DNA from: Pseudooceanicola sp. HF7
GTDB lineage: Bacteria; Pseudomonadota; Alphaproteobacteria; Rhodobacterales; Rhodobacteraceae
DNA: 64,000 nucleotides
Reading direction: 5' to 3'
Assembly (NCBI RefSeq): GCF_011806405.1
Contig: NZ_JAATOW010000009.1
Location: 1-64,000 of the forward strand
Below the pieces are notes generated by a model. The model worked only from the letters and a program-made list of their open reading frames with translations. It was not told where the DNA came from and ran no database searches. Positions 1 through 64,000 of this stretch are shown piece by piece; the first letter of the stretch is position 1, and every line of letters begins with the position of its first letter. The translations under genes and the position numbers were made by a program.

Positions 1-1629
1 GAGCGTGGAATCATCCACCGGCGCGCCGTCGGAAATGACCATCAGGATCTTGCGTGCCTCGCGCCGCGATGCCGTCCGGCGGTGCGCCCATTCCAGCGCC
101 TCGCCGTCGATGTTCTCCTTCAGCAGACCTTCCTTCATCATCAGGCCCAGGTTCTCGCGGCTGCGCCGCCAGGGCGCATCGGCCTGCTTGTAGATGATGT
201 GGCGCAGGTCGTTCAGGCGGCCGGGCTGTTGCGGGCGGCCATCGGCCAGCCATTTCTCACGGCTTTGGCCGCCTTTCCAGGCGCGGGTGGTAAAGCCCAG
301 GATCTCCACCTTGACAGAGCAGCGCTCCAGCGTGCGCGCCAGCACATCCGCACAGATCGCCGCGATGGAGATCGGACGCCCCCGCATGGAACCGGAGTTG
401 TCCAGCAGCAGCGTCACCACGGTGTCGCGGAACTCCATGTCCTTTTCGACCTTGAAGGACAGCGGGGTCGTCGGGTTGGCGACCACGCGGGCCAGGCGGC
501 CGGCATCCAGCACGCCCTCTTCCTTGTCGAAATCCCAGCTGCGGTTCTGCTGGGCCTGAAGGCGGCGTTGCAGCTTGTTGGCCAGGCGGCCCACGGCCCC
601 CTTCAGCGGGTCAAGCTGCTGGTCCAGGTAGGCGCGCAGGCGCTCCAGCTCTGCCGGATCGGCCAGGTCCTCGGCCGCGACCTCTTCGTCGAAATCGCGG
701 ATGTAGACGGTGTAATTGGGGTCGGCCTCGCTGATCGGCGTCGGCGGAGGCGGATCCAGCGGGGCCTCGCCCTCGGGCATCTCGGCCTCTTCGCCGGCTT
801 CCTGGTCGGCCATGTCGTCGGCGCTGACCTGGGCATCGGACTGGTCCTGCTGCTGCTCCTGGCTGTCCTCGGGGCTGGCCTCTGGCTGCTCTTCGCTGTC
901 GTCAGAGCCGGTGGAATCGGGATCCTGTTCCTCTTCCTCGCCGTCCTGCGCCTCGTCTTCGGCCTCGTCGTCCTCTCCGTCCGGGTCATCGCCCAGCTGG
1001 TCGCCGTAGCCCAGGTCCTCGATGATCTTGCGGGCGAACCTGGCAAAGGCCGCCGGGTCAGAGATCTTTTCCTGCAGGTCCTCAAGCGTTTCCGCCGCGC
1101 GCTCCTCCATGAAGGGCCGCCAGAGCTCCATCACGTTCTCCGCGCCCTCGGGCAGGGGGCGGCCCGTGGCCAGGTGGCGGATCAGGTAGCCCGCCGCCGT
1201 CGCAAGGGGCGCGTCCTTCTGTTCGGTGATTCCGGCATAGCCGGCGCGCTTGGCCTCGGCGGCGATCTTGTGATCGATATTGCCGGCGGTGCCCGGCATG
1301 TCCCGCGCGCCCATGGCTTCGCACCGCGCGGTCTCCATCGCCTCGAACAGCTCCCGCGCCATCTGGCCGTCAGGGGCATAGCGATTGAAGGTGGGCACGT
1401 CGTGGTACTTGTGGTGCAGCGCCAGCGCATCGGCTGTGCCGCGGGCCAGCAGCACCTCTTCCTTCGTCAGGCGGCGGCTGATCTGCGGCAGGCGGACGGA
1501 ATCGCCGCTCTTGCCGGCCGGATCGACCGAGTAGGAGATGTTCAGTTCGGAATCGTCGGCCATGACCTTGGTGGCCTCGGCCAGGGCCTTCTTGAACGGA
1601 TCGGCGGGATTGTCGCTGGGCTTGTTCAT
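1..1629 (-). CDS. cobT: Cobaltochelatase subunit CobT (3' end cut by window edge)
   Basis: This is the large accessory subunit of the ATP-dependent, aerobic-pathway cobaltochelatase CobNST, which inserts cobalt into hydrogenobyrinate a,c-diamide. From the ATG at 1629 the frame stays open for 543 codons to the window edge; the family is usually a little over 600 residues, so only the C-terminus is missing. A long Asp/Glu/Gln-rich stretch (about residues 205-290) precedes a von Willebrand A domain whose MIDAS motif DNSGS starts at D410, as expected for a MgChl-D-like partner of an AAA+ ring. Its partner cobS lies upstream on the same strand but is separated by two small exported-protein genes instead of being adjacent. 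Confidence 0.95.
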
Positions 1630-1678
1630 GCGATTTGTAAAGCACTCTGCGCGGTGGCAGGCAAGCGCTTCTGCGGGA

Positions 1679-2005
1679 TCAATCCTCCACCCAGGCGCAA
1701 TCCTCCGCGATCTCGTCGAAAATCTCCCGCGAAAGCCTGTCTTTCTGCAGCAAGGCGGCCTTGGCGATCAGGGCGTAATCGGGGGTTTCATGGGCGATCC
1801 GCTCTTCGGCTTTCGGCCCGGCCATGCGGGTGAAATCCTCCGCCAACTGGCGCGCATTGGGCATCTCTTCGAAAATGCCGGGGTTGGCATCGGCCAGGGC
1901 CACCACCCCGGACCAGAGTGCCGCACATTGCGCCGGGTGGCGCTCGATCGCGGCAATGGCGGGCAGGGGCAGGGCAAGCAGGGGGAAAAGAACAGGGTAA
2001 CGCAT
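1679..2005 (-). CDS. Small exported protein of unknown function
   Basis: A 108-residue protein that I do not recognise. The N-terminus ([19 protein letters not shown]) looks like a Sec signal peptide with cleavage near residue 19, leaving a short acidic domain of about 90 residues ending in AEDCAWVED. The two cysteines outside the signal could form a disulfide in the periplasm. It sits between cobS and cobT on the same strand, about 50 bases upstream of cobT, so it may be co-transcribed with it. Nothing ties it to cobalamin synthesis. Codon bias fits the neighbours, which supports a real gene. Confidence 0.7.
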
Positions 2006-2083
2006 TGGGGGAATCTACAGGTTCAGGCCGGAAAGTCACCCGCGAAGCGTCTCAGTTCACTATCGCGCGACGGCGCGCAGGGG

Positions 2084-2530
2084 CTAGGGCAACAGCGCGT
2101 CGCACCGGACCATGAATTTGCCGGCGGCGGCCTCTGCCCGCGATGCCTCTGCCGCGACCAGGGAAAAGGCCGCGCGGCGCAGCAGGCGTGCCTGGGCGGC
2201 CTTGGCCTCGATCCGCAGGGTCAGGATGCGCCGCGCGTTGCGTTCCTCCGTGACGGCCTCCAGCAGGTCGAGCATGCGACTGCGCCGCAGCGCGGTCGCC
2301 TCTGAACCGGGGCGAGAGAGCAGCCATTCATGCTCCATCACCGCAGAGAGCCGCCCGGCGCAGGTGGCAAACAGCCGCACGATCTCCGGCAGGGGAGCGG
2401 GGCGCAATGCCTCATCGGGCGCGGGTGCCCCGGCGATGGTGGGCGCGGCGCGCAGGACGGTGGGACACAAGGGCGCAAGGGCCAGCGCAAGCAGCAGCCC
2501 CACCGCCCGAGGGCATCTCTGCCAGGCCAT
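2084..2530 (-). CDS. Small exported protein of unknown function
   Basis: Translation from the ATG at 2530 gives 148 residues starting MAWQRCPRAVGLLLALALAP, a signal peptide with cleavage probably after LRAAP. This start is preferred over the ATG 39 bases upstream because a GGAGGT ribosome-binding site lies at the right distance and it leaves a clean signal sequence. The mature part is Arg/Ala-rich and helical (for example AKAAQARLLRRAAFSLVAAE), with two cysteines. The family is not recognised. It lies between cobS and the 1679-2005 gene on the same strand, giving the order cobS, this gene, 1679-2005, cobT. Confidence 0.65.
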   Translation of the reverse strand: MAWQRCPRAVGLLLALALAPLCPTVLRAAPTIAGAPAPDEALRPAPLPEIVRLFATCAGRLSAVMEHEWLLSRPGSEATALRRSRMLDLLEAVTEERNARRILTLRIEAKAAQARLLRRAAFSLVAAEASRAEAAAGKFMVRCDALLP

Positions 2531-2838
2531 GACGGACCTCCGGGCTGGGCCCCGGTCGCACCGGGGCAATCGGGATGGACGGCAGACAGGGGCGCAGGAT
2601 CCGCGCCGGGCCAGCTGCCGCCAATCCGGGGGCAGCCTAGGCGCAAAGACCTTGCCAATCCGTTCACGCTGCGGTCGTGACGGAGCTTAACACATTGTGA
2701 AGAAATAAGATATCAGAGCGACCCGCGGTCCGGCGTCTGCTCTGCGTCCGGATCCGGCGCCAAGCGGGGGGCACCCGTTGGGAAGGGCGGGGATCAGGAA
2801 AGGGGCTGGCGACAGCACTGCCGCCAGCCCTAAAGGCG
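2531..2838. other. 308-base gap between cobS and the exported-protein genes
   Basis: No gene is supported here. The gap holds the cobS terminator hairpin (2803-2830) and a GC-rich hairpin in the leader of the next gene (2549-2567: GCCCCGGT, loop CGC, ACCGGGGC). The AT-richer stretch at 2688-2714 is the only plausible place for a promoter reading toward 2530, but no clear -35/-10 pair is visible. Confidence 0.6.
2803..2830 (-). terminator. Hairpin terminator downstream of cobS
   Basis: Perfect 9-bp arms GGGCTGGCG and CGCCAGCCC surround a 10-base loop, starting 9 bases past the cobS stop codon. On the minus strand the stem is followed by CCTTTCC, a weak pyrimidine run, so termination may be partial and allow read-through toward cobT. 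Confidence 0.6.
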
Positions 2839-3822
2839 TCAGCCCGCGGCTACGGCGGCGCTTTCCGGCAGTTCCTCGTCAAAGCAGCGCTGGTAGAACT
2901 CGGCCACCGTCTGGCGTTCAAGCTCGTCGCACTTGTTGAGGAAGGTCAGGCGGAAGGCATAGCCCGTGTTGCGGAAGATCTCCGCATTGGTGGCCCAGTT
3001 GATCACCGTCCGGGGGCTCATGACCGTCGACAGGTCGCCGTTCATGAAGGCGGTCCGGGTCAGGCCGGCCAGCGTCACCATCTGCGCGATGGTCTTGCGG
3101 CCCTTCTCATTGTTGTAATGCGGCGCCTTGCTGAGCACGATCGCGGTTTCCGCGTCATGGCTCAGGTAGTTCAGCGTTGCCACCAGCGACCAGCGGTCCA
3201 TCTGGGCCTGGTTGATCTGCTGGGTGCCGTGGTACAGGCCCGTCGTGTCGCCCAGGCCAACGGTGTTGGAGGTGGCGAACAGACGGAAATGCTTGTTCGG
3301 GGTGATGATCTCGTTCTGGTCAAGCAGGGTCAGCTTGCCGTCCGTCTCCAGCACCCGCTGGATCACGAACATCACGTCCGCGCGGCCCGCGTCATATTCG
3401 TCGAAGACGATGGCGGTGGGGTTGCGCAGCGCCCAGGGCAGGATGCCCTCGTGGAACTCCGTCACCTGCTTGCCGTCGCGCAGCTTGATCGCATCCTTGC
3501 CGATCAGGTCGATCCGGCTGATGTGGCTGTCCAGGTTGACCCGCACGCAGGGCCAGTTCAGCCGCGCGGCGACCTGTTCGATATGGGTGGATTTGCCCGT
3601 ACCGTGATAGCCCTGCACCATCACGCGACGGTTGTGGCTGAAGCCTGCCAGGATGGCGAGCGTGGTATCGGGGTCAAATCGGTAGGTCGGGTCAAGCTCC
3701 GGAACACGGTCCGTTTTCTCGTCAAACCCTTTGACCACCATATCCGTATCAATGCCAAAGGTCTCTCGGACAGAGAATTCCTCGGTCGGTTTGGCGTTGA
3801 TATCGAGCGATCCGTCGGCCAT
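2839..3822 (-). CDS. cobS: Cobaltochelatase subunit CobS (AAA+ ATPase)
   Basis: CobS is the AAA+ motor of the CobNST cobaltochelatase in aerobic cobalamin synthesis. The ATG at 3822 gives 327 residues, the normal family length; a longer open frame to 4119 would run into the divergent sigma-factor gene and is rejected. Walker A is GYHGTGKST at 71-79 and Walker B is IVFDEYD at 138-144, followed by sensor-type ATSN and an arginine-rich C-terminal part. It is transcribed away from the ECF sigma gene and toward cobT, with the terminator at 2803-2830 directly behind it. Confidence 0.97.
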
Positions 3823-3939
3823 GGTCGGTCTGTCCTTTGTCGTTCCCTTTTCGGTCCGGCGCCCGGACCCTCGCCGCACAATATCGAAGCGGGCGGTGAG
3901 CGAAAGGGCAAAAAAGCGCGGGCCGTGACGGGACGAAGA

Positions 3940-3952
3940 CTTGCTCAGCAAG
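3940..3952. promoter_or_regulatory. Perfect inverted repeat upstream of the ECF sigma gene
   Basis: CTTGCT-C-AGCAAG is a perfect 6+1+6 palindrome, 38 bases before the sigma-factor ATG in the intergenic region shared with cobS. It could be an operator for a dimeric regulator. No ECF-type GGAAC -35 element is visible on the plus strand of this gap, so autoregulation by the encoded sigma factor is not apparent. Confidence 0.3.
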
Positions 3953-3989
3953 CGGGCGAAAGACGTGGACGGCAGGGAGGTGGGGCACA

Positions 3990-4532
3990 ATGGCGACGCT
4001 GGAAGACATCGAACATCTGATCGCGCGCACCGCCCTTGCGGACCGCTCCGCCTTCCAGGAGCTCTACCAGCTGACATCGGCGAAACTCTTTGGCGTTGCC
4101 CTGCGTGTCTTGGGAACAAGAACGGAAGCCGAAGAGGCCATACAGGAAACCTACATCAAGATCTGGCGCGGGGCCGGGCGCTACAATGCCGGGGGCTACA
4201 GCCCGATGACCTGGCTCATCACCATCGCGCGCAATACCGCGATCGACAGGTTGCGGGCCCGGCGCGCCGGCGGAGCGGAACTGGCAGAGGCCGAGGATAT
4301 CGCCTCCTCCGATCCCACTCCGGAAGCAGCCGCCATCGCGGGCTCTGAACGGGCCCTGCTGCTTGGCTGTCTTGAAGAACTGCCCGAAGACCGCGCCGAA
4401 GCGGTGCAGGGCGCCTACCTGATGGGGCTGACCTACCAGGAGCTCGCCGACAGGTTCGGCGTGCCGATCAACACGATGCGAAGCTGGCTGCGCCGCAGCC
4501 TGCTCAAACTCAGGGAATGTCTGACGCGATGA
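3990..4532 (+). CDS. ECF-type RNA polymerase sigma factor (SigK-like)
   Basis: An extracytoplasmic-function sigma-70 factor of 180 residues. Region 2 is visible at about 24-91 (YIKIWR, then [20 protein letters not shown]) and the region 4 helix-turn-helix at about 147-178 ([20 protein letters not shown]). A GGAGGT ribosome-binding site precedes the ATG. The stop overlaps the start of the anti-sigma gene, the usual layout of a sigma/anti-sigma pair held inactive at the membrane. Pairing with an RskA-type anti-sigma factor points to the SigK/RskA class rather than the zinc-binding ChrR or RseA classes. The inducing signal cannot be read from the sequence. Confidence 0.92.
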
Positions 4533-5254
4533 GCGACGATGGCGATCATATCCTGCCCGAAGGGGCCGCCCCCGGTGACGGGGACCGGATTCTTTCGGCT
4601 GAATACGTGCTGGGTTTGCTCAGCCCCGGGCAGGCTGCCGCCTTTGAAAGCCGCCTCGCGTCAGAACCCGCGCTGCGCGATATCACCGCCGGCTGGGCGG
4701 ATGATTTCGTGGCCATGACCGATACGATCCCGCCCCGCCAGGCGCCCCGCCGCGTCTGGCGCGCGATAGAGACAGAGCTTTGGCCCGAAACCCATGCGGC
4801 CTCAACGCATCCGGCGCGCAGCGCCCGCTTCCGTCTTGGCCGTTGGCTGGGCGGGGCGATGGTGGCGGCCATGCTGGGCGTCCTGGTGGTGCAATCCAAC
4901 CTGCTTGCGCCGCCCCAGCCGGGCCTTCTGGCAGAGATCGGGACTGCCCAGAGCGCGGCCCATTTCACCGCCGCCTATGATCCCGGCAGCGGGGAGCTCA
5001 GCATCGAACGGCTGGGGCCCGAGGCCCCCTCCGGGCGCTCCTATGAGCTTTGGCTGATCGCGGGCGATGCCGCGCCAGTCTCTGTCGTGGTCTGGCCCGA
5101 AGCGGCAGAGCGCCAGGCCGTGGCGCTGCCCACGGAGCTGGCAGAGGTGCTGCCGGGCGCGGTGCTGGCGATCTCCGATGAACCCTTCGGCGGCTCGCCC
5201 ACGGGCGCCCCGACAGGCGCCGTGCTGGCGACCGGGGCCGTGGTGCAGGGCTGA
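4529..5254 (+). CDS. RskA-like anti-sigma factor, single-pass membrane protein
   Basis: The cognate anti-sigma factor for the preceding gene. The ATG at 4529 forms an ATGA overlap with the sigma stop and gives 241 residues; an ATG at 4517 in the same frame would add four. From the longer start, a cytoplasmic part with YVLGLLSPGQAAAFE (residues 30-44, the anti-sigma helix typical of this class) is followed by one transmembrane segment (about 112-130) and a periplasmic RskA domain (SYELWLIAGDAAPVSV, then VLAISDEPFGGSPTGAPTG). No His-x3-Cys-x2-Cys zinc motif is present. Signal-dependent proteolysis is the usual release mechanism in this family, but that is inference here. Confidence 0.88.
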   Translation: MSDDGDHILPEGAAPGDGDRILSAEYVLGLLSPGQAAAFESRLASEPALRDITAGWADDFVAMTDTIPPRQAPRRVWRAIETELWPETHAASTHPARSARFRLGRWLGGAMVAAMLGVLVVQSNLLAPPQPGLLAEIGTAQSAAHFTAAYDPGSGELSIERLGPEAPSGRSYELWLIAGDAAPVSVVVWPEAAERQAVALPTELAEVLPGAVLAISDEPFGGSPTGAPTGAVLATGAVVQG

Positions 5255-5315
5255 CAAGCCTAGGCGCGCCCACACAACGCGCCCCGGCTCCCCACATCTC
5301 TTGCGGGCGGCAGGG

Positions 5316-5337
5316 CAGGGACCTGCGGTCCCGCTTT
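5316..5337 (+). terminator. Hairpin downstream of the anti-sigma gene
   Basis: GGGACC-TGC-GGTCCC is a perfect 6-bp stem followed by GCTTTCCCC. It could end the sigma/anti-sigma transcript. The T-run is short, so confidence is limited. Confidence 0.4.
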
Positions 5338-5473
5338 CCCCTCGCTTGGCCGGGGTTTCTGCTTCGCCAGCCGCGCGGGTTTTCGGCGCTTTTCTAGGTT
5401 CCCATAGCTTGTGGGCGCTGTCGGGCTGGCCCTAGCCTGACCCCATCCGCATCCGCCCAAAGGAGCCTGCCCC

Positions 5474-6169
5474 ATGCATAGCGCCACGTCCCACCGCCCC
5501 ACGGGCAACAAAACCCGCCCGCGTCTGCGGCTGACGGCCCTGACCCTCGGGCTCAGCCTGATCGCCGGCAGCGCCGCCGCCCAGGATGCCAAGCCCGTCG
5601 ACAGCTTCGAACCCGCGCGCAGCCATGCCCTGGAGATCCTGAGCCAGATCTGCATGGAAGAGATCACGAACGCCCAGAGCATGGCGCAGGCGGTCGGCAA
5701 CTGGCGCTTCCTCAAGGAGATCGCCGAGGACACCTTTGCCGAACAGCGCGCGCCCTACATGAACGTGATCGGCATGATCTATGACATGGGCGACGACTGC
5801 ACCGCCATCACCAGCGTGCCCTCTGCCTTCGGGCTTCCGAAGGGGGATCGCGTTGCGGCGGCGGAGTGGTTCCACCGGGCCGCGGACCAGGGCTATCCGC
5901 CGGCCATGTCGAACTACGTCCAGTACCTGATCATCGGCGAAGCCGTCCCTCAGGATTTCGACCGGGCCGAGGGCTATGCAGAGGCGGCGATCTTCCAGGG
6001 GGGCTACGGCACAATGGCCGTGCGCCTGGCAGAGCTGATCATGGAGGGGAAATACATCCCCCGTAACCGGGACGAGGCCCGCCGCATGCTGGACATCGCG
6101 CGGGAGACCGGCACGCCGGACTCCACCCTGAATGCCGCGGAAGCCGAGTTCCGCCAGACCTTCGACTAG
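5474..6169 (+). CDS. Exported Sel1-like repeat protein
   Basis: A 231-residue protein with a basic N-terminus and a hydrophobic signal segment (TALTLGLSLIAGSAAAQDA, cleavage near residue 36). The mature part carries Sel1-type helical repeats: RVAAAEWFHRAADQGYPPAM, then AEGYAEAAIFQGGYGTMAVR, then NRDEARRMLDIARETGTP. Such repeats are protein-interaction scaffolds, and periplasmic members often act in envelope processes. AAAGGAG lies 8 bases before the ATG. It follows the sigma/anti-sigma genes but is separated by 219 bases and a hairpin, so it is probably an independent unit. The exact function is unknown. Confidence 0.85.
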   Translation: MHSATSHRPTGNKTRPRLRLTALTLGLSLIAGSAAAQDAKPVDSFEPARSHALEILSQICMEEITNAQSMAQAVGNWRFLKEIAEDTFAEQRAPYMNVIGMIYDMGDDCTAITSVPSAFGLPKGDRVAAAEWFHRAADQGYPPAMSNYVQYLIIGEAVPQDFDRAEGYAEAAIFQGGYGTMAVRLAELIMEGKYIPRNRDEARRMLDIARETGTPDSTLNAAEAEFRQTFD

Positions 6170-6191
6170 GCGCCAGGACACGTGAAGCGGC

Positions 6192-6210
6192 GCCGGGTCT
6201 TGAACCCGGC
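6192..6210 (+). terminator. Hairpin downstream of the Sel1 gene
   Basis: GCCGGGT-CTTGA-ACCCGGC has perfect 7-bp arms, 22 bases after the Sel1 gene stop. Only a weak pyrimidine tail (CCCTTG) follows. Confidence 0.45.
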
Positions 6211-6394
6211 CCTTGAGGTCTGCCCCGAAAGCCTGCCCTCCAAAGCCTGTCGATAAAATTTGAAGGAAATGCTCCCCGGCTTGTTGCGGGGCGCAGCGGC
6301 GCGATTAACCGGCTCTTTGCGAAAGCTTGTCTAAACCCCCACTACCGCCGGGCCGTGCCGGGCGGTGTGCAAGCCAAGTGAGGTAAAGACCGTG

Positions 6395-6541
6395 ATGATC
6401 GCCCATGTCGGACGCCGCCAAGTCGCATCGCTCTTTGTCCTGGGCCTGCTGGGCCTTGCGGGGCTGGGCGAATACCTGCGCCCCGCCGAAGCCGCCATTC
6501 CCGGGGCGGAGATGCCCGAAGTCGCCGAACTGCGCCCCTGA
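6395..6541 (+). CDS. 48-residue single-pass membrane protein
   Basis: A short gene overlooked by length cut-offs. The ATG at 6395 (a GTG sits directly before it) gives 48 residues: a basic N-terminus (MIAHVGRRQ), one hydrophobic helix (VASLFVLGLLGLAGLG, about 10-25), then an acidic Pro/Ala-rich tail ending VAELRP. GAGGT at 6380-6384 is a well-placed ribosome-binding site, and third positions are G/C-rich as in neighbouring genes. The layout could be a small inner-membrane protein or an uncleaved signal anchor. The function is unknown. It lies between the Sel1 gene and the convergent dnaJ-like gene. Confidence 0.65.
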   Translation: MIAHVGRRQVASLFVLGLLGLAGLGEYLRPAEAAIPGAEMPEVAELRP

Positions 6542-6670
6542 GAAGCTAGGGACGCGCCGCGGCCCCATCGAGGGGCCGCCGCCCGTTGGTCGGCCTGCGC
6601 CTCCCGGGACATCCGCGACGGCCCGCGCGACTGTTCCGCCGCGTGCCCGCCAGAGACGCCTCTGGATTGC

Positions 6671-6703
6671 AAAGGCAAAAGGCCCGCCAAGCGGCGAGCC
6701 TTT
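6671..6703 (-). terminator. Rho-independent terminator of the J-domain gene
   Basis: On the minus strand an AAAGGC-T-CGCC arm pairs with GGCG-G-GCCTTT around the loop GCTT, and the stem ends in TTTT. It lies about 50 bases beyond the stop of the J-domain gene. Confidence 0.7.
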
Positions 6704-6755
6704 CCCATGTCTCCACGCCTTCGGGCCATCCTGTCCAGACAGACCCGCCCGCAGC

Positions 6756-7379
6756 TTACTTGAAGTTGCGGCTGTCCTTGAGCTGATCCCAGGCCCAGAC
6801 CACCAGTTGCAGCTGTTCTTCCTGGCTGCGGTCGCCGCCGTTCATGTCCGGGTGCAGCACCTTGATCAGCGCCTTGTAGGCCTTGCGCAGCTCGGCTTTG
6901 CTCGCGGTTTCCTTGACCTCGAGGATGTCGATGGCCTTGCGCTCGGTCGGCGGCAGGCGGCGCTGTGCACCCCCGGTCTTGCCGGGGTTCTGGGTGGCGT
7001 TCTCGCCCAGCACCTGGTGGGGATCCTCGATGCCCAGCCGTGCCCAGGCGCGCGCCTCGGGGTCGGTGAACGGCTTGGTCTTGCGGTCCCAGACCTTGTC
7101 ATGGGACATCTGGGCGTTCATCTCGGCCTCGGTCTTGCCGTCGAAGAAGCTCCAGCGCTGGTTGTATTCGCGCACGTGTTCCTTGCAGAACCAGTAGTAA
7201 TCATCCAGCACATCCGGCGCCTTGGGCGCGCGGTACTTGCCGGCTTCCTGGCAGCCTTCATGTTCGCAGACCCGGGTCGAGGTCTCGGACGCGCCGGACA
7301 TGCCCCGGCGTCCGCGGTTCGTCTTCTTCTTGGCAGAAGAGATCGACATGTCGAAACCGAAGGGATCGTTCTTTGGCAT
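6756..7379 (-). CDS. DnaJ-like protein with a C-terminal J domain
   Basis: A 207-residue J-domain co-chaperone. The ATG at 7379 is chosen because GGAAAGGA precedes it and because a longer frame would cross the divergent bolA promoter. The J domain is at the C-terminus (about 148-207), with the Hsp70-stimulating HPD at 176-178 inside ALIKVLHPDMNGGDRS. The N-terminal half has a possible metal-binding Cys set (C38, C43, C65, H68) that ordinary DnaJ lacks. It is not the housekeeping DnaJ, which has an N-terminal J domain. The divergent pairing with bolA, near cobS/cobT, recurs in Rhodobacterales. Confidence 0.9.
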   Translation of the reverse strand: MPKNDPFGFDMSISSAKKKTNRGRRGMSGASETSTRVCEHEGCQEAGKYRAPKAPDVLDDYYWFCKEHVREYNQRWSFFDGKTEAEMNAQMSHDKVWDRKTKPFTDPEARAWARLGIEDPHQVLGENATQNPGKTGGAQRRLPPTERKAIDILEVKETASKAELRKAYKALIKVLHPDMNGGDRSQEEQLQLVVWAWDQLKDSRNFK

Positions 7380-7472
7380 CTTGGTTCCTTTCCGGGGGGA
7401 GCGGTCTTTCCGAGTCAGGCGCGTCAGTTTAGACTGTGTGGCGTCAGATTGAAGAGGCGAGTGGAAAAAAAT

Positions 7473-7730
7473 ATGACCAGACAGGCAGAGATCCGCAGGC
7501 GGCTGGAACAGGCCTTCACCCCGGAATCCCTTGATGTTCTCGATGAAAGCGAAAGCCACCGGGGCCATGCCGGATTCCAGGAAGGCGGCGAAAGCCATTT
7601 TCGTGTGCGGATGCGCGCGGACAGCCTTTCCGGCAAGAGCCGGATCGCCAAGCACCGCGCCGTGCATAGCGCCATCGGCCCCGACCTGATGGGCGAAATC
7701 CACGCGCTGGCGCTGGAACTCGAAAGCTAA
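7473..7730 (+). CDS. BolA family protein
   Basis: An 85-residue BolA-type protein. The class-II KH-like fold is recognisable from SLDVLDESESHRGHAGFQEG (residues 19-38), followed by ESHFRVRMRADSLSGKSRIA and KHRAVHSAIG, the helix-turn-helix-like segment with the conserved C-terminal histidine. BolA proteins work with monothiol glutaredoxins in iron-sulfur and iron handling; bacterial BolA1 also affects morphology under stress. The ATG at 7473 begins MTRQAEIRRRLEQAF, the usual start for the family. It is divergent from the J-domain gene across a 93-base promoter region. Confidence 0.93.
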   Translation: MTRQAEIRRRLEQAFTPESLDVLDESESHRGHAGFQEGGESHFRVRMRADSLSGKSRIAKHRAVHSAIGPDLMGEIHALALELES

Positions 7731-7737
7731 GGGCGTG

Positions 7738-7773
7738 GAGCCGACCCGGCGGCAACAGCCGGCGGGTCGGCTC
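7738..7773. terminator. Convergent hairpin between bolA and the DUF4177 gene
   Basis: GAGCCGACCC and GGGTCGGCTC are perfect 10-bp arms around 16 bases, placed between two converging genes. It probably ends transcription from both sides, though neither side has a long T-run. Confidence 0.6.
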
Positions 7774-7811
7774 GCCCGTTCAATTCCAGGTCGGCCCGGC
7801 TGGAAGCAGTC

Positions 7812-8312
7812 TCAGCTGTAAGAACCCTCGCTGCGCGCCTTGCGCTCTGCCGCGTGAGGGCTGGCCTCGTCCCCGGACTCGTCGTCGCCGGTCTCGTGGT
7901 GCGTGGTCTCGTCGACCTCTGGCGCGTCATCGTCGGATTTGCGCGCCGTCAGGACTGCGCCGCGCGCGCCTTCCGGGGCATTGGCCGATCCCAGCCGCTG
8001 CGTCGCCTTGCCCGACAGCGCCACCACGGGCGTCTCTTCGGGGGTGGCGGGCTCCATGACCTCGGCGGCGTATTCCTCTTGCAGGGCACGGCGGAAGATC
8101 AGCACGTTGCGATAGGTCGTCGTGCTGCCCGTCAGGCCAGAGCGTTCTTCCTGCGGCAGCATCTCTGCGCGCTGGTATTCCCAGCCTTTCGCCGCCATCT
8201 CGTTCATCAGCTCTTCCAGCGTCAGGGCAAAGCGGCCTTCGCTGGTCTTCACCCCGCGCGCCTTGGGCGCTTTCGTGGGGGCGGGGACCACCTTGTATTC
8301 GTAACGGCTCAT
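7812..8312 (-). CDS. DUF4177 domain protein
   Basis: A 166-residue cytoplasmic protein. The N-terminal 70 residues match the DUF4177 pattern: MSRYEYKVVPAPTKAPKARG, then LTLEELMNEMAAKGWEYQRA and TYRNVLIFRRAL. The remaining half is a low-complexity acidic/Ala/Thr-rich tail (DDDAPEVDETTHHETGDDES) that is probably disordered. No enzymatic function is known for DUF4177. It is followed on the minus strand by the convergent hairpin shared with bolA. Confidence 0.8.
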   Translation of the reverse strand: MSRYEYKVVPAPTKAPKARGVKTSEGRFALTLEELMNEMAAKGWEYQRAEMLPQEERSGLTGSTTTYRNVLIFRRALQEEYAAEVMEPATPEETPVVALSGKATQRLGSANAPEGARGAVLTARKSDDDAPEVDETTHHETGDDESGDEASPHAAERKARSEGSYS

Positions 8313-8400
8313 CCGGCCCTCTCCTTCTTTGCGCTGCCCGTTCCTGCGGTCCCTTGGGACCCATCCCTAGATGCACCCTGCGGCGCGAAAGACAAGACCC

Positions 8401-8868
8401 CTACTTGCGGATGCGCATGGGGGCGCCGACCCAATCGGGCACCTCCGTGGCGGCATGCAGCGCCATGGCAGCCTCCAGCGCGGCCTTCTGCTCGGGTTTA
8501 TAGGGGGCGACGCGCGGCCCGGACTGGTCGATATGCAGGCTGATCCCCTCGCCGGTGGCGGCCACCCAGCCATCCTCGTGGATCAGCTCCTGGGCGTAGT
8601 GATAGGCCTTGGGGCCCACGTCCAGCACCCGCACCGATGTGCGAACCTTTGCGCCCAGGTGCAGCTCCTGCAGGTAGCGGATGCGGAACTCGGCCGTGTA
8701 GGTCGTATGCGCCTCTGCCGTCATGTAGCTTTCACCCAGGCCCAGCCCTTCCTGGAACGGCTCCAGCCCAAGATCGAAGAGCACCCCGTAATAGGCCATG
8801 TTGAGGTGACCGTTGTAATCGATCCAGTCCGGCTTCAGCTCCATGGGAGGCGAGAGATAGAGTGTCAT
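8401..8868 (-). CDS. Hot-dog fold acyl-CoA thioesterase
   Basis: A single-domain 4HBT-like thioesterase of 155 residues from the ATG at 8868. The catalytic Asp segment is DWIDYNGHLNMAYYGVLFD (about 13-31), with the Asp and following Asn-Gly-His typical of this class, then AEFRIRYLQELHLGAKV. An open frame 16 codons longer exists, but AAAGGAG at 8873-8879 fits the 8868 start. It hydrolyses acyl-CoAs; the substrate cannot be read from sequence. The motif resembles thioesterases associated with carnitine or betainyl-CoA degradation, which would fit the compatible-solute theme of the neighbouring ectD, but this is only a suggestion. Confidence 0.85.
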   Translation of the reverse strand: MTLYLSPPMELKPDWIDYNGHLNMAYYGVLFDLGLEPFQEGLGLGESYMTAEAHTTYTAEFRIRYLQELHLGAKVRTSVRVLDVGPKAYHYAQELIHEDGWVAATGEGISLHIDQSGPRVAPYKPEQKAALEAAMALHAATEVPDWVGAPMRIRK

Positions 8869-9049
8869 GAGGGCTCCTTTTCGGGCGGAGCCTATCAGGG
8901 CAGGGGGCGGGGGCAAGGGGGCCTGCGCGCGCTGTCGGCCAGCTGTCGCCCGAAGGCTGCGCCCCTATCGGCCGGACCCGGACGGGAAGGCGGGATGCCG
9001 CCCTCCGGCCCTGATCCGGCCCTGCTGTGGGCCGGTTGCGGACCTCGCC

Positions 9050-9994
9050 TCAGTCGCGCAGCAGGTCGCCGCGCCGTGGCGTCAACGGCGCATCGGCGCC
9101 CCGGTTGGCCAGGAAGGCCGGGCGCGGCTTGCTGGCGGCAAAGGGCGCCTCCGGCTGGTTGGAAAAGGCGTTGTAGACGAAAAAGGCGTTCGAGCGCGGA
9201 TAGGGCGTCACGTTGCCGTTTGAGGCATGAAGCGTATTGCACTCGAAGAAGACAACGGTCCCCGTCGGGCCGGTTGCCGCGTCCAGGCCGGCCTCTGCCA
9301 CCAGCTTCTCCAGCACCTCGGGCGAGGGCACGCCGACCTGCTGTTTCTGCAGGCTCGTCTCATGGTTGGCATCGGGTGTCTCGCCCTGGCAGGCCACGAA
9401 GCGCCGATGGGATCCGGGGATCAGCATCAGCGGACCGTTAAGCGCGGAATTGTCCGTCAGCAGGACAGAGGCAGAGACCGCCCGCATCCGCGGCATCCCG
9501 TCCTCGGCATGCCAGGTCTCGAAATCGGAGTGCCAGTAGAACTCCTTGCCGGTGAAGCCCGGCTTGTAGTTCAGCCGGCTCTGGTGAAGATAGACCTCGT
9601 CCCCCAGAAGGAAGCGTGCGACATTGGCCAGCCGTTCATCCGCCGCCAGGCGTGCGAAGGTCTCGCTGTGCTCGTCCAGGCGGAAAACGGTGCGCACCGC
9701 ATTCGATCCCGGCTCAGTCACCAGGTCCTCTTCCGCGATCCGCTGGCCGTTTTCGCGCAGCTCTGTCGAGGCATCGATCAGGTAGCGCAGCTCGTCCTCG
9801 CTGAACAGATCCCTGCGGACCAGATAGCCCTTTTCCTCGTAATGCGCCGCCTCGGCACGGGAGATGGGGGCATCTTCGCTCCAGTCCTTCCACAGGACCG
9901 GATCTTGTCTCTCACGCAGGTCTTCAGCCTCCGCGAGCCGTGTCGGATAGGCGTCTTTCCCGTCGAAACGGTGCTGAAGCGTGTTCATGTTCAT
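9050..9994 (-). CDS. ectD: Ectoine 5-hydroxylase (EctD)
   Basis: A non-heme Fe(II)/2-oxoglutarate dioxygenase that converts ectoine to 5-hydroxyectoine. The EctD signature is intact: FYWHSDFETWHAEDGMP (152-168) contains the iron ligands H155 and D157, and the distal histidine is H256 in NTLHASNGN. The length is 314 residues against about 300 usual. The ATG at 9994 is preferred because GAGGAGG lies 7 bases before it; a second ATG is two codons later. No ectA, ectB or ectC lies beside it, so hydroxyectoine production depends on ectoine made elsewhere in the genome or imported. Five 11-bp repeats lie about 170 bases upstream. Confidence 0.93.
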   Translation of the reverse strand: MNMNTLQHRFDGKDAYPTRLAEAEDLRERQDPVLWKDWSEDAPISRAEAAHYEEKGYLVRRDLFSEDELRYLIDASTELRENGQRIAEEDLVTEPGSNAVRTVFRLDEHSETFARLAADERLANVARFLLGDEVYLHQSRLNYKPGFTGKEFYWHSDFETWHAEDGMPRMRAVSASVLLTDNSALNGPLMLIPGSHRRFVACQGETPDANHETSLQKQQVGVPSPEVLEKLVAEAGLDAATGPTGTVVFFECNTLHASNGNVTPYPRSNAFFVYNAFSNQPEAPFAASKPRPAFLANRGADAPLTPRRGDLLRD

Positions 9995-10164
9995 TGAACA
10001 TCCTCCTCGAACTCTTGGATTTTGGTGTGATGCGGGGCCTGTGGGCCCGCCGCATGTACCCCCCCAACACCCCCCTTTCCGGGGACGTTCCATAGGTTGA
10101 CGCCACGGGAGCTGCCCCAAAAGCGAACAAGAGGTTAACCGCATCCTGCCCCACCGTGCGGAGC

Positions 10165-10219
10165 ACACCGACGTAATACCGACGTGATACCGACGCGAAA
10201 CAGACGTGCCACCGACATA
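10165..10219. repeat. Five tandem 11-bp repeats upstream of ectD
   Basis: Five consecutive 11-base units read ACACCGACGTA, ATACCGACGTG, ATACCGACGCG, AAACAGACGTG, CCACCGACATA. The core (A)CCGACGT recurs once per helical turn. It lies between the gatB terminator and the ectD start, so the units could be phased binding sites for a regulator of ectD. Confidence 0.75.
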
Positions 10220-10232
10220 GGTTTCAGACACG

Positions 10233-10258
10233 AAAAAGGGCGGGGAAAACCCCGCCCT
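10233..10258 (-). terminator. Rho-independent terminator of gatB
   Basis: AGGGCGGGG-AAAA-CCCCGCCCT forms a perfect 9-bp stem; on the minus strand it is followed by TTTTT. It separates gatB from ectD transcription. Confidence 0.85.
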
Positions 10259-10305
10259 GGAACCGTTTGGGGTGGGGGAAACCCACCGCCCGGAATGCCC
10301 CGGAA

Positions 10306-11820
10306 TTACTGCGCCAGCTTGGCTGCCACGATCTCGTTCACGGCCTTGGGGTTGGCCTTGCCGCCGGTGGCTTTCATCACCTGGCCCACGAACCAGCCCG
10401 CCAGTTTCGGGTTCTGTTTCGCCTTCTCGACCTGCGCCGGGTTGGCCGCGATGACCTCGTCCACGGCGGCTTCGATCGCGCCGGTGTCCGTCACCTGCTT
10501 GAGGCCCTTTTTCTCAACGATATCAGCGGCATCGCCGCCCTCGGTGAAAATGATCTCGAAGACGTCCTTGCCGATCTTGCCGCTGATCTCATCGGCTTTG
10601 ATCAGCTTGATCAACCCGCCCAGCTGCTGCGGGCTGACGGGGCTGTCGCCGATGTCCAGGTCGTCCTTTTTCAGGCGGCCGAACAGCTCGTTGATGACCC
10701 AGTTGGCGGCCAGCTTGCCGTCTCCGGCGACGCCCACGGTCTCTTCGAAGTAGACCGCGTTGGGCACCTCTGCCGTCAGCACGGAGGCATCGTATTCGCT
10801 CAGACCGAAGTCCTTGACGAAACGCGCCTTTTTCTCATCCGGCAGCTCAGGCAGGGAGGCGGCGATATCGTCCACCCAGCCCTGTTCGATCTCCAGCGGC
10901 AGCAGGTCGGGATCGGGGAAGTAGCGGTAATCGTGGGCTTCTTCCTTGGACCGCATGGAGCGCGTCTCGTTCTTGTCCGGATCGTAAAGGCGCGTTTCCT
11001 GCACGATCTCGCCGCCCGATTCCAAGATCTGGATCTGCCGCCGCGCCTCGTAATCGATGGCCATCTGGATGAAGCGCATGGAGTTCATGTTCTTCAGCTC
11101 GCAGCGCGTGCCGAGGTGAGAGAAATCCTGCGTTTCCATGTACTTCTCGTACTGGCCCGGGCGGCAGACAGAGACGTTCACATCGGCGCGCATGTTGCCG
11201 TTCTGCATGTTGCCATCGCAGGTGCCGAGGTAGCGCAGGATCTGGCGCAGCTTGGTCAGATAGGCGGCGGCTTCTTCGGGCCCGCGGATATCGGGACGGC
11301 TGACGATCTCCATCAGCGCGACGCCGGTCCGGTTCAGGTCGACGAAGGACATCGACGGATCCATGTCGTGGATCGACTTGCCCGCGTCCTGTTCCAGGTG
11401 GATGCGTTCCACCCGCACCAGGCGGGCCACGCCGGGCGCCATGTCGACCAGGATTTCCCCTTCGCCGACAATGGGATGGTACAGCTGGCTGATCTGGTAG
11501 CCCTGCGGCAGATCCGGGTAGAAGTAGTTCTTGCGGTCAAAGGCAGAGCGCAGGTTGATCTCTGCCTTAAGGCCCAGCCCGGTGCGGACCGCCTGCTCAA
11601 CGCAAAATTCATTGATGACGGGCAGCATCCCCGGCATGGCCGCATCCACGAAGGCCACGTTGGAATTGGGCTCTGCGCCGAACTGCGTCGAGCTGCCGGA
11701 GAACAGCTTCGCTTTCGAGGATACCTGGGCATGGACCTCCATACCGATCACCAGTTCCCAATCGTGTTTCGCTCCGGCGATCACCTTGGGTTTCGGGGTC
11801 TCGTAGGTGAGGTCCAGCAT
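10306..11820 (-). CDS. gatB: Asp-tRNA(Asn)/Glu-tRNA(Gln) amidotransferase subunit B
   Basis: GatB is the tRNA-binding kinase/transamidase subunit of GatCAB, which converts misacylated Glu-tRNA(Gln) and Asp-tRNA(Asn). The ATG at 11820 gives 504 residues, the normal length, with AAAGGA just upstream. Family marks include [19 protein letters not shown] (about 20-38), [16 protein letters not shown] and the central [20 protein letters not shown]. The C-terminal YqeY-like tail domain ends at about residue 504 ([15 protein letters not shown]). gatC and gatA are not in this window. It is transcribed alone, with its own terminator. Confidence 0.97.
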
Positions 11821-11919
11821 GGCAGGTTCCTTTCGGATGGGGGCTTGGTCCGGGTTTCTAGGCGCTTGTCCGGCAAGGGGCAAGAGGGTCCCGCAGCTGG
11901 CGATGCGTGCCGTGGGCGC

Positions 11920-11971
11920 GGGGGGCTCTGCCCCCCACGCAGGACGCCCCCTCGATGGGGGTGTCCTGCGT
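11920..11971. repeat. Composite GC-rich stem-loop element (REP-like)
   Basis: Two adjacent hairpins: GGGGGG-CTCTG-CCCCCC (11920-11936), then a 15-bp stem ACGCAGGACGCCCCC / GGGGGTGTCCTGCGT with loop TCGAT (11937-11971) and a single G.U pair. It lies between pepN and gatB. Such paired GC hairpins recur in Rhodobacteraceae intergenic DNA as REP-like elements; it may also attenuate pepN read-through into gatB. Confidence 0.65.
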
Positions 11972-12021
11972 CCCCGCCGGGCTCTGTCCTGCCGTCAGAC
12001 CCCGGCGCGGCGGCTTGCGGG

Positions 12022-14586
12022 TCAGGCCGCCAGGATGCGCGTCACCATCTCCGTGGTATCGCGGCTCAGCCCCTCCTGGCCCAGGATGCGCTCCAGCGCC
12101 TCGCGGATCATCTGCTGGCGGTCGCCGTCGAAGCGTTTCCAGGTCTCGAAGGCGGTGCACATGCGCGCCGTCGTCTGCGGGTTCAGCGGATCCAGCTTGA
12201 TCAGCCAATCCGCCAGCAGCGCGTAGCCCGCGCCAGAGACATGGTGGAACCCGGCAGGCGTGGCCGCCAGCGCGCCGAAGGTGGCGCGGAAGCGGTTGGG
12301 GTTCTTCATGTCGAAGTCCGGGTGGGCGGCCAGCCGCGCGGCGGTGGCGGCCACCTGGTCGGGCTGGGCAAAGGCCACCTGCATGGAGAACCACTTGTCG
12401 ATCACCAGCCGGTCGTGGCGCCACTGGTCGTAGAAGCTTTGCAGCTCTTCCTCTGCCTCGCCGATGCTGAGCAGCGCGGACAGGCCCGCAAGCTGCTGCG
12501 TCATGTTATCGGCCGCCGCGAATTGCGCCCGGGCCCTTTCGCCGCCGTCCAGGCGGGTCAGGAGGCCAAGCGCGCTGTTGGCCAGCGCGCGGGCCGCCGC
12601 CGGGGCGGCCTCCGGCTGGTAGGTGCCGGGCACCTGGTGCGCTTCGTAAAGCTGGGCCAGCAGGTCGGGCATGAAGCCCGCCATGGCATCGCGCATTTCC
12701 TCGCGCTTTTCCCAGATGCGCTGCGGGTCGGGCACATGGCCGGTCTCTGCCAGGGTCTGCGCCAGGTCGTCTTCCGAGGGCAGCGCCATGGCCAGCGCGC
12801 GGAAGGCCGGGTCCAGGGTCTCATCCGCCAGCAGGGTGGACAGCGCCCCCAGGTAGGCCGGATCGGCCGCCGCATCATCGGTGATCATGCCCAGCAGCGC
12901 CTGCTTGGCCAACGCGCGGCCCGCTTCCCAGCGGCAATAGGGATCGGTGTCATGGGCCAGCAGGAAGGCCCGCTCGGCGTTGTCCTGCTCCCGGTGCAGG
13001 ATCACCGGCGCAGAGAAGCCGCGCAGAAGGGAGGGTACGGGTCTGGCCGCCAGGCCCGGGAAGGAAAAGCTCTGCTCGGCTTCCGTCATCTCGAGCAGCG
13101 TGGTTTCCTGAACCTCGTCCCCGTTCGGACCCAGCAGGCCCACGGCGATGGGCAGCACCTGGGGAAGCTTGTCGGGCTGGCCCGGCGTGGGCGGGGTTTC
13201 CTGCGTGAAATGAAGGGTATAGGTGCCGCCCTCCCAGCTATCGGTGACCTTCAGGCGCGGGGTGCCGGCCTGTGAGTACCAGCGCTTGAACTGGGTCAGG
13301 TCGCGGCCCGTCGCATCCTCGAAGACCTTCAGCCAGTCCTCGATCGTGCAGGCCTGCCCGTCATGGCGTTCAAAGTAGAGGTCAAGCGCCTTCGAATAGG
13401 CTTCGTCCCCCACCAGCCGCTTGAGCATCCCGATGACCTCGGCGCCCTTTTCATAGACGGTGGCGGTGTAGAAGTTATTGATTTCGCTGAAGCTTTCCGG
13501 GCGAACCGGGTGGGCGAGGGGGCCGTTGTCCTCTCTGAACTGGCGCGCGCGCAGGGCGATCACGTCAGAGATGCGCTTGACCGGTTCGCTGCGCATGTCA
13601 GCGGTGAACTGGCTGTCGCGGTAGACCGTCAGCCCCTCTTTCAGGCACAGCTGGAACCAGTCGCGGCAGGTGATGCGGTTGCCCGTCCAGTTGTGGAAAT
13701 ACTCATGCGCGATGATCGCCTCGATCCGTTCGAAGTTCCCATCCGTCGAGGTCTCGGGCGAGGCCAGCACGCAGGAGGAGTTGAAGATGTTCAGCCCCTT
13801 GTTCTCCATCGCGCCCATGTTGAAATCGTCCACGGCGACGATGTTGAAGATGTCCAGGTCGTATTCCCGGCCATAGACATCCTCGTCCCATTTCATCGAT
13901 TTTTTCAGCGCTTCCATCCCGAAGGCGCATTTGCCCTCGTCGCCGGGGCGGACGTAGATGTTCAGCTCCACGTCCTTTCCGGATTTCGTGGTGAAGCTGT
14001 CCGGGTGGTTGACCAGCTCACCGGCCACCAGCGCGAAAAGATAGGCGGGCTTGGGCCAGGGGTCGTGCCATTCCGCGAAGCCCGGGCCGCTGTCGGTGGG
14101 ATTACCATTAGACAGCATCACCGGCAGGTCGCTTTCAATCCGCACGGTGAAGGTGGCCATGACATCGGGGCGGTCCGGGTAATAGGTGATCTTGCGGAAA
14201 CCCTCGGCCTCGCACTGGGTGCAATACATGCCGTTCGACATGTAAAGCCCTTCCAGCGCAAAGTTTTCCGCCGGCGCGATCTCGACCTCGGCTTCCCAGG
14301 TGAAGGGGCCGTCGGGCACGTCGCAGGTCAGCCCCTCTGCGGTGACATCCGGGGTGACGGGGGCGCCGTCGATGGCGGCAGAGATCAGCTTCAGCTTCTC
14401 GCCATGCAGGAAGAAGCGCTCCTGGCTGCCCTCCGGATTGGGGGCAAAGCGGATGCGGCTGAGCACGCGGGTCGCATCGGGGGCCAGCCGGAACGTCAGC
14501 GCGACGTCTTCGATCAGCCAGCCCGGCGGAGTGTAATCCGCAAGGTAGATCGTTTCAGCGGATTGGCCGGCGGCTGCGTCTTTCAT
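12022..14586 (-). CDS. pepN: Aminopeptidase N (M1 metallopeptidase)
   Basis: A zinc aminopeptidase that removes N-terminal residues from peptides in the cytoplasm. It is 854 residues long, close to the usual proteobacterial PepN. The exopeptidase motif GAMEN is at 258-262 and the zinc motif HEYFH at 294-298, with the third ligand glutamate in LKEGLTVYRD about 19 residues later. The C-terminal half carries the DUF3458-type Ig-like and helical domains typical of PepN. It starts with ATG at 14586 and reads away from the small membrane-protein gene. The REP-like element lies between it and gatB. Confidence 0.97.
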   Translation of the reverse strand: MKDAAAGQSAETIYLADYTPPGWLIEDVALTFRLAPDATRVLSRIRFAPNPEGSQERFFLHGEKLKLISAAIDGAPVTPDVTAEGLTCDVPDGPFTWEAEVEIAPAENFALEGLYMSNGMYCTQCEAEGFRKITYYPDRPDVMATFTVRIESDLPVMLSNGNPTDSGPGFAEWHDPWPKPAYLFALVAGELVNHPDSFTTKSGKDVELNIYVRPGDEGKCAFGMEALKKSMKWDEDVYGREYDLDIFNIVAVDDFNMGAMENKGLNIFNSSCVLASPETSTDGNFERIEAIIAHEYFHNWTGNRITCRDWFQLCLKEGLTVYRDSQFTADMRSEPVKRISDVIALRARQFREDNGPLAHPVRPESFSEINNFYTATVYEKGAEVIGMLKRLVGDEAYSKALDLYFERHDGQACTIEDWLKVFEDATGRDLTQFKRWYSQAGTPRLKVTDSWEGGTYTLHFTQETPPTPGQPDKLPQVLPIAVGLLGPNGDEVQETTLLEMTEAEQSFSFPGLAARPVPSLLRGFSAPVILHREQDNAERAFLLAHDTDPYCRWEAGRALAKQALLGMITDDAAADPAYLGALSTLLADETLDPAFRALAMALPSEDDLAQTLAETGHVPDPQRIWEKREEMRDAMAGFMPDLLAQLYEAHQVPGTYQPEAAPAAARALANSALGLLTRLDGGERARAQFAAADNMTQQLAGLSALLSIGEAEEELQSFYDQWRHDRLVIDKWFSMQVAFAQPDQVAATAARLAAHPDFDMKNPNRFRATFGALAATPAGFHHVSGAGYALLADWLIKLDPLNPQTTARMCTAFETWKRFDGDRQQMIREALERILGQEGLSRDTTEMVTRILAA

Positions 14587-14651
14587 CGAAGTATCCTTTT
14601 CTCGGTCCCCCGGATCTTGGCCCGCGGGGCGGGGATTGCAAGGGTAAGCGT

Positions 14652-14676
14652 GGAACGCTTCGGCGACGTAAACGTT
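14652..14676 (+). promoter_or_regulatory. ECF-type promoter GGAAC-N16-CGTT
   Basis: GGAAC (14652-14656) and CGTT (14673-14676) are separated by exactly 16 bases, matching the consensus of alphaproteobacterial EcfG general-stress promoters and related ECF sigma factors. The predicted transcript start falls about 25 bases before the ATG of the 60-residue membrane protein. Confidence 0.6.
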
Positions 14677-14707
14677 TGGTAGGTGAGTTCACAGGAAAGG
14701 AAACTCC

Positions 14708-14890
14708 ATGTCCGCCCCCGATACCAACACCGAAAAGCAGGCCAAGTCCCACGTTGCGCCCATCTGGGGCATCGGTCTGGCCGTCTTTGTCGGCCTGGTC
14801 CTGGCCGTCGCCATGGTCTTCAGCGCAACGGACGGAGAGACCGACACCGACGATGCCGCGATCCAGTCCGGCACGGAGTCCCTGGACTGA
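14708..14890 (+). CDS. 60-residue single-pass membrane protein
   Basis: A 60-residue protein: a polar N-terminus (MSAPDTNTEKQAKSHVAP), one transmembrane helix (IWGIGLAVFVGLVLAVAMVF, about 19-38) and an acidic tail (DGETDTDDAAIQSG). GGAAAGGAAA precedes the ATG. It has its own likely ECF-type promoter and is followed by a short hairpin (14892-14908), so it may be transcribed alone. I know no characterised homologue. The promoter and topology suggest an envelope-stress-induced small protein, but this is inference. Confidence 0.75.
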   Translation: MSAPDTNTEKQAKSHVAPIWGIGLAVFVGLVLAVAMVFSATDGETDTDDAAIQSGTESLD

Positions 14891-14891
14891 T

Positions 14892-14908
14892 CCCGCCGAA
14901 GAGGCGGG
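14892..14908 (+). terminator. Short hairpin after the 60-residue gene
   Basis: CCCGCC-GAAGA-GGCGGG is a perfect 6-bp stem directly behind the stop codon. No T-run follows, so termination is uncertain. Confidence 0.35.
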
Positions 14909-15026
14909 GGGTGATGCTGCCGGTTTTGGATGCGCTGCCACTCGGTGGTGCATCTCCGCACATCAATTCCCGTTTTCTTTAGCTCTCTGGGGCATTACCT
15001 TGGGTGGAGAAACTTGAGGCATCCCC

Positions 15027-15806
15027 ATGACCAGACCCCGCATAGGCATCATTTCCAACCAGCATGTGATCGACGGCAGCTACCGGACACATGCGGGCGG
15101 GGTGATGAATACCGAAGCGGTGGCAGAGGCCTCGGGCGGGATGCCCCTGCTGATCCCGGCCGATCCGCGTTTCCTCAGCGTCGAGGAACTGCTTGAGACC
15201 TTCGATGGCTTCGTGCTGACCGGCGGGCGGCCCAACGTGCACCCCTCCGAATACGGCGAGGAAGAGACAGAGGCGCATGGCGCCTTTGACCGTGCGCGCG
15301 ATGCCATCACCCTTCCGCTCGTGCGTGCCTGCGTTGAGCGCGGACAGCCCTTCCTGGGCATCTGCCGCGGCTTCCAGGAGGTGGCGGTTGCCATGGGCTC
15401 CTGCCTGCATCCTGAGATCCGCGATCTGCCCGGGCGCAGCAACCACCGCATGCCCCCCGATGGCACCCTAGAAGAGAAATTTGCCCTGCGCCACAAGGTG
15501 ACCTTCACCGACGGCGGCGTCTTCCATCACCTCATGGGCACGCGTGAGGTCATGACAAATACCCTGCACGGGCAGGGGGTTGTGCGGGCCGGCAAGCGCT
15601 TTGTCATCGACGGCACCGCGCCGGATGGCACCGCAGAGGCTGCCTATATCGACGGCGCGCCGGGCTTTACCTTGGCCGTGCAATGGCACCCCGAATACAA
15701 CGCCGTGAACGACCCGGTCTCCCGTCCGCTGTTCGAAAGCTTCGGCAAGGCCGCCGCCGCCTGGCAAACCGGGCAGCGCGCGATGCCCATGCTGAAAAGC
15801 GCCTGA
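15027..15806 (+). CDS. Gamma-glutamyl-gamma-aminobutyrate hydrolase-like (peptidase C26)
   Basis: A class-I glutamine-amidotransferase fold hydrolase of 259 residues, PuuD-like. The nucleophile elbow FLGICRGFQE carries C113, and QWHPEY gives H221 and E223, completing the triad. An oxyanion segment LTGGRPNVHPSEYGEE is also present. PuuD-type enzymes release GABA from gamma-glutamyl-GABA in putrescine degradation. The other puu genes are not adjacent, so the actual gamma-glutamyl substrate is open. It converges with the short-chain dehydrogenase gene and shares a terminator hairpin with it. Confidence 0.88.
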   Translation: MTRPRIGIISNQHVIDGSYRTHAGGVMNTEAVAEASGGMPLLIPADPRFLSVEELLETFDGFVLTGGRPNVHPSEYGEEETEAHGAFDRARDAITLPLVRACVERGQPFLGICRGFQEVAVAMGSCLHPEIRDLPGRSNHRMPPDGTLEEKFALRHKVTFTDGGVFHHLMGTREVMTNTLHGQGVVRAGKRFVIDGTAPDGTAEAAYIDGAPGFTLAVQWHPEYNAVNDPVSRPLFESFGKAAAAWQTGQRAMPMLKSA

Positions 15807-15826
15807 GCACCGGCCCTTTCGCGATC

Positions 15827-15852
15827 AGGCGCGCGACCTAGTCGCGCCGCCT
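15827..15852. terminator. Convergent hairpin between the C26 hydrolase and SDR genes
   Basis: AGGC-GCGCGAC, loop CTA, GTCGCGC-C-GCCT: an 11-bp stem with one bulged C, placed between two converging stop codons. Confidence 0.6.
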
Positions 15853-15856
15853 TCGG

Positions 15857-16606
15857 TCAGATCGGTCCCCCGGCAATCCGCACCTCGGTTCCGTTGACGC
15901 TTTCGCAAATCGGGTTGCAAAGCCAGAGCGCTGCGGCAGCGACCTCTTGCGGGGTGATCAGCTTCTGATGGCGATTGAGCTTCACCATCATGTCACGTGC
16001 CTCCGTATCGCTGACGCCAGCGCGTGCCGCGATGCTTTCGGTGTTGCGGGTGACGATCGGCGTGTCGACATAGCCCGGGCAGATCGAGTTGAAAGTATAG
16101 GGGCTGCCCAGGAAATCCTCCGCAAAGCTGCGCATCATGCCGATGACCCCATGCTTGGATGCGGCATAGGCCCCGGCGCCGGCCGATCCCCGCAGCCCGG
16201 CAATGGAAGAAACGGCAATCACCCGGCCCCAGTCGGTCTCCAGCATGGAGCCCAGGCTTTCTCGGACCGTGTAAAAGCAGCCATCCAGGTTGGTCGCCAT
16301 GATCTTGCGCCAGAACTCCGCAGAGGTCTTGTGCAGCTTGCGCCCCTCCGCAATGCCCGCATTGGCCACGCAGATCTGGACCGGACCGCGCTTGGCAACG
16401 GCCTGAGCGATCCCGTCGCGGACCGAGCCCTCGTCGCTGACATCCATCGCCAGGGGGAACATGCCGGTCGTTGCGGCCTCTTCCAGGACCTCCGGGCGGC
16501 GGCCCGTGATCGTGACCTTTGCCCCGTTCTCCACTAGGGCCTGCGCGATCGCCAGGCCGATCCCCGTCCCCCCGCCGGTCACCAGCGCGTGTTTTCCGTC
16601 CAGCAT
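15857..16606 (-). CDS. Short-chain dehydrogenase/reductase
   Basis: A classical SDR of 249 residues. The nucleotide-binding motif TGGGTGIG is at 10-17, NAG at 82-84, and the catalytic set is S134, Y147 and K151 (AVSSIAG, then AYAASKHG). GRRPE after beta-2 suggests NADP may be accepted, but NAD(H) is also possible. The C-terminal CNPICESVNGTEVRIAGG is typical of SDRs acting on 3-hydroxyacyl or secondary-alcohol substrates; the substrate is unknown. It reads away from the pntAB promoter region, and two TAAT/ATTA inverted motifs lie just upstream of its start. Confidence 0.88.
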   Translation of the reverse strand: MLDGKHALVTGGGTGIGLAIAQALVENGAKVTITGRRPEVLEEAATTGMFPLAMDVSDEGSVRDGIAQAVAKRGPVQICVANAGIAEGRKLHKTSAEFWRKIMATNLDGCFYTVRESLGSMLETDWGRVIAVSSIAGLRGSAGAGAYAASKHGVIGMMRSFAEDFLGSPYTFNSICPGYVDTPIVTRNTESIAARAGVSDTEARDMMVKLNRHQKLITPQEVAAAALWLCNPICESVNGTEVRIAGGPI

Positions 16607-17121
16607 GATATCCCTCCCGATAATGCGAAATTACTTTCCGCTGGTCGGGAATTTGACGGTATTATGCCTAATGCGCAAGCAATCTGTCCCGGTAGTGGCA
16701 GGGCGGGCGAGGGGCTGTCTGCGCTCATACGCACCCCCGGTTTCGCGCTGGCGCTGCATCTTTACCTTGCTATGATCCCGGCAAGACGAACGGATTTGGA
16801 AGGAACCCGCGCGCGGCACGGCGATGCCTCTCTGCCCGAACAACCGGCCCGAAAGCCCGCACCAGATGGCGCTGATCGGCGCCGGAACGGGGAACCCAGG
16901 GGGGTGCAAGGTCGCCTTTTCGGTGAATCGGCAAAACATCTTTGCCCGTTAGCGCTGTCACGTCTTCCATGTGCCACGGCACTGAGAGAAAAGGGTTTCA
17001 ACCAGAAGGCGGAGGAGGCCGCACCGCGATATTTACGCGTCACTTCCGTTGTCGTTGACGTAAGAACCCGTGCTTCGGTTTGACACTGGCTTGTCGGTCA
17101 TGTCATCCCGGCGCGGGCGCT

Positions 17122-17138
17122 GCGCAATAAAGTTGCGC
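17122..17138. promoter_or_regulatory. Inverted repeat upstream of pntA
   Basis: GCGCAA-TAAAG-TTGCGC is a perfect 6-bp inverted repeat with a 5-base spacer, about 95 bases before the pntA start. It is a candidate operator. Confidence 0.4.
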
Positions 17139-17155
17139 GGCTTGATAGTGAGGGG

Positions 17156-17173
17156 CCGAGCGCTAGCGTTCGG
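17156..17173. promoter_or_regulatory. 18-bp near-palindrome upstream of pntA
   Basis: CCGAGCGCTAGCGTTCGG is self-complementary apart from one G.T pairing. It lies 60 bases before the pntA start and could form a leader hairpin or a regulator site. Confidence 0.35.
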
Positions 17174-17232
17174 CAGAAGACCCGCCGCTCCGCACCGGGG
17201 CGGCTCGATGTTCGAAAAGGGGGACGTCACAG

Positions 17233-18807
17233 GTGAAAATCGGAACGCCAACAGAAGTGTTCGCAGGAGAAGCCCGCGTCGCTATGACGCCGGAATCCGC
17301 GCTGCAACTTCAGAAACTGGGGCATGAGTGCTTCATCCAGTCGGGGGCCGGCCTGAAAGCCGGATTCATCGACGCGGCCTATGAAGAGGCCGGTGTCACC
17401 GTATTGCCGGACGAAGGGGCTCTCTTCGAAACCGCCGATATCATTGCAAAGGTGCGCCCCCCTTCCGAAGAGGAAGCAAAGCTGCTGAGGAAGGGTCAGA
17501 CCCTGATCTCCTTCTTCAACCCGGCGGGCAACACCGAGCTGCTGGAGCAGTGCAAGGAGCAGGGCGCGACCGTCATGGCCATGGAGATGATCCCGCGGAT
17601 CTCCCGTGCCCAGAAGATGGATGCGCTGTCTTCCATGGCCAACATCGCCGGCTATCGCGCCGTGATCGAAGCCGGCAACAACTACGGCCGCTTCTTCACC
17701 GGTCAGATCACCGCTGCGGGCAAGGTTCCCCCGGCGAAGGTCCTGGTGGTGGGGGCGGGCGTTGCCGGCCTGGCCGCCATCGGCGCCGCGACCTCTCTCG
17801 GCGCCATTACCTATGCCTTCGACGTGCGCCCCGAAGTGGCAGAGCAGGTCGAATCCATGGGCGCGGAGTTCGTCTACCTGGACTTCGAGGAAGAGCAGCA
17901 GGATGGCGCGGCCACCGGCGGCTATGCCTCTGTTTCCAGCCCGGAGTTCCGTGAGGCCCAGCTGGCCAAGTTCCGCGAGATCGCGCCGGAAATGGACATC
18001 GTCATCACCACGGCGCTGATCCCCAACCGCGAGGCCCCCAAGCTCTGGCTGGAAGACATGATCGCCTCGATGAAACGCGGCTCGGTCATCGTCGACCTTG
18101 CGGCAGAGCGGGGCGGCAACGCGGAAGGCACCGTGCCGGATGAGAAGGTCGTGACCGACAACGGCGTGACCATCATCGGCTACACGGACTTCCCGTCGCG
18201 TATGGCGACCCAGGCCTCCAGCCTCTACGCCACCAACATCCGCCACCTGATGACGGACCTGACGCCCGAGAAGGACGGCGTTGTCGACCATGACATGGAC
18301 GACGACGTGATCCGTTCGGCCACGGTAACGCACGAAGGTGAAGTGACCTTCCCGCCGCCGCCCCTGAAGGTTGCGGCCATCGCGGCCCAGAAGCCGAAGG
18401 AAAAGGCCAAGGAGCAGACGCCGGAAGAGAAGCGCGCCGCGGAAGTGGCCGCCTTCAAGAAGCAGACCCGCACCCAGGTCGGGCTGCTGGGGATCATGGC
18501 CATCCTCATCCTGGGCGTCGGCCTGATCGCGCCCGCCAGCTTCATGCAGCACTTCATCGTCTTCGTGCTGTCGGTCTTCGTGGGCTTCCAGGTCATCTGG
18601 GGCGTCGCGCATTCCCTGCATACCCCGCTCATGGCGGTCACCAACGCCATCTCGTCGATCATAATCCTTGGCGCGCTCATGCAGATCGGATCCGGCAACT
18701 GGATCGTGATCATCCTTGCCGCGCTGTCGGTCTTCATGGCCGGGATCAACATCTTCGGCGGCTTCCTTGTCACACGGCGCATGCTCGCCATGTTCCAGAA
18801 ATCGTAA
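17233..18807 (+). CDS. pntA: Proton-translocating NAD(P) transhydrogenase subunit alpha
   Basis: PntA is the NAD(H)-binding subunit of the Re/Si-specific transhydrogenase, which uses the proton gradient to reduce NADP with NADH. The start is GTG at 17233, preceded by GGGGGAC and CACAG, and the length is 524 residues. Domain I (about 1-390) carries the NAD-binding loop VLVVGAGVAGLAAIGA and RAQKMDALSSMANIAGYRAV. A charged KEKAKEQTPEEKRA linker leads into four C-terminal transmembrane helices. Domain I and these helices are fused as in E. coli, unlike the three-gene arrangement of Rhodospirillum. pntB follows after 13 bases. Confidence 0.97.
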   Translation: MKIGTPTEVFAGEARVAMTPESALQLQKLGHECFIQSGAGLKAGFIDAAYEEAGVTVLPDEGALFETADIIAKVRPPSEEEAKLLRKGQTLISFFNPAGNTELLEQCKEQGATVMAMEMIPRISRAQKMDALSSMANIAGYRAVIEAGNNYGRFFTGQITAAGKVPPAKVLVVGAGVAGLAAIGAATSLGAITYAFDVRPEVAEQVESMGAEFVYLDFEEEQQDGAATGGYASVSSPEFREAQLAKFREIAPEMDIVITTALIPNREAPKLWLEDMIASMKRGSVIVDLAAERGGNAEGTVPDEKVVTDNGVTIIGYTDFPSRMATQASSLYATNIRHLMTDLTPEKDGVVDHDMDDDVIRSATVTHEGEVTFPPPPLKVAAIAAQKPKEKAKEQTPEEKRAAEVAAFKKQTRTQVGLLGIMAILILGVGLIAPASFMQHFIVFVLSVFVGFQVIWGVAHSLHTPLMAVTNAISSIIILGALMQIGSGNWIVIILAALSVFMAGINIFGGFLVTRRMLAMFQKS

Positions 18808-18820
18808 GGAGTAGGGGATC

Positions 18821-20242
18821 ATGGATTTCGGTTTCACTACGGCGGCCTACGTGGTCGCGGCTGTCCTCTTCATCCTGTCGCTGGGTGGCCTGTCGGGCCA
18901 GGAAAGCGCGAAGCGGGCCGTCTGGTACGGCATCGCCGGCATGGCGCTGGCGGTGGTTGCAACGCTCATCGGCCCCGGTGCGGGCTTCTGGCTTCTGTCG
19001 CTCATCCTGATCGCGGCGGGCGGGGTCATCGGCTTCTTCGTCGCCACGCGTGTGCAGATGACAGAGATGCCCCAGCTGGTCGCGGCGATGCACTCGCTTG
19101 TTGGCCTGGCGGCGGTCTTCGTGGGCTTCAACGCGCATTTCACCATGCGCGGCCTGGCCCGCGGGCATGAGGCCGTCGGCACCTTCGCGGAACTGGTGGC
19201 ACACAAGTCCCCGGTCGAGCTGGGCATCCTTCAGGTCGAGCTGTTCCTGGGTGTCTTCATCGGCGCCGTGACCTTCACCGGGTCGGTCATTGCCTATGGC
19301 AAGCTGGCCGGCAAGGTCAGCTCCAAGGCAGAGAAACTGCCGGGCGGTCACATGCTGAACGCAGGGGCTGCGGCGCTCTCCCTGCTTTGCCTGTTCTGGT
19401 ACACCAACACCGGCGGCTTCTTCCCGCTGATCATCATGACGGCCTGCGCGCTGTTCATCGGCTACCACCTGATCATGGGCATCGGCGGCGCGGACATGCC
19501 TGTCGTGGTTTCCATGCTCAACAGCTACTCTGGCTGGGCAGCGGCGGCGATCGGCTTTTCCATGTCGAACGACCTGCTGATCGTGGTCGGCGCGCTGGTG
19601 GGTTCCTCGGGTGCGATCCTGAGCTACATCATGTGCAAGGCGATGAACCGCAGCTTCGTGTCGGTGATCCTGGGCGGCTTCGGCGGCACCTCCGGTCCCG
19701 CCATGGAGGTCGAGGGCGAGCAGATCGCGATCGACGCCGATGGTGTCGGCACGGCGCTGGACGAAGCAGACAGCATCATCATCGTGCCGGGCTATGGCAT
19801 GGCGGTGGCACAAGCACAGCAATCCGTGTCCGAGCTGACCCGCAAACTGCGCGCAGCCGGCAAGGAAGTGCGCTTTGCCATCCACCCGGTGGCGGGTCGT
19901 CTTCCCGGCCACATGAACGTGCTGCTTGCAGAGGCCAAGGTGCCCTATGACATCGTCATGGAAATGGATGAGATCAACGACGATTTCCCGGAGACGGACG
20001 TGGTCATCGTGATCGGCTCCAACGACATCGTGAACCCCGCCGCGCAGGAGGATCCCAATTCCCCCATCGCCGGGATGCCGGTGCTGGAGGTCTGGAAAGC
20101 CAAGCAGGTCTTCGTCTCCAAGCGGGGCCAGGGCACGGGCTATTCCGGGATCGAGAACCCGCTGTTCTACAAGGACAACACGCGGATGTTCTACGGCGAC
20201 GCGAAGAAGTCCATCGACGAGCTTCTGACCAAGATCTCCTGA
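18821..20242 (+). CDS. pntB: Proton-translocating NAD(P) transhydrogenase subunit beta
   Basis: PntB supplies the rest of the proton channel (about eight or nine helices in residues 1-265) and the NADP(H)-binding domain III. It is 473 residues, near the usual 460. Domain III is recognised by [40 protein letters not shown] and [20 protein letters not shown], the NADP contact regions. GGAG precedes the ATG closely. A strong terminator stands 22 bases past the stop, so pntAB form a two-gene operon that supplies cytoplasmic NADPH. Confidence 0.97.
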
Positions 20243-20263
20243 TCGGGGTCACTGGGAAGGAAA

Positions 20264-20292
20264 GGGGCGGTCCTGCGGGGCCGCCCTTTTTT
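20264..20292 (+). terminator. Rho-independent terminator of pntAB
   Basis: GGGCGGTCC-TGCG-GGGCCGCCC (9-bp stem, one T.G pair) is followed by six T residues, 22 bases after the pntB stop. Confidence 0.9.
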
Positions 20293-20412
20293 CATCCCCC
20301 GCACCCAGAGCTGGAGAGCACGCCGTCCCATGCCCTGCTGGCAGAAGGACGCGGTATGCAACAGTATTCCGGTAACCTTCTGAAATGTTTGCGGAAACAG
20401 GGTTTCTTCGCG

Positions 20413-20446
20413 TTGCGTCAAGGTTCACAAATTGTGAAAGACGCAA
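20413..20446. promoter_or_regulatory. Nested inverted repeat upstream of the DUF3422 gene
   Basis: The inner palindrome TTCACAA-A-TTGTGAA (20424-20438) is perfect. It is flanked by a second pair of arms, TTGCGTC (20413-20419) and GACGCAA (20440-20446). The element ends 11 bases before the DUF3422 ATG, where an operator or leader hairpin could block expression. Confidence 0.5.
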
Positions 20447-20457
20447 GTGAATGTGCC

Positions 20458-21735
20458 ATGCCCCTTGAAGATCACCCGCTCCGCTATCCGCTCGCCAATG
20501 AGCTGCACGCCAGGCCCTTTCCCACGCTCGCCACCCCGTGCAGCGTGGCCTTCCTGGCGCTGAAGGCCCCGGGCACCGATACCGCCCGCGACAAGCAGGC
20601 CGAACGGCAGCACCTGCTGGACCTGCTGGATCGTCACGGCGCCCCGCACCCGCAGCCCGACGCGACCCATTGGTCCGGCCAGATCGGGCGCCACATGCTG
20701 AAGTGGGAAAGCCATACGGAGTTCGTGACCTTCACGATCTTCACCCGCACGCTGTCCGACCGCCCCTTTGACCCGGCGGAGTTCGAGGTCTTTCCCCCTG
20801 ACTGGCTTGCAAAGGCGCCGGGACAGCGGGTGACCTCAATCCTGCTGCGGGTGGAGCCGGGGCCGGAAGACGACGCGATAGACGACAAGCTGGAGAGCTG
20901 GTTCGAGGGCGAAAGCCTGGCCGTGGCCCATGTGCTGGAACGTGAGGCGATCATCGCCGGGGATTTCCGCATCGACCCGGCAGGCCATATGCGTTTCGCC
21001 GTCTTCACCGGTCAACAGATCGGCAGCCGCCGCGTGGGGCGCGTGGTCCAGCGCCTTTGCGAGATCGAGACCTACAAGGCCATGTCGATGCTGGGCCTGG
21101 CCCGGGTCCGGCGGATCGCCCCCTGCCTGCACCGGATCGACGACGCCCTGACCGGGCTGATCGGCGCCATGCGGCAGGATGAGACGAAGTCGGAGGACAC
21201 GCTGAAGGGCCTTCTGAAGGTTTCGGCAGAGCTGGAGGATCTCGCCGCGCGCACGGCCTATCGCTTTGCCGCGACCAAGGCCTATGAGGCCATCGTCCGG
21301 GAGCGGGTGGAGATGCTGCGGGAACAGCGGTTCCGCGGGCGCCAGACCTTCACGGAGTTCATGATGCGGCGGTACGAGCCGGCCATGCGCACCGTCCGGG
21401 CCAGTGAACAGCGCCTGGGGGCCATGTCGGACCGGGCGATCCGCGCAGGCGAGTTGCTGCGGACCCGGGTGGACGTGGAGCGCAGCGCGCAGAACCAGGC
21501 GCTGCTGGCCTCCATGGACCGGCGGGCGGATGCGCAGCTGCGGCTTCAGGAAACGGTCGAGGGGCTTTCGGTGGTGGCGATCAGCTACTACGCGGTCTCG
21601 CTGGCCAGCTACATGCTTTACCCGCTAGCGGAAAGCTATCACCTGTCCAAGGGCTTGGTCCTGGCGGGGGTCACCCCGCTGGTGGTGGTGCTGGTCTGGC
21701 TTCTGGTCCGCCGCATTCGGGCAAGGATGCACTGA
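20458..21735 (+). CDS. DUF3422 family membrane protein
   Basis: A 425-residue protein of the DUF3422 family. The ATG at 20458 is preferred: MPLEDHPLRYPLANELHARP is the conserved family N-terminus, and a 34-codon longer frame would translate through the inverted repeat. The cytoplasmic part is alpha-helical with long heptad-like stretches (about residues 235-370). Two transmembrane helices end the protein (VVAISYYAVSLASYMLYPLA and LVLAGVTPLVVVLVWLLV), giving a hairpin anchor. The CorA-like shape (long helices then two TM segments) is notable, but no GMN motif is present. Function is unknown. The gene is alone, with a convergent terminator behind it. Confidence 0.85.
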   Translation: MPLEDHPLRYPLANELHARPFPTLATPCSVAFLALKAPGTDTARDKQAERQHLLDLLDRHGAPHPQPDATHWSGQIGRHMLKWESHTEFVTFTIFTRTLSDRPFDPAEFEVFPPDWLAKAPGQRVTSILLRVEPGPEDDAIDDKLESWFEGESLAVAHVLEREAIIAGDFRIDPAGHMRFAVFTGQQIGSRRVGRVVQRLCEIETYKAMSMLGLARVRRIAPCLHRIDDALTGLIGAMRQDETKSEDTLKGLLKVSAELEDLAARTAYRFAATKAYEAIVRERVEMLREQRFRGRQTFTEFMMRRYEPAMRTVRASEQRLGAMSDRAIRAGELLRTRVDVERSAQNQALLASMDRRADAQLRLQETVEGLSVVAISYYAVSLASYMLYPLAESYHLSKGLVLAGVTPLVVVLVWLLVRRIRARMH

Positions 21736-21758
21736 AGGCGGGCAGGGGGCGCAAAGCA

Positions 21759-21791
21759 GTGCCGCCCGAAAGCTGGGCTTCCGGGCGGCAC
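21759..21791. terminator. Convergent terminator between the DUF3422 gene and dppC
   Basis: GTGCCGCCCGAAAGC-TGG-GCTTCCGGGCGGCAC is a 15-bp stem with one A.C mismatch and a 3-base loop, between two converging genes. No long T-run is present on either side. Confidence 0.7.
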
Positions 21792-21814
21792 AGGGTCCGC
21801 CTGCAAGAGGGGCT

Positions 21815-22765
21815 TCAGCGGCCGCGGATCCTAGGATCCAGCGCATCGCGCAGACCATCGCCCAGGTAGTTGACCGACAGCACCGTCAGGGAGATCGCGA
21901 CACCGGGCAGCAGCACCCGTTCGGGGTTCTGTTGCAGGTAGTCCACCGCATCGTAAAGCAGCCGCCCCCAGGTCGGGAAGTCCGGCGGGAACCCAAGGCC
22001 AAGGAAGCTGAGCGCGCTTTCCGTGATGATCGCATTGGCGATGCCCAGCGTGGCAGAGACCACGATGGGAGAGATCACGTTGGGAAGGATGTGCCGCATG
22101 ATCATCATCATGTTGGTGGTCCCGATGGAACGCGCGGCCAGCACGAACTCCCGTTCTTTCAGGGCCAGGACATCGCCGCGCACGATCCGCGCGGTCGGCA
22201 TCCAGGAGGTGATGCCGATGGCGGTCACGATCAGCAGGAAGATCCCGGTTTCGGTGCCGAAGGCCTTGGACAGCGGGTCGCGGAACAGCAGCACCATGAC
22301 CAGCAGCAGCGGCAGCAGGGGCAGGGCCAGGAAGAGGTCCGTCATCCGCATCAACAAGTTGTCGAGACGGCGGAAGTAGCCTGCGGTGATCCCGATCAAC
22401 GTGCCCAGCACCAGCGCAAGCAGCATCGCGGTGATCCCGACGGCCAGGCTGACCTGCCCGCCTTCCATCAGGCGCGCCATCATGTCCCGGCCCAGCTGAT
22501 CGGTCCCGAAGGGATGCGCCAGCGAGGGGCCTTCATTGCGGGCGCGGAAGTCGATCTTGGCCGGGTCCAGCCCCCAGAGGTAGGGACCAAGGAAGACCGC
22601 CAGGACGATGAACAGGAAGACGAAGCCGCCCACCATCGCGCCCTTGTGGTGGCGGAACTGGCTCCAGACCTCCATCCACTGGCTGCGCGGCGGGGTGGAG
22701 GGGACCGGGTCGGTGAGGATCTCCGTGACCGGGATCTCGGGGCGGGGTGCAGGAGAGTCAGTCAT
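21815..22765 (-). CDS. Oligopeptide-type ABC transporter permease (DppC/OppC-like)
   Basis: The second inner-membrane permease of a peptide/nickel-type (PepT family) ABC importer, 316 residues. A cytoplasmic N-terminal segment precedes six predicted helices, and the ATPase-contact EAA loop reads VLAARSIGTTNMMMIMRHILPN (about 206-227, split here by description only). The extracytoplasmic QLGRDMMARLMEGGQVSLAV segment is typical of OppC. It overlaps the end of the upstream permease gene by 8 bases, so the two are translationally coupled. Substrate specificity is set mainly by the binding protein encoded upstream. Confidence 0.92.
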   Translation of the reverse strand: MTDSPAPRPEIPVTEILTDPVPSTPPRSQWMEVWSQFRHHKGAMVGGFVFLFIVLAVFLGPYLWGLDPAKIDFRARNEGPSLAHPFGTDQLGRDMMARLMEGGQVSLAVGITAMLLALVLGTLIGITAGYFRRLDNLLMRMTDLFLALPLLPLLLVMVLLFRDPLSKAFGTETGIFLLIVTAIGITSWMPTARIVRGDVLALKEREFVLAARSIGTTNMMMIMRHILPNVISPIVVSATLGIANAIITESALSFLGLGFPPDFPTWGRLLYDAVDYLQQNPERVLLPGVAISLTVLSVNYLGDGLRDALDPRIRGR

Positions 22766-23780
22766 AGCGGATCCGGGGATCGAGGATGCCGTAAAGGATA
22801 TCGGCGATCAGGTTGAAGAGCACGATCAGCACGGCAAAGATGAAGGTCAGGGTCTGCACCATGGGCAGGTCATTGGCCTGGATGGCGCCGATCAGAAGCT
22901 GGCCGATGCCGTTCACCTTGAAGACCTGCTCGGTGATGATGGCGCCGCCGAAGATCTGCGGTATGCCAAGGGCGATGACCGTGACCACCGGGATCATGGA
23001 GTTGCGCAGCACGTGGACCAGCACCACAGGCCGTTCACCCAGCCCCTTGGCGCGGGCGGTGCGGACGTAATCCTGGTTGAGGTTGTCCAGCATCGAGGCC
23101 CGCATGAAGCGCGACAGCTGAGAGGTGATCTGCAGGGCCAGCACCATCACCGGCATGACCATCTGGCGGATCTGCTGGCCGAAGCTTTCCCAGTCCGTCA
23201 CCTTGAGGGTCGTGTCGTAGATCGAAGGGAACCACCAGAAGCTTTCCCGTGGCATGTTCACCGAGAAGATCACGATGATCAGCACGCCGGAGAAGAACGG
23301 CGGTACCGAGTAGCCGACCATGGTGACGAAGGTCCCGACGTTGTCGAAGACCGAGTAATGCTTGTAGGCGGAGTAGATGCCGATGGGCAGGGCGATCAGG
23401 ATGGCGACGATATAGGCCGTGCCCACGACCCAGAGGGTCTGCGGCAGGCGCTGCACCACGATATCCATCACCGGAGATCGGGTCTGCCAGGACAGGACGC
23501 GCAGCTTGCCGTCGGCGAAATGGGTGCCGAAGATGTTGTCGATCAGAACCTGGGGTTCGATCCAGAAGAACTGGACCAGCCACTTCCAGAACTGGATGTA
23601 CATGGGCTCGCCAAGGCCAAGGGCCTCGCGCATGCGCTCCTTGACTTCGGGCGGGACGGTCAGCGGGACCTGGGCCATCGGGTCGCCGGGGGACAATTGC
23701 AGCAGGGCAAAGATCACCACGGCGATGAACAGCAGGGTCGGGACGGCGACGATGAGCCGTCTGATGGTGAAATTGAGCAT
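22758..23780 (-). CDS. Oligopeptide-type ABC transporter permease (DppB/OppB-like)
   Basis: The first permease of the same importer, 340 residues. It has the N-terminal MLNFTIRRLIVAVPTLLFIA helix seen in OppB/DppB proteins and an EAA loop ending in ARAKGLGERPVVLVHVLRNS (about 234-253). An unusually long extracytoplasmic region (about 30-120, FWKWLVQFFWIEPQVLIDN) follows the first helix, as in the subgroup serving large peptide-binding proteins. It lies 92 bases downstream of the binding-protein gene with a hairpin in between, and it overlaps dppC. Confidence 0.92.
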   Translation of the reverse strand: MLNFTIRRLIVAVPTLLFIAVVIFALLQLSPGDPMAQVPLTVPPEVKERMREALGLGEPMYIQFWKWLVQFFWIEPQVLIDNIFGTHFADGKLRVLSWQTRSPVMDIVVQRLPQTLWVVGTAYIVAILIALPIGIYSAYKHYSVFDNVGTFVTMVGYSVPPFFSGVLIIVIFSVNMPRESFWWFPSIYDTTLKVTDWESFGQQIRQMVMPVMVLALQITSQLSRFMRASMLDNLNQDYVRTARAKGLGERPVVLVHVLRNSMIPVVTVIALGIPQIFGGAIITEQVFKVNGIGQLLIGAIQANDLPMVQTLTFIFAVLIVLFNLIADILYGILDPRIRYD

Positions 23781-23841
23781 GAAGGATCCGGGCTTGCGGG
23801 CATCACCGGGCGCAGGGTCCGGTGGGGCAGGATGGTCCGGG

Positions 23842-23860
23842 GCCCGGCGTGTTGCCGGGC
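23842..23860 (-). promoter_or_regulatory. Intercistronic hairpin between the binding-protein and permease genes
   Basis: GCCCGGC-GTGTT-GCCGGGC is a perfect 7-bp stem 12 bases after the binding-protein stop, with no T-run. Hairpins here commonly protect the abundant binding-protein mRNA and lower permease expression. Confidence 0.5.
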
Positions 23861-23872
23861 TCCGGGGCTAGA

Positions 23873-25579
23873 TCAATCCTTGATGCGGTACCAGTCCGCC
23901 GCGTTCCACAGCTCGCTGTCCCAAGTGTTCAGGACGACACCGCCCAGGGAGTTGGAGTGCGCGGAGACACGGCCACGGTCCACCAGGGGAACGATGGTGT
24001 AGCTTTCCTTGGTGATCATCTCGTTCAGCTTGATGGCGATCTCGCCGCGCTTCTCAAGCTCGCCGGTCTTGGCCAGCTCGTCGAGCAGGGCGTCGTATTC
24101 CGGATCGCAGTAGCGGTTGATGTTCTCACCCTGCCACTGGGAAGAGGGCTTGGGTTCGTTGCCGCAACGATACATCGCCAGATAGGCCTGCGGATCGGTG
24201 CCATCGAAGTTGTTGGCGTACATTTCCACGTCCGCGTAGAACTTCTGGAAGGTATCCGGAGAGCCGGGATCGCCACCGAAGAAGACCGAGGAAGAGACGT
24301 TCTTCAGCTCGGTTTCGACGCCGATCTCGGACCACCAGGCCTTGATCGCGTCCTGGAAGTTCTGACGCACGGCGTTGGTGGAGGTCTGGAAGAGCAGCTT
24401 GAGCGGCACGCCATCCTTCTCGCGCACGCCATCGCCATCGGTGTCGACGATGCCGGCTTCATCCAGAAGCGCCTTGGCGCCTTCGATGTCCTGCGTCATG
24501 CAATCGGTGTTGGGCGAGGCAAAGCGCGCGGGCGCGGGCACCAGGTTACAGGTCGGGCGACCGGCCTGGCCATAGCCGATCTCGACCAGGATCTCGCGGT
24601 CGATGGCCATGGACAGGGCCTTGCGCACGGCCAGATCCGACAGGAAGGGGTGCGGCTCTGCCACGGTCGCGCGGGTTTCGGGCGGCAGGTCGGGGGAGGG
24701 ATTGGTGAGGTTCATCTCGATCCGCTCGACCAGCGTGCCGAATGCCGAAACCGGAACGCCCTTGCCGCCCTCTGCCATCTTGGCCAGGACCTCGGGGGCC
24801 AGCTGCAGGTTCCAGGCATAGTCGAACTCGCCCGTCTCCAGCACGGCTCTACCCGCTGCGGTTGCGTCACCGCCACCCTTGAAAGTCAGCGTGGCGAAGG
24901 CCGGTTTTGCCGGGTCGCGGTAGTTCGGGTTGGCGGACATGGAGATCACGTCGTTGGGCTTGAACTCGTCCACGACGAAGGGGCCGGTGCCGATCGGGTT
25001 GAAGTTCGCCTCGGTGCATTCGGGGGCACGGGCGCCCAGGCATTCGGCAAACTGCGCGGCCTGGATGATCGGGGACTGACCGCCCATGAAGGGCAGGTAG
25101 GGGTTGGGCTGCGGGGACTTGAAGGTGACCTTCACGGTCAGCTCGTCCAGCGCTTCCACCGTGTCCACGGCGTCGAACTTGGAGAACTGCGCGCAGCCGC
25201 CATCGGGGTCCATGCAATAGGACGCGGTGAAGACCACGTCTTCGGAGGTCACCGGCGTTCCGTCCGACCAGAGCAGGCCTTCCTTGAGTTTCCAGGTGAT
25301 GGTGGTGAGGTCCTCGGACACGCCGCCATTGCTGACGGTGGGGATTTCCTGGGCCAGGAAGGGCACCAGCGCGCCGTCTTGGTCAAAGCGGCCAAGCGGC
25401 TCCAGGATCAGAGAGGAGCTCTCGATATCCTTGGTGCCACCGGACAGGTAGGGATTCAGGATCGAGGGGGCCTGCCAGTAGATGATGTTGACATGGCCGT
25501 CCGCCCCACGTTCGGCCATGGCAGCCGGGGCCAGGGCGAAGCTCGCCGCTGCGCCCAGCAGAATGGATTTGATTGACAT
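23873..25579 (-). CDS. Peptide-type ABC transporter substrate-binding protein
   Basis: A family-5 extracellular solute-binding protein (SBP_bac_5) of 568 residues. A signal peptide (MSIKSILLGAAASFALAPAAMA) precedes the mature domain; no lipobox is present, so the protein is soluble in the periplasm. Family marks include LILEPLGRFDQDGALVPFLA, TWKLKEGLLWSDGTPVTSED and PFLSDLAVRKALSMAIDREI. Four or more cysteines (for example CMDPDGGCAQF) may form disulfides. It is the first gene of the minus-strand transporter unit and is divergent from the ATPase gene across 255 bases. The ligand is inferred to be a peptide or N-acyl amino acid from the downstream M20 hydrolases on the other arm. Confidence 0.93.
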   Translation of the reverse strand: MSIKSILLGAAASFALAPAAMAERGADGHVNIIYWQAPSILNPYLSGGTKDIESSSLILEPLGRFDQDGALVPFLAQEIPTVSNGGVSEDLTTITWKLKEGLLWSDGTPVTSEDVVFTASYCMDPDGGCAQFSKFDAVDTVEALDELTVKVTFKSPQPNPYLPFMGGQSPIIQAAQFAECLGARAPECTEANFNPIGTGPFVVDEFKPNDVISMSANPNYRDPAKPAFATLTFKGGGDATAAGRAVLETGEFDYAWNLQLAPEVLAKMAEGGKGVPVSAFGTLVERIEMNLTNPSPDLPPETRATVAEPHPFLSDLAVRKALSMAIDREILVEIGYGQAGRPTCNLVPAPARFASPNTDCMTQDIEGAKALLDEAGIVDTDGDGVREKDGVPLKLLFQTSTNAVRQNFQDAIKAWWSEIGVETELKNVSSSVFFGGDPGSPDTFQKFYADVEMYANNFDGTDPQAYLAMYRCGNEPKPSSQWQGENINRYCDPEYDALLDELAKTGELEKRGEIAIKLNEMITKESYTIVPLVDRGRVSAHSNSLGGVVLNTWDSELWNAADWYRIKD

Positions 25580-25774
25580 AGTGATCTCCCGTTTAGAAAT
25601 TCCGACCCTTTTTTCCGGCCGGTTGCGACCCCGAAGAGACCGGCTGACACAGGCGCAGACTGCTCTGTCACCTCCGTCGGGCGCATCCCCTCATGGAAGT
25701 GTTTATCGAAAATCGGATTCGTTCAAATTGCAAGCCTAACGCTCAGGTGACCCTAAGAGAGCGGCGCGCGCAGT

Positions 25775-25803
25775 TTGACAATCAAGCGAAAGCCTCGTTA
25801 GCG
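25775..25803 (+). promoter_or_regulatory. Possible sigma-70 promoter for the transporter ATPase operon
   Basis: TTGACA at 25775-25780 is a consensus -35. With a 17-base spacer the -10 would be TTAGCG, which is poor. It lies 32-60 bases before the ATPase ATG. Confidence 0.3.
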
Positions 25804-25834
25804 TCAGTTCAACTTCCCTCATGCAAGGTGCCAC

Positions 25835-27670
25835 ATGCTGGATACCGGAACGCCCAACCAACCGCTTGCGCAGATCAAGAACCTTCAGGTTACCTTTGAG
25901 ACAAGGGATGGGCCGGTCGAAGGGGTAAAGGATGTTTCCTTCGATATCTTCCCCGGAGAGACCGTCTGCGTGGTGGGCGAATCCGGCTCGGGCAAGTCCG
26001 TTTCCTCGCTGTCGCTGATGCGGCTGATCGAATACGGCGGCGGCAAGATTGCCGGTGGCCGCCTAATTTTTGATCGCAAGGGCGGCGGTGAGATCAACCT
26101 GGCAGAGGCGAACCAGAGCCTGATGCGGACGATCCGGGGCAATGAGATCGGGATGATCTTCCAGGAGCCGATGACGGCCCTGAACCCGGTCTTCACCGTC
26201 GGGCGTCAGTTGCGCGAAGGGCTGATGGTCCACAAGGGCCTGTCGAAGTCCGCCGCGACCAAGCGCGCGGTGGAACTGCTGCGCGAGGTCCGGATCCCGG
26301 AGCCCGAGCGCAGGATCGAACAATACCCGCACGAGCTTTCCGGCGGGATGCGCCAGCGGGTCGTGATCGCCATGGCGTTGGCCTGTGAACCCCGTCTGCT
26401 GATCGCGGACGAGCCGACCACCGCGCTCGACGTGACGATCCAGGCAGAGATCCTGGCCCTGATGGACCGGCTCAAGCGCGAGACCGGCACCGCGGTGATG
26501 TTCATCACCCACGACATGGCGGTCGTTGCGCAGATGGCGGACCGCGTGGTGGTCATGTTCCGCGGCAACAAGGTGGAAGAGGGGCCGGTCGAGCAGATAT
26601 TCAACGCGCCTGCGCATGATTACACCAAGGCCCTGCTGGCCGCCGTTCCCAAGCTAGGCGAGATGACAGGCAAGCCGCTGCCAGAGCCGATGAAACTGTT
26701 CGGCGTGGAAGGCCAGAAGATCGAACCGATCCCGGGCAAGGACGAGGTCCTGCTGAGCGTGCGGAACCTGGTCACGCGCTTTCCGGTGAAGGGCGGGGTA
26801 CTGCGCCGCACAGTGGCCAATGTTCACGCGGTCGAGGATATCTCTTTCGAGATCAACAAGGGGCAGACCCTGTCGCTTGTGGGGGAATCCGGCTGCGGGA
26901 AGTCGACGGCGGGGCGGTCCCTGCTGCGGCTGATCGAACCGCTCTCGGGGCAGATCGAGCTGGATCACACGGATATCATGGCGCTGAACTCGCGCGACCT
27001 GCGCCGGGCGCGGCTGGACATGCAGATGATCTTCCAGGATCCTTTCGCCTCTCTCAATCCGCAGATGCAGCTGGCCGAACAGGTGGCAGAGCCGATGCGG
27101 AACTTCGGCACCGAGAAGGGCCAGGCAATGTACGACCGGATCGAGATGCTTTTCGATCGGGTCGAGCTGCCGCGCAGCTTCCTGCGCCGGTATCCGCATG
27201 AACTGTCCGGCGGTCAGCGTCAGCGGGTGGCCATTGCGCGCGCCTTGGCGCTGAACCCCAAGCTGATCGTGTCCGATGAATCCGTCTCGGCGCTGGATGT
27301 CTCCGTCCAGGCCCAGGTGCTGAACCTGATGATGGAACTTCAGGCGGAAATGGGCCTGTCCTTCCTCTTCATCTCCCATGACATGGCAGTGGTGGAACGG
27401 GTCTCTCACCGGGTGGGGGTCATGTACCTTGGCCGCATCGTCGAGATCGGCTCGCGCCAGGCGGTCTTCGAGGATCCGCGCCATCCCTATACCCGTGCCC
27501 TGATGAAGGCGGTGCCGATCGCGGATCCGGCGCGGCGCAAGAAAGAGCACGAGCTGAATTTCAAACCCATTCCCTCTCCGATCCACGGGCTGGACTATCA
27601 GCCGGAGCCATCGGTTTACGAGAAAGTCGGCGAGGACCACTATATCCTGACGACAGACAGCGGTTACTGA
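25835..27670 (+). CDS. Fused double ATPase of a peptide-type ABC importer (DppDF/GsiA-like)
   Basis: One 611-residue polypeptide carries both ATPase domains that DppD and DppF usually supply separately. Domain 1 has Walker A GESGSGKS (48-55), signature LSGGMRQR and Walker B LLIADEPTTALD. Domain 2 starts near residue 307 with Walker A GESGCGKS (about 350), signature LSGGQRQR and LIVSDESVSALD, where the usual DEP is DES. Each domain ends with the oligopeptide-transporter C-terminal region, the second with HPYTRALMKAVPIADPARRK. It powers the divergently encoded permeases and heads an operon with three M20 hydrolases. Confidence 0.95.
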   Translation: MLDTGTPNQPLAQIKNLQVTFETRDGPVEGVKDVSFDIFPGETVCVVGESGSGKSVSSLSLMRLIEYGGGKIAGGRLIFDRKGGGEINLAEANQSLMRTIRGNEIGMIFQEPMTALNPVFTVGRQLREGLMVHKGLSKSAATKRAVELLREVRIPEPERRIEQYPHELSGGMRQRVVIAMALACEPRLLIADEPTTALDVTIQAEILALMDRLKRETGTAVMFITHDMAVVAQMADRVVVMFRGNKVEEGPVEQIFNAPAHDYTKALLAAVPKLGEMTGKPLPEPMKLFGVEGQKIEPIPGKDEVLLSVRNLVTRFPVKGGVLRRTVANVHAVEDISFEINKGQTLSLVGESGCGKSTAGRSLLRLIEPLSGQIELDHTDIMALNSRDLRRARLDMQMIFQDPFASLNPQMQLAEQVAEPMRNFGTEKGQAMYDRIEMLFDRVELPRSFLRRYPHELSGGQRQRVAIARALALNPKLIVSDESVSALDVSVQAQVLNLMMELQAEMGLSFLFISHDMAVVERVSHRVGVMYLGRIVEIGSRQAVFEDPRHPYTRALMKAVPIADPARRKKEHELNFKPIPSPIHGLDYQPEPSVYEKVGEDHYILTTDSGY

Positions 27671-27711
27671 AGGGTACGGGCCTGTGCCCCGGTGCCTGCG
27701 GAAAGACGAAA

Positions 27712-28878
27712 ATGACTTCACGCCTCTCTCCCCTGGAGATCATGGAAAAGCTGGTGAGCTTTCCGACGGTCAGCCGCGACAGCAACCTGCCCCTGATCGA
27801 CTGGGTCCAGGACTACCTTGAGGAACACGGGGTCACCTGCCTGCGCCATGACCATCCCGACCAGCCAAAGGCCGGGCTTTGGGCCCATGTGGGACCCTGG
27901 GAAGAGGGTGGCGTCGTGCTGTCGGGGCACACGGATGTCGTGCCGGTGGACGGGCAGGACTGGACCAGCGATCCCTTCACCGTGACGGAACGGGACGGGA
28001 AGTACTTTGGCCGCGGCTGCACGGACATGAAGGGCTTTGACGCGCTGGCGGTCTGGGCGCTGGCCGAGGCAGCCGGCCGGCCGCTTGCCACGCCGCTGCA
28101 ACTGGCCTTCACCTATGACGAGGAACTGGGCCTGATCGGGGCCGAACCGCTGCTGAACGACTGCCTGCCAAAGGTGCCCAAGCCCGCCATCGCCATCATC
28201 GGTGAGCCAACCACGCTGCAGGTGGTCTCCGGCCATAAGGCCGGGGTGGCCATAAGCACTCGGGTGCAGGGATACGAGGTGCACAGCTCCATCGCCTACA
28301 AGGGCGTCTCTGCGGTCATGGAGGCCGCGAAGCTGGTGGACTGGGCCAACCAGGTAAACGTCGCCAATGCCGCGAAAGATGCGACGGGCACGGATGCGCT
28401 GTTTGATCCGCCCTGGACCAACGCCCATGTCGGCACGATCTCCGGCGGGACGGCCAATAACATCACCGCCGGGCAGTGCGATTTCGTGCTGGCGTTTCGC
28501 TGCGTGCCAGGGGAAAGCCCGGAAACCTACGCCAACGCCTATGCCGAGGAAGCCCGCAAGGTCGAAGCCGCGATGCAGGCGATCCGGCCGGAGACCTCGA
28601 TCACGCTGACCCGGCTCTTCGATGCCAAGGGGCTTGTGCCGGAGCAGGACGGGGCGGCCGACAGGCTGGCGCGCCAGCTGACCGGCGACAACGGATCGCA
28701 TGTGGTCAGCTACGGGACTGAGGCCGGCTATTTCCAGTCGCGCGGCATGTCTGCGGTCGTCTGTGGCCCCGGGGACATAGCCCAGGCTCACCAGCCGGAC
28801 GAATACATCACGATCGCGCAGTTCGAGGCGGGGCAGGATTTCATGCGACGCCTGCTCGATCACCTGTCGGAGAGCTGA
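27712..28878 (+). CDS. argE: Acetylornithine deacetylase (ArgE-type M20 hydrolase)
   Basis: A dinuclear-zinc M20A hydrolase of 388 residues. GHTDVVPVDGQDW, GRGCTDMKGF and YDEELGLIGAEPL provide the metal ligands and catalytic glutamate. A dimerisation domain (about 180-290, GHKAGVAISTRVQGYEVHSS) sits in the middle. ArgE proteins release acetate and ornithine from N-acetylornithine, but relatives deacylate other N-acyl amino acids. Its place behind an importer ATPase gene, rather than in an arginine cluster, suggests a catabolic role. The next gene begins one base after its stop. Confidence 0.9.
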   Translation: MTSRLSPLEIMEKLVSFPTVSRDSNLPLIDWVQDYLEEHGVTCLRHDHPDQPKAGLWAHVGPWEEGGVVLSGHTDVVPVDGQDWTSDPFTVTERDGKYFGRGCTDMKGFDALAVWALAEAAGRPLATPLQLAFTYDEELGLIGAEPLLNDCLPKVPKPAIAIIGEPTTLQVVSGHKAGVAISTRVQGYEVHSSIAYKGVSAVMEAAKLVDWANQVNVANAAKDATGTDALFDPPWTNAHVGTISGGTANNITAGQCDFVLAFRCVPGESPETYANAYAEEARKVEAAMQAIRPETSITLTRLFDAKGLVPEQDGAADRLARQLTGDNGSHVVSYGTEAGYFQSRGMSAVVCGPGDIAQAHQPDEYITIAQFEAGQDFMRRLLDHLSES

Positions 28879-28879
28879 T

Positions 28880-30055
28880 ATGCCCGTCCGCAACCGCATT
28901 GCAGAGATGCAGGATGAGATCGCCGGCTGGCGCCGCCATCTTCATGCCAATCCGGAGCTGCGGTTCGAAGAGCACCAGACAGCCGCCTATGTGGCCGACA
29001 AGCTGCGCAGCTTCGGCTGTGACGAGGTGGTCGAAGGGATCGGCGGGACCGGCGTGGTTGCCGTGATCAATGGGCAGGGTCGGGTATCAGGTCGCTGCAT
29101 CGGGATGCGGGCGGATATGGACGCCCTGCCGATTATTGAGGCAACCGGACTTGCCCATGCCTCCACCAATCCGGGCAAGATGCATGCCTGCGGCCATGAC
29201 GGCCACACGGCCATGCTACTTGGTGCCCTCAAATACCTTTGTGAGACGCGGCACTTCACGGGGCGGGTCGTGGGCATCTTCCAACCGGCGGAAGAGGGCG
29301 GCGGCGGCGCGGCGGCGATGATCGAGGACGGGCTGCTTGAGCGTTTCGGGATCGATGAGGTCTACGGCATGCATAACTGGCCGGGCCTTGAAACCGGGCG
29401 TTTCACCATGCGCAAAGGCGCGCAGTTCGCCTCTCCGGTACGGTTCGAGATCGCGGTGACCGGGCAGGGCGGGCATGCCGCCATGCCCCACCTCAACGTC
29501 GATACGACCCTGGCCGCTGCCCATATCCTGACCGCGCTGCAAAGCATCGCCTCGCGCAATGTCGATCCGGTCAAGGAGGTCGTCGTCTCTGTCTGCGGGT
29601 TCCGGACTGAGACCGATACCTACAACGTGATCCCCGGCGCGGTGGAACTGAAGGGCACCTTCCGCGCGCTTGATACAGAGGTCCAATCCCTTGTCCGCCG
29701 CCGGATCGAAGAGATCGCGACCGCCACGGCAACGGCCTTTGGCGCCACGGCCAAGCTGACGTTCCTGCCGGGGCCGCCGGTGCTGGTGAATGATGGCGCC
29801 TCCGTCGATCACGCGCTGAGGGCCGCCAGCGCGGTCTCCTCGGCGGACTCAGAGCTGGCCCCGGTCATGGGTGCGGATGACTTTGCAGAGATGCTGCAGC
29901 GTCGGCCCGGCGCCTATGTGCTGGTCGGCAATGGCAAAAGTGCAAACCTTCATCACCCCGAGTATGAATTCAACGACGCGGTCATCCCCTATGGCTGCAG
30001 CTGGCTGGCGGAACTCGCCGAAACGCGGCTGCCGCTGGCTGAGCAGCCGGGCTGA
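28880..30055 (+). CDS. M20D aminoacylase/hippurate hydrolase-like amidohydrolase
   Basis: A 391-residue M20D amidohydrolase. GMRADMDALPI, MHACGHDGHTAMLLGALKYL and QPAEEGGGGAAAMIEDGLLE carry the metal-binding Cys/His and catalytic Glu-Glu. Enzymes of this group cleave N-acyl amino acids such as hippurate or N-acetyl amino acids. GGAGAG lies 5 bases before the ATG. The protein is clearly paralogous to the next gene (shared GCDEVV, GTGVV, MHACGHDGHTAMLLGA, QPAEEGGGG, VYGMHNWPG), so the pair arose by tandem duplication or by nearby paralogue recruitment. Confidence 0.92.
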   Translation: MPVRNRIAEMQDEIAGWRRHLHANPELRFEEHQTAAYVADKLRSFGCDEVVEGIGGTGVVAVINGQGRVSGRCIGMRADMDALPIIEATGLAHASTNPGKMHACGHDGHTAMLLGALKYLCETRHFTGRVVGIFQPAEEGGGGAAAMIEDGLLERFGIDEVYGMHNWPGLETGRFTMRKGAQFASPVRFEIAVTGQGGHAAMPHLNVDTTLAAAHILTALQSIASRNVDPVKEVVVSVCGFRTETDTYNVIPGAVELKGTFRALDTEVQSLVRRRIEEIATATATAFGATAKLTFLPGPPVLVNDGASVDHALRAASAVSSADSELAPVMGADDFAEMLQRRPGAYVLVGNGKSANLHHPEYEFNDAVIPYGCSWLAELAETRLPLAEQPG

Positions 30056-30079
30056 TCCCAGAACACCAAGGAGCCGAAA

Positions 30080-31243
30080 ATGCCTATCAAGAACCGCCTG
30101 TCGGAGATGCAGGCCGAAATCACCGAATGGCGCCGGGATCTGCACGAGAACCCGGAAATCCTGTTCGAAACCCATCGCACCTCTGCCATCGTAGAAGAGA
30201 AGCTGGAGGCCTTCGGCTGCGATGAGGTCGTGACCGGCATCGGCCGCACCGGCGTCGTGGGCGTCATCAAGGGCAAGAGCGACACCTCAGGCAAGGTCAT
30301 TGGCTTGCGGGCGGACATGGATGCTCTGCCGATCCTTGAGGCGACGGGGCTGGAGTACGCCTCCAAGACGCCCGGCGCGATGCACGCCTGCGGTCATGAC
30401 GGCCACACCGCCATGCTGCTGGGGGCCGCCAAATACCTGGCCGAGACGCGCAATTTCGACGGCACCGCCATCGTGATCTTCCAACCGGCCGAAGAAGGCG
30501 GCGGTGGTGGCCGGGAAATGTGCGAAGACGGCATGATGGAGCGCTTCGGCATCCAGGAAGTCTACGGAATGCACAACTGGCCGGGGATGCCGCTGGGCTC
30601 TTTCGGGATCCGTCCCGGCGCCTTCTTTGCCTCCACCGATCAATTCGAGATCGTGGTCGAAGGTCAGGGCGGCCACGCGGCCAAGCCGCATAACACCTGC
30701 GATCCGACCGTTGCTGCCAGCCAGCTGGTCGTCGCGCTGCAGACCATTGCCAGCCGCAACGCCAATCCGGTTGAACAGGTCGTGGTTTCCGTCACCAGCT
30801 TTGAAACGGAGTCCAAGGCCTTCAACGTCATCCCGTCGCGCGTGACCCTGCGCGGCACGATCCGCACCATGTCCAACGAGATGCGCGAGATGGCAGAGGC
30901 ACGGCTGAAATCCATGTCCTCCTCCCTGATCGAGGCGATGGGCGGGCGGGCCGACATCCGCTGGATCCCGGGCTACCCGCCGATGGTCAACCATGAAGAG
31001 CAGACGGAGTTCGCTTCTTCCGTCGCGGCCTCTGTCGCGGGTGAATGCACGTTCGCGGACATGACCATGGGCGGAGAGGACTTTGCCTACATGCTGGAGG
31101 AACGCCCCGGCGCCTATATCCTGGTGGGCAATGGCGACAGCGCGGATGTCCACACGCCGGAGTACAACTTCAACGATGAAATCATCCCGGCAGGCTGTTC
31201 CTGGTGGGCCGAAATCGTCGAGCAGCGGATGCCGGCCGCCTGA
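30080..31243 (+). CDS. M20D aminoacylase/hippurate hydrolase-like amidohydrolase (paralogue)
   Basis: The second M20D enzyme, 387 residues, with all active-site segments intact: GLRADMDALPI, MHACGHDGHTAMLLGAAKYL, QPAEEGGGGGREMCEDG, and C-terminal TMGGEDFAYMLEERPGAYIL. AAGGAG precedes the ATG. Differences from its upstream paralogue lie mainly in the substrate-lining dimerisation domain and near the C-terminus, which suggests a different acyl or amino-acid preference. It ends the plus-strand operon; two hairpins follow before the converging glycosyltransferase gene. Confidence 0.92.
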   Translation: MPIKNRLSEMQAEITEWRRDLHENPEILFETHRTSAIVEEKLEAFGCDEVVTGIGRTGVVGVIKGKSDTSGKVIGLRADMDALPILEATGLEYASKTPGAMHACGHDGHTAMLLGAAKYLAETRNFDGTAIVIFQPAEEGGGGGREMCEDGMMERFGIQEVYGMHNWPGMPLGSFGIRPGAFFASTDQFEIVVEGQGGHAAKPHNTCDPTVAASQLVVALQTIASRNANPVEQVVVSVTSFETESKAFNVIPSRVTLRGTIRTMSNEMREMAEARLKSMSSSLIEAMGGRADIRWIPGYPPMVNHEEQTEFASSVAASVAGECTFADMTMGGEDFAYMLEERPGAYILVGNGDSADVHTPEYNFNDEIIPAGCSWWAEIVEQRMPAA

Positions 31244-31255
31244 GCCCTTCGCCAA

Positions 31256-31286
31256 CCGCAGGCGTGATCCAAAGGCGCGCCTGCGG
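31256..31286. terminator. First convergent hairpin behind the M20 operon
   Basis: CCGCAGGCG and CGCCTGCGG are perfect 9-bp arms around 13 bases, just past the M20D stop codon. Confidence 0.5.
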
Positions 31287-31303
31287 CGCATTCCCCTGGC
31301 TGA

Positions 31304-31327
31304 ACGGCATCGTCACGACGATGCCGT
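31304..31327. terminator. Second convergent hairpin, before the glycosyltransferase stop
   Basis: ACGGCATCGTC-AC-GACGATGCCGT has perfect 11-bp arms with only two bases between, so the duplex is almost continuous. It lies between converging genes and likely blocks transcription from both sides. Confidence 0.6.
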
Positions 31328-31342
31328 CGCCCTTGGCGGGCC

Positions 31343-32386
31343 TCAGCCCTCTGCCCAGAGCGCCTCGTAGACGGCAGCGATCCCGTCGGCTTCCCGCGAG
31401 ATCCCGAACAGCCGTTCGGCATCCTGGCGGGCATGGAGGGACATGGCGTTTAACAGCCCGGCATCGCCCAGCATCCTGCGCAGTCCCTCTGCCGCCGCCG
31501 GTACATCTTCGAGCGGCACGACCATGCCGTTCTGGCCGTCCTGGGTGAATTCGCGGAAGAAACCAGCCTCGCTGGCAAGGATGGGCGTTGCAGAGGCCAG
31601 TGCTTCCAGCGGGGCCATGCCGTAACCTTCGTAGCGCGGCAGCTGGATCACAAGGGACAGCGCACGCAGGAGGGCGGGCAGGTCTTGGGCCGGGATCTCT
31701 CCGGGAAAGAGGATGCGATCGCTCAGACCCGCCGCGGCGACCTTTGCCTTGAGGTCGTCAAGGAAGGACTGGTCCCCGGACTTGGCCTTTCCCAAAACAA
31801 GCGCGGTGGTCTCAGGCATGTCCGGCAGGACGCGGATCAGGGTTTCGACCGTCAGGTCAGTGCCTTTCTCGGGACGGATGCGCCCGATCGTGGCGATGCC
31901 CCTGGTGCCGGGGTAGCCCGTGGCGGCCCAGGCGGTAGCGCGATCCGTGGCCGGCGTGAAGAGGTTGCAATCGACCCCATGGGGCACGACCGCCCGGACA
32001 TGGGGCACGAATTCGGCGGCTTTCTCTGTCGTGGCGATGACCGCATCCATGCGGGAGATCAGCCAGCGGGGCAGGGCCGAATGATAGCGCTGCGCGGCAG
32101 AGGTGAAGACGATCCTGATCGGCAGGCGCAAGACGTCACGCGCCCAGATCGCCGCGCGCATCTCAGGATTGCGGCGCACGTGCCAGATGCCGAAGGGCCG
32201 GCCTGCGGGGGCGACGCGAGACATCTGACGGGCCTGTCGCGCCGTGATCGGATCGGGGCAGCCGGGCAGGGGGTGCCCCACCAGCTTCAGGTCGTACTGG
32301 GTCACTTGCTGACGCAGGACGCCGGCAGCCGTCGCCGAAACGCCGGTGAAATTGCTGTTGAAATTGGTGACGAAGAGCTCTGCCAT
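31343..32386 (-). CDS. GT4-family lipopolysaccharide core mannosyltransferase (LpcC-like)
   Basis: A GT-B fold glycosyltransferase of 347 residues. The donor-binding half has IATIGRIRPEKGTDLTVETL and the GT4 E-x7-E segment PRYEGYGMAPLEALASATPI. The closest described activity is LpcC, which adds the first mannose to Kdo in the LPS inner core of rhizobia and related bacteria. Its position 12 bases behind the Kdo transferase gene supports that reading strongly. No signal or membrane helix is present; it acts at the cytoplasmic face of the inner membrane. Confidence 0.85.
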   Translation of the reverse strand: MAELFVTNFNSNFTGVSATAAGVLRQQVTQYDLKLVGHPLPGCPDPITARQARQMSRVAPAGRPFGIWHVRRNPEMRAAIWARDVLRLPIRIVFTSAAQRYHSALPRWLISRMDAVIATTEKAAEFVPHVRAVVPHGVDCNLFTPATDRATAWAATGYPGTRGIATIGRIRPEKGTDLTVETLIRVLPDMPETTALVLGKAKSGDQSFLDDLKAKVAAAGLSDRILFPGEIPAQDLPALLRALSLVIQLPRYEGYGMAPLEALASATPILASEAGFFREFTQDGQNGMVVPLEDVPAAAEGLRRMLGDAGLLNAMSLHARQDAERLFGISREADGIAAVYEALWAEG

Positions 32387-32398
32387 GATGACCCCGGT

Positions 32399-33709
32399 CT
32401 AGCCTTTGCCCAAGGTCGCGGGAAGCAGTTTCTCCTGCAGCAGGCGTGCAATCGCGGCGATCTCTCCGCGCTGTCGCTCGCGGATCCGCCGGGCGGCGGT
32501 TGCAATGCTGTCGTGCATGGCGGCATCCGTCAGGATCTCGTGCAGGGCTTGCGCAAGGGCTTCGGCGTCCGCCACGCTTTTCGCGGCGCCGGAGCTGTCG
32601 AACAGCGCATAGGCCTCGGCGAAATTGGCCACTTTGGGCCCGTGTAGGATGGGCGTGCCGAAGCAGGCGGGCTCAAACGGGGTATGGCCGCCAGCGGGCC
32701 CGAAAGAGCCGCCAAGGAAGGTCACGGGCGACAGGGCATACCAGAGGCCGGTTTCGCCCAGGGTGTCGGCCAGGTAGACCTCTGCGCTGCCCGGAGCTTC
32801 ACCTGCAGAGCGGCGGGTGACGCTCAGTCCCTTTTCCGCGATCAGCCGGGCGATGTCATCGGCGCGGGTCGGATGGCGGGGCACCAGGATCAGGCGCAGG
32901 CCCTCGAGCTTGCGCGCGGCCAGGAGATGGGCGTCGAGAACCGCCTCTTCCTCTCCTTCATGGGTGGAGACCGCGCTCCAGACCGGGCCAGGGTAGGCGA
33001 TCCGCATCTCTTCCAGCGCCTGCTCATCCACGGGCGGCGCCTGGATCAGGGCCTTGAGGTTCGGCCCCACGTCGACCTGTTCGGGATCCGCGCCAAGCGC
33101 CAGGACGCCATCCAGCGTGGCACGATCCTGGGTGCGAATGACCGCGAACTGGTCCATCAGGAAGCGGAACGTCGCCTCCAGCCGTTGCCAGTTGCGCAGG
33201 GTGGTGCGCGACATGCGGGCGTTCACAAGGGCCAGCGGGATGCCCCGGGCGCGGGCGCGCACCAGAAGCTGCGGCCAGATCTCACTTTCGACGAAGACGC
33301 CGGCATCGGGCCGCCAGTGATCGAAGAACCGGCGCAGGGGGGCGGCACTGTCGATGGGGGCGAACTGGTGCTGACAGCGCGCTGGCAAGCGGTTGGCAAG
33401 AACCTTGGCCGAGGCGGCCGTGCCCGAAGTGATCAGGGCAGAGGCCTGGGGCAGGGTGTCCAGCAACTCCTGGACTAGGGCAAGCACGGACACGCTTTCG
33501 CCGACGCTTGCGGCGTGGAACCACAGGAGTATGCCGTCGGGCCGGTCAGCGGTGGCATGGCCCAGCCGCTCTTTCCGGCGCTCTTCCGGGATGCCCTCAT
33601 GGCCCAGCTTGCCGTTGACCCTGCGCCAGATCAGCGGTGCTGCACATTCCGCCACGAGGCGGTAGAAATGGTAAAATGGCGTCGCCTTCGCCCCGGCACC
33701 GGACATCAC
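32399..33709 (-). CDS. waaA: 3-deoxy-D-manno-octulosonic acid transferase (WaaA)
   Basis: WaaA attaches Kdo residues from CMP-Kdo to lipid IVA, the first core step of LPS assembly. It is 436 residues. The GT30 marks are [20 protein letters not shown] (about 65-84, with the acceptor-site glutamate) and [12 protein letters not shown], plus the C-terminal [20 protein letters not shown]. The N-terminus (residues 10-30) provides the membrane-association segment. The ATG overlaps the moaA stop by four bases, and lpcC follows, so LPS core genes are translated behind a molybdenum cofactor gene. Confidence 0.95.
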
Positions 33710-34713
33710 CCGCCCGTGTGGCTCATGTGGCGAGAGACCTGGCCGTCTGGCCGCTGCCGCGAGTAGTCAAAGTCATGGCCCTTTGGTTTCAGGCCGATGG
33801 CGGCGCGGATGGCAGCTTCGAGCGGGGCGTTGTCCTGAGGATGGTTGCGCAGGGGCGGGCGCAGGTCGGCCATGTCTTCCTGCCCCAGGCACATGTAAAG
33901 TTGCCCGGTACAGGTCATGCGCACACGGTTGCAGCTTTCGCAGAAATTATGGCTGAGCGGCGTGATGAAACCCACCTTCTGGCCGGTTTCTTCCAGCCGA
34001 ACGTAGCGGGCCGGTCCGCCCGTGCTTTCGGGCAGATCTGTCAGCGTATAGTGCTTTTCGAGCTGAGCGCGCAGGTCGCGCAGGGACCAGTACTGGCCCA
34101 CCCGGTCCTCGTTGCCCATGTCGCCCATCGGCATGACCTCGATCCAGGTCAGATCCATGCCGCGCCTTGCGCAGAATTCGGCCATGCTGAGAAGTTCATC
34201 TTCGTTGAACCCCTTGAGCGCCACGGCGTTCAGTTTGACCTGGAGGCCGGCGGCCTGTGCGGCGTCCAGCCCGCGCAGCACCTGCGGCAGGCGGCCCCAG
34301 CGGGTGACGCGTGCGAACTTTTCCTCGTCCAGCGTATCAAGAGAGACGTTCACGCGGCGCACGCCAGCGGCCGCCAGATCCGCCGCGTAGCGCTCAAGCT
34401 GGGAGCCATTGGTGGTCAGCGTCAGCTCCTGGAGCGCCCCGCTTTCCAGATGGCGCGACATGCCGCGGAAGAAGGTCATGATGTCCCGGCGCACCAGCGG
34501 CTCTCCCCCGGTGATGCGCAGCTTTTCCACGCCCATTCCGATGAAGGTCGTGCACATGCGGTCGAGCTCTTCCAGCGTCAGGAGTTCCTTCTTGGGCAGG
34601 AATGTCATGTTCTCGGCCATGCAATAGACGCAGCGAAAATCGCAGCGGTCGGTGACCGATAGACGCAAGTAGGAGATCGCGCGTTGGAAAGGATCGACGA
34701 GGGGTTCTGTCAT
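33706..34713 (-). CDS. moaA: GTP 3',8-cyclase MoaA
   Basis: A radical SAM enzyme that starts molybdenum cofactor synthesis by rearranging GTP. The SAM cluster motif CxxxCxxC is C24, C28, C31 ([15 protein letters not shown]). The second [4Fe-4S] site near the C-terminus is C259, C262 and C276 ([13 protein letters not shown]...CLGQ), and the protein ends in the conserved Gly-Gly that MoaA needs for activity. The length of 335 is normal. It is the first gene of the moaA-waaA-lpcC unit and divergent from a lipoprotein gene. Confidence 0.97.
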
Positions 34714-34779
34714 GGGGGGAAGGTATTGTGGCGAAGGGTCGCCGACAAGTCATGATTCCGCGATTGATGTGGAGCAGGG

Positions 34780-35196
34780 ATGGGTTACCTTCTGCGCATG
34801 ATGATACTTCGCCCCCTGCTGCTAACCCTGCCACTCCTGATGGCAGCCTGTTCCAACATCGACGGTGTCCTTGAACCCGCTCCTGCCCAGGCGCCTTCCG
34901 TGCCGCCGCCGGAAGACATCGTCCCCGAGGATCCCGATGCCGTGGAAAGCGGCGTTCTGGGCACCACGATCGCCACGCTCGGGGCGGCGGGGACTGGTGG
35001 CATGTGGCTGGAGACACCGCTCGTCAGCACTCGGCAGGCGGGCTCCGTACGCTCTGCCGAGACCGGCAAGAGCGTCGCGGTCACGCTTATTCCCATCGAT
35101 GGCCCCAAGACTGCTGGCTCCCGCCTGTCCCTGAAGGCCATGCAGGCGCTTGGCGTTCCCCTTTCCTCTCTTGCCGAGGTCGAGGTCAGCGCCTAG
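34780..35196 (+). CDS. Predicted lipoprotein of unknown function
   Basis: A 138-residue protein with a lipoprotein signal (MGYLLRMMILRPLLLTLPLL, then MAAC with the lipid-bearing C24). The ATG at 34780 is chosen because GGAG lies just upstream; an ATG at 34798 would also give a signal sequence. The mature part begins with a Pro-rich acidic linker (VPPPEDIVPEDPDAVE), then a compact domain with GTGGMWLETPLVSTRQAG and SVAVTLIPIDGPKTAGSRLS that suggests a beta-rich fold. No family is recognised. It is divergent from moaA and its stop overlaps that of the converging AlkD-like gene by two bases. Confidence 0.7.
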   Translation: MGYLLRMMILRPLLLTLPLLMAACSNIDGVLEPAPAQAPSVPPPEDIVPEDPDAVESGVLGTTIATLGAAGTGGMWLETPLVSTRQAGSVRSAETGKSVAVTLIPIDGPKTAGSRLSLKAMQALGVPLSSLAEVEVSA

Positions 35197-35936
35197 GCGG
35201 GCAGGTACTTGGCGGCTTCCTTGCGGGCGAAGGGTTTCATCCCTTCCCCGTGAGCGTCCAGAAAGGTCCGAACCGCCTCCGGATCATGCTTGGTAAGGTC
35301 GCGCAGCCACCAGGCGACGGCCTTCTGTATGAACCAGCGCTGGTCGGGAACATAACTGGCCGCCCAGGCCAGGACCCGATCCCGGGCCTCCTTTTCGGGG
35401 CCTGACGGGTGGTTCAGCCGCGCCAGCGGCAGGGTGATCACCAGGGCCGCGCGCTTTGTCCAGAGGTGCTCTGCGGTGGTCCAGGTCTCTACCTCGTCGA
35501 GGCGTGACAGATCGGCCATGATCCGTTTGCCCCCGGCTGTGCAGGCGTGGTCGGCAATCGCCCAGGCATCGAAGTCCGGCACCCAGGAACAGATCAGTTG
35601 CCAGACCGCGTTGTCATCGGGACGGATGCGCGCCTGTGTCAGCAGCTTCGCGGCGGCGACGCGAGCCTCGTGGACATCGCTTTGCCAGAGCGCATCGGCC
35701 AGCGACAGGCGCGCGTCCAGTGGCAGGCTGCGCCGCCATTGCGTGGCCAGGTCGTTGATCGCCGGATTGGGCACGCCCAGGTAGACCCGCTCGGCCTTGT
35801 GATAGGCGGCAGCCCCTTCGGCGCGCGCGGGATCTTCCTGCGTTCTCAGGGCGGCAAGTGCCTCTTCAACTGTCAAGTTCAGCCTCGATTCCGGTCGGTG
35901 CGCCTTTCGGCGGCATGTTTCAATTGTGCCGATCAC
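35193..35936 (-). CDS. AlkD-like DNA alkylation repair protein
   Basis: A HEAT-like-repeat protein resembling AlkD glycosylases, which remove positively charged alkylated bases without base flipping. Recognisable segments are YLGVPNPAINDLATQWRRSL, SWVPDFDAWAIADHACTAGG, WTTAEHLWTKRAALVITLPL and YVPDQRWFIQKAVAWWLRDL, including the Trp/Asp/Arg positions of the DNA-binding cleft. A GTG start at 35936 gives 247 residues; a TTG at 35876 (NLTVEEAL) has a better CGAGG leader and gives 227, nearer the family length. It is last in the glmU-glmS unit, after a 99-residue gene. Confidence 0.82.
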   Translation of the reverse strand: MIGTIETCRRKAHRPESRLNLTVEEALAALRTQEDPARAEGAAAYHKAERVYLGVPNPAINDLATQWRRSLPLDARLSLADALWQSDVHEARVAAAKLLTQARIRPDDNAVWQLICSWVPDFDAWAIADHACTAGGKRIMADLSRLDEVETWTTAEHLWTKRAALVITLPLARLNHPSGPEKEARDRVLAWAASYVPDQRWFIQKAVAWWLRDLTKHDPEAVRTFLDAHGEGMKPFARKEAAKYLPA

Positions 35937-35960
35937 GGCGAGCAGGGGCCTTCGCGCCCC

Positions 35961-36260
35961 TCAGCGGTCCCGGTCCAGCTTTATCCCTTCGGCGGCGAAC
36001 AGGGCGGCCATCTCGGGATAGGTCAGGGGCGTCGCGGGCTTATAGACACGCTCAAGCAGCACGAGCAACGCCCGGCCAAGCTGAGCCTCCGGGATAGTCA
36101 CGCTGAAATGGTCGTCGTCAAAGCCGGTCTGGGCAGACCCGCCATGGCGGGTTTCGATCCTGACACCCCCGCCGGGCGCAAGCTCAGCGGTCACGGTCGT
36201 GCGGTCTTCGTGGCCCCCGGCGCCGGGGACCACGTGATCGATCAGGATGCGTCGGGTCAT
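35961..36260 (-). CDS. 99-residue protein of unknown function, coupled to glmS
   Basis: A small soluble protein starting MTRRILIDHVVPGAGGHEDR. The predicted structure is a beta-rich first half (TTVTAELAPGGGVRIETRHG) and helical second half (AQLGRALLVLLERVYK, then LTYPEMAALFAAEGIKLDRD). There are no cysteines and no signal peptide. Its ATG overlaps the glmS stop by four bases, so translation is coupled and it is likely made whenever GlmS is. I do not recognise a family. Confidence 0.7.
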   Translation of the reverse strand: MTRRILIDHVVPGAGGHEDRTTVTAELAPGGGVRIETRHGGSAQTGFDDDHFSVTIPEAQLGRALLVLLERVYKPATPLTYPEMAALFAAEGIKLDRDR

Positions 36261-38080
36261 TCCACCGTCACGGATTTCGCAAGGTTGCGCGGCTGGTCCA
36301 CATCCGTGCCCTTGGCGACTGCCGTATGGTAGGCCATCAGCTGGGCCGGCAGCGCATAGAGGATCGGTGTCAGAAGGGGATCGACCGTGGGCATCTCGAT
36401 GCTGCGCCAGATGCCGTCCTGTGCGGCTTCAAGACCGGCACGGTCGGAAATCAGGACGACCTTTCCACCACGCGCCATGACCTCCTGCATGTTGGAGACC
36501 GTCTTTTCGAACAACCCGTCACGGGGGGCCATGACCACCACGGGAACGTTCTTGTCGATCAGCGCGATGGGGCCGTGCTTCAGCTCACCCGATGCATAAG
36601 CTTCGGCGTGGATGTAGCTGATTTCCTTCATTTTCAGCGCGCCTTCCAGCGCAAGAGGATACATCAGTCCTCGGCCCAGGAACAGGATGTCCTGCGCCTC
36701 TGCCAGCTCGAGCGACAGCGCCTCTGCCACCGTGTTGGCGTCCAGTGCATTGCCGAAGACCGCCGGAAGACCCCGCAGGGACGCCAGCGTGCTTTCCAGC
36801 TGGTCCTCGCTGATCCGGCCTTTTTGGCGTGCGGCTTCCAGCGCCAAAATCAGCATCACCGTCAACTGGCAGGAGAAGGCCTTGGTGGAGGCCACGCCGA
36901 TCTCCGTTCCGGCCAGGATCGGCAGGGCCAGATCGCTTTCCCGCGCGATGGAGCTTTCGGCCACGTTCACGACAGAGACGATCTGCTCTGCCTTGCCTTC
37001 GCAATAGCGCAGGGCGGCAAGCGTATCAGCGGTCTCACCGGATTGGCTGACGAAAAGCGCAACGGTGCCCTGCGTGATCGGCGGTTCGCGGTAGCGGAAT
37101 TCCGAGGCCACATCGACCTCGACCGGCAGGCCGGCGATGCGTTCGAACCAGTATTTCGCGGTGAGGCAGGCGTAATAGGCCGTGCCGCAGGCGACCATGA
37201 CCAGCCTTTCCACATTGGTGAAATCCAGCCCCGCACCAGGCAGGCTGATCGTGGAGCCCGAGGCACCAAGGTAATGCTGGATGGCCTCCGCGATGACCTG
37301 CGGCTGCTCCGCGATCTCCTTGGCCATGAAGTGCTTGTGGCCGGCCTTATCGACCTGCGCCTTGTCCAGGCTCACCCGCTTCATCGCCCGGTTGGCGATA
37401 TTGCCGTGCCGGTCGAAGATATCGATGGTTTCGCGCGTGATGACGGCCCAGTCGCCTTCTTCCAGGTAGGTGATCCGGTCGGTCAGCGGGGCCAGGGCCA
37501 GCGCATCGGAGCCGACGTAGTTCTCGCCGTCGCCGTGACCGATCGCCAGCGGAGAGCCCTTGCGCGCCGCGATCATCAGGTCCGCTTCCCCGTCGAACAG
37601 GAAGAGCAGCGCAAAGGCGCCCTCAAGGCGCTCCAGCGTCTTGCGGACGGCCTGCACCGGGGTCAGCCCCTCTTCGATGTAGAGCGCGGTGAGCATGGCC
37701 ACCGTCTCGGTATCGGTTTCGGTGACGGGGACCAGGCCCTTGTCCGACAGCTCGCGGCGCAGTTCGCGGAAGTTCTCGATGATGCCGTTGTGTACCACGG
37801 CGACCTTGCCTGCGCGATGCGGGTGGGCGTTGACCTCAGAGGGCTCGCCATGGGTGGCCCAGCGGGTGTGGCCGATCCCGGATTTTCCCGGAAGCGGCGA
37901 ATGGACCAGCACGTCGGACAGGTTCACCAGCTTGCCCACGGCCCGGCGCCGGTCAAGGTGCCCGCCGTTGATCGTGGCGATCCCGGCGCTGTCATAGCCC
38001 CGGTATTCCAGCCGTTTCAGCGCTTCGACCAGAAAGGGAGAGGCCTCGTGATTGCCGAGGTAGCCAATGATTCCGCACAT
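36257..38080 (-). CDS. glmS: Glutamine-fructose-6-phosphate aminotransferase
   Basis: GlmS makes glucosamine-6-phosphate from fructose-6-phosphate and glutamine, the entry to peptidoglycan and LPS amino sugars. It is 607 residues. The N-terminal glutaminase starts MCGIIGYLG with nucleophile C2. Two SIS domains follow (VACGTAYYACLTAKYWFE, and ILFLGRGLMYPLALEGALKM), and the C-terminus ends NLAKSVTVE, as required for channelling ammonia. The ATG and the glmU stop share one base (TAATG), so the two are coupled. No glmS ribozyme-like leader can fit in this arrangement. Confidence 0.98.
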   Translation of the reverse strand: MCGIIGYLGNHEASPFLVEALKRLEYRGYDSAGIATINGGHLDRRRAVGKLVNLSDVLVHSPLPGKSGIGHTRWATHGEPSEVNAHPHRAGKVAVVHNGIIENFRELRRELSDKGLVPVTETDTETVAMLTALYIEEGLTPVQAVRKTLERLEGAFALLFLFDGEADLMIAARKGSPLAIGHGDGENYVGSDALALAPLTDRITYLEEGDWAVITRETIDIFDRHGNIANRAMKRVSLDKAQVDKAGHKHFMAKEIAEQPQVIAEAIQHYLGASGSTISLPGAGLDFTNVERLVMVACGTAYYACLTAKYWFERIAGLPVEVDVASEFRYREPPITQGTVALFVSQSGETADTLAALRYCEGKAEQIVSVVNVAESSIARESDLALPILAGTEIGVASTKAFSCQLTVMLILALEAARQKGRISEDQLESTLASLRGLPAVFGNALDANTVAEALSLELAEAQDILFLGRGLMYPLALEGALKMKEISYIHAEAYASGELKHGPIALIDKNVPVVVMAPRDGLFEKTVSNMQEVMARGGKVVLISDRAGLEAAQDGIWRSIEMPTVDPLLTPILYALPAQLMAYHTAVAKGTDVDQPRNLAKSVTVE

Positions 38081-39432
38081 TATTCCGTCTCTGCTTTCCG
38101 CGCCTTTTTCAGCCGCAACATTTCCATCAGTTTCCGCGCCATGCCCGGTTTCGTCTCTTGCCGGGCACGGGCGATGGCCAGTGCGCCGGGTTCCACGTCC
38201 TTCGTGATGACAGAGCCCGAGCCAGTCATCGCCTCATCCCCGATGGAGACCGGGGCGACCAGCATGGTGGAAGAGCCGATGAAGGCCCGCGCACCGATCC
38301 GGGTCTTGTGCTTGAACACGCCGTCGTAGTTGCAGGTGATCGTGCCGGCACCGATGTTGGTTTCCTCGCCGATCTCCGCATCCCCGATATAGGTAAGGTG
38401 GTTGATCTTTGCGGCCCGGTCGACGCGGGCATTCTTCACCTCGACGAAATTGCCGACGTGGACGTCTTCGGCCAGTTCGGCACCGGGACGCAGGCGTGCA
38501 TAGGGGCCGATGATGCCGCCCCGGCTGACGTGGCAGCCCTCCAGGTGGGAAAAGGCGCGGATCCGCGCGCCGCTTTCCACGGTGACATTGGGGCCGAAGA
38601 CCACGTTGGGTTCGATCACCGTGTCGCGTCCGATGATCGTGTCGAAGGCGAAGTGAACGGTTTCGGGCGCCGTCAGGGTCACGCCGTCTTCCAGCGCCTG
38701 CGCCCTTGCGCGCGCCTGAAAGGCGGCTTCGGCCCCGGCCAGTTCGGAACGGGAATTGATCCCCATCGTTTCTGCTTCGTCGCAGGTAACGGCCCCGGCG
38801 GACAGGCCGCGCGCACGGGCCAGGCCAACGATATCGGTCAGGTAGTATTCGCCGGCGGCATTGTCATTGCCCACGGCGGCGATCAGATCAAAGAGCACGC
38901 TGCGGTCGGCGCAGATGAGGCCGGAGTTGCACAGCGTGATCTTGCGTTCTTCTTCCGAGGCGTCCTTGAACTCCACGATCCTGTCAAGCCGCTGGCCATC
39001 CATCACCAGCCGCCCGTAGCGACCGGGATCGGCGGCTTCAAAGCCCAGCACGACTACGTCATGGCGGGCGCGGGCGGTTTTCATGGCCTCCAGCGTTTCG
39101 GGCCGGATGAAGGGCGTGTCGCCGTAAAGCACGATCACGTCGCCGTCGAAATCGGCAAGGGCCTCGCGCGCCTGGTCGACGGCATGGGCGGTTCCGTTCT
39201 GCTCTTCCTGCAGGACGATCTGGGCAAACGGCATGACCTCTTCCGCGGCGGCGGCAACCTGGTCGGCCCCGTGACCGGCAACCACGATGATCCGCGAGGG
39301 CTCAAGCGAGAGCCCGGAGAGCATGGCATGGGCGAGCATCGGCGCACCGGCGATCTGGTGCAGGACCTTGGGCAGATCGGAATTCATCCGCGTTCCCATG
39401 CCTGCGGCAAGAATGACTAGGGCGGTGCTCAT
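38080..39432 (-). CDS. glmU: Bifunctional GlcN-1-P acetyltransferase/GlcNAc-1-P uridyltransferase
   Basis: GlmU produces UDP-GlcNAc from GlcN-1-P in two steps. The ATG at 39432 gives 450 residues, the normal length; a longer open frame reaching 39768 would cover the divergent HAD gene's start and is rejected. The uridyltransferase domain opens with VILAAGMGTRMNSDLPKVLH and contains LYGDTPFIRPE. From about residue 250 a left-handed beta-helix of hexapeptide repeats follows, with the acetyltransferase segment NHLTYIGDAEIGEETNIGAG. It heads the glmU-glmS-35961-alkD-like unit. Confidence 0.97.
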   Translation of the reverse strand: MSTALVILAAGMGTRMNSDLPKVLHQIAGAPMLAHAMLSGLSLEPSRIIVVAGHGADQVAAAAEEVMPFAQIVLQEEQNGTAHAVDQAREALADFDGDVIVLYGDTPFIRPETLEAMKTARARHDVVVLGFEAADPGRYGRLVMDGQRLDRIVEFKDASEEERKITLCNSGLICADRSVLFDLIAAVGNDNAAGEYYLTDIVGLARARGLSAGAVTCDEAETMGINSRSELAGAEAAFQARARAQALEDGVTLTAPETVHFAFDTIIGRDTVIEPNVVFGPNVTVESGARIRAFSHLEGCHVSRGGIIGPYARLRPGAELAEDVHVGNFVEVKNARVDRAAKINHLTYIGDAEIGEETNIGAGTITCNYDGVFKHKTRIGARAFIGSSTMLVAPVSIGDEAMTGSGSVITKDVEPGALAIARARQETKPGMARKLMEMLRLKKARKAETE

Positions 39433-39468
39433 ATTGTCCTTTGGACCCCTCGTTTTTCGGCCGTCACG

Positions 39469-39484
39469 CCATGCAAATGCATGG
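39469..39484. promoter_or_regulatory. 16-bp perfect palindrome between glmU and the HAD gene
   Basis: CCATGCA-AA-TGCATGG is a perfect 7+2+7 inverted repeat in the 184-base region between the divergent glmU and HAD phosphatase genes, 37 bases from the glmU start. It is well placed for a repressor acting on glmU. Confidence 0.45.
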
Positions 39485-39616
39485 ATGCGGCGATTGTGCT
39501 TTTGTCCGGCCTGTTTTAGTCCCAAGAGAAAGCGGCGCAAGGGCAGGACCCCTGCGGCGGTATCAACTTGGGTTTCGTGTCGCAACAATGCGCGCGGATC
39601 CCGGCCGAGAGGGACC

Positions 39617-40279
39617 ATGCGAGCGGTAATCTTCGATCTTGACGGGACGCTGGCAGATACCAGCGGTGATCTTCTGGCGGCGGCGAACGCCTGTTTCCGC
39701 GACCTTGGCCTGGGCGACCTGCTGGATGCGGGCGACGCCGGGGTGGCATTGCGCGGGGGCAGGGCCATGCTGCGGGCCGGGTTCGAAAAGGTCGGTCACA
39801 GCGACTTCGATCGCGAAATCGATGCGCAATATCCCCGCCTGCTCGATGCCTACCGGCAATCGACCTCTGCCCTGACCACCTTCTTCCCCGGCGCCATGGA
39901 GGCGGTGGAAGCGCTGAAGACCGATGGCTACGCCGTTGCGATCTGCACCAACAAGCCGGAAGCCCTTGCGCGCAAGCTGCTGACGGAGATGGGTGCCCTG
40001 GATGCCTTTCATGCGCTGGTCGGCGCGGACACGCTGCCGGTGCGCAAACCCGATCCCGCCCCGCTGAGAGAGGCCGCGCTGCGCGCCGGCGGTGACCCCG
40101 CGCGCGCCTGCCTGGTCGGTGACAGTGACACGGACCGCAACACCAGCAGGGCGGCGGGCGTGCCCTCCATCCTCGTGACCTTTGGGCCGGATGGCGGAAA
40201 GATGGCCGCGCTGGAGCCCGAGGTTCTGATTGGCCATTTCGACGAATTGCCCGGGGCGGTGGCCGGGCTGCGCCTGTGA
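39617..40279 (+). CDS. HAD-family phosphatase (phosphoglycolate phosphatase-like)
   Basis: A HAD subfamily IA hydrolase of 220 residues. Motif I is FDLDGTLADTSGD (nucleophile D7, acid/base D9), motif II CTNKPEALARK, the lysine segment VRKPDPAP, and motif IV LVGDSDTDRN. A helical cap (about 15-80) makes it Gph-like. The start ATG at 39617 follows GAGAGGGA. Phosphoglycolate phosphatase is the default reading, but the coupling to a sugar-type aminotransferase 19 bases downstream leaves open a different phosphorylated substrate. Confidence 0.85.
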   Translation: MRAVIFDLDGTLADTSGDLLAAANACFRDLGLGDLLDAGDAGVALRGGRAMLRAGFEKVGHSDFDREIDAQYPRLLDAYRQSTSALTTFFPGAMEAVEALKTDGYAVAICTNKPEALARKLLTEMGALDAFHALVGADTLPVRKPDPAPLREAALRAGGDPARACLVGDSDTDRNTSRAAGVPSILVTFGPDGGKMAALEPEVLIGHFDELPGAVAGLRL

Positions 40280-40298
40280 TCCGCCCAAGGGGAATGTC

Positions 40299-41495
40299 AT
40301 GACAGAGGTCTTCACCGGAAGCTTCACCCAGCAGGAGCCGATCCCCGAAGAGGCGATCGAAGCCGCCGTCGCCGTGATGCGCTCCGGACGGCTGCACCGC
40401 TACAACACTCTTGGCGACGAAGCGGGCGAAACGGCACTGCTGGAGCAGGAGTTCGCCGCGTTGACGGGGGCGTCCTATGCGCTGGCGTTGTGTTCCGGTG
40501 GTCATGCGATCTCTACCGCGCTGCGGGCCGTGGGCGTTCAGCCCGGTGACAAGGTGCTGACCAATGCCTTTACGCTGGCCCCGGTGCCGGGAGCGATTGC
40601 AGCACTGGGGGGCGCACCCATCTACGTGGGCGTGACCGAAGGGTTGGTGATCGACCTGGATGATCTTGCCGCCAAGGCGGACAGCGCGAAGGTCCTGCTT
40701 CTCAGCCACATGCGCGGTCATATCTGCGACATGGATCGCCTGATGGAGATCTGCGACAAGGCCGGTCTTTTGGTGATCGAGGATTGTGCCCACACGATGG
40801 GCGCCAGCTGGAACGGTGTGCCAAGTGGGCGCCACGGGCTGGTGGGCTGCTATTCGACGCAGACTTACAAGCACGTGAACTCCGGTGAGGGCGGCTTCCT
40901 GGTGACCGATGATCCGGAGGTGGCTGCCAGGGCGGTGATCCTGTCGGGCAGCTACATGCTTTACGACCGCCACCTGGCCGCGCCTGAGCCGGAGGTCTTC
41001 GAACGGGTCAAATACGACACGCCCAACATTTCCGGCAGGATGGACAATCTGCGGGCCGCGATCCTGCGGCCTCAGCTGGCGCGGCTGGCTGATCAATGCG
41101 CGGCCTGGAATGCACGCTATGAGGTGGTCGAAGATGGGCTTGGTGGCACGCCGGGCCTGACGCTGATCGACCGTCCGGCTGCGGAAACCTTTGTCGGCTC
41201 GTCTATCCAGTTCCTGCTGCTGGACTGGAGCGCAGACGTGATCCGCGAGGTTGTCGCGCGCTGCAAGGCACGGGGGGTGGAGCTGAAGTGGTTCGGCGAT
41301 GCAGAGCCGCAGGGCTACACGTCTCGCTATGACAGCTGGCGCTATGCAGACCACGCGCCGATGCCGAAAAGCGACCGGATCCTGAAGGGGATCCTGGACA
41401 TGCGTCTGCCCCTGACGTTCTCACTGGAAGACTGCGCGCTGGTGGCGCGGATCATCCGGGCGGAAGTGGGCTCTGTCTGGCAGGGGCAGAGCTGA
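40299..41495 (+). CDS. DegT/DnrJ/EryC1/StrS-family aminotransferase
   Basis: A PLP-dependent aminotransferase of the sensory-transduction/sugar-amine class, 398 residues from ATG 40299, preceded by AAGGGGA. Family marks are LHRYNTLGDEAGETALLEQE, LCSGGHAISTALRA, IEDCAHTMGASWNGVPSGRH and STQTYKHVNSGEGGF, where K191 binds PLP. Relatives aminate keto-sugars, keto-cyclitols or AHBA precursors. Specificity cannot be assigned. It is probably co-transcribed with the HAD phosphatase upstream; no other sugar-nucleotide genes are adjacent. Confidence 0.87.
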   Translation: MTEVFTGSFTQQEPIPEEAIEAAVAVMRSGRLHRYNTLGDEAGETALLEQEFAALTGASYALALCSGGHAISTALRAVGVQPGDKVLTNAFTLAPVPGAIAALGGAPIYVGVTEGLVIDLDDLAAKADSAKVLLLSHMRGHICDMDRLMEICDKAGLLVIEDCAHTMGASWNGVPSGRHGLVGCYSTQTYKHVNSGEGGFLVTDDPEVAARAVILSGSYMLYDRHLAAPEPEVFERVKYDTPNISGRMDNLRAAILRPQLARLADQCAAWNARYEVVEDGLGGTPGLTLIDRPAAETFVGSSIQFLLLDWSADVIREVVARCKARGVELKWFGDAEPQGYTSRYDSWRYADHAPMPKSDRILKGILDMRLPLTFSLEDCALVARIIRAEVGSVWQGQS

Positions 41496-41556
41496 AGGGC
41501 CTGCGATCTGGACGCGCGCGCGCTGCCGGCCTTTTTGAGGCCCGTGCGATCGCTGA

Positions 41557-42012
41557 TTATTCCGAGCCGTAAAGCGGAACCGTCGACATCGATAGCTTGG
41601 CCGACCCGTCGGTCAGCTCTGCCGCATGTGCCAGGTAGATCAGGGTCCTGTTGGCCTCGTCATAGATCCGCTTCACGCGCAGCGACTTCAGGATGATCGA
41701 GCGCGAGGCGCGGAAAACGTCCTCTCCGTCCTGGCTGCGGTCGATATCACCGACCTCGATCGGGCCTGTCTGGCGGCAGGAGATGGAGGAGTTCGACGGA
41801 TCCTCGAACCAGTTTCCCTTTGAAATCCGGTCGATGAAGCTGCGGTCGAAATAGGCGATATGGCAGGTCACGCCTTTGACGTCCGGGTCGGCGATGGCCT
41901 CAACGACGATATCGTTGCCAACCCAGTCGACGCCGACTTCGCCCACCTGTTCGGCTTTGGCGGGAAGGGTGAGCGTGGCAAGGGCCAGGGCGGCGGCGGC
42001 AAGGTTTTTCAT
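41557..42012 (-). CDS. creA: CreA family periplasmic protein
   Basis: A 151-residue protein with a signal peptide (MKNLAAAALALATLTLPAKA) and the CreA core: VDWVGNDIVVEAIADPDVKG, then VTCHIAYFD, ISKGNWFEDPSNSSISCRQT and the LYGSE-like end. Two conserved cysteines (in CHIAYFD and ISCRQTG) are likely bridged. The CreA family is widespread in proteobacteria but biochemically uncharacterised. The ATG at 42012 is selected because it starts the signal peptide; a longer frame upstream crosses the divergent GST gene. It is transcribed alone. Confidence 0.9.
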   Translation of the reverse strand: MKNLAAAALALATLTLPAKAEQVGEVGVDWVGNDIVVEAIADPDVKGVTCHIAYFDRSFIDRISKGNWFEDPSNSSISCRQTGPIEVGDIDRSQDGEDVFRASRSIILKSLRVKRIYDEANRTLIYLAHAAELTDGSAKLSMSTVPLYGSE

Positions 42013-42257
42013 GTGGGTCTCCGGTTCCTTGCCTTTCATGTGGGGGGAATTGCCGGTTTGTCGAGGGGCAGGGGCAAGTAGACTGCCCGGACGCAGGGTG
42101 CATCCCCGGGGCAATACGACCACGTGGGCCGTCGCTGACGCAGGGGCAAGGCGCCGCGACCGCTTGCCGACAGGCCGCGACCAGCTATTGTCAGGCCCAT
42201 GGTCAAGAAAACACGACACTGCTTCGATCCGCGACGTTCCAGTACGGGCGTCCCGGA

Positions 42258-42932
42258 ATGATCGTCCTGCATCATTGCCCCGGAACCCGCTCCATGCGCG
42301 TGCTTTGGTTGCTGACCGAGCTCGACGCGCCGTTCGAACTGGCGATCCACGCCTTCGATGCCTCGCTGCGCGATCCACAATTCCTGTCCTGTTCACCCGC
42401 GGGCCGTGTTCCCGCGCTGGAGATGGATGGCGACTACTACTTCGAAAGCGGCGCAATCACCGAGATCCTCTGTGAACGCTTTCCGCAGCGGGGGCTGGGA
42501 CGTCCGCTTGGGGACCTGGACCGCCCGGACTGGCTGGTCTGGCTGCACTTCGCGGAAACCGTGACCCAGCACGTCGTTGCGCTGGTCCTGCATTACCAGG
42601 TCTGTCCCGCCGAGGAGCGCTCGCAAACGCTTCTCGACCGGGAGCTTGCCAGCCTGCGCCAGTGCTTCGCCGCGATCGAGGGGCGCCTGTCCACTCCGGT
42701 GGAAAATCGCGACTACCTGCTGACCAGCGGTTTCTCTGCGGCAGATATCGCCCTTGGACAGGCTGTCTGGATGGCGCTGCATTACGCGTCACTGGAGGGT
42801 TTTCCCGAAACCGCCGCATGGTATTCGCGCATCACCTCGAGAGAGAGCTTTGCCGCCTGCGAACCCCTTCCCGGCAGAGGGCTTTTCCAGGAGGGGGTCT
42901 TCCCGCTTCCGGCAGCACCCGGCACCCCCTGA
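42258..42932 (+). CDS. Glutathione S-transferase family protein
   Basis: A two-domain GST of 224 residues. The thioredoxin-fold N-terminal domain begins MIVLHHCPGTRSMRVLWLLT and includes the glutathione-binding GRVPALEMDGDYYFESGAIT (about 49-68). The all-helical C-terminal domain includes YLLTSGFSAADIALGQAVWM. Such GSTs detoxify electrophiles or act in stilbene/lignin-type degradation; the substrate is unknown. It is the last gene before the nuo promoter region and is divergent from creA. Confidence 0.9.
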   Translation: MIVLHHCPGTRSMRVLWLLTELDAPFELAIHAFDASLRDPQFLSCSPAGRVPALEMDGDYYFESGAITEILCERFPQRGLGRPLGDLDRPDWLVWLHFAETVTQHVVALVLHYQVCPAEERSQTLLDRELASLRQCFAAIEGRLSTPVENRDYLLTSGFSAADIALGQAVWMALHYASLEGFPETAAWYSRITSRESFAACEPLPGRGLFQEGVFPLPAAPGTP

Positions 42933-43296
42933 CGCGCCAAGAGGGGTCGTTCAGGCCGGCCATCGCGCCTCTCTCTTTCCGGGAATTTGTCGCACCTGAG
43001 GCAACTTGCGGCAAAGAGCTCGTTCAGATGCCCGAGGCGCCGGGCAAACCCGAGTGATTCCGTCATGAATATCCGAGTGATTCCGTCGTGAATTGCTGCC
43101 AATGCGGCAACGCGGCGTTAACCGCTACCGGAGAGTGCAAATGATTGGTATTCAAATGTTTACGAAGTCCGGTCACAGACAAATCCGGGTATCGAAAACG
43201 TCCTCGCTCGGTTGACCCTGCCGGGGGGCAGGCGTAAAACCCGTCACAGCCCTGCGGGTCCCCATGAGACCCTGCCGCCCATGAAAGGAGCCATTC
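42933..43296. other. 364-base region upstream of the nuo operon
   Basis: No gene is supported. It contains a 21-bp direct repeat (43050-43070 and 43073-43093) and AT-richer DNA at 43080-43200, the likely site of the nuo promoter. No -35/-10 pair stands out. The 130 bases before nuoA are a G/C-rich leader. Confidence 0.5.
43050..43093. repeat. 21-bp direct repeat upstream of nuoA
   Basis: Two copies of a 21-base unit starting CCGAGTGATTCCGTC (43050-43070 and 43073-43093) differ at one position (A or G) and are spaced by AT, giving a 23-base period, about two helical turns. It lies about 205 bases before the nuoA start. Confidence 0.7.
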
Positions 43297-43662
43297 GTGG
43301 AAGAGATGCTGCGGGAATACCTTCCCATTCTCATCTTTCTGGCCATCGCGATTGTTCTTGGACTTGTCCTGATCCTCGCTGCCATGATCGTCGCCGTTCG
43401 AAATCCGGATCCGGAAAAAGTCAGTGCCTACGAATGCGGCTTCAACGCTTTCGATGACGCGCGGATGAAGTTCGATGTCCGGTTCTACCTGGTGTCGATC
43501 CTGTTCATCATCTTCGATCTCGAGATCGCCTTCCTGTTTCCCTGGGCCGTGGCCTTCAAGGACATCTCAATGGTGGGCTTCTGGTCCATGATGGTGTTCC
43601 TGGGCGTTCTGACCATCGGCTTCGCCTACGAGTGGAAGAAAGGAGCCCTGGAATGGGAATGA
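43297..43662 (+). CDS. nuoA: NADH-quinone oxidoreductase subunit A
   Basis: NuoA is a small membrane subunit near the quinone tunnel of complex I. It is 121 residues from a GTG start at 43297, with AAAGGAG upstream. Three helices are visible: [40 protein letters not shown] and [20 protein letters not shown]. The conserved loop segment [16 protein letters not shown] contains the redox-exposed Cys near the quinone site. It opens the 14-subunit nuo operon and overlaps nuoB. Confidence 0.96.
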
Positions 43663-44186
43663 TGACGGGAACCAACACCGCCGGTGCGGATCGTGAAGTC
43701 GCCACCCAGGCCCTGAACCAGGAGCTCCAGGACAAGGGCTTCCTGCTGACTACCGCAGAGGACCTGATCACCTGGGCCCGGACGGGCTCTCTTCACTGGA
43801 TGACCTTCGGCCTGGCCTGCTGCGCCGTCGAGATGATGCACACCTCGATGCCGCGCTATGACGCTGAACGCTTCGGGATCGCGCCGCGGGCCTCCCCGCG
43901 CCAGTCCGACGTTATGATCGTGGCCGGTACCCTGACGAACAAGATGGCGCCCGCCCTGCGCAAGGTCTATGACCAGATGCCGGAGCCGCGTTACGTGATC
44001 TCCATGGGCTCCTGCGCCAACGGCGGCGGCTACTACCACTACAGCTATTCCGTGGTGCGGGGCTGCGACCGGATCGTGCCCGTGGATATCTACGTTCCCG
44101 GCTGCCCTCCCACTGCCGAAGCACTGCTTTACGGTATCATGCAACTGGCGCGGAAGATCCGTCGCACCGGCACCCTGACGCGTTAA
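43653..44186 (+). CDS. nuoB: NADH-quinone oxidoreductase subunit B
   Basis: NuoB carries iron-sulfur cluster N2, the last electron carrier before quinone. The ATG at 43653 gives 177 residues and overlaps the nuoA end by 10 bases; AAGGAG is 8 bases before. An in-frame GTG seven codons earlier is less likely. The cluster ligands are C56, C57, C121 and C151 ([26 protein letters not shown]), all present. Confidence 0.97.
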
Positions 44187-44195
44187 GGAGCGGAC

Positions 44196-44804
44196 ATGAG
44201 CGAAGAAGCCCTGAAGGAACTTGGCGCCCATCTCGAGCTGAAACGCCCGGATTGCGTGGTGTCCTGGGATGTGACCCATGGTGAGCTGAACGTCGACGTG
44301 GCCCCGGCAAACATTGCCGGGTTCGTCGAGTTTATCCGCACGGACAGCAACAGCCGCTTTTCCAGCCTGGTCGACATCACTGCCGTGGACTACCCGGATC
44401 GCGCCAAGCGGTTCGACGTGGTTTACCACTTCCTGTCGATGTACCAGAACCAGCGCATCCGCCTGCGGGTTTCCATCCGCGAGGATGAAATGCTGCCTTC
44501 GATCGTGTCCGTCCACCCCTCGGCCAACTGGTTCGAGCGCGAGGTGTTCGACATGTTCGGCATCATCTTCTCGGGTCACCCGGACCTGCGCCGCATCCTG
44601 ACGGACTACGGCTTCCGTGGCTATCCGCTGCGCAAGGACTTCCCCACCACCGGCTACACCGAGGTGCGCTACGACGAAGTCATGAAGCGCGTCGTCTACG
44701 AACCGGTGAAGCTGGTTCAGGAATATCGCCAGTTCGATTTCATGTCCCCCTGGGAGGGTGCCGAATACATCCTGCCCGGCGATGACAAAGCGGAGGCCAA
44801 GTAA
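44196..44804 (+). CDS. nuoC: NADH-quinone oxidoreductase subunit C
   Basis: NuoC is the 30-kDa-type hydrophilic subunit of complex I, here 202 residues and separate from NuoD, as in alphaproteobacteria and mitochondria. The signature [10 protein letters not shown] segment reads [20 protein letters not shown], followed by [26 protein letters not shown] precedes the ATG by 6 bases. Its stop shares one base with the nuoD start. Confidence 0.97.
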
Positions 44805-46018
44805 TGGACGGCTCCAAGGGTTTCGAAGACGCTCAGACGGGCGAACAGTCGATCCGTAACTTCAACATCAACTTCGGCCCACAGCACCCTGCGGCGCACG
44901 GGGTGCTTCGGCTTGTGCTGGAGCTTGACGGCGAGATCGTCGAGCGCTGCGATCCGCATATCGGGCTGCTTCACCGCGGCACCGAGAAGCTGATGGAAAG
45001 CAGGACCTACCTGCAGAACCTGCCGTATCTCGACCGCCTCGACTACGTGGCGCCGATGAACCAGGAACATGCCTGGTGCCTGGCGATCGAAAAGCTGACC
45101 GGCGTGGAAGTGCCCCGCCGCGCGTCCCTGATCCGTGTTCTCTATTGCGAGATCGGGCGGGTGATGAACCACCTGATGAACGTCTGCACCCAGGCCATGG
45201 ACGTCGGCGCGCTGACCCCGCCGCTCTGGGGCTTCGAGCATCGTGAAACGCTGATGATCTTCTGCGAACGTGCCAGCGGCGCGCGTCTGCACTCGGCCTA
45301 CTTCCGTCCCGGCGGCGTTCACCAGGATCTGACCGACAAGCTGATCGACGACATCGAGGAATGGGCGATCAGTTTCCCCGAGTTCCTGGATGACCTCTCC
45401 GAACTGCTGACGGAGAACCGGATCTTCAAGCAGCGGAACGTGGACATCGGTGTCGTCTCAGAAGAGGAAATCCAGCAATGGGGCTTCTCTGGCGTGATGG
45501 CACGCGGCTCCGGCCTGGCCTGGGACCTGCGTCGGGCGCAGCCCTACGAGTGCTACGACGAGTTCGATTTCCAGATCCCCGTGGGCAAGAATGGCGATTG
45601 CTACGACCGTTACCTCTGTCGCATGGCGGAGATGCGCGAAAGCACGAAGATCATCCGCCAGGCCATCGTTAAGCTGCGGGAATACCCCGGCGAGGTGCTG
45701 GCACGGGGCAAGATCACGCCGCCGAAGCGCGCTGACATGAAGACCTCCATGGAAGCGCTGATCCACCACTTCAAGCTCTACACCGAGGGCTTCCACGTCC
45801 CCGAGGGCGAGGTTTACGCAGCCGTCGAGGCGCCGAAAGGCGAATTCGGCGTCTACCTTGTGGCGGATGGTACGAACAAGCCTTACCGCGCCAAGCTGCG
45901 CGCACCAGGCTACCTGCACCTGCAGGCGATGGATCACGTGGCCTCCGGTCACCAGCTGGCCGATATCGCCGCGATCATCGGCACGATGGACATCGTTTTC
46001 GGCGAGGTGGACCGATGA
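44804..46018 (+). CDS. nuoD: NADH-quinone oxidoreductase subunit D
   Basis: NuoD (49-kDa type, 404 residues) forms most of the quinone pocket with Nuo[21 protein letters not shown] near the N-terminus carries the quinone-contact histidine. Further marks are [20 protein letters not shown] and the C-terminal DIVFGEVDR. The start is coupled to nuoC by a TAATG overlap. The final codons overlap a lipoprotein gene. Confidence 0.98.
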
Positions 46019-46326
46019 GAATCCTAAGCCGGACCCCGATCCGCCACGGCCTGACCGCCGCCATGCCGCTTGCGCTGGTGGCCGCCTGTGCCGTGCCACC
46101 CTCTGACGTGACCCCGCAGCAATCGGCCAACTTCGACGCGGCCGTCGCCTCCATCGGATGTGAGCTGCGCACGGAACGCGATTACCTGCCGGTGGAATTG
46201 CAGACGGGCATGACCCGCGATCAGGTCATTGCCATGGCGCAGTACCGGATGGCGATGAACATGGCGGTCGGATCGGAAGATGGCGCGGTGCGCCTGACCA
46301 CTGGCCCCTGCGCCCCATCGGCGTGA
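46015..46326 (+). CDS. Small lipoprotein inside the nuo operon (between nuoD and nuoE)
   Basis: A 103-residue predicted lipoprotein. The ATG overlaps the nuoD stop by four bases. The signal [20 protein letters not shown] ends in a lipobox LVAAC with C25. The mature domain includes [20 protein letters not shown] and ends GPCAPSA, so two further cysteines could be bridged. It is not a known complex I subunit. A role in assembly or in the periplasmic face of the complex is suggested only by position. Confidence 0.75.
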
Positions 46327-46414
46327 CGACTTCGGCGCTGCTGCCAGCGGTGCCACACGGACAAGGGGCCCGAAGCCCCGCAACGAACGGACCTGAGGAC
46401 GGGACACCGAGCCT

Positions 46415-47269
46415 ATGCTGAGACGCCTGCACCAAGACCAGCCCGAAAGCTTCGCCTACACAGAGGCGAACCTGAAGTGGGCCGAAGCCCAGATCAGCAA
46501 GTATCCGGAAGGCCGTCAGGCCTCGGCCGTGATTCCGCTGCTCTGGCGCGCCCAGGAACAGGAAGGCTGGCTGTCCAAGCCGGCGATCGAATACGTGGCC
46601 AACATGCTCGACATGGCGGAGATCCGCGTGCTCGAGGTGGCGACCTTCTACTTCATGTTCCAACTGCAACCGACCGGATCCATCGCCAACGTCCAGATCT
46701 GCGGGACCACGACCTGCATGATATGCGGGGCAGAGGACCTGATCGCGGTCTGCAAGGAAAAGATTTCGCCCAAGCCGCACACGCTGTCGGCGGATGGCAA
46801 GTTCACCTGGGAAGAGGTCGAATGCCTTGGCGCCTGCACCAACGCGCCCATGGCCCAGATCGGCAAGGATTATTACGAGGACCTGACCACCGAGGGCTTC
46901 GCGGACCTGCTGGACAAGCTGTCCGCAGGAGCGGTTCCGGTGCCGGGCCCGCAGAACGGCCGTTTCTCTGCGGAACCGCTGGGCGGTCCGGTGGCGCTCA
47001 AGAAATATGCCGAAGACCGGATGGAGCATAACGCCAGCGTCGCGCTCGCCCTCGAGATCGGCGATACGGTCAAGCGGATCGACGGCACCGAAGTTCCGAT
47101 TCTGACGCCCTGGCTGCAGGAAGCGCCGGTGGAAACGCCGAGCGAAGAAGAGATTGCCGCCAAGGAACCGCGCCCGGCAGAGGGCGAAGAGGTCGATGAG
47201 ACCGGCGTGACCGAACAGGAAGCCAAGGCGAAGAAGACCGGCACCCCGAAAACGGGTGACGAAAGCTAA
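46415..47269 (+). CDS. nuoE: NADH-quinone oxidoreductase subunit E with C-terminal extension
   Basis: NuoE (24-kDa type) binds [2Fe-2S] cluster N1a. The ligands lie in [15 protein letters not shown] and [12 protein letters not shown]. The thioredoxin-like domain takes about 170 residues, and the protein is 284 long, more than the core needs. The extra C-terminus (about 190-284) is charged and Pro/Glu/Lys-rich ([20 protein letters not shown]), probably disordered. Long NuoE tails occur in Rhodobacterales. It starts 88 bases after the lipoprotein gene. Confidence 0.95.
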
Positions 47270-47307
47270 GTTAGAACGGACAAGACCGCAAGGGACAGAG
47301 CGGACAG

Positions 47308-47904
47308 ATGACGGGAACCATTGATATCTGCAGGAACACCTGCCTCGGGCTTGGCCTGGTGATGGCGGTTGCCTTCACCGTGGCCTTCTCGGGGGCGATG
47401 CCGTTCCTGCTGGCGTTGGTTCCGGCGTTTGTCCTGTCCGCGGTGGCTTGCCTGGTTCTGCTGCGCCTGGTGTGCGGCGGGGGCGGCGGCGGCAAAGGGC
47501 CGGTGCAGGGCGTCAGCTTCCAGGCCCCGGATGCCGTGCACACGCCGGTGGGAGAACCGGCGCCGGGCACAAGCCTGCCGAAGCAACCCGCGGCGAAGAC
47601 GCCTGCGGCAGAGGCCCCTGAAAAGCAGGCTCCTGCGACAAAGACCAAGGCAAAGAAGCCGGCGGCGAAGAAGAAGGCGGCGAAAGCCAAGGCGGATGAC
47701 CTGACGCAGATCAAGGGGCTGGGACCGCGGTTCCAGAAGACCCTGAATGCCGGTGGCATCCTGAGTTTCGCTCAGCTGGCAAGGCTGGACGAGGCCGCCC
47801 TGGACAAGCTCGATGCGGATCGGCCGGGCCTCAAGGCGCGTGCGCTGAAAGAAGACTGGGCCGGCCAGGCGAAGACGTATGACAAAGACGGTGCAGGGGA
47901 ATGA
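47308..47904 (+). CDS. Membrane-anchored helix-hairpin-helix protein in nuo operon
   Basis: A 198-residue protein with two hydrophobic helices at the N-terminus (LGLVMAVAFTVAFSGAMPFL and LVPAFVLSAVACLVLLRLVC), a Gly-rich then Lys/Ala/Pro-rich linker (KTKAKKPAAKKKAAKAKADD) and a C-terminal helix-hairpin-helix-like domain (DLTQIKGLGPRFQKTLNAGG, then ILSFAQLARLD). Similar domains appear fused to NuoE in other Rhodobacterales and to ribosomal protein L21 in alphaproteobacteria. It may tether or recruit the NADH module, but no function is established. It overlaps the DUF5337 gene by four bases. Confidence 0.85.
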   Translation: MTGTIDICRNTCLGLGLVMAVAFTVAFSGAMPFLLALVPAFVLSAVACLVLLRLVCGGGGGGKGPVQGVSFQAPDAVHTPVGEPAPGTSLPKQPAAKTPAAEAPEKQAPATKTKAKKPAAKKKAAKAKADDLTQIKGLGPRFQKTLNAGGILSFAQLARLDEAALDKLDADRPGLKARALKEDWAGQAKTYDKDGAGE

Positions 47905-48140
47905 AGACCATGACCCAGGACCGCAGCAAGGAAATGGCCCAGGCGCGCAAGGCGCGCATGGTGGGGATCGTGATCGCAGCGACCATGGTTCTCTGGATGG
48001 GTGTACAGTTCATGGGTGGCAAACTGGGGCTTCCGCCCCGCTATGCCTTCCTGTTCGATTTTGCTGCCATCGCGGCCCTGATCTGGGCCCTGGTGGTGAC
48101 ATTGCAAATCTGGCGCGCGCGCCGGGATGACAAAGGGTAA
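47901..48140 (+). CDS. DUF5337 membrane protein in nuo operon
   Basis: A 79-residue protein with a charged N-terminus (MKTMTQDRSKEMAQARKARM) and two transmembrane helices (VGIVIAATMVLWMGVQFMGG and FLFDFAAIAALIWALVVTLQ), ending IWRARRDDKG. It matches the DUF5337 pattern known from Rhodobacterales nuo operons. The ATGA overlap with the HHH gene and the 3-base gap to nuoF show tight coupling. It could be a lineage-specific accessory subunit or an assembly factor; no evidence discriminates. Confidence 0.85.
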   Translation: MKTMTQDRSKEMAQARKARMVGIVIAATMVLWMGVQFMGGKLGLPPRYAFLFDFAAIAALIWALVVTLQIWRARRDDKG

Positions 48141-48143
48141 GAC

Positions 48144-49442
48144 ATGCTCAAGGACGAAGATCGCATCTTTACCAACCTCTACGGCATGCATGACCGGTCG
48201 CTGAAAGGCGCCCAGGCGCGCGGTCACTGGGACGGTACCAAAGGCATTCTTGAGAAGGGCCGGGACTGGATTGTCGACCAGATGAAGGCCTCTGGCCTGC
48301 GGGGTCGTGGCGGGGCAGGGTTCCCGACTGGCCTCAAGTGGTCCTTCATGCCCAAGGGCGATGATGGCCGGCCGCATTACCTGGTCATCAACGCCGATGA
48401 ATCCGAACCCGCGACCTGCAAGGACCGCGAAATCATGCGCCACGATCCGCATACGCTGATCGAGGGCGCCCTGATCGCCTCCTTCGCCATGGGCGCGCAT
48501 GCCTGCTACATCTACATTCGCGGCGAATACATCCGCGAGAAGGAAGCGCTGCAGGCCGCGATCGACGAAGCCTATGACGCTGGCCTGATCGGGCGGAACG
48601 CCTGTGGCTCGGGCTGGGATTTCGATCTCTACCTGCACCACGGCGCGGGCGCCTATATCTGTGGCGAGGAAACCGCCCTGATCGAAAGCCTAGAAGGCAA
48701 GAAGGGCATGCCCCGGATGAAGCCGCCGTTCCCGGCTGGTGCCGGCCTTTATGGCTGCCCGACTACGGTGAACAACGTCGAATCCATTGCCGTCTGCCCG
48801 ACCATCCTGCGCCGCGGCCCGGAATGGTTCAGCTCCTTCGGCCGTCCGAACAACGCTGGCACCAAGCTGATGGCGCTGACCGGCCACGTGAACACCCCCT
48901 GCGTCTTCGAAGAAAGCATGTCGCTTTCCGTGCGCGAGATCATCGAACACCACGGCGGCGGCATTCGCGGCGGCTGGGACAACCTCAAGGCCATCATCCC
49001 CGGCGGGGCGTCCTGCCCGGTGCTGCCCAAGTCCCAGCTGGAAGACGCGATCTTCGATTTCGACTGGATGCGCGAGAACAAGTCCTCCTTCGGCACCGGC
49101 TGCATGATCGTCATGGATAACTCCGTCGACGTCGTGAAGGCCGTCTGGCGCCTGAGCAAATTCTTCAAGCACGAGAGCTGCGGCCAGTGCACGCCCTGCC
49201 GCGAAGGTACGGGCTGGATGATGCGCGTCATGGATCGCCTCGTGACCGGCGAAGCCGAGGTCGAGGAAATCGACATGCTGCTGGACGTGACCAAGCAGGT
49301 TGAGGGTCACACGATCTGTGCGCTTGGTGATGCGGCGGCCTGGCCGATCCAGGGCCTGATCCGTCACTTCCGTGATGAGATCGAGGACCGGATCAAGAAA
49401 CAGAAGACCGGCCGCTCCACCACCATTCTGGCGGCAGAGTGA
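48144..49442 (+). CDS. nuoF: NADH-quinone oxidoreductase subunit F
   Basis: NuoF (51-kDa type, 432 residues) binds NADH, FMN and [4Fe-4S] cluster N3. The NADH/FMN loop is [20 protein letters not shown] (about 53-72); the FMN region [20 protein letters not shown] follows; and the cluster ligands are in [16 protein letters not shown], plus a Cys in [11 protein letters not shown]. It is encoded three bases after DUF5337, and its stop overlaps a lipoprotein GTG start. Confidence 0.98.
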
Positions 49443-49813
49443 TCGTGAGCACCTTCCTTCCTCATATCTCGCTGCGGTCGGCGGCCCTGGCCGGGCTTGC
49501 CGCCCTGGCGCTTGCGGGCTGTGACAGCCTGCGTCGCGACCGGGGGGACCCCGCGTTTGACGGCGTCTATTTCGCAGCCAATCTCAGTGCCGATGAAACC
49601 AATCCGCACAATTTCACCATCGCGGTGAAGGATGCCCGCAAGAGCCTTGTCGGCGCGCGGGAAGCCGGGCGTTACGAGGCCAACAAGTACTGCATCAAGT
49701 ACTACGGCAACTCGGAAAAGACCTGGACCCTGGGCCCGGATGCCACCGACCCGCAGCTTGTCTTCTCCGACAAGGGCGACCTTCTGATGAGCGGAAGTTG
49801 CGTCGGATGGTAA
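49439..49813 (+). CDS. Small lipoprotein inside the nuo operon (after nuoF)
   Basis: A 124-residue predicted lipoprotein with a GTG start overlapping the nuoF stop. The signal has a clear lipobox, LALAGC with C28. The mature part carries [40 protein letters not shown] and a C-terminal GSCVGW, with a likely disulfide between the last two cysteines. I do not recognise a family. Two strong hairpins separate it from the DUF5333 gene. Confidence 0.75.
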
Positions 49814-49903
49814 GACCCTCTGCATATCCCTTTGCACCTGTCAGGCGGGCAGGGCGGGCGTGCCGCATAAGCGGAACCCGTCTCATGTCGCGCCTGTCAG
49901 CGG

Positions 49904-49924
49904 GGTGGTTATTGCATAACCGCC
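49904..49924 (+). promoter_or_regulatory. Intercistronic hairpin I inside the nuo operon
   Basis: Arms GGTGGTTAT and ATAACCGCC (one G.T pair) surround the loop TGC, in the 161-base gap between a lipoprotein gene and the DUF5333 gene. It lies ten bases before the second hairpin. Confidence 0.55.
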
Positions 49925-49933
49925 GCCTCGTGC

Positions 49934-49964
49934 CCTTTTACGAAAGCTCTGCTTTCGTAAAAGG
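49934..49964 (+). promoter_or_regulatory. Intercistronic hairpin II: perfect 14-bp stem
   Basis: CCTTTTACGAAAGC and GCTTTCGTAAAAGG are perfectly complementary around TCT. The element ends 10 bases before the DUF5333 start codon, so it can mask the ribosome-binding site (GAAGAG) or mark an RNase processing site. No T-run follows, so it is not a classic terminator. Confidence 0.6.
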
Positions 49965-49974
49965 ACGTGAAGAG

Positions 49975-50406
49975 ATGACAGTACTGAAATCGACCCGCAT
50001 CGCCCGCCGCGTGATGGCCGTCTGCGTGACGGCCCTGGTTGCCACGGCTTCCGTGGCGCAGGCGCGCCAGCCCCTGAGCCAGGTCGAGGAAATCGACCAG
50101 AACATGCTCTGGGTTGCCATTGCCGCGGAAATCGGCGAGCGCTGCTCTTCGATCGACGCGCGGATGGTCAAGGGCCTTCTCTTTCTCAACCAGCTGCGCA
50201 ACGACGCGCTGGCCATGGGCTATACCACGGAAGAGATCGAGGAGTACGCCACCGCTGACGAAGAGCGCGTGCGCTGGCGCGAGCTGGGCGAAAATTATGC
50301 GAAATCCCTCGGATTGAATCCGGACGACACGGCGGACCTGTGCAAGCTCGGTGAGCTTGAAATTGCGCGCAGCAGCCAGATCGGCGTCCTGCTGAAAGAA
50401 AAGTGA
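49975..50406 (+). CDS. DUF5333 exported protein in nuo operon
   Basis: A 143-residue protein from ATG 49975 with a cleavable signal peptide (RRVMAVCVTALVATASVAQA). The mature, mostly helical domain matches DUF5333: PLSQVEEIDQNMLWVAIAAE, CSSIDARMVKGLLFLNQLRN, then YTTEEIEEY, with cysteines at GERC and LCKLGE. DUF5333 genes recur next to nuoG in Rhodobacterales. The predicted periplasmic location is odd for a complex I partner, since the periplasmic surface of the enzyme is small. A frame extending to 49798 is rejected because it lacks a signal and crosses the hairpins. Confidence 0.85.
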   Translation: MTVLKSTRIARRVMAVCVTALVATASVAQARQPLSQVEEIDQNMLWVAIAAEIGERCSSIDARMVKGLLFLNQLRNDALAMGYTTEEIEEYATADEERVRWRELGENYAKSLGLNPDDTADLCKLGELEIARSSQIGVLLKEK

Positions 50407-50412
50407 GCACCC

Positions 50413-52428
50413 ATGGCTGACCTTCGTAAGATCATCATCGACGACCAGGAGATCGAGGTAGATCCGGCGCTGACGCTGATTCAGGCCTGTGAGCAGGTCG
50501 GGATCGAGGTGCCGCGCTTCTGCTACCACGAGCGGCTTTCCATCGCTGGCAACTGCCGGATGTGCCTGGTCGAAGTCGTCGGCGGCCCGCCCAAGCCGGC
50601 GGCCTCCTGCGCGATGCAGGTCAAGGATCTGCGGCCCGGTCCCGACGGTGCGCCGCCCGTGGTCAAGACCAACTCTCCGATGGTCAAGAAGGCCCGCGAA
50701 GGGGTCATGGAATTCCTGCTGATCAACCACCCGCTGGATTGCCCGATCTGCGACCAGGGTGGTGAATGCGACCTGCAGGACCAGGCCATGGCCTATGGCG
50801 TCGACTTCTCGCGGTACCGCGAACCCAAGCGCGCGACCGAGGACCTGGATCTTGGCCCGCTGGTCGAAACCCACATGACGCGCTGCATTTCCTGCACCCG
50901 TTGCGTGCGCTTCACGACTGAGGTCGCCGGGATCACCCAGATGGGCCAGACCGGTCGCGGCGAAGATGCAGAGATCACCTCTTACCTGAACGAGACGCTG
51001 CACTCGAACCTGCAGGGCAACATCATCGACCTCTGCCCGGTTGGTGCTCTGGTCTCCAAGCCTTACGCCTTCACCGCGCGTCCCTGGGAACTGTCCAAGA
51101 CAGAGACCGTGGACGTGATGGATGCGCTTGGCTCCAACATCCGCGTGGACACCAAGGGCCGCGAAGTGATGCGGGTCCTGCCGCGCAACAACGATGGCGT
51201 GAACGAGGAATGGATTTCCGACAAGACGCGCTTCATCTGGGATGGCCTGCGCCGCCAGCGCTTGGACAAGCCCTATGTGCGCGTCGACGGCAAGCTCAAG
51301 CCCGCCACCTGGCCCGAAGCGCTTGAAGCTGCTGCGACGGCGATGAAGGGCAAGAAGGTTTCCGGCCTGGTCGGCGACCTTGCCCCGGTTGAAGCAGTCT
51401 TTGCGCTCAAGTCGCTGGTCGAAGGGCTGGGCGGTTTCGTGGAATGCCGGACCGACGGTGCGAAACTGCCCGCCGACAACCGCTCTGCCTATGCCGGCAC
51501 CGCGACGATCGAGGATCTGGATACCGCCGAACACGTGACCATCATCGGCGCGAACCCGGCGGTCGAAGCCCCCGTGCTGAACGCCCGGATCCGCAAGGCC
51601 TGGCTGAACGGCTCTTCTGTCAGCCTGATCGGCGCGCAGGTCGATCTGACCTACGACTACGATCATTTGGGCGAGGGTCGTGACGCGCTTGTCGAGCTGG
51701 CGAACGAAACCTACGAAGACATCAAGGACAAGGCGCATATCGTCGTGCTCGGCATGGGCGCCGTCAGCGGCGAAGACGGCGCCGCGGTTCTGGGTGCGGC
51801 CATGGACCTGGTGCAGAAGACCAACGGCAAGCTGCTGGTCCTGCACACGGCAGCGGCCCGCGTCGGCGCGCTGGACGTCGGTGCGGTCTGTGACGGCGGT
51901 ATCGAGGAAGCGCTTGGCGCCGAGGTGATCTATAACCTCGGAGCGGATGAGATCGAGATCCCCGCAGGTCCCTTCGTGATCTACCAGGGCTCCCACGGGG
52001 ATCGTGGCGCACACCGCGCGGATGTGATCCTGCCCGGCGCCGCCTATACCGAGGAAAACGGTCTGTTCGTCAACACCGAGGGGCGTCCCCAGCTGGCAAT
52101 GCGCGCGGGCTTCGCGCCCGGTCAGGCCAAGGAGAACTGGGCGATCCTGCGGGCACTGTCCGCGGAACTTGACGCCGTGCTGCCCTACGACAGCCTGGCC
52201 CAGCTTCGCCAGAAGCTGATCGCGGAACAGCCCCTGCTGGCGCAGATCGACCTGGTGCCGGAAAACACCTTCTCGCTGCCCGCGTTCAGCGATCTGGGTC
52301 ACGGCGCCTTCGAACTGCCGATCCGGGACTTCTACCTGTCCAACCCGATCGCGCGCGCTTCGGAAGTCATGGCGGAACTGTCCCGCATGGCCGCCGAACG
52401 CAAAGCCGCGCCGATGGCTGCGGAATGA
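50413..52428 (+). CDS. nuoG: NADH-quinone oxidoreductase subunit G
   Basis: NuoG (75-kDa type, 671 residues) carries clusters N1b, N4 and N5. The N-terminal [2Fe-2S] domain has [20 protein letters not shown] (residues 36-55). The HxxxCxxCxxxxxC-type ligands are in [20 protein letters not shown], and [16 protein letters not shown] gives another [4Fe-4S] site. The rest is a degenerate molybdopterin-oxidoreductase domain, without the N7 cluster ligands of E. coli, as in mitochondria. It lies 6 bases after DUF5333. Confidence 0.97.
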
Positions 52429-52769
52429 CCGGAGCGAAGATCATATGGGCCAGTGCCGACCGGCGGCAGGGCCGTCGCCCGGCCGCCCGGTCCGGCGCGG
52501 TCCGGACCCGGCGTCCTGTCGGATACGGAATTGAAATGCACGTGAAAAACCCGGTTTGCGCAGCGTTGCAGGGCAGGGTCTTTCGTGGCAACGGATTTGC
52601 AAGACATCTGCACACAAATGTCTCTGAACGCACTGGTCACCGGCAGGCAGATGCGGTTTATACCGTCTCGCAAGCCCGGCTGGCGGGCGCGAAGATCAAC
52701 GATGCAGAAGTCGTCGTCGCGCCGCTGCGCGCGGAACGGAATACCGACGGTGTGAGGACATATGGCTGA
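52425..52769 (+). CDS. Possible small ORF between nuoG and nuoH (uncertain)
   Basis: An open frame of 114 codons that begins with an ATGA overlap with nuoG and ends 8 bases inside nuoH, geometry expected of a translationally coupled gene. The product is basic and cysteine-poor ([20 protein letters not shown] at the start; [20 protein letters not shown] near the end), with no signal, helix pattern or known domain. Third-position G/C is clearly lower in the middle than in the nuo genes. It may be a lineage-specific protein or merely an intercistronic spacer that happens to be open. Confidence 0.35.
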
Positions 52770-53802
52770 TTTCTTTACCTCCAACCCGCTAGGCATCCTG
52801 CTGCTGATCATCGGCCAGATCCTTCTGATCGTGGTGCCGCTGCTGGTGTGCCTTGCCTTCCTCCTTTACGGTGACCGCAAGATCTGGGCGGCTGTCCAGC
52901 TGCGTCGCGGGCCGAACGTGGTGGGCTTCTTCGGGCTGCTGCAAAGTTTTGCCGACTTCCTGAAGTACATCACCAAGGAAGTGGTGATCCCGGCGGGCGC
53001 TGACAAGTTCGTCTTCCTGCTGGCGCCGATGCTCAGCTTCGTGCTGGCGATGATCGCCTGGGCCGTGATCCCCTTCAACGAAGGCTGGGTGCTGGCAGAT
53101 ATCAACGTCGCCATCCTCTATGTCTTCGCGATCTCCTCGCTTGAGGTCTACGGCGTGATCATGGGGGGCTGGGCGTCCAACTCCAAGTATCCGTTCCTTG
53201 GTTCGCTGCGCTCCGCTGCACAGATGATTTCCTACGAGGTCTCGATCGGCCTGATCATCATCGGCGTGATCATCTCCACCGGGTCGATGAACTTCTCCGA
53301 TATCGTGCGGGCTCAGGACGGCGGTTATGGCCTGTTCTCGTGGTACTGGCTGCCGCACTTCCCGATGGTCTTCCTGTTCCTGATCTCTGCCCTGGCAGAG
53401 ACCAACCGCCCGCCCTTCGACCTTCCCGAAGCGGAATCCGAACTGGTGGCCGGTTACCAGGTTGAATACAGCTCCACGCCCTTCCTGCTCTTCATGATCG
53501 GGGAATACGTGGCCATCGTTTTGATGTGCGCGCTGATGACCCTGCTGTTCTTCGGCGGCTGGCTATCCCCGATCCCGGGTCTGCCCGATGGCTTCCTGTG
53601 GTTCTTCGCCAAGGCGCTCATGGTCTTCTTCGTCTTCGCCATGGTGAAGGCCGTCGTGCCCCGCTACCGCTACGACCAGCTCATGCGGATCGGCTGGAAG
53701 GTTTTCCTTCCCATGTCGCTGATCTGGGTGGTCCTGGTTGCCTTCCTTGCCAAGTTCGAACTTTTCGGCGGTGCCTATGCCCGCTGGATGATCGGAGGCT
53801 GA
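52762..53802 (+). CDS. nuoH: NADH-quinone oxidoreductase subunit H
   Basis: NuoH (ND1 type, 346 residues, about eight helices) connects the quinone site to the membrane arm. The marks are [20 protein letters not shown] (about 34-53), [20 protein letters not shown] and [20 protein letters not shown], the acidic loop E-x-ETNR-PFDL. The ATG at 52762 has TGAGGA just upstream. GGAGG before the stop serves the next gene. Confidence 0.97.
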
Positions 53803-53805
53803 TCC

Positions 53806-54570
53806 TTGGGTATCGACTACGTTCTGTTCGACAGGCTCTGCGAGCTGTCATCACGCTTCCGGCCGGAAGGCCGGAGCCTGATGCTTGGCCGCCAGGGTTT
53901 CTCGATCCAGAGCAAGTTCGCGAAGCGCTACGAAAGTTCCCTGGCCCAGCATGGGCTGGAGGGGCGGCGCTTCGACTACCTGCAAGAGGACGGTTTCTGC
54001 GAGACGCTGATGCGCAAGCTCGGCTTTGGCGAGATCGAGACGATGGACTTTTCCGATTACGAGGGCGCGGCGATCCTGCAGGATCTGAACCGCCCCGTTC
54101 CGGCGCAGCTAGAAAACCAGTTCGGCTTCATCTTCGACGGTGGCACGATCGAACATGTCTTCAATGTGCCGCAGGCGCTTGAGAACCTGTTCAAGATGCT
54201 GAAGCCGGGCGGTCGCCTGGTCTCTGCCAACGGGATGAACGGATGGATGGGGCACGGGTTCTACCAGTTCAATCCGGAACTGGTCTGGACCTTCTGGCGC
54301 CGGATGGCGCACTGCAACCTGGTCGACTGCCGCGCGATCAAGAAGACGCCGCTGCCGGAACCGCAGCACATGGCCCTGCCGGATCCGGCAGAGACGGGAC
54401 ACCGCCTGCGCTTCAAGGAGAATTTCCCTGAAGGCCAAGTCTACCTCTACTACGAGGTGGAAAAGACGACCGAGGCACGCCTCGGGGATATTGCGCTGCA
54501 AAGCGATTACGAAACGACTTGGGCATCGCATGGCAAGGCCGGCGAGACCAACCTGGGAATTGGAGGATAG
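53806..54570 (+). CDS. Methyltransferase-like protein inside the nuo operon
   Basis: A 254-residue soluble protein read from a TTG at 53806; GGAGG seven bases upstream and the 3-base gap after nuoH support this start. The fold looks like a class-I SAM methyltransferase: [20 protein letters not shown] (motif II/post-I region) and [20 protein letters not shown] (motif III). However the canonical glycine-rich motif I (GxGxG) is absent; in its place the N-terminus has [20 protein letters not shown]. Its end supplies the nuoI ribosome-binding site. By position it could modify or help assemble complex I, as NDUFAF5/7 do in mitochondria; this is inference. Confidence 0.75.
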
Positions 54571-54574
54571 CCTC

Positions 54575-55069
54575 ATGGCCAGCGTCGACTATACCCGCGC
54601 CGCCAAATACTTCCTGCTCTTTGACATGTTCAAAGGGTTCAAGATGGGGCTGAAGTACTTCTTCAAGCCGAAGGCAACGCTGAACTACCCGCACGAAAAG
54701 GGGCCCCTGTCGCCCCGTTTCCGCGGTGAACACGCGCTGCGCCGCTATCCCAACGGGGAAGAGCGCTGCATCGCCTGCAAGCTGTGCGAAGCGATCTGCC
54801 CGGCGCAGGCCATCACCATCGATGCCGAACCGCGCGAAGACGGCAGCCGCCGCACCACGCGCTACGACATCGACATGACCAAGTGCATCTACTGCGGCTT
54901 CTGCCAGGAAGCCTGCCCGGTGGACGCGATCGTCGAGGGGCCGAACTTCGAATTCGCCACCGAGACCCGCGAAGAGCTGTTCTACGACAAGCAGAAGCTG
55001 CTGGATAACGGCGAACGCTGGGAAGCAGAGATCGCGCGCAACCTCGAGCTGGATGCGCCCTACCGATGA
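54575..55069 (+). CDS. nuoI: NADH-quinone oxidoreductase subunit I
   Basis: NuoI (TYKY type) carries clusters N6a and N6b. The ATG at 54575 gives 164 residues; GGAGGA lies inside the end of the preceding gene. The two ferredoxin motifs are complete: C65-C68-C71-C75 ([15 protein letters not shown]) and C104-C107-C110-C114 ([15 protein letters not shown]). The N-terminal amphipathic helices ([19 protein letters not shown]) seat it on the membrane arm. Confidence 0.98.
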
Positions 55070-55135
55070 AACTCGTGCTTCGCCATATCCGGGCACGCGG
55101 CGCCGATGAGGGTCTTCGGACCGGGGGAGGTCACC

Positions 55136-55543
55136 ATGGCTGATCCCCTGAATCCGTTCGAGTATTTCATCCAGCAGGCGCAGGACATGGCCAAGTCGAT
55201 GAATCCGGCGCTGGAGAACTTCAATCCCAAGGGGTTCGAGGCGCTCTGGCCGACGATGCCGAAGGAGTGGATGGAATTCACCTTCGGCAAGAGCTTCAAC
55301 CGCGACGGCCTGGACAGCAAGACCCGGCTGATGCTGGTGCTGGCCGGTCTGACGATGCAAGGCGCGCAGGCGGACAGCCAGTTGCGCATCACGGTGCGCC
55401 ACCTCCTTGAGGCGGGCGCCAAGAAACAGGAAATCGCCGAGGCCATCGCACAGATGTCGATGTTCGCCGGTATACCCGCCATGACCCGAGCCGCTGCGCT
55501 TGCCAAGGAGGTCATGGACGAACAAGAGGATGATGAGACATGA
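55136..55543 (+). CDS. Carboxymuconolactone-decarboxylase-like protein inside nuo operon
   Basis: A 135-residue all-helical protein with CMD/AhpD-like pattern: [40 protein letters not shown] and [20 protein letters not shown]. It has no cysteine, so the peroxidatic CxxC of AhpD is missing; the single histidine in VRHLLEAG matches the conserved decarboxylase-family His. Within nuo it is unlikely to be a catabolic decarboxylase. The start ATG 55136 follows GGGGGAGG; nuoJ begins inside its last codon. Confidence 0.82.
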
Positions 55544-56148
55544 CTGTCGCCGCCTTCTCCTTCTACCTCTTCGCGCTCTGCGCGATTGTCGGGGGGCTTT
55601 TCACCGTGGTTTCGCGGAATCCCGTGCACTCGGTGCTCTGGCTGATCATGACCTTCCTCTCTGCGGCGGGGCTTTTCGTGCTGCTCGGGGCGGAGTTCGT
55701 CGCGATGCTGCTGATCATCGTCTACGTGGGCGCGGTCGCGGTGCTCTTCCTCTTCGTGGTCATGATGCTGGATGTCGACTTCGCCGAGCTCAAGGCAGAG
55801 ATGGCAAAGTACATGCCGCTGGCCCTGCTGATCGGGTTGATCCTGCTGATGCAATTCGGCATCGCCTTCGGCAACTGGACCGCCGCGGAAGGCGCTCAGG
55901 CCGCCCGGACCGCCGTGACCCCCGAGGGGATGACCAATACCGCCGCCCTGGGTCTGCTGCTTTACGACCGCTACTTCCTGGCCTTCCAACTGGCCGGCCT
56001 GGTGCTGCTGGTGGCGATGATCGGGGCCATCGTGCTGACCCTGCGCCACCGTCAGGACATCAAGCGTCAGGACGTGCTGCAGCAGATGTGGCGTGATCCG
56101 GCCAAGGCGATGGAACTGAAAGATGTGAAACCGGGGCAGGGGCTTTGA
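55540..56148 (+). CDS. nuoJ: NADH-quinone oxidoreductase subunit J
   Basis: NuoJ (ND6 type, 202 residues) has five predicted helices. The third helix carries the conserved pi-bulge segment [20 protein letters not shown], the gate that couples quinone reduction to proton pumping. The N-terminus [20 protein letters not shown] and [20 protein letters not shown] follow the family. It overlaps the preceding gene by four bases. Confidence 0.96.
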
Positions 56149-56229
56149 GCCTGAACGCACCGGACCAAGCCGCCGCCGGGGCCAGAACCCTGGGACGGGC
56201 AGCCAGAAAGAATTGAGGGACCGAGGGAC

Positions 56230-56535
56230 ATGATCGGAATCGAACATTACCTGACCGTCGCGGCGACGCTGTTCGTCATCGGCATCTTCGGGATATTCCT
56301 GAACCGAAAGAACGTGATCATCCTGCTGATGAGCATCGAGCTCATCCTGCTGTCGGTGAACATCAACCTGGTGGCCTTCTCCAGTTTCCTGGGGGATCTC
56401 GCCGGTCAGGTCTTCACGCTCTTCGTGCTGACGGTGGCGGCTGCGGAAGCCGCGATCGGGCTTGCCATCCTGGTCTGCTTCTTCCGCAACCGCGGCACCA
56501 TCGCCGTGGAAGACGTCAACGTGATGAAAGGCTGA
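56230..56535 (+). CDS. nuoK: NADH-quinone oxidoreductase subunit K
   Basis: NuoK (ND4L type) has 101 residues and three helices. The membrane-embedded glutamates needed for proton transfer are present: [20 protein letters not shown] and [35 protein letters not shown] lies before the ATG. The 81-base spacer from nuoJ shows no ORF. nuoL follows after 4 bases. Confidence 0.97.
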
Positions 56536-56539
56536 GCCC

Positions 56540-58690
56540 ATGGTATCGATCATCCTCTTCGCGCCCCTGATCGGGGCCGTGATCGCGGGCTTCGGCTGGC
56601 GGCTGATCACGGTCAAGGGTGCGCAATACCTGACCACGGGCCTATTGTTCCTGGCCTGCCTGCTGAGCTGGATCGTGTTCTTCAACACGCCCGAGCAGAC
56701 CCAGTACATCCCGCTGATGCGCTGGATCGAAAGTGGCGCGCTGTCGATCGAATGGGGTATCCGGCTGGACCGGCTGACCTCCATCATGCTGGTCGTCGTC
56801 ACCACGGTCTCTGCGCTCGTGCACCTCTACAGCTTCGGCTACATGGCGCATGATGAGAACTTCAAGGAAACCGAGGAATACCGTCCCCGGTTCTTCGCCT
56901 ACCTGTCCTTCTTCACCTTCACCATGCTGATGCTGGTCACCTCGGACAACCTGGTGCAGATGTTCTTCGGCTGGGAAGGCGTGGGCCTGGCGTCCTACCT
57001 GCTGATCGGCTTCTACTACAAGAAGCCCTCTGCCGGTGCCGCGGCCATGAAGGCCTTCGTCGTGAACCGGGTCGGTGACTTCGGCTTCGCACTTGGCATC
57101 GTTGCGCTGTTCTTCCTGACCGACAGCGTCAGCTTCGACGTGATCTTCGCCCAGGCACCGGTGCTGGCTCAAACCAGCCTGCATTTCCTGTGGCGCGACT
57201 GGAACGCGGCAGAGCTGATCGCCTTCCTGCTCTTCATCGGCGCGATGGGTAAGTCGGCACAACTGTTCCTGCACACCTGGCTGCCGGACGCGATGGAAGG
57301 CCCGACGCCCGTGTCGGCGCTGATCCACGCCGCGACCATGGTCACCGCCGGTGTCTTCCTCGTCTGCCGCATGTCGCCGCTGATGGAATACGCTCCCCAT
57401 GCGACGGCCTTCATCACCTTCCTGGGTGCCACGACGGCCTTCTTCGCCGCGACCGTGGGTCTGGTTCAGACCGACATCAAGCGCGTCATCGCCTATTCGA
57501 CCTGTTCCCAGCTGGGCTACATGTTCGTCGCAGCCGGCGTTGGTGTCTACTCGGCGGCCATGTTCCACCTGCTGACCCATGCCTTCTTCAAGGCGCTGCT
57601 GTTCCTCTGCGCCGGTTCGGTGATCCACGGGATGCACCACGAGCAGGACATGCGGAACTACGGCGGTCTGCGCAAGAAACTGCCCTATACCTTCTGGGCG
57701 ATGATCCTGGGCACTCTTGCCATCACCGGCGTCGGCATTCCCTTCACCCACATCGGCTTTGCCGGCTACCTCTCCAAGGACGCGATCATCGAGAGCGCCT
57801 GGGGCGGTGTCGGGGCGGGCTATGCCTTCTGGATGCTGGTCATCGCGGCGGCCTTCACCAGCTTCTATTCCTGGCGGCTGATCTTCCTGACCTTCTTCGG
57901 CGAGGCGCGCGGTGACAAGCACACCCATGAGCACGCCCATGAAAGCCCGAAGGTCATGCTGATCCCGCTCGGCGTGCTGAGCCTTGGCGCGATCTTCTCC
58001 GGGATGCTCTGGTACAACTCCTTCTTCGGCGATCATGACTCCGTGAACCGCTTCTTCGGTATCCCTGCTCACGCGGAAGCCACTGAAGGCGGTGACGCGC
58101 ATGGCGAAGTGGCAGACGCCGGACATGGTGCCGAAGGCAGTGTGCTCGCGACAACGGACCACGCAGCCGAGGGCGAAAACGCCGCCGAAGGCGATCACGC
58201 CGCAGCGGCCGGCCACATGGCTGAAGCTGGTGTTGCCCCTGAGGGTGCGATCTTCATGGCGCCGGACAACCACGTGATGGAAGAAGCCCACCATGCCCCG
58301 ACCTGGGTCAAGCTGAGCCCGTTCTTCGCGATGCTCGGCGGCCTGATCGTGGCCTGGCTGTTCTACATCAAGTTCACCTGGTTGCCGGCCCGCTTCGCGG
58401 AAACCAACCGTCCGCTCTACCTGTTCCTGCTGAACAAGTGGTACTTCGATGAGATCTACGACGCTGTCTTCGTGAAGAACGCGAGCCGCCTTGGCCGCCT
58501 GTTCTGGAAGGGCGGTGACGGCAAGATCGTCGACGGCTCCATCAACGGGCTTGCGATGGGGATCATTCCCTATTTCACGCGCCTCGCGGGGCGGTGGCAG
58601 TCCGGCTACATCTTCACCTATGCCTTCGCGATGGTTATCGGCATCGCAGTCTTCGTTACCTGGATGACGCTCACCGGAGGGGCGGAATAA
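56540..58690 (+). CDS. nuoL: NADH-quinone oxidoreductase subunit L with His/Ala-rich insertion
   Basis: NuoL (ND5 type) is the distal antiporter-like subunit with the long lateral helix, here 716 residues against about 613 in E. coli. Core segments are [40 protein letters not shown] (pump lysine/glutamate region) and [20 protein letters not shown]. The extra length is mainly at about 511-590, a soluble stretch rich in Ala, Gly, His and Glu ([35 protein letters not shown]) between the last core helices, plus a [12 protein letters not shown] loop near 456. Its stop shares a base with nuoM. Confidence 0.96.
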
Positions 58691-60240
58691 TGAGCAACCT
58701 ACTCTCCATCGTCACATTCATGCCCGCCATCGCGGCGCTGATCCTGGCGGTCTTCCTGCGGGGCGAGGACGGCGCGGCACAGCGCAACGCGAAATGGGTC
58801 GCGCTGATCGCCACCACGCTGACTTTCGTCGTCTCTCTCTTCATCCTGGCCGGTTTCGATCCGTCGAACACCGGGTTCCAGATGGTCGAGGAACGCGACT
58901 GGCTGCTGGGCCTCAAGTACAAGATGGGCGTCGACGGGATCTCAGTTCTCTTCGTCCTGCTGACCACCTTCATGATGCCGCTGACGATCTGGGCCTCTTG
59001 GGGCGTCAAGACGCGCGTCAAGGAATACATGATCGCCTTCCTGCTGCTTGAGACCCTGATGCTGGGTGTCTTCATGGCGCTGGACATGGTCCTGTTCTAC
59101 CTCTTCTTCGAGGCGGGCCTGATCCCGATGTTCCTGATCATCGGCATCTGGGGCGGGGCGAACCGGATCTACGCGAGCTTCAAGTTCTTCCTCTACACGT
59201 TCCTCGGCTCCGTCCTGATGCTGGTCGCGATGGTGGTGATGTACACGGAGGCCGGCACCGCCGACATCCCGACGCTGCTGACCTTCGACTTCGCCTCCAC
59301 CCCGATGACCGTGCTGGGCCTGAACATAATGGGCGGCATGCAGACGCTGCTGTTCATCGCGTTCTTCGCCTCCTTCGCGGTGAAGATGCCGATGTGGCCG
59401 GTGCACACCTGGCTGCCGGATGCCCACGTGCAGGCGCCCACCGCGGGCTCCGTTGTGCTGGCGGCGATCCTGCTGAAGATGGGCGGCTACGGCTTCCTTC
59501 GCTTCAGCCTGCCGATGTTCCCGGTTGGTGCTGACGTCATGGCGCCGCTGGTGCTGTGGATGTCTGCCATCGCCATCGTCTACACCAGCCTCGTGGCGCT
59601 GGTGCAGGAGGACATGAAGAAGCTCATCGCCTATTCCTCCGTCGCGCACATGGGCTATGTCACCATGGGTATCTTCGCGGCGAACCAGCAGGGCGTGGAT
59701 GGGGCCATCTTCCAGATGCTGTCCCACGGCTTCATCTCCGGCGCGCTCTTCCTTTGCGTCGGCGTGATCTACGACCGGATGCACACCCGTGACATCGCTG
59801 CCTACGGCGGCCTGGTGAACCGGATGCCGGCCTATGCGCTGATCTTCATGTTCTTCACCATGGCGAACGTGGGCCTTCCCGGCACCTCCGGCTTCATCGG
59901 TGAATTCCTGACGCTGGTTGGTATCTTCCAGGTCAATACCTGGGTCGCGGTGGTCGCCACCTCCGGCGTGATCTTCTCTGCCGCCTATGCGCTGTTCCTT
60001 TACCGTCGGGTCGTCATGGGCGACCTGATCAAGGAGAGCCTGCGCTCCATCAAGGACATGAACACGCGTGAGAAGTGGATCTTCGCTCCGCTCGTGGCCA
60101 TGACCCTGCTGCTTGGCGTCTACCCCTCTCTTGTCACGGACATCATCGGCCCCTCGGTCGAGCTGCTTGTCGACAACCACGAAACCGCGCTTGCCGCGGC
60201 CGATCGCCTGGGCGATACGGCCATGGCCGCGTCTCACTGA
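58690..60240 (+). CDS. nuoM: NADH-quinone oxidoreductase subunit M
   Basis: NuoM (ND4 type, 516 residues) is an antiporter-like proton-pumping subunit. The ATG at 58690 overlaps the nuoL stop as TAATG; an open frame 32 codons longer lies within nuoL. Conserved parts: [40 protein letters not shown] (with the key Glu), [20 protein letters not shown] and [20 protein letters not shown]. Confidence 0.97.
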
Positions 60241-60255
60241 TCTGGAGGCTACCTG

Positions 60256-61692
60256 ATGCTTCAGGCCGATCTGAACGTAATCCTGCCGGAGATCATACTG
60301 GCCTGCTGCGCCATGTTGGCGCTCGTCGGCGCGGTTTATACCAGCAAGGACAAGGCAGCCCCGGCGCTGGTCTGGGCCACGGCGGTCATCTTCGCCGTGA
60401 CGGCGCTGTGGATCGCGACGCGGGATGTGGCACCCACGGCCTTCCATGGCATGTTCATCGCGGACGGTTTCGCCCGCTATGCCAAGGTTGCCATCCTGCT
60501 GTCCGGCGCGGTCGTGCTGGTGATGGGGCAGGACTACATGTCCCGCCGTGGTCTGCTGACCTTTGAATACCCGATCCTGATCACCCTTGCGGTGGTCGGC
60601 ATGATGGTGATGGTCTCTGCCGGTGACCTGATCTCCCTCTACATGGGGCTGGAGCTGCAGTCGCTGGCGCTTTACGTCGTGGCCGCGCTGCGCCGTGACA
60701 GCATCAAGTCGACGGAATCCGGCCTGAAGTACTTCGTGCTGGGCTCGCTGTCGTCCGGTCTGGTGCTTTATGGTGCCTCGCTGGTCTATGGCTTCTCCGG
60801 CACCACGCTCTTCTCCGGCATCATCGAAGCCGCGGGCGAGGGGCGCGCGCCCCTCGGGCTGCTGTTCGGCCTGGTCTTCATGATCTCCGGCATGGCCTTC
60901 AAGGTCTCTGCCGTGCCCTTCCACATGTGGACCCCGGACGTCTACGAAGGCGCGCCGACCCCGGTTACCGCCTTCTTCGCGACCGCCCCCAAGATTGCCG
61001 CCATGGCGCTTTTCGCGCGGGTCGTGCATGACGCCTTCGGCGATATCGTGGCGGACTGGCAGCAGGTCATCGCGCTGATGTCGCTTCTGTCCATGTTCCT
61101 GGGCTCCATCGCGGCGATCGGTCAGACCAACATCAAGCGCCTGATGGCCTATTCCTCCATCGCGCACATGGGCTACGCCCTGATGGGCCTGGCCTCCGGC
61201 ACCCAGTTCGGCGTGCAGGCGATGCTGATCTACATGGCCATCTACGTGGTCATGAACATCGGGACCTTTGCCTTCATCATGACGCTTGAGCGTGACGGCC
61301 GTCCGGTTCTGGATATCGCGGCGCTCAAGGGCTACTCCACCACCAACCCGGGCCGTGCGCTGGCCGTGCTGATCCTGATGTTCTCCTTGGCCGGTGTTCC
61401 GCCGCTGGTGGGCTTCTTCGGCAAGCTCTACGTGCTGCGTGCGGCATACGAGGGCGGGCTGGCCTGGCTGGCCATCCTGGGTGTGGTCGCCTCTGTCATC
61501 GGTGCCTACTACTACCTGCGGATCGTCTACTACATGTACTTCGGTGAAAACTCCGAGCCGCTTCCGGCCACGAAGGCACCGATGCTGGCGGGGGCACTCA
61601 TGGTCTCTGCGGCGATCATGCTGCTGGGCGTCGTGAACCTCTTCGGGATCGAGGGCATCGCTGCGGCCGCTGCCCAGACCCTGGTGCAGTAA
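60256..61692 (+). CDS. nuoN: NADH-quinone oxidoreductase subunit N
   Basis: NuoN (ND2 type, 478 residues, about 14 helices) is the antiporter-like subunit nearest the hydrophilic arm and closes the nuo gene set. The marks are [40 protein letters not shown] and [28 protein letters not shown] stands before the ATG. The birA gene starts three bases after its stop, so nuo transcription continues. Confidence 0.97.
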
Positions 61693-61695
61693 AAG

Positions 61696-62457
61696 GTGCT
61701 AGAGCCGATCCCGGAAGACTGGCCAGGAGGCTACGACCGGGTCGTGCTGGACTCCGTCGGGTCCACGCTGGACGAGGCGGCGCAACGGTTCGAAACCCTG
61801 CGTCGTCCGCTCTGGCTGATGGCCCGGGAACAGACCAAGGCCAGGGGCCGCCGCGGGCGGCCCTGGCTCGCCCCGAAGGGCAACTTTGCCGCCACGCTTG
61901 TCCTTCCCCTTGTCGAACCCCCTGAAAAGACCGCGCTGCGCAGCTTCGTTGCTGCCCTGGCCCTGCATGAAGCCGTCACCTCTCTGACCGGGCGGGCAGA
62001 GGGGCTGACGCTGAAGTGGCCCAATGACGTTCTTCTCAACGGTGGCAAGCTGGCCGGCATCCTGCTGGAAGGGATGAACCGGAAGGGGCAGACCGGACTG
62101 TCCATCGGGATCGGTGTGAACCTGCTGGAAGCCCCGGTGCCAGAAGAAGTGGAAGCCCGCGCGCTGCATCCCGTTTCCCTTCTGGCGGAAACCGGCGCCA
62201 AGGTGAGTCAGGAAGAGATGCTGAACGCCCTTGCGGTGGCCTATGCCGCCCATGAGGTGACCTTCCGCACCTTCGGCTTTGGCCCCATCCGCCAGGCCTG
62301 GCTGCAACGCGCCAGCCATGTCGGACAACAGATCACGGCCCGTTTCGGCAATACCGAGTTGACCGGTATCTTCGAAACGGTGGATGAAAAAGGTCACCTG
62401 GTGCTTGCAACAGGTGCGACCCGGCACAGGATCGCGGCTGCGGACGTCTTCTTCTGA
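61696..62457 (+). CDS. birA: Biotin-[acetyl-CoA-carboxylase] ligase
   Basis: A class-I biotin protein ligase of 253 residues that activates biotin to biotinyl-AMP and attaches it to carboxylase carriers. The GTG start at 61696 follows AAAAG closely behind nuoN. The biotinyl-AMP loop is KARGRRGRPWLAPKGNFAAT (about 49-68), with LKWPNDVLLNGGKLAGILLE and IGIGVNLLEAP. There is no N-terminal winged helix, so unlike E. coli BirA it is not a repressor. It is part of the conserved nuoN-birA-coaX-rnj string. Confidence 0.95.
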   Translation: MLEPIPEDWPGGYDRVVLDSVGSTLDEAAQRFETLRRPLWLMAREQTKARGRRGRPWLAPKGNFAATLVLPLVEPPEKTALRSFVAALALHEAVTSLTGRAEGLTLKWPNDVLLNGGKLAGILLEGMNRKGQTGLSIGIGVNLLEAPVPEEVEARALHPVSLLAETGAKVSQEEMLNALAVAYAAHEVTFRTFGFGPIRQAWLQRASHVGQQITARFGNTELTGIFETVDEKGHLVLATGATRHRIAAADVFF

Positions 62458-62481
62458 CCCAGGCCCGCGAGGGAGGATCAC

Positions 62482-63261
62482 ATGCTTCTGGCCATCGATT
62501 GCGGTAACACCAATACCGTCTTCTCCATCTGGGACGGAGAGCGCTTTCTCTGCACGCTCCGCACCTCGACCGAGCATCAGCGCACGGCGGACCAATATTA
62601 CGTCTGGCTGTCGACCCTGCTGGCCCATCATCGCATCCCGATGGATATCGATGCGATGATCATCTCGACCACCGTGCCGCGGGTGGTCTTCAACCTGCGG
62701 GTCCTGTCGGATCGCTATTTCAACTGCCGCCCCCTTGTGGTGGGAAAGCCCGAATGCCTGCTGCCCAATCCGCCGCGCGTGGACGAGGGGACGCAGGTGG
62801 GCCCGGACCGGCTGGTCAATGCTGCCGGCGCCTTCGAGCGCTACGGCGGCGATATCATCGTGGTCGATTTCGGCACGGCCACGACCTTTGACGTGGTGGC
62901 CGAAGACGGCGCTTACGTCGGCGGCGTGATCGCTCCGGGCGTGAACCTGTCGCTCCAGGCGCTGCACGAAATGGCCGCCGCCCTGCCGCATGTGGACGTG
63001 ACCCGCCCGCAGAAGGTGATCGGCACGAATACGGTGACCTGTATGCAGAGCGGCGTCTTCTGGGGCTATATCGGCCTGGTTCGGGAGATTTGCGAGCGGA
63101 TACGCAGCGAATATGACCGGCCCATGCGGATTATCTCGACCGGGGGGCTTGCGCCGCTGTTCGCGCAGGGCGATACGCTCTACGACCATTTCGATGAATT
63201 CCTGACCATTCACGGCCTCAGGATCATCCACGATTACAACAAAGCGTTAGGCAACCCATGA
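62482..63261 (+). CDS. coaX: Type III pantothenate kinase
   Basis: CoaX phosphorylates pantothenate in the first step of CoA synthesis. It is an ASKHA-fold enzyme of 259 residues. The marks are MLLAIDCGNTNTVFSIWDGE (phosphate loop, Asp6), VGPDRLVNAAGAFERYGGDI and VVDFGTATTFDVVAEDGAYV with the catalytic Asp. GGGAGGATCAC precedes the ATG. The stop overlaps the RNase J gene start by four bases. In this lineage it substitutes for CoaA. Confidence 0.97.
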   Translation: MLLAIDCGNTNTVFSIWDGERFLCTLRTSTEHQRTADQYYVWLSTLLAHHRIPMDIDAMIISTTVPRVVFNLRVLSDRYFNCRPLVVGKPECLLPNPPRVDEGTQVGPDRLVNAAGAFERYGGDIIVVDFGTATTFDVVAEDGAYVGGVIAPGVNLSLQALHEMAAALPHVDVTRPQKVIGTNTVTCMQSGVFWGYIGLVREICERIRSEYDRPMRIISTGGLAPLFAQGDTLYDHFDEFLTIHGLRIIHDYNKALGNP

Positions 63262-64000
63262 GCAAGCACCGGCTGATCTATCTCCCCCTCGGCGGCGCCG
63301 GGGAAATCGGCATGAACGCCTATGTCTACGGCTATGGCGCGCCTGGGGAAGAGCGGCTGATCGTCGTGGACCTTGGCGTGGCCTTCCCGGACATGGACAC
63401 TACGCCCGGCGTGGACCTGATCTTTGCGGACACGACCTGGCTGGCGAAGAACAAGCACCGGATCGAAGCCCTGTTCATCACCCACGCCCACGAAGACCAC
63501 GTGGGCGCTGTGGGTCATCTCTATGAGAAACTGGGCGCACCCAAGATCTACACCCGCGCCTTCACCGCCAATATCGCGCGCGGCAAGCTGGCCGAATACG
63601 GATTCAGCGATGAGGTCGTCACCACGGCCTCCGCCTGGCCCGAGACCATCAAGCTGGGCCCGTTCACCGTGGGTTTCCTGCCGATCTCGCACTCGATCCC
63701 GGAAAGCTCCGGCCTGGTCATCGACACGCCGGAAGGGCGGATCGTGCACACCGGCGACTTCAAGCTGGATCTCAACCCGCTGGTCGGCGAAGCCTTTGAC
63801 GAAAACCTCTTCCGCGAGGTGTCCAAGGATGGCGTCAAGGCGCTGATCTGCGACAGTACCAACGTCTTCTCGCCCCACGCAGGGCGGTCCGAAAGCGAGC
63901 TGGGCGAGCCGATCACGGAGCTGGTCGCCAGCTCCTCGGGCATGTTCGTGGCCACCACCTTTGCCTCCAACGTGGCACGGGTGAAGACGCTGGCAGAGGC
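63258..64000 (+). CDS. rnj: Ribonuclease J (3' end cut by window edge)
   Basis: A metallo-beta-lactamase/beta-CASP ribonuclease with 5'-exonuclease and endonuclease activity, involved in mRNA and rRNA maturation. The first 247 codons are in the window, out of about 555 expected. The zinc motif HAHEDH is at 76-81 (FITHAHEDHVGAVGHLYEKL), LPISHSIPESSGLVIDTPEG gives the next ligand, and HTGDFKLDLNPL the Asp ligand. The ATGA overlap with coaX couples translation. It ends the nuo-birA-coaX-rnj series seen here. Confidence 0.96.
   Translation, partial: MSKHRLIYLPLGGAGEIGMNAYVYGYGAPGEERLIVVDLGVAFPDMDTTPGVDLIFADTTWLAKNKHRIEALFITHAHEDHVGAVGHLYEKLGAPKIYTRAFTANIARGKLAEYGFSDEVVTTASAWPETIKLGPFTVGFLPISHSIPESSGLVIDTPEGRIVHTGDFKLDLNPLVGEAFDENLFREVSKDGVKALICDSTNVFSPHAGRSESELGEPITELVASSSGMFVATTFASNVARVKTLAE

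Follow-up and report, generated by a model that had tools for sequence, protein, structure and literature searches.

Between nuoH and nuoI, the window (the whole 64,000-nucleotide stretch of Pseudooceanicola sp. HF7 DNA analysed here) carries a methyltransferase-type gene. With a likelihood a little above even, the gene encodes an active methyltransferase of the glycan type and travels in nuo as a captured, co-expressed passenger. The case draws on the gene's placement, its predicted fold and family signature, purifying selection, the glycan setting of many relatives and a patchy distribution. Relatives elsewhere often lie beside sugar-transfer genes, which makes a passenger more likely than a complex I assembly factor. 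The proposed course of events is as follows. (i) The gene would encode an active, cytoplasmic class I SAM methyltransferase, for which SAM binding and catalysis are presumed. (ii) The enzyme would belong to an uncharacterised family that has LGRQ and about 32 extra residues instead of the GxGxG cofactor loop. (iii) One frequent setting of this family appears to be glycan (surface polysaccharide) biosynthesis. (iv) The enzyme would most likely O-methylate a sugar or a sugar-bearing intermediate. (v) In a large branch of the Rhodobacterales the gene was probably captured between nuoH and nuoI. (vi) There the end of nuoH would serve as its ribosome site, and the gene in turn would supply that of nuoI; these shared sites suggest a translation-coupled passenger, co-expressed with complex I, on which it need not act.

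The features of the region are as follows.

52762..53802, + strand: nuoH, upstream neighbour
53794..53798, + strand: ribosome-binding site GGAGG of the methyltransferase gene, within the last codons of nuoH
53806..54570, + strand: methyltransferase-type gene of the LGRQ family, 254 aa, class I fold predicted, between nuoH and nuoI
53884..53895, + strand: codons for L27-G28-R29-Q30, the family signature at motif I
53896..53994, + strand: residues 31–63, the zone of about 32 extra residues from motif I to motif II
54046..54048, + strand: D81, the invariant acid that ends strand 2, at the motif II position
54136..54156, + strand: DGGTIEH, residues 111–117, motif IV region; D111, G113, E116 and H117 invariant (76/76 rows)
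54253..54267, + strand: HGFYQ, H150 to Q154; H150 and Q154 invariant (76/76 rows)
54562..54566, + strand: ribosome-binding site GGAGG of nuoI, within the last codons of the methyltransferase gene
54575..55069, + strand: nuoI, downstream neighbour, with 4Fe-4S motifs

The open reading frame at 53806–54570 is a real gene. It comprises 254 codons and starts with TTG, three bases past the nuoH stop codon (TGA, 53800–53802) and a 7-base spacer downstream of GGAGG at 53794–53798. An M-G-[IV] opening falls at the same position in nearly all relatives, in agreement with the TTG start. The ATG of nuoI at 54575 is preceded by GGAGG at 54562–54566. The coordinates thus confirm what the sequence-only reading had claimed for the TTG start, its GGAGG, the 3-base gap and the supply of the nuoI ribosome site; the tight coupling to both neighbours that it described recurs in dozens of species. 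Among 61 nuo-embedded relatives the start codon, taken as the codon where the match to residue 1 falls, is ATG in 37, TTG in 17 and GTG in 7. A Shine-Dalgarno-like 4-mer lies within 16 bases upstream in 59 of the 61, scored from a loose list with no shuffled control. Purifying selection is evident in ten pairs of nuo-embedded copies, deliberately chosen as close pairs: dN/dS of the methyltransferase is 0.037–0.264 in all ten, and exceeds that of nuoH in eight.

By sequence, the resemblance to methyltransferases is real but weak. Profile searches against the Methyltransf families, suggested with the sequence-only reading, gave a borderline match to Methyltransf_23 (PF13489), at residues 67–179 only and exactly at the Pfam cut-off of 27 (27.0 bits, E 4.1e-6). 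Scores for Methyltransf_12 and Methyltransf_11 fell below their own cut-offs. Methyltransf_23 is matched by 19 of 26 family members (E 0.001). Solved structures searched by sequence yielded weak matches, those to methyltransferases being short and over motif IV, and an hhalign comparison with three of the genome's own canonical methyltransferases aligned residues 104–140 only, at a probability of 77%. The predicted structure is far clearer. An AlphaFold2 model of the protein without a partner, built with 76 family members in the alignment, has a pLDDT of 93.2 and a pTM of 0.90, and its predicted fold is that of a class I (seven-strand Rossmann) methyltransferase. Its best VIA match (Z 14.7, rmsd 2.5, 159 residues, 13% identity; rows within 1 of this Z count as tied) is JHAMT, a juvenile hormone acid methyltransferase, with SAH, and Z is at least 8 in 888 of 1000 aligned chains. 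With Foldseek, 183 solved chains reach E 0.001 or better. Nearly every one of the 50 rows shown is a methyltransferase or another enzyme with that fold; their TM-scores are low (0.23–0.41 by query length), which differing loops and extra segments would explain. The predicted fold therefore bears out the earlier description of a SAM-methyltransferase-like protein, which its sequence match at the Methyltransf_23 cut-off conveys weakly. Shared with Methyltransf_23, Methyltransf_11 and Methyltransf_12 are the predicted fold, the motif II acid, EH after strand 4 and LKPGG before strand 5; the protein differs from them in having LGRQ where they have [DE]xGxGxG.

The settings of relatives outside nuo point towards glycans. 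The nearest relatives were taken as the best 80 of 393 in named genome contigs, ranked by likeness to the protein: 61 of them sit between nuoH and nuoI, 2 are at a contig edge with nuoI as their one nuo neighbour, and 17 are elsewhere. At 12 of these 17 non-nuo loci there is a relative of a Glyco_tranf_2_4 protein (E 1e-5). A second recurring neighbour and a third, sulfotransferase-like by eye, occur at nine of the 17 each, both with no Pfam match at E 1e-5, and a fourth occurs at six. At least one of the four is present at 13 of the 17 loci, and none at L124, L128, L136 and L139. When 68 hand-picked neighbours at non-nuo loci, from reading frames called by a simple script, were compared with Pfam, 16 matched Glyco_tranf_2_4, 10 Glyco_transf_92 and 2 FkbM (the first two families overlap on one protein, and their counts are not additive). 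Single matches were to sulfotransferase, epimerase, UDP-glucose dehydrogenase and TylF families, and unrelated families, such as proline dehydrogenase and sulfate permease, were also present. In the viral collection, where seven of 12 loci were examined, 41 neighbours included Epimerase (8), RmlD (8), GDP_Man_Dehyd (7) and several glycosyltransferases. The phage collection held no match to the methyltransferase; the plasmid collection held seven matching records, of which two were examined. The Bradyrhizobium plasmid homologue, the class I SAM-dependent methyltransferase WGR90767.1 (31.6% identity across 89% of the query), sits not in nuo but in an annotated polysaccharide region, together with glycosyltransferases, galE, an ABC exporter, an FkbM methyltransferase and an O-antigen ligase. 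On an Azospirillum plasmid, the homologue has radical SAM, carbamoyltransferase and other genes around it, a setting that is not clearly glycan.

This evidence has its counterweight. The copy in the window is not near glycan genes, nuo-embedded copies are flanked by nuo genes rather than glycan genes, and five of the 17 non-nuo loci are without the glycosyltransferase relative. Those five include L124 and L128; a neighbour at L128 carries an FkbM domain. In addition, placement in nuo is kept across many genera, down to 39% protein identity among the best 80 of 393 relatives, and this could reflect selection for co-expression with complex I. The genera of the nuo set include Roseovarius, Litoreibacter, Gemmobacter, Tabrizicola, Leisingera, Jannaschia, Cognatishimia and Octadecabacter. 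The idea that the gene is unique to its own genome is rejected by its relatives in many others. The sequence-only reading had allowed that it would be refuted if homologues lay mainly in glycan or unrelated clusters and placement in nuo were confined to this genome; the latter part does not hold, since 61 of the 80 relatives are flanked by both genes.

The distribution of the gene is patchy. It is present as a single copy in its own genome. Among 295 genomes drawn from the family, 31 (the window's own included) have a match at E 0.001 or better, 26 of them strong and 5 weak and partial, and none has two. Of the 26 strong matches, 17 lie in nuo (16 directly after nuoH, one at a contig edge with nuoI adjoining) and 9 elsewhere. 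Since nuoH is matched in 284 of the 295 genomes (E 1e-60), most sampled complex I operons are without the gene. It was not found in the only sampled species of the same genus (L032), in which nuoI directly follows nuoH. In a class-wide profile search, none of the 26 matches other than the window's own showed NuoH or NuoI in 1.5 kb flanks.

In a quick tree of 95 proteins, with five short or partial rows left out, 59 nuo-embedded genes form one starred group together with L124 and L128, which are nested in the nuo branch yet lie outside nuo. Four nuo-embedded genes (L117, L119, L121 and L130) stand apart, and this second branch may stem from a separate insertion event at that junction. The AU test does not reject a single clade uniting the 63 nuo rows (p 0.277, on a quick tree with eight short or partial rows left out), so that one insertion and two are both compatible with the data. 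Mapped onto a NuoH tree with 62 carriers and 56 non-carriers, presence of the gene requires 24 changes, at least 8 of them forced by starred branches. Carrier status is nonetheless clustered when set against shuffled labels (24 versus a mean of 39.4; none of 500 as low). The 24 changes indicate that repeated gain, loss or transfer has left the gene patchy. The NuoH of the window groups with two non-carriers (starred), and the methyltransferase of the window with Jannaschia and Roseovarius copies (support 88, not starred). Two pairs of loci show signs of recombination inside nuo: in L084/L087, dS is 0.98 for the methyltransferase, 0.35 for nuoH and 0.17 for a partial nuoI; in L090/L091, nuoH has the highest dN and dS.

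The nuoH–nuoI junction tolerates inserts, and this weakens any argument from position. Its contents had been proposed for survey, and the gene proves recurrent there. In 40 gene-less genomes, taken stepwise and non-randomly among the nuoH matches listed, the spacing is at most 15 bp in 29, 40–97 bp in 3 and 204–788 bp in 8. The 788 bp insert, at L184 (G125), holds an unrelated frame of 257 codons. Given that other DNA also enters this site, a translation-coupled position in nuo is not enough on its own to mark a gene as a complex I factor. The tolerant junction thus favours the passenger reading, as do the 12 of 17 non-nuo loci with glycosyltransferase relatives, the many family genomes in which the gene is missing, and L124 and L128.

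The main rival to the passenger reading is a lineage-specific complex I enzyme. In its general form, which is unlikely, the enzyme of carrier lineages would act during assembly on a residue in one of NuoH, NuoI, NuoB and NuoD, methylating it or, in the manner of NDUFAF5, hydroxylating it. The exact placement shared by 61 of the best 80 relatives, with two more at contig edges, the purifying selection on nuo-embedded copies and the possibility of two insertions at one site speak for it. Against it stand the junction's acceptance of other DNA, the glycosyltransferases near many relatives, and the gene's absence from the sampled same-genus species and from most sampled family genomes, which have nuoH. 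Residues that distinguish nuo-embedded copies vary with the grouping. Six positions (F8, L14, E78, I109, N145 and L159) are nuo-specific when 44 rows are compared with 19, and 5–8 at other thresholds, but none is when 48 rows are compared with 28; small subclades give 21–55, in groups of differing size, so that the test is weak either way. The invariant active-site positions are the same inside and outside nuo.

Known complex I factors offer limited parallels. NDUFAF7 has a methyltransferase fold and is linked to complex I. The protein resembles it in fold, but has no match to PF02636 (Methyltransf_28, NDUFAF7) at E up to 1, and a separate NDUFAF7-family gene, matching PF02636 at 198.6 bits, lies at C37:196424-197083 in the same genome; identity with NDUFAF7 is rejected on both grounds. 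NDUFAF5, according to PMC4938201, is a SAM-methyltransferase-related protein acting on a complex I subunit. The two proteins are alike by description, both being SAM-methyltransferase-related, but the same paper reports that the bacterial arginine equivalent to the NDUFAF5 target is conserved and not modified (PMC4938201), which counts against a complex I enzyme of this type. The sequence-only reading had proposed an assembly or modification factor for complex I. That proposal is not supported, given the glycosyltransferase neighbours, the many nuoH-bearing genomes without the gene, the tolerant junction and the separate NDUFAF7-family gene. A role in complex I is possible, the support for it being position and co-expression. 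More doubtful than the general form is a specific version, in which a glycan-derived enzyme with a rebuilt cofactor loop would have been recruited into nuo, perhaps twice at the same junction, and would, in some Rhodobacterales, modify a subunit close to the quinone site. If deletion of the gene affected complex I, bacteria would become a convenient system in which to study a recruited enzyme that modifies complex I. Among the matches listed for open PubMed Central text, no paper was found on a methyltransferase in nuo or on the LGRQ family.

The passenger reading supposes an active enzyme. A glycine-rich motif I, [DE]xGxGxG, is typical of class I methyltransferases, though not universal. The canonical pattern is absent from the protein, which has MLGRQ at motif I. 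The earlier observation that LMLGRQ replaces the glycine-rich motif was correct in detail, and the trait is common to the whole family. G28 is found in 76 of 76 aligned rows and R29 in 75; at position 30, 64 rows have Q, 11 have H and 1 has N. LGR[QH] is kept both in nuo and outside it, and decay of motif I confined to this genome is rejected. The ‘LGRQ methyltransferases’ are a grouping defined in this analysis, and the protein has all of its marks: LGR[QH], DGGT-EH, HG-YQ and a long interval from motif I to motif II. That interval, from G28 to D81, has a median of 53 residues (n = 76, range 43–61); it is 21–22 residues in three ordinary methyltransferases of the same genome. In the model, the extra stretch is predicted to form helices at 36–48 and 55–58, followed by a helix at 66–71, and the strand at 77–81 ends at D81, an acid at the motif II position in all 76 rows. 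Invariant throughout the 76 aligned members, nuo and non-nuo, are G28, G73, D81, D111, G113, E116, H117, H150, Q154, Q232 and Y235; D93 is nearly so, with N in two rows. To judge from this alignment, the family has rebuilt its cofactor loop and conserved the result. The invariance of D81, D111, G113, E116, H117, H150 and Q154 speaks for catalysis. Retention of motif II, DGGT-EH and HG-YQ, together with dN/dS of 0.04–0.26, makes it probable that the gene product is an active enzyme. The analysis delimits a methyltransferase family whose motif I is non-canonical yet conserved, and which makes a clear subject for structural work on how SAM might be held without GxGxG.

The same residues bear on the proposal that loss of GxGxG ended SAM binding and left a scaffold or chaperone. 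Replacement of the motif I acid and of the second and third glycines across the LGRQ family, with a long extra segment behind, is what such a pseudo-methyltransferase might display. A scaffold, however, need not keep D81, D111, E116, H117, H150 and Q154 invariant and D93 nearly so, and the altered loop is conserved and shows no drift, which together make this improbable. Highly improbable is a UbiG-like O-methyltransferase acting on a ubiquinone precursor or derivative and tied to complex I through its substrate: L223 of the same genome, UbiG-like by eye, does have a similar EH and H..QKF.TP pattern, but such patterns are common in methyltransferases, L223 already supplies the genome with a candidate, and the score of 10.8 bits against a UbiG (TIGR01983) equivalog cut-off of 102.95 rejects identity with UbiG.

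Other accessory frames accompany the methyltransferase in nuo, and older papers reportedly describe additional frames within the nuo clusters of Paracoccus and Rhodobacter capsulatus. Between nuoI and nuoJ, the window has a gene of the carboxymuconolactone decarboxylase family (55106–55543; Pfam CMD, E 4.9e-14), a relative of which occurs in 58 of 63 nuo-embedded loci. Short frames at 46015–46326 and 49439–49813 have no Pfam match, that at 47308–47904 has a weak helix-hairpin-helix match, and 49978–50406 encodes DUF5333 (E 1.4e-32). Many relatives have a conserved frame of about 130 aa between nuoG and nuoH, whose start looks lipoprotein-like by eye. The copy in the window (52429–52761) has an unrecognisable front half and changes frame at its end, so that it looks broken; that of the same-genus L032 looks intact.
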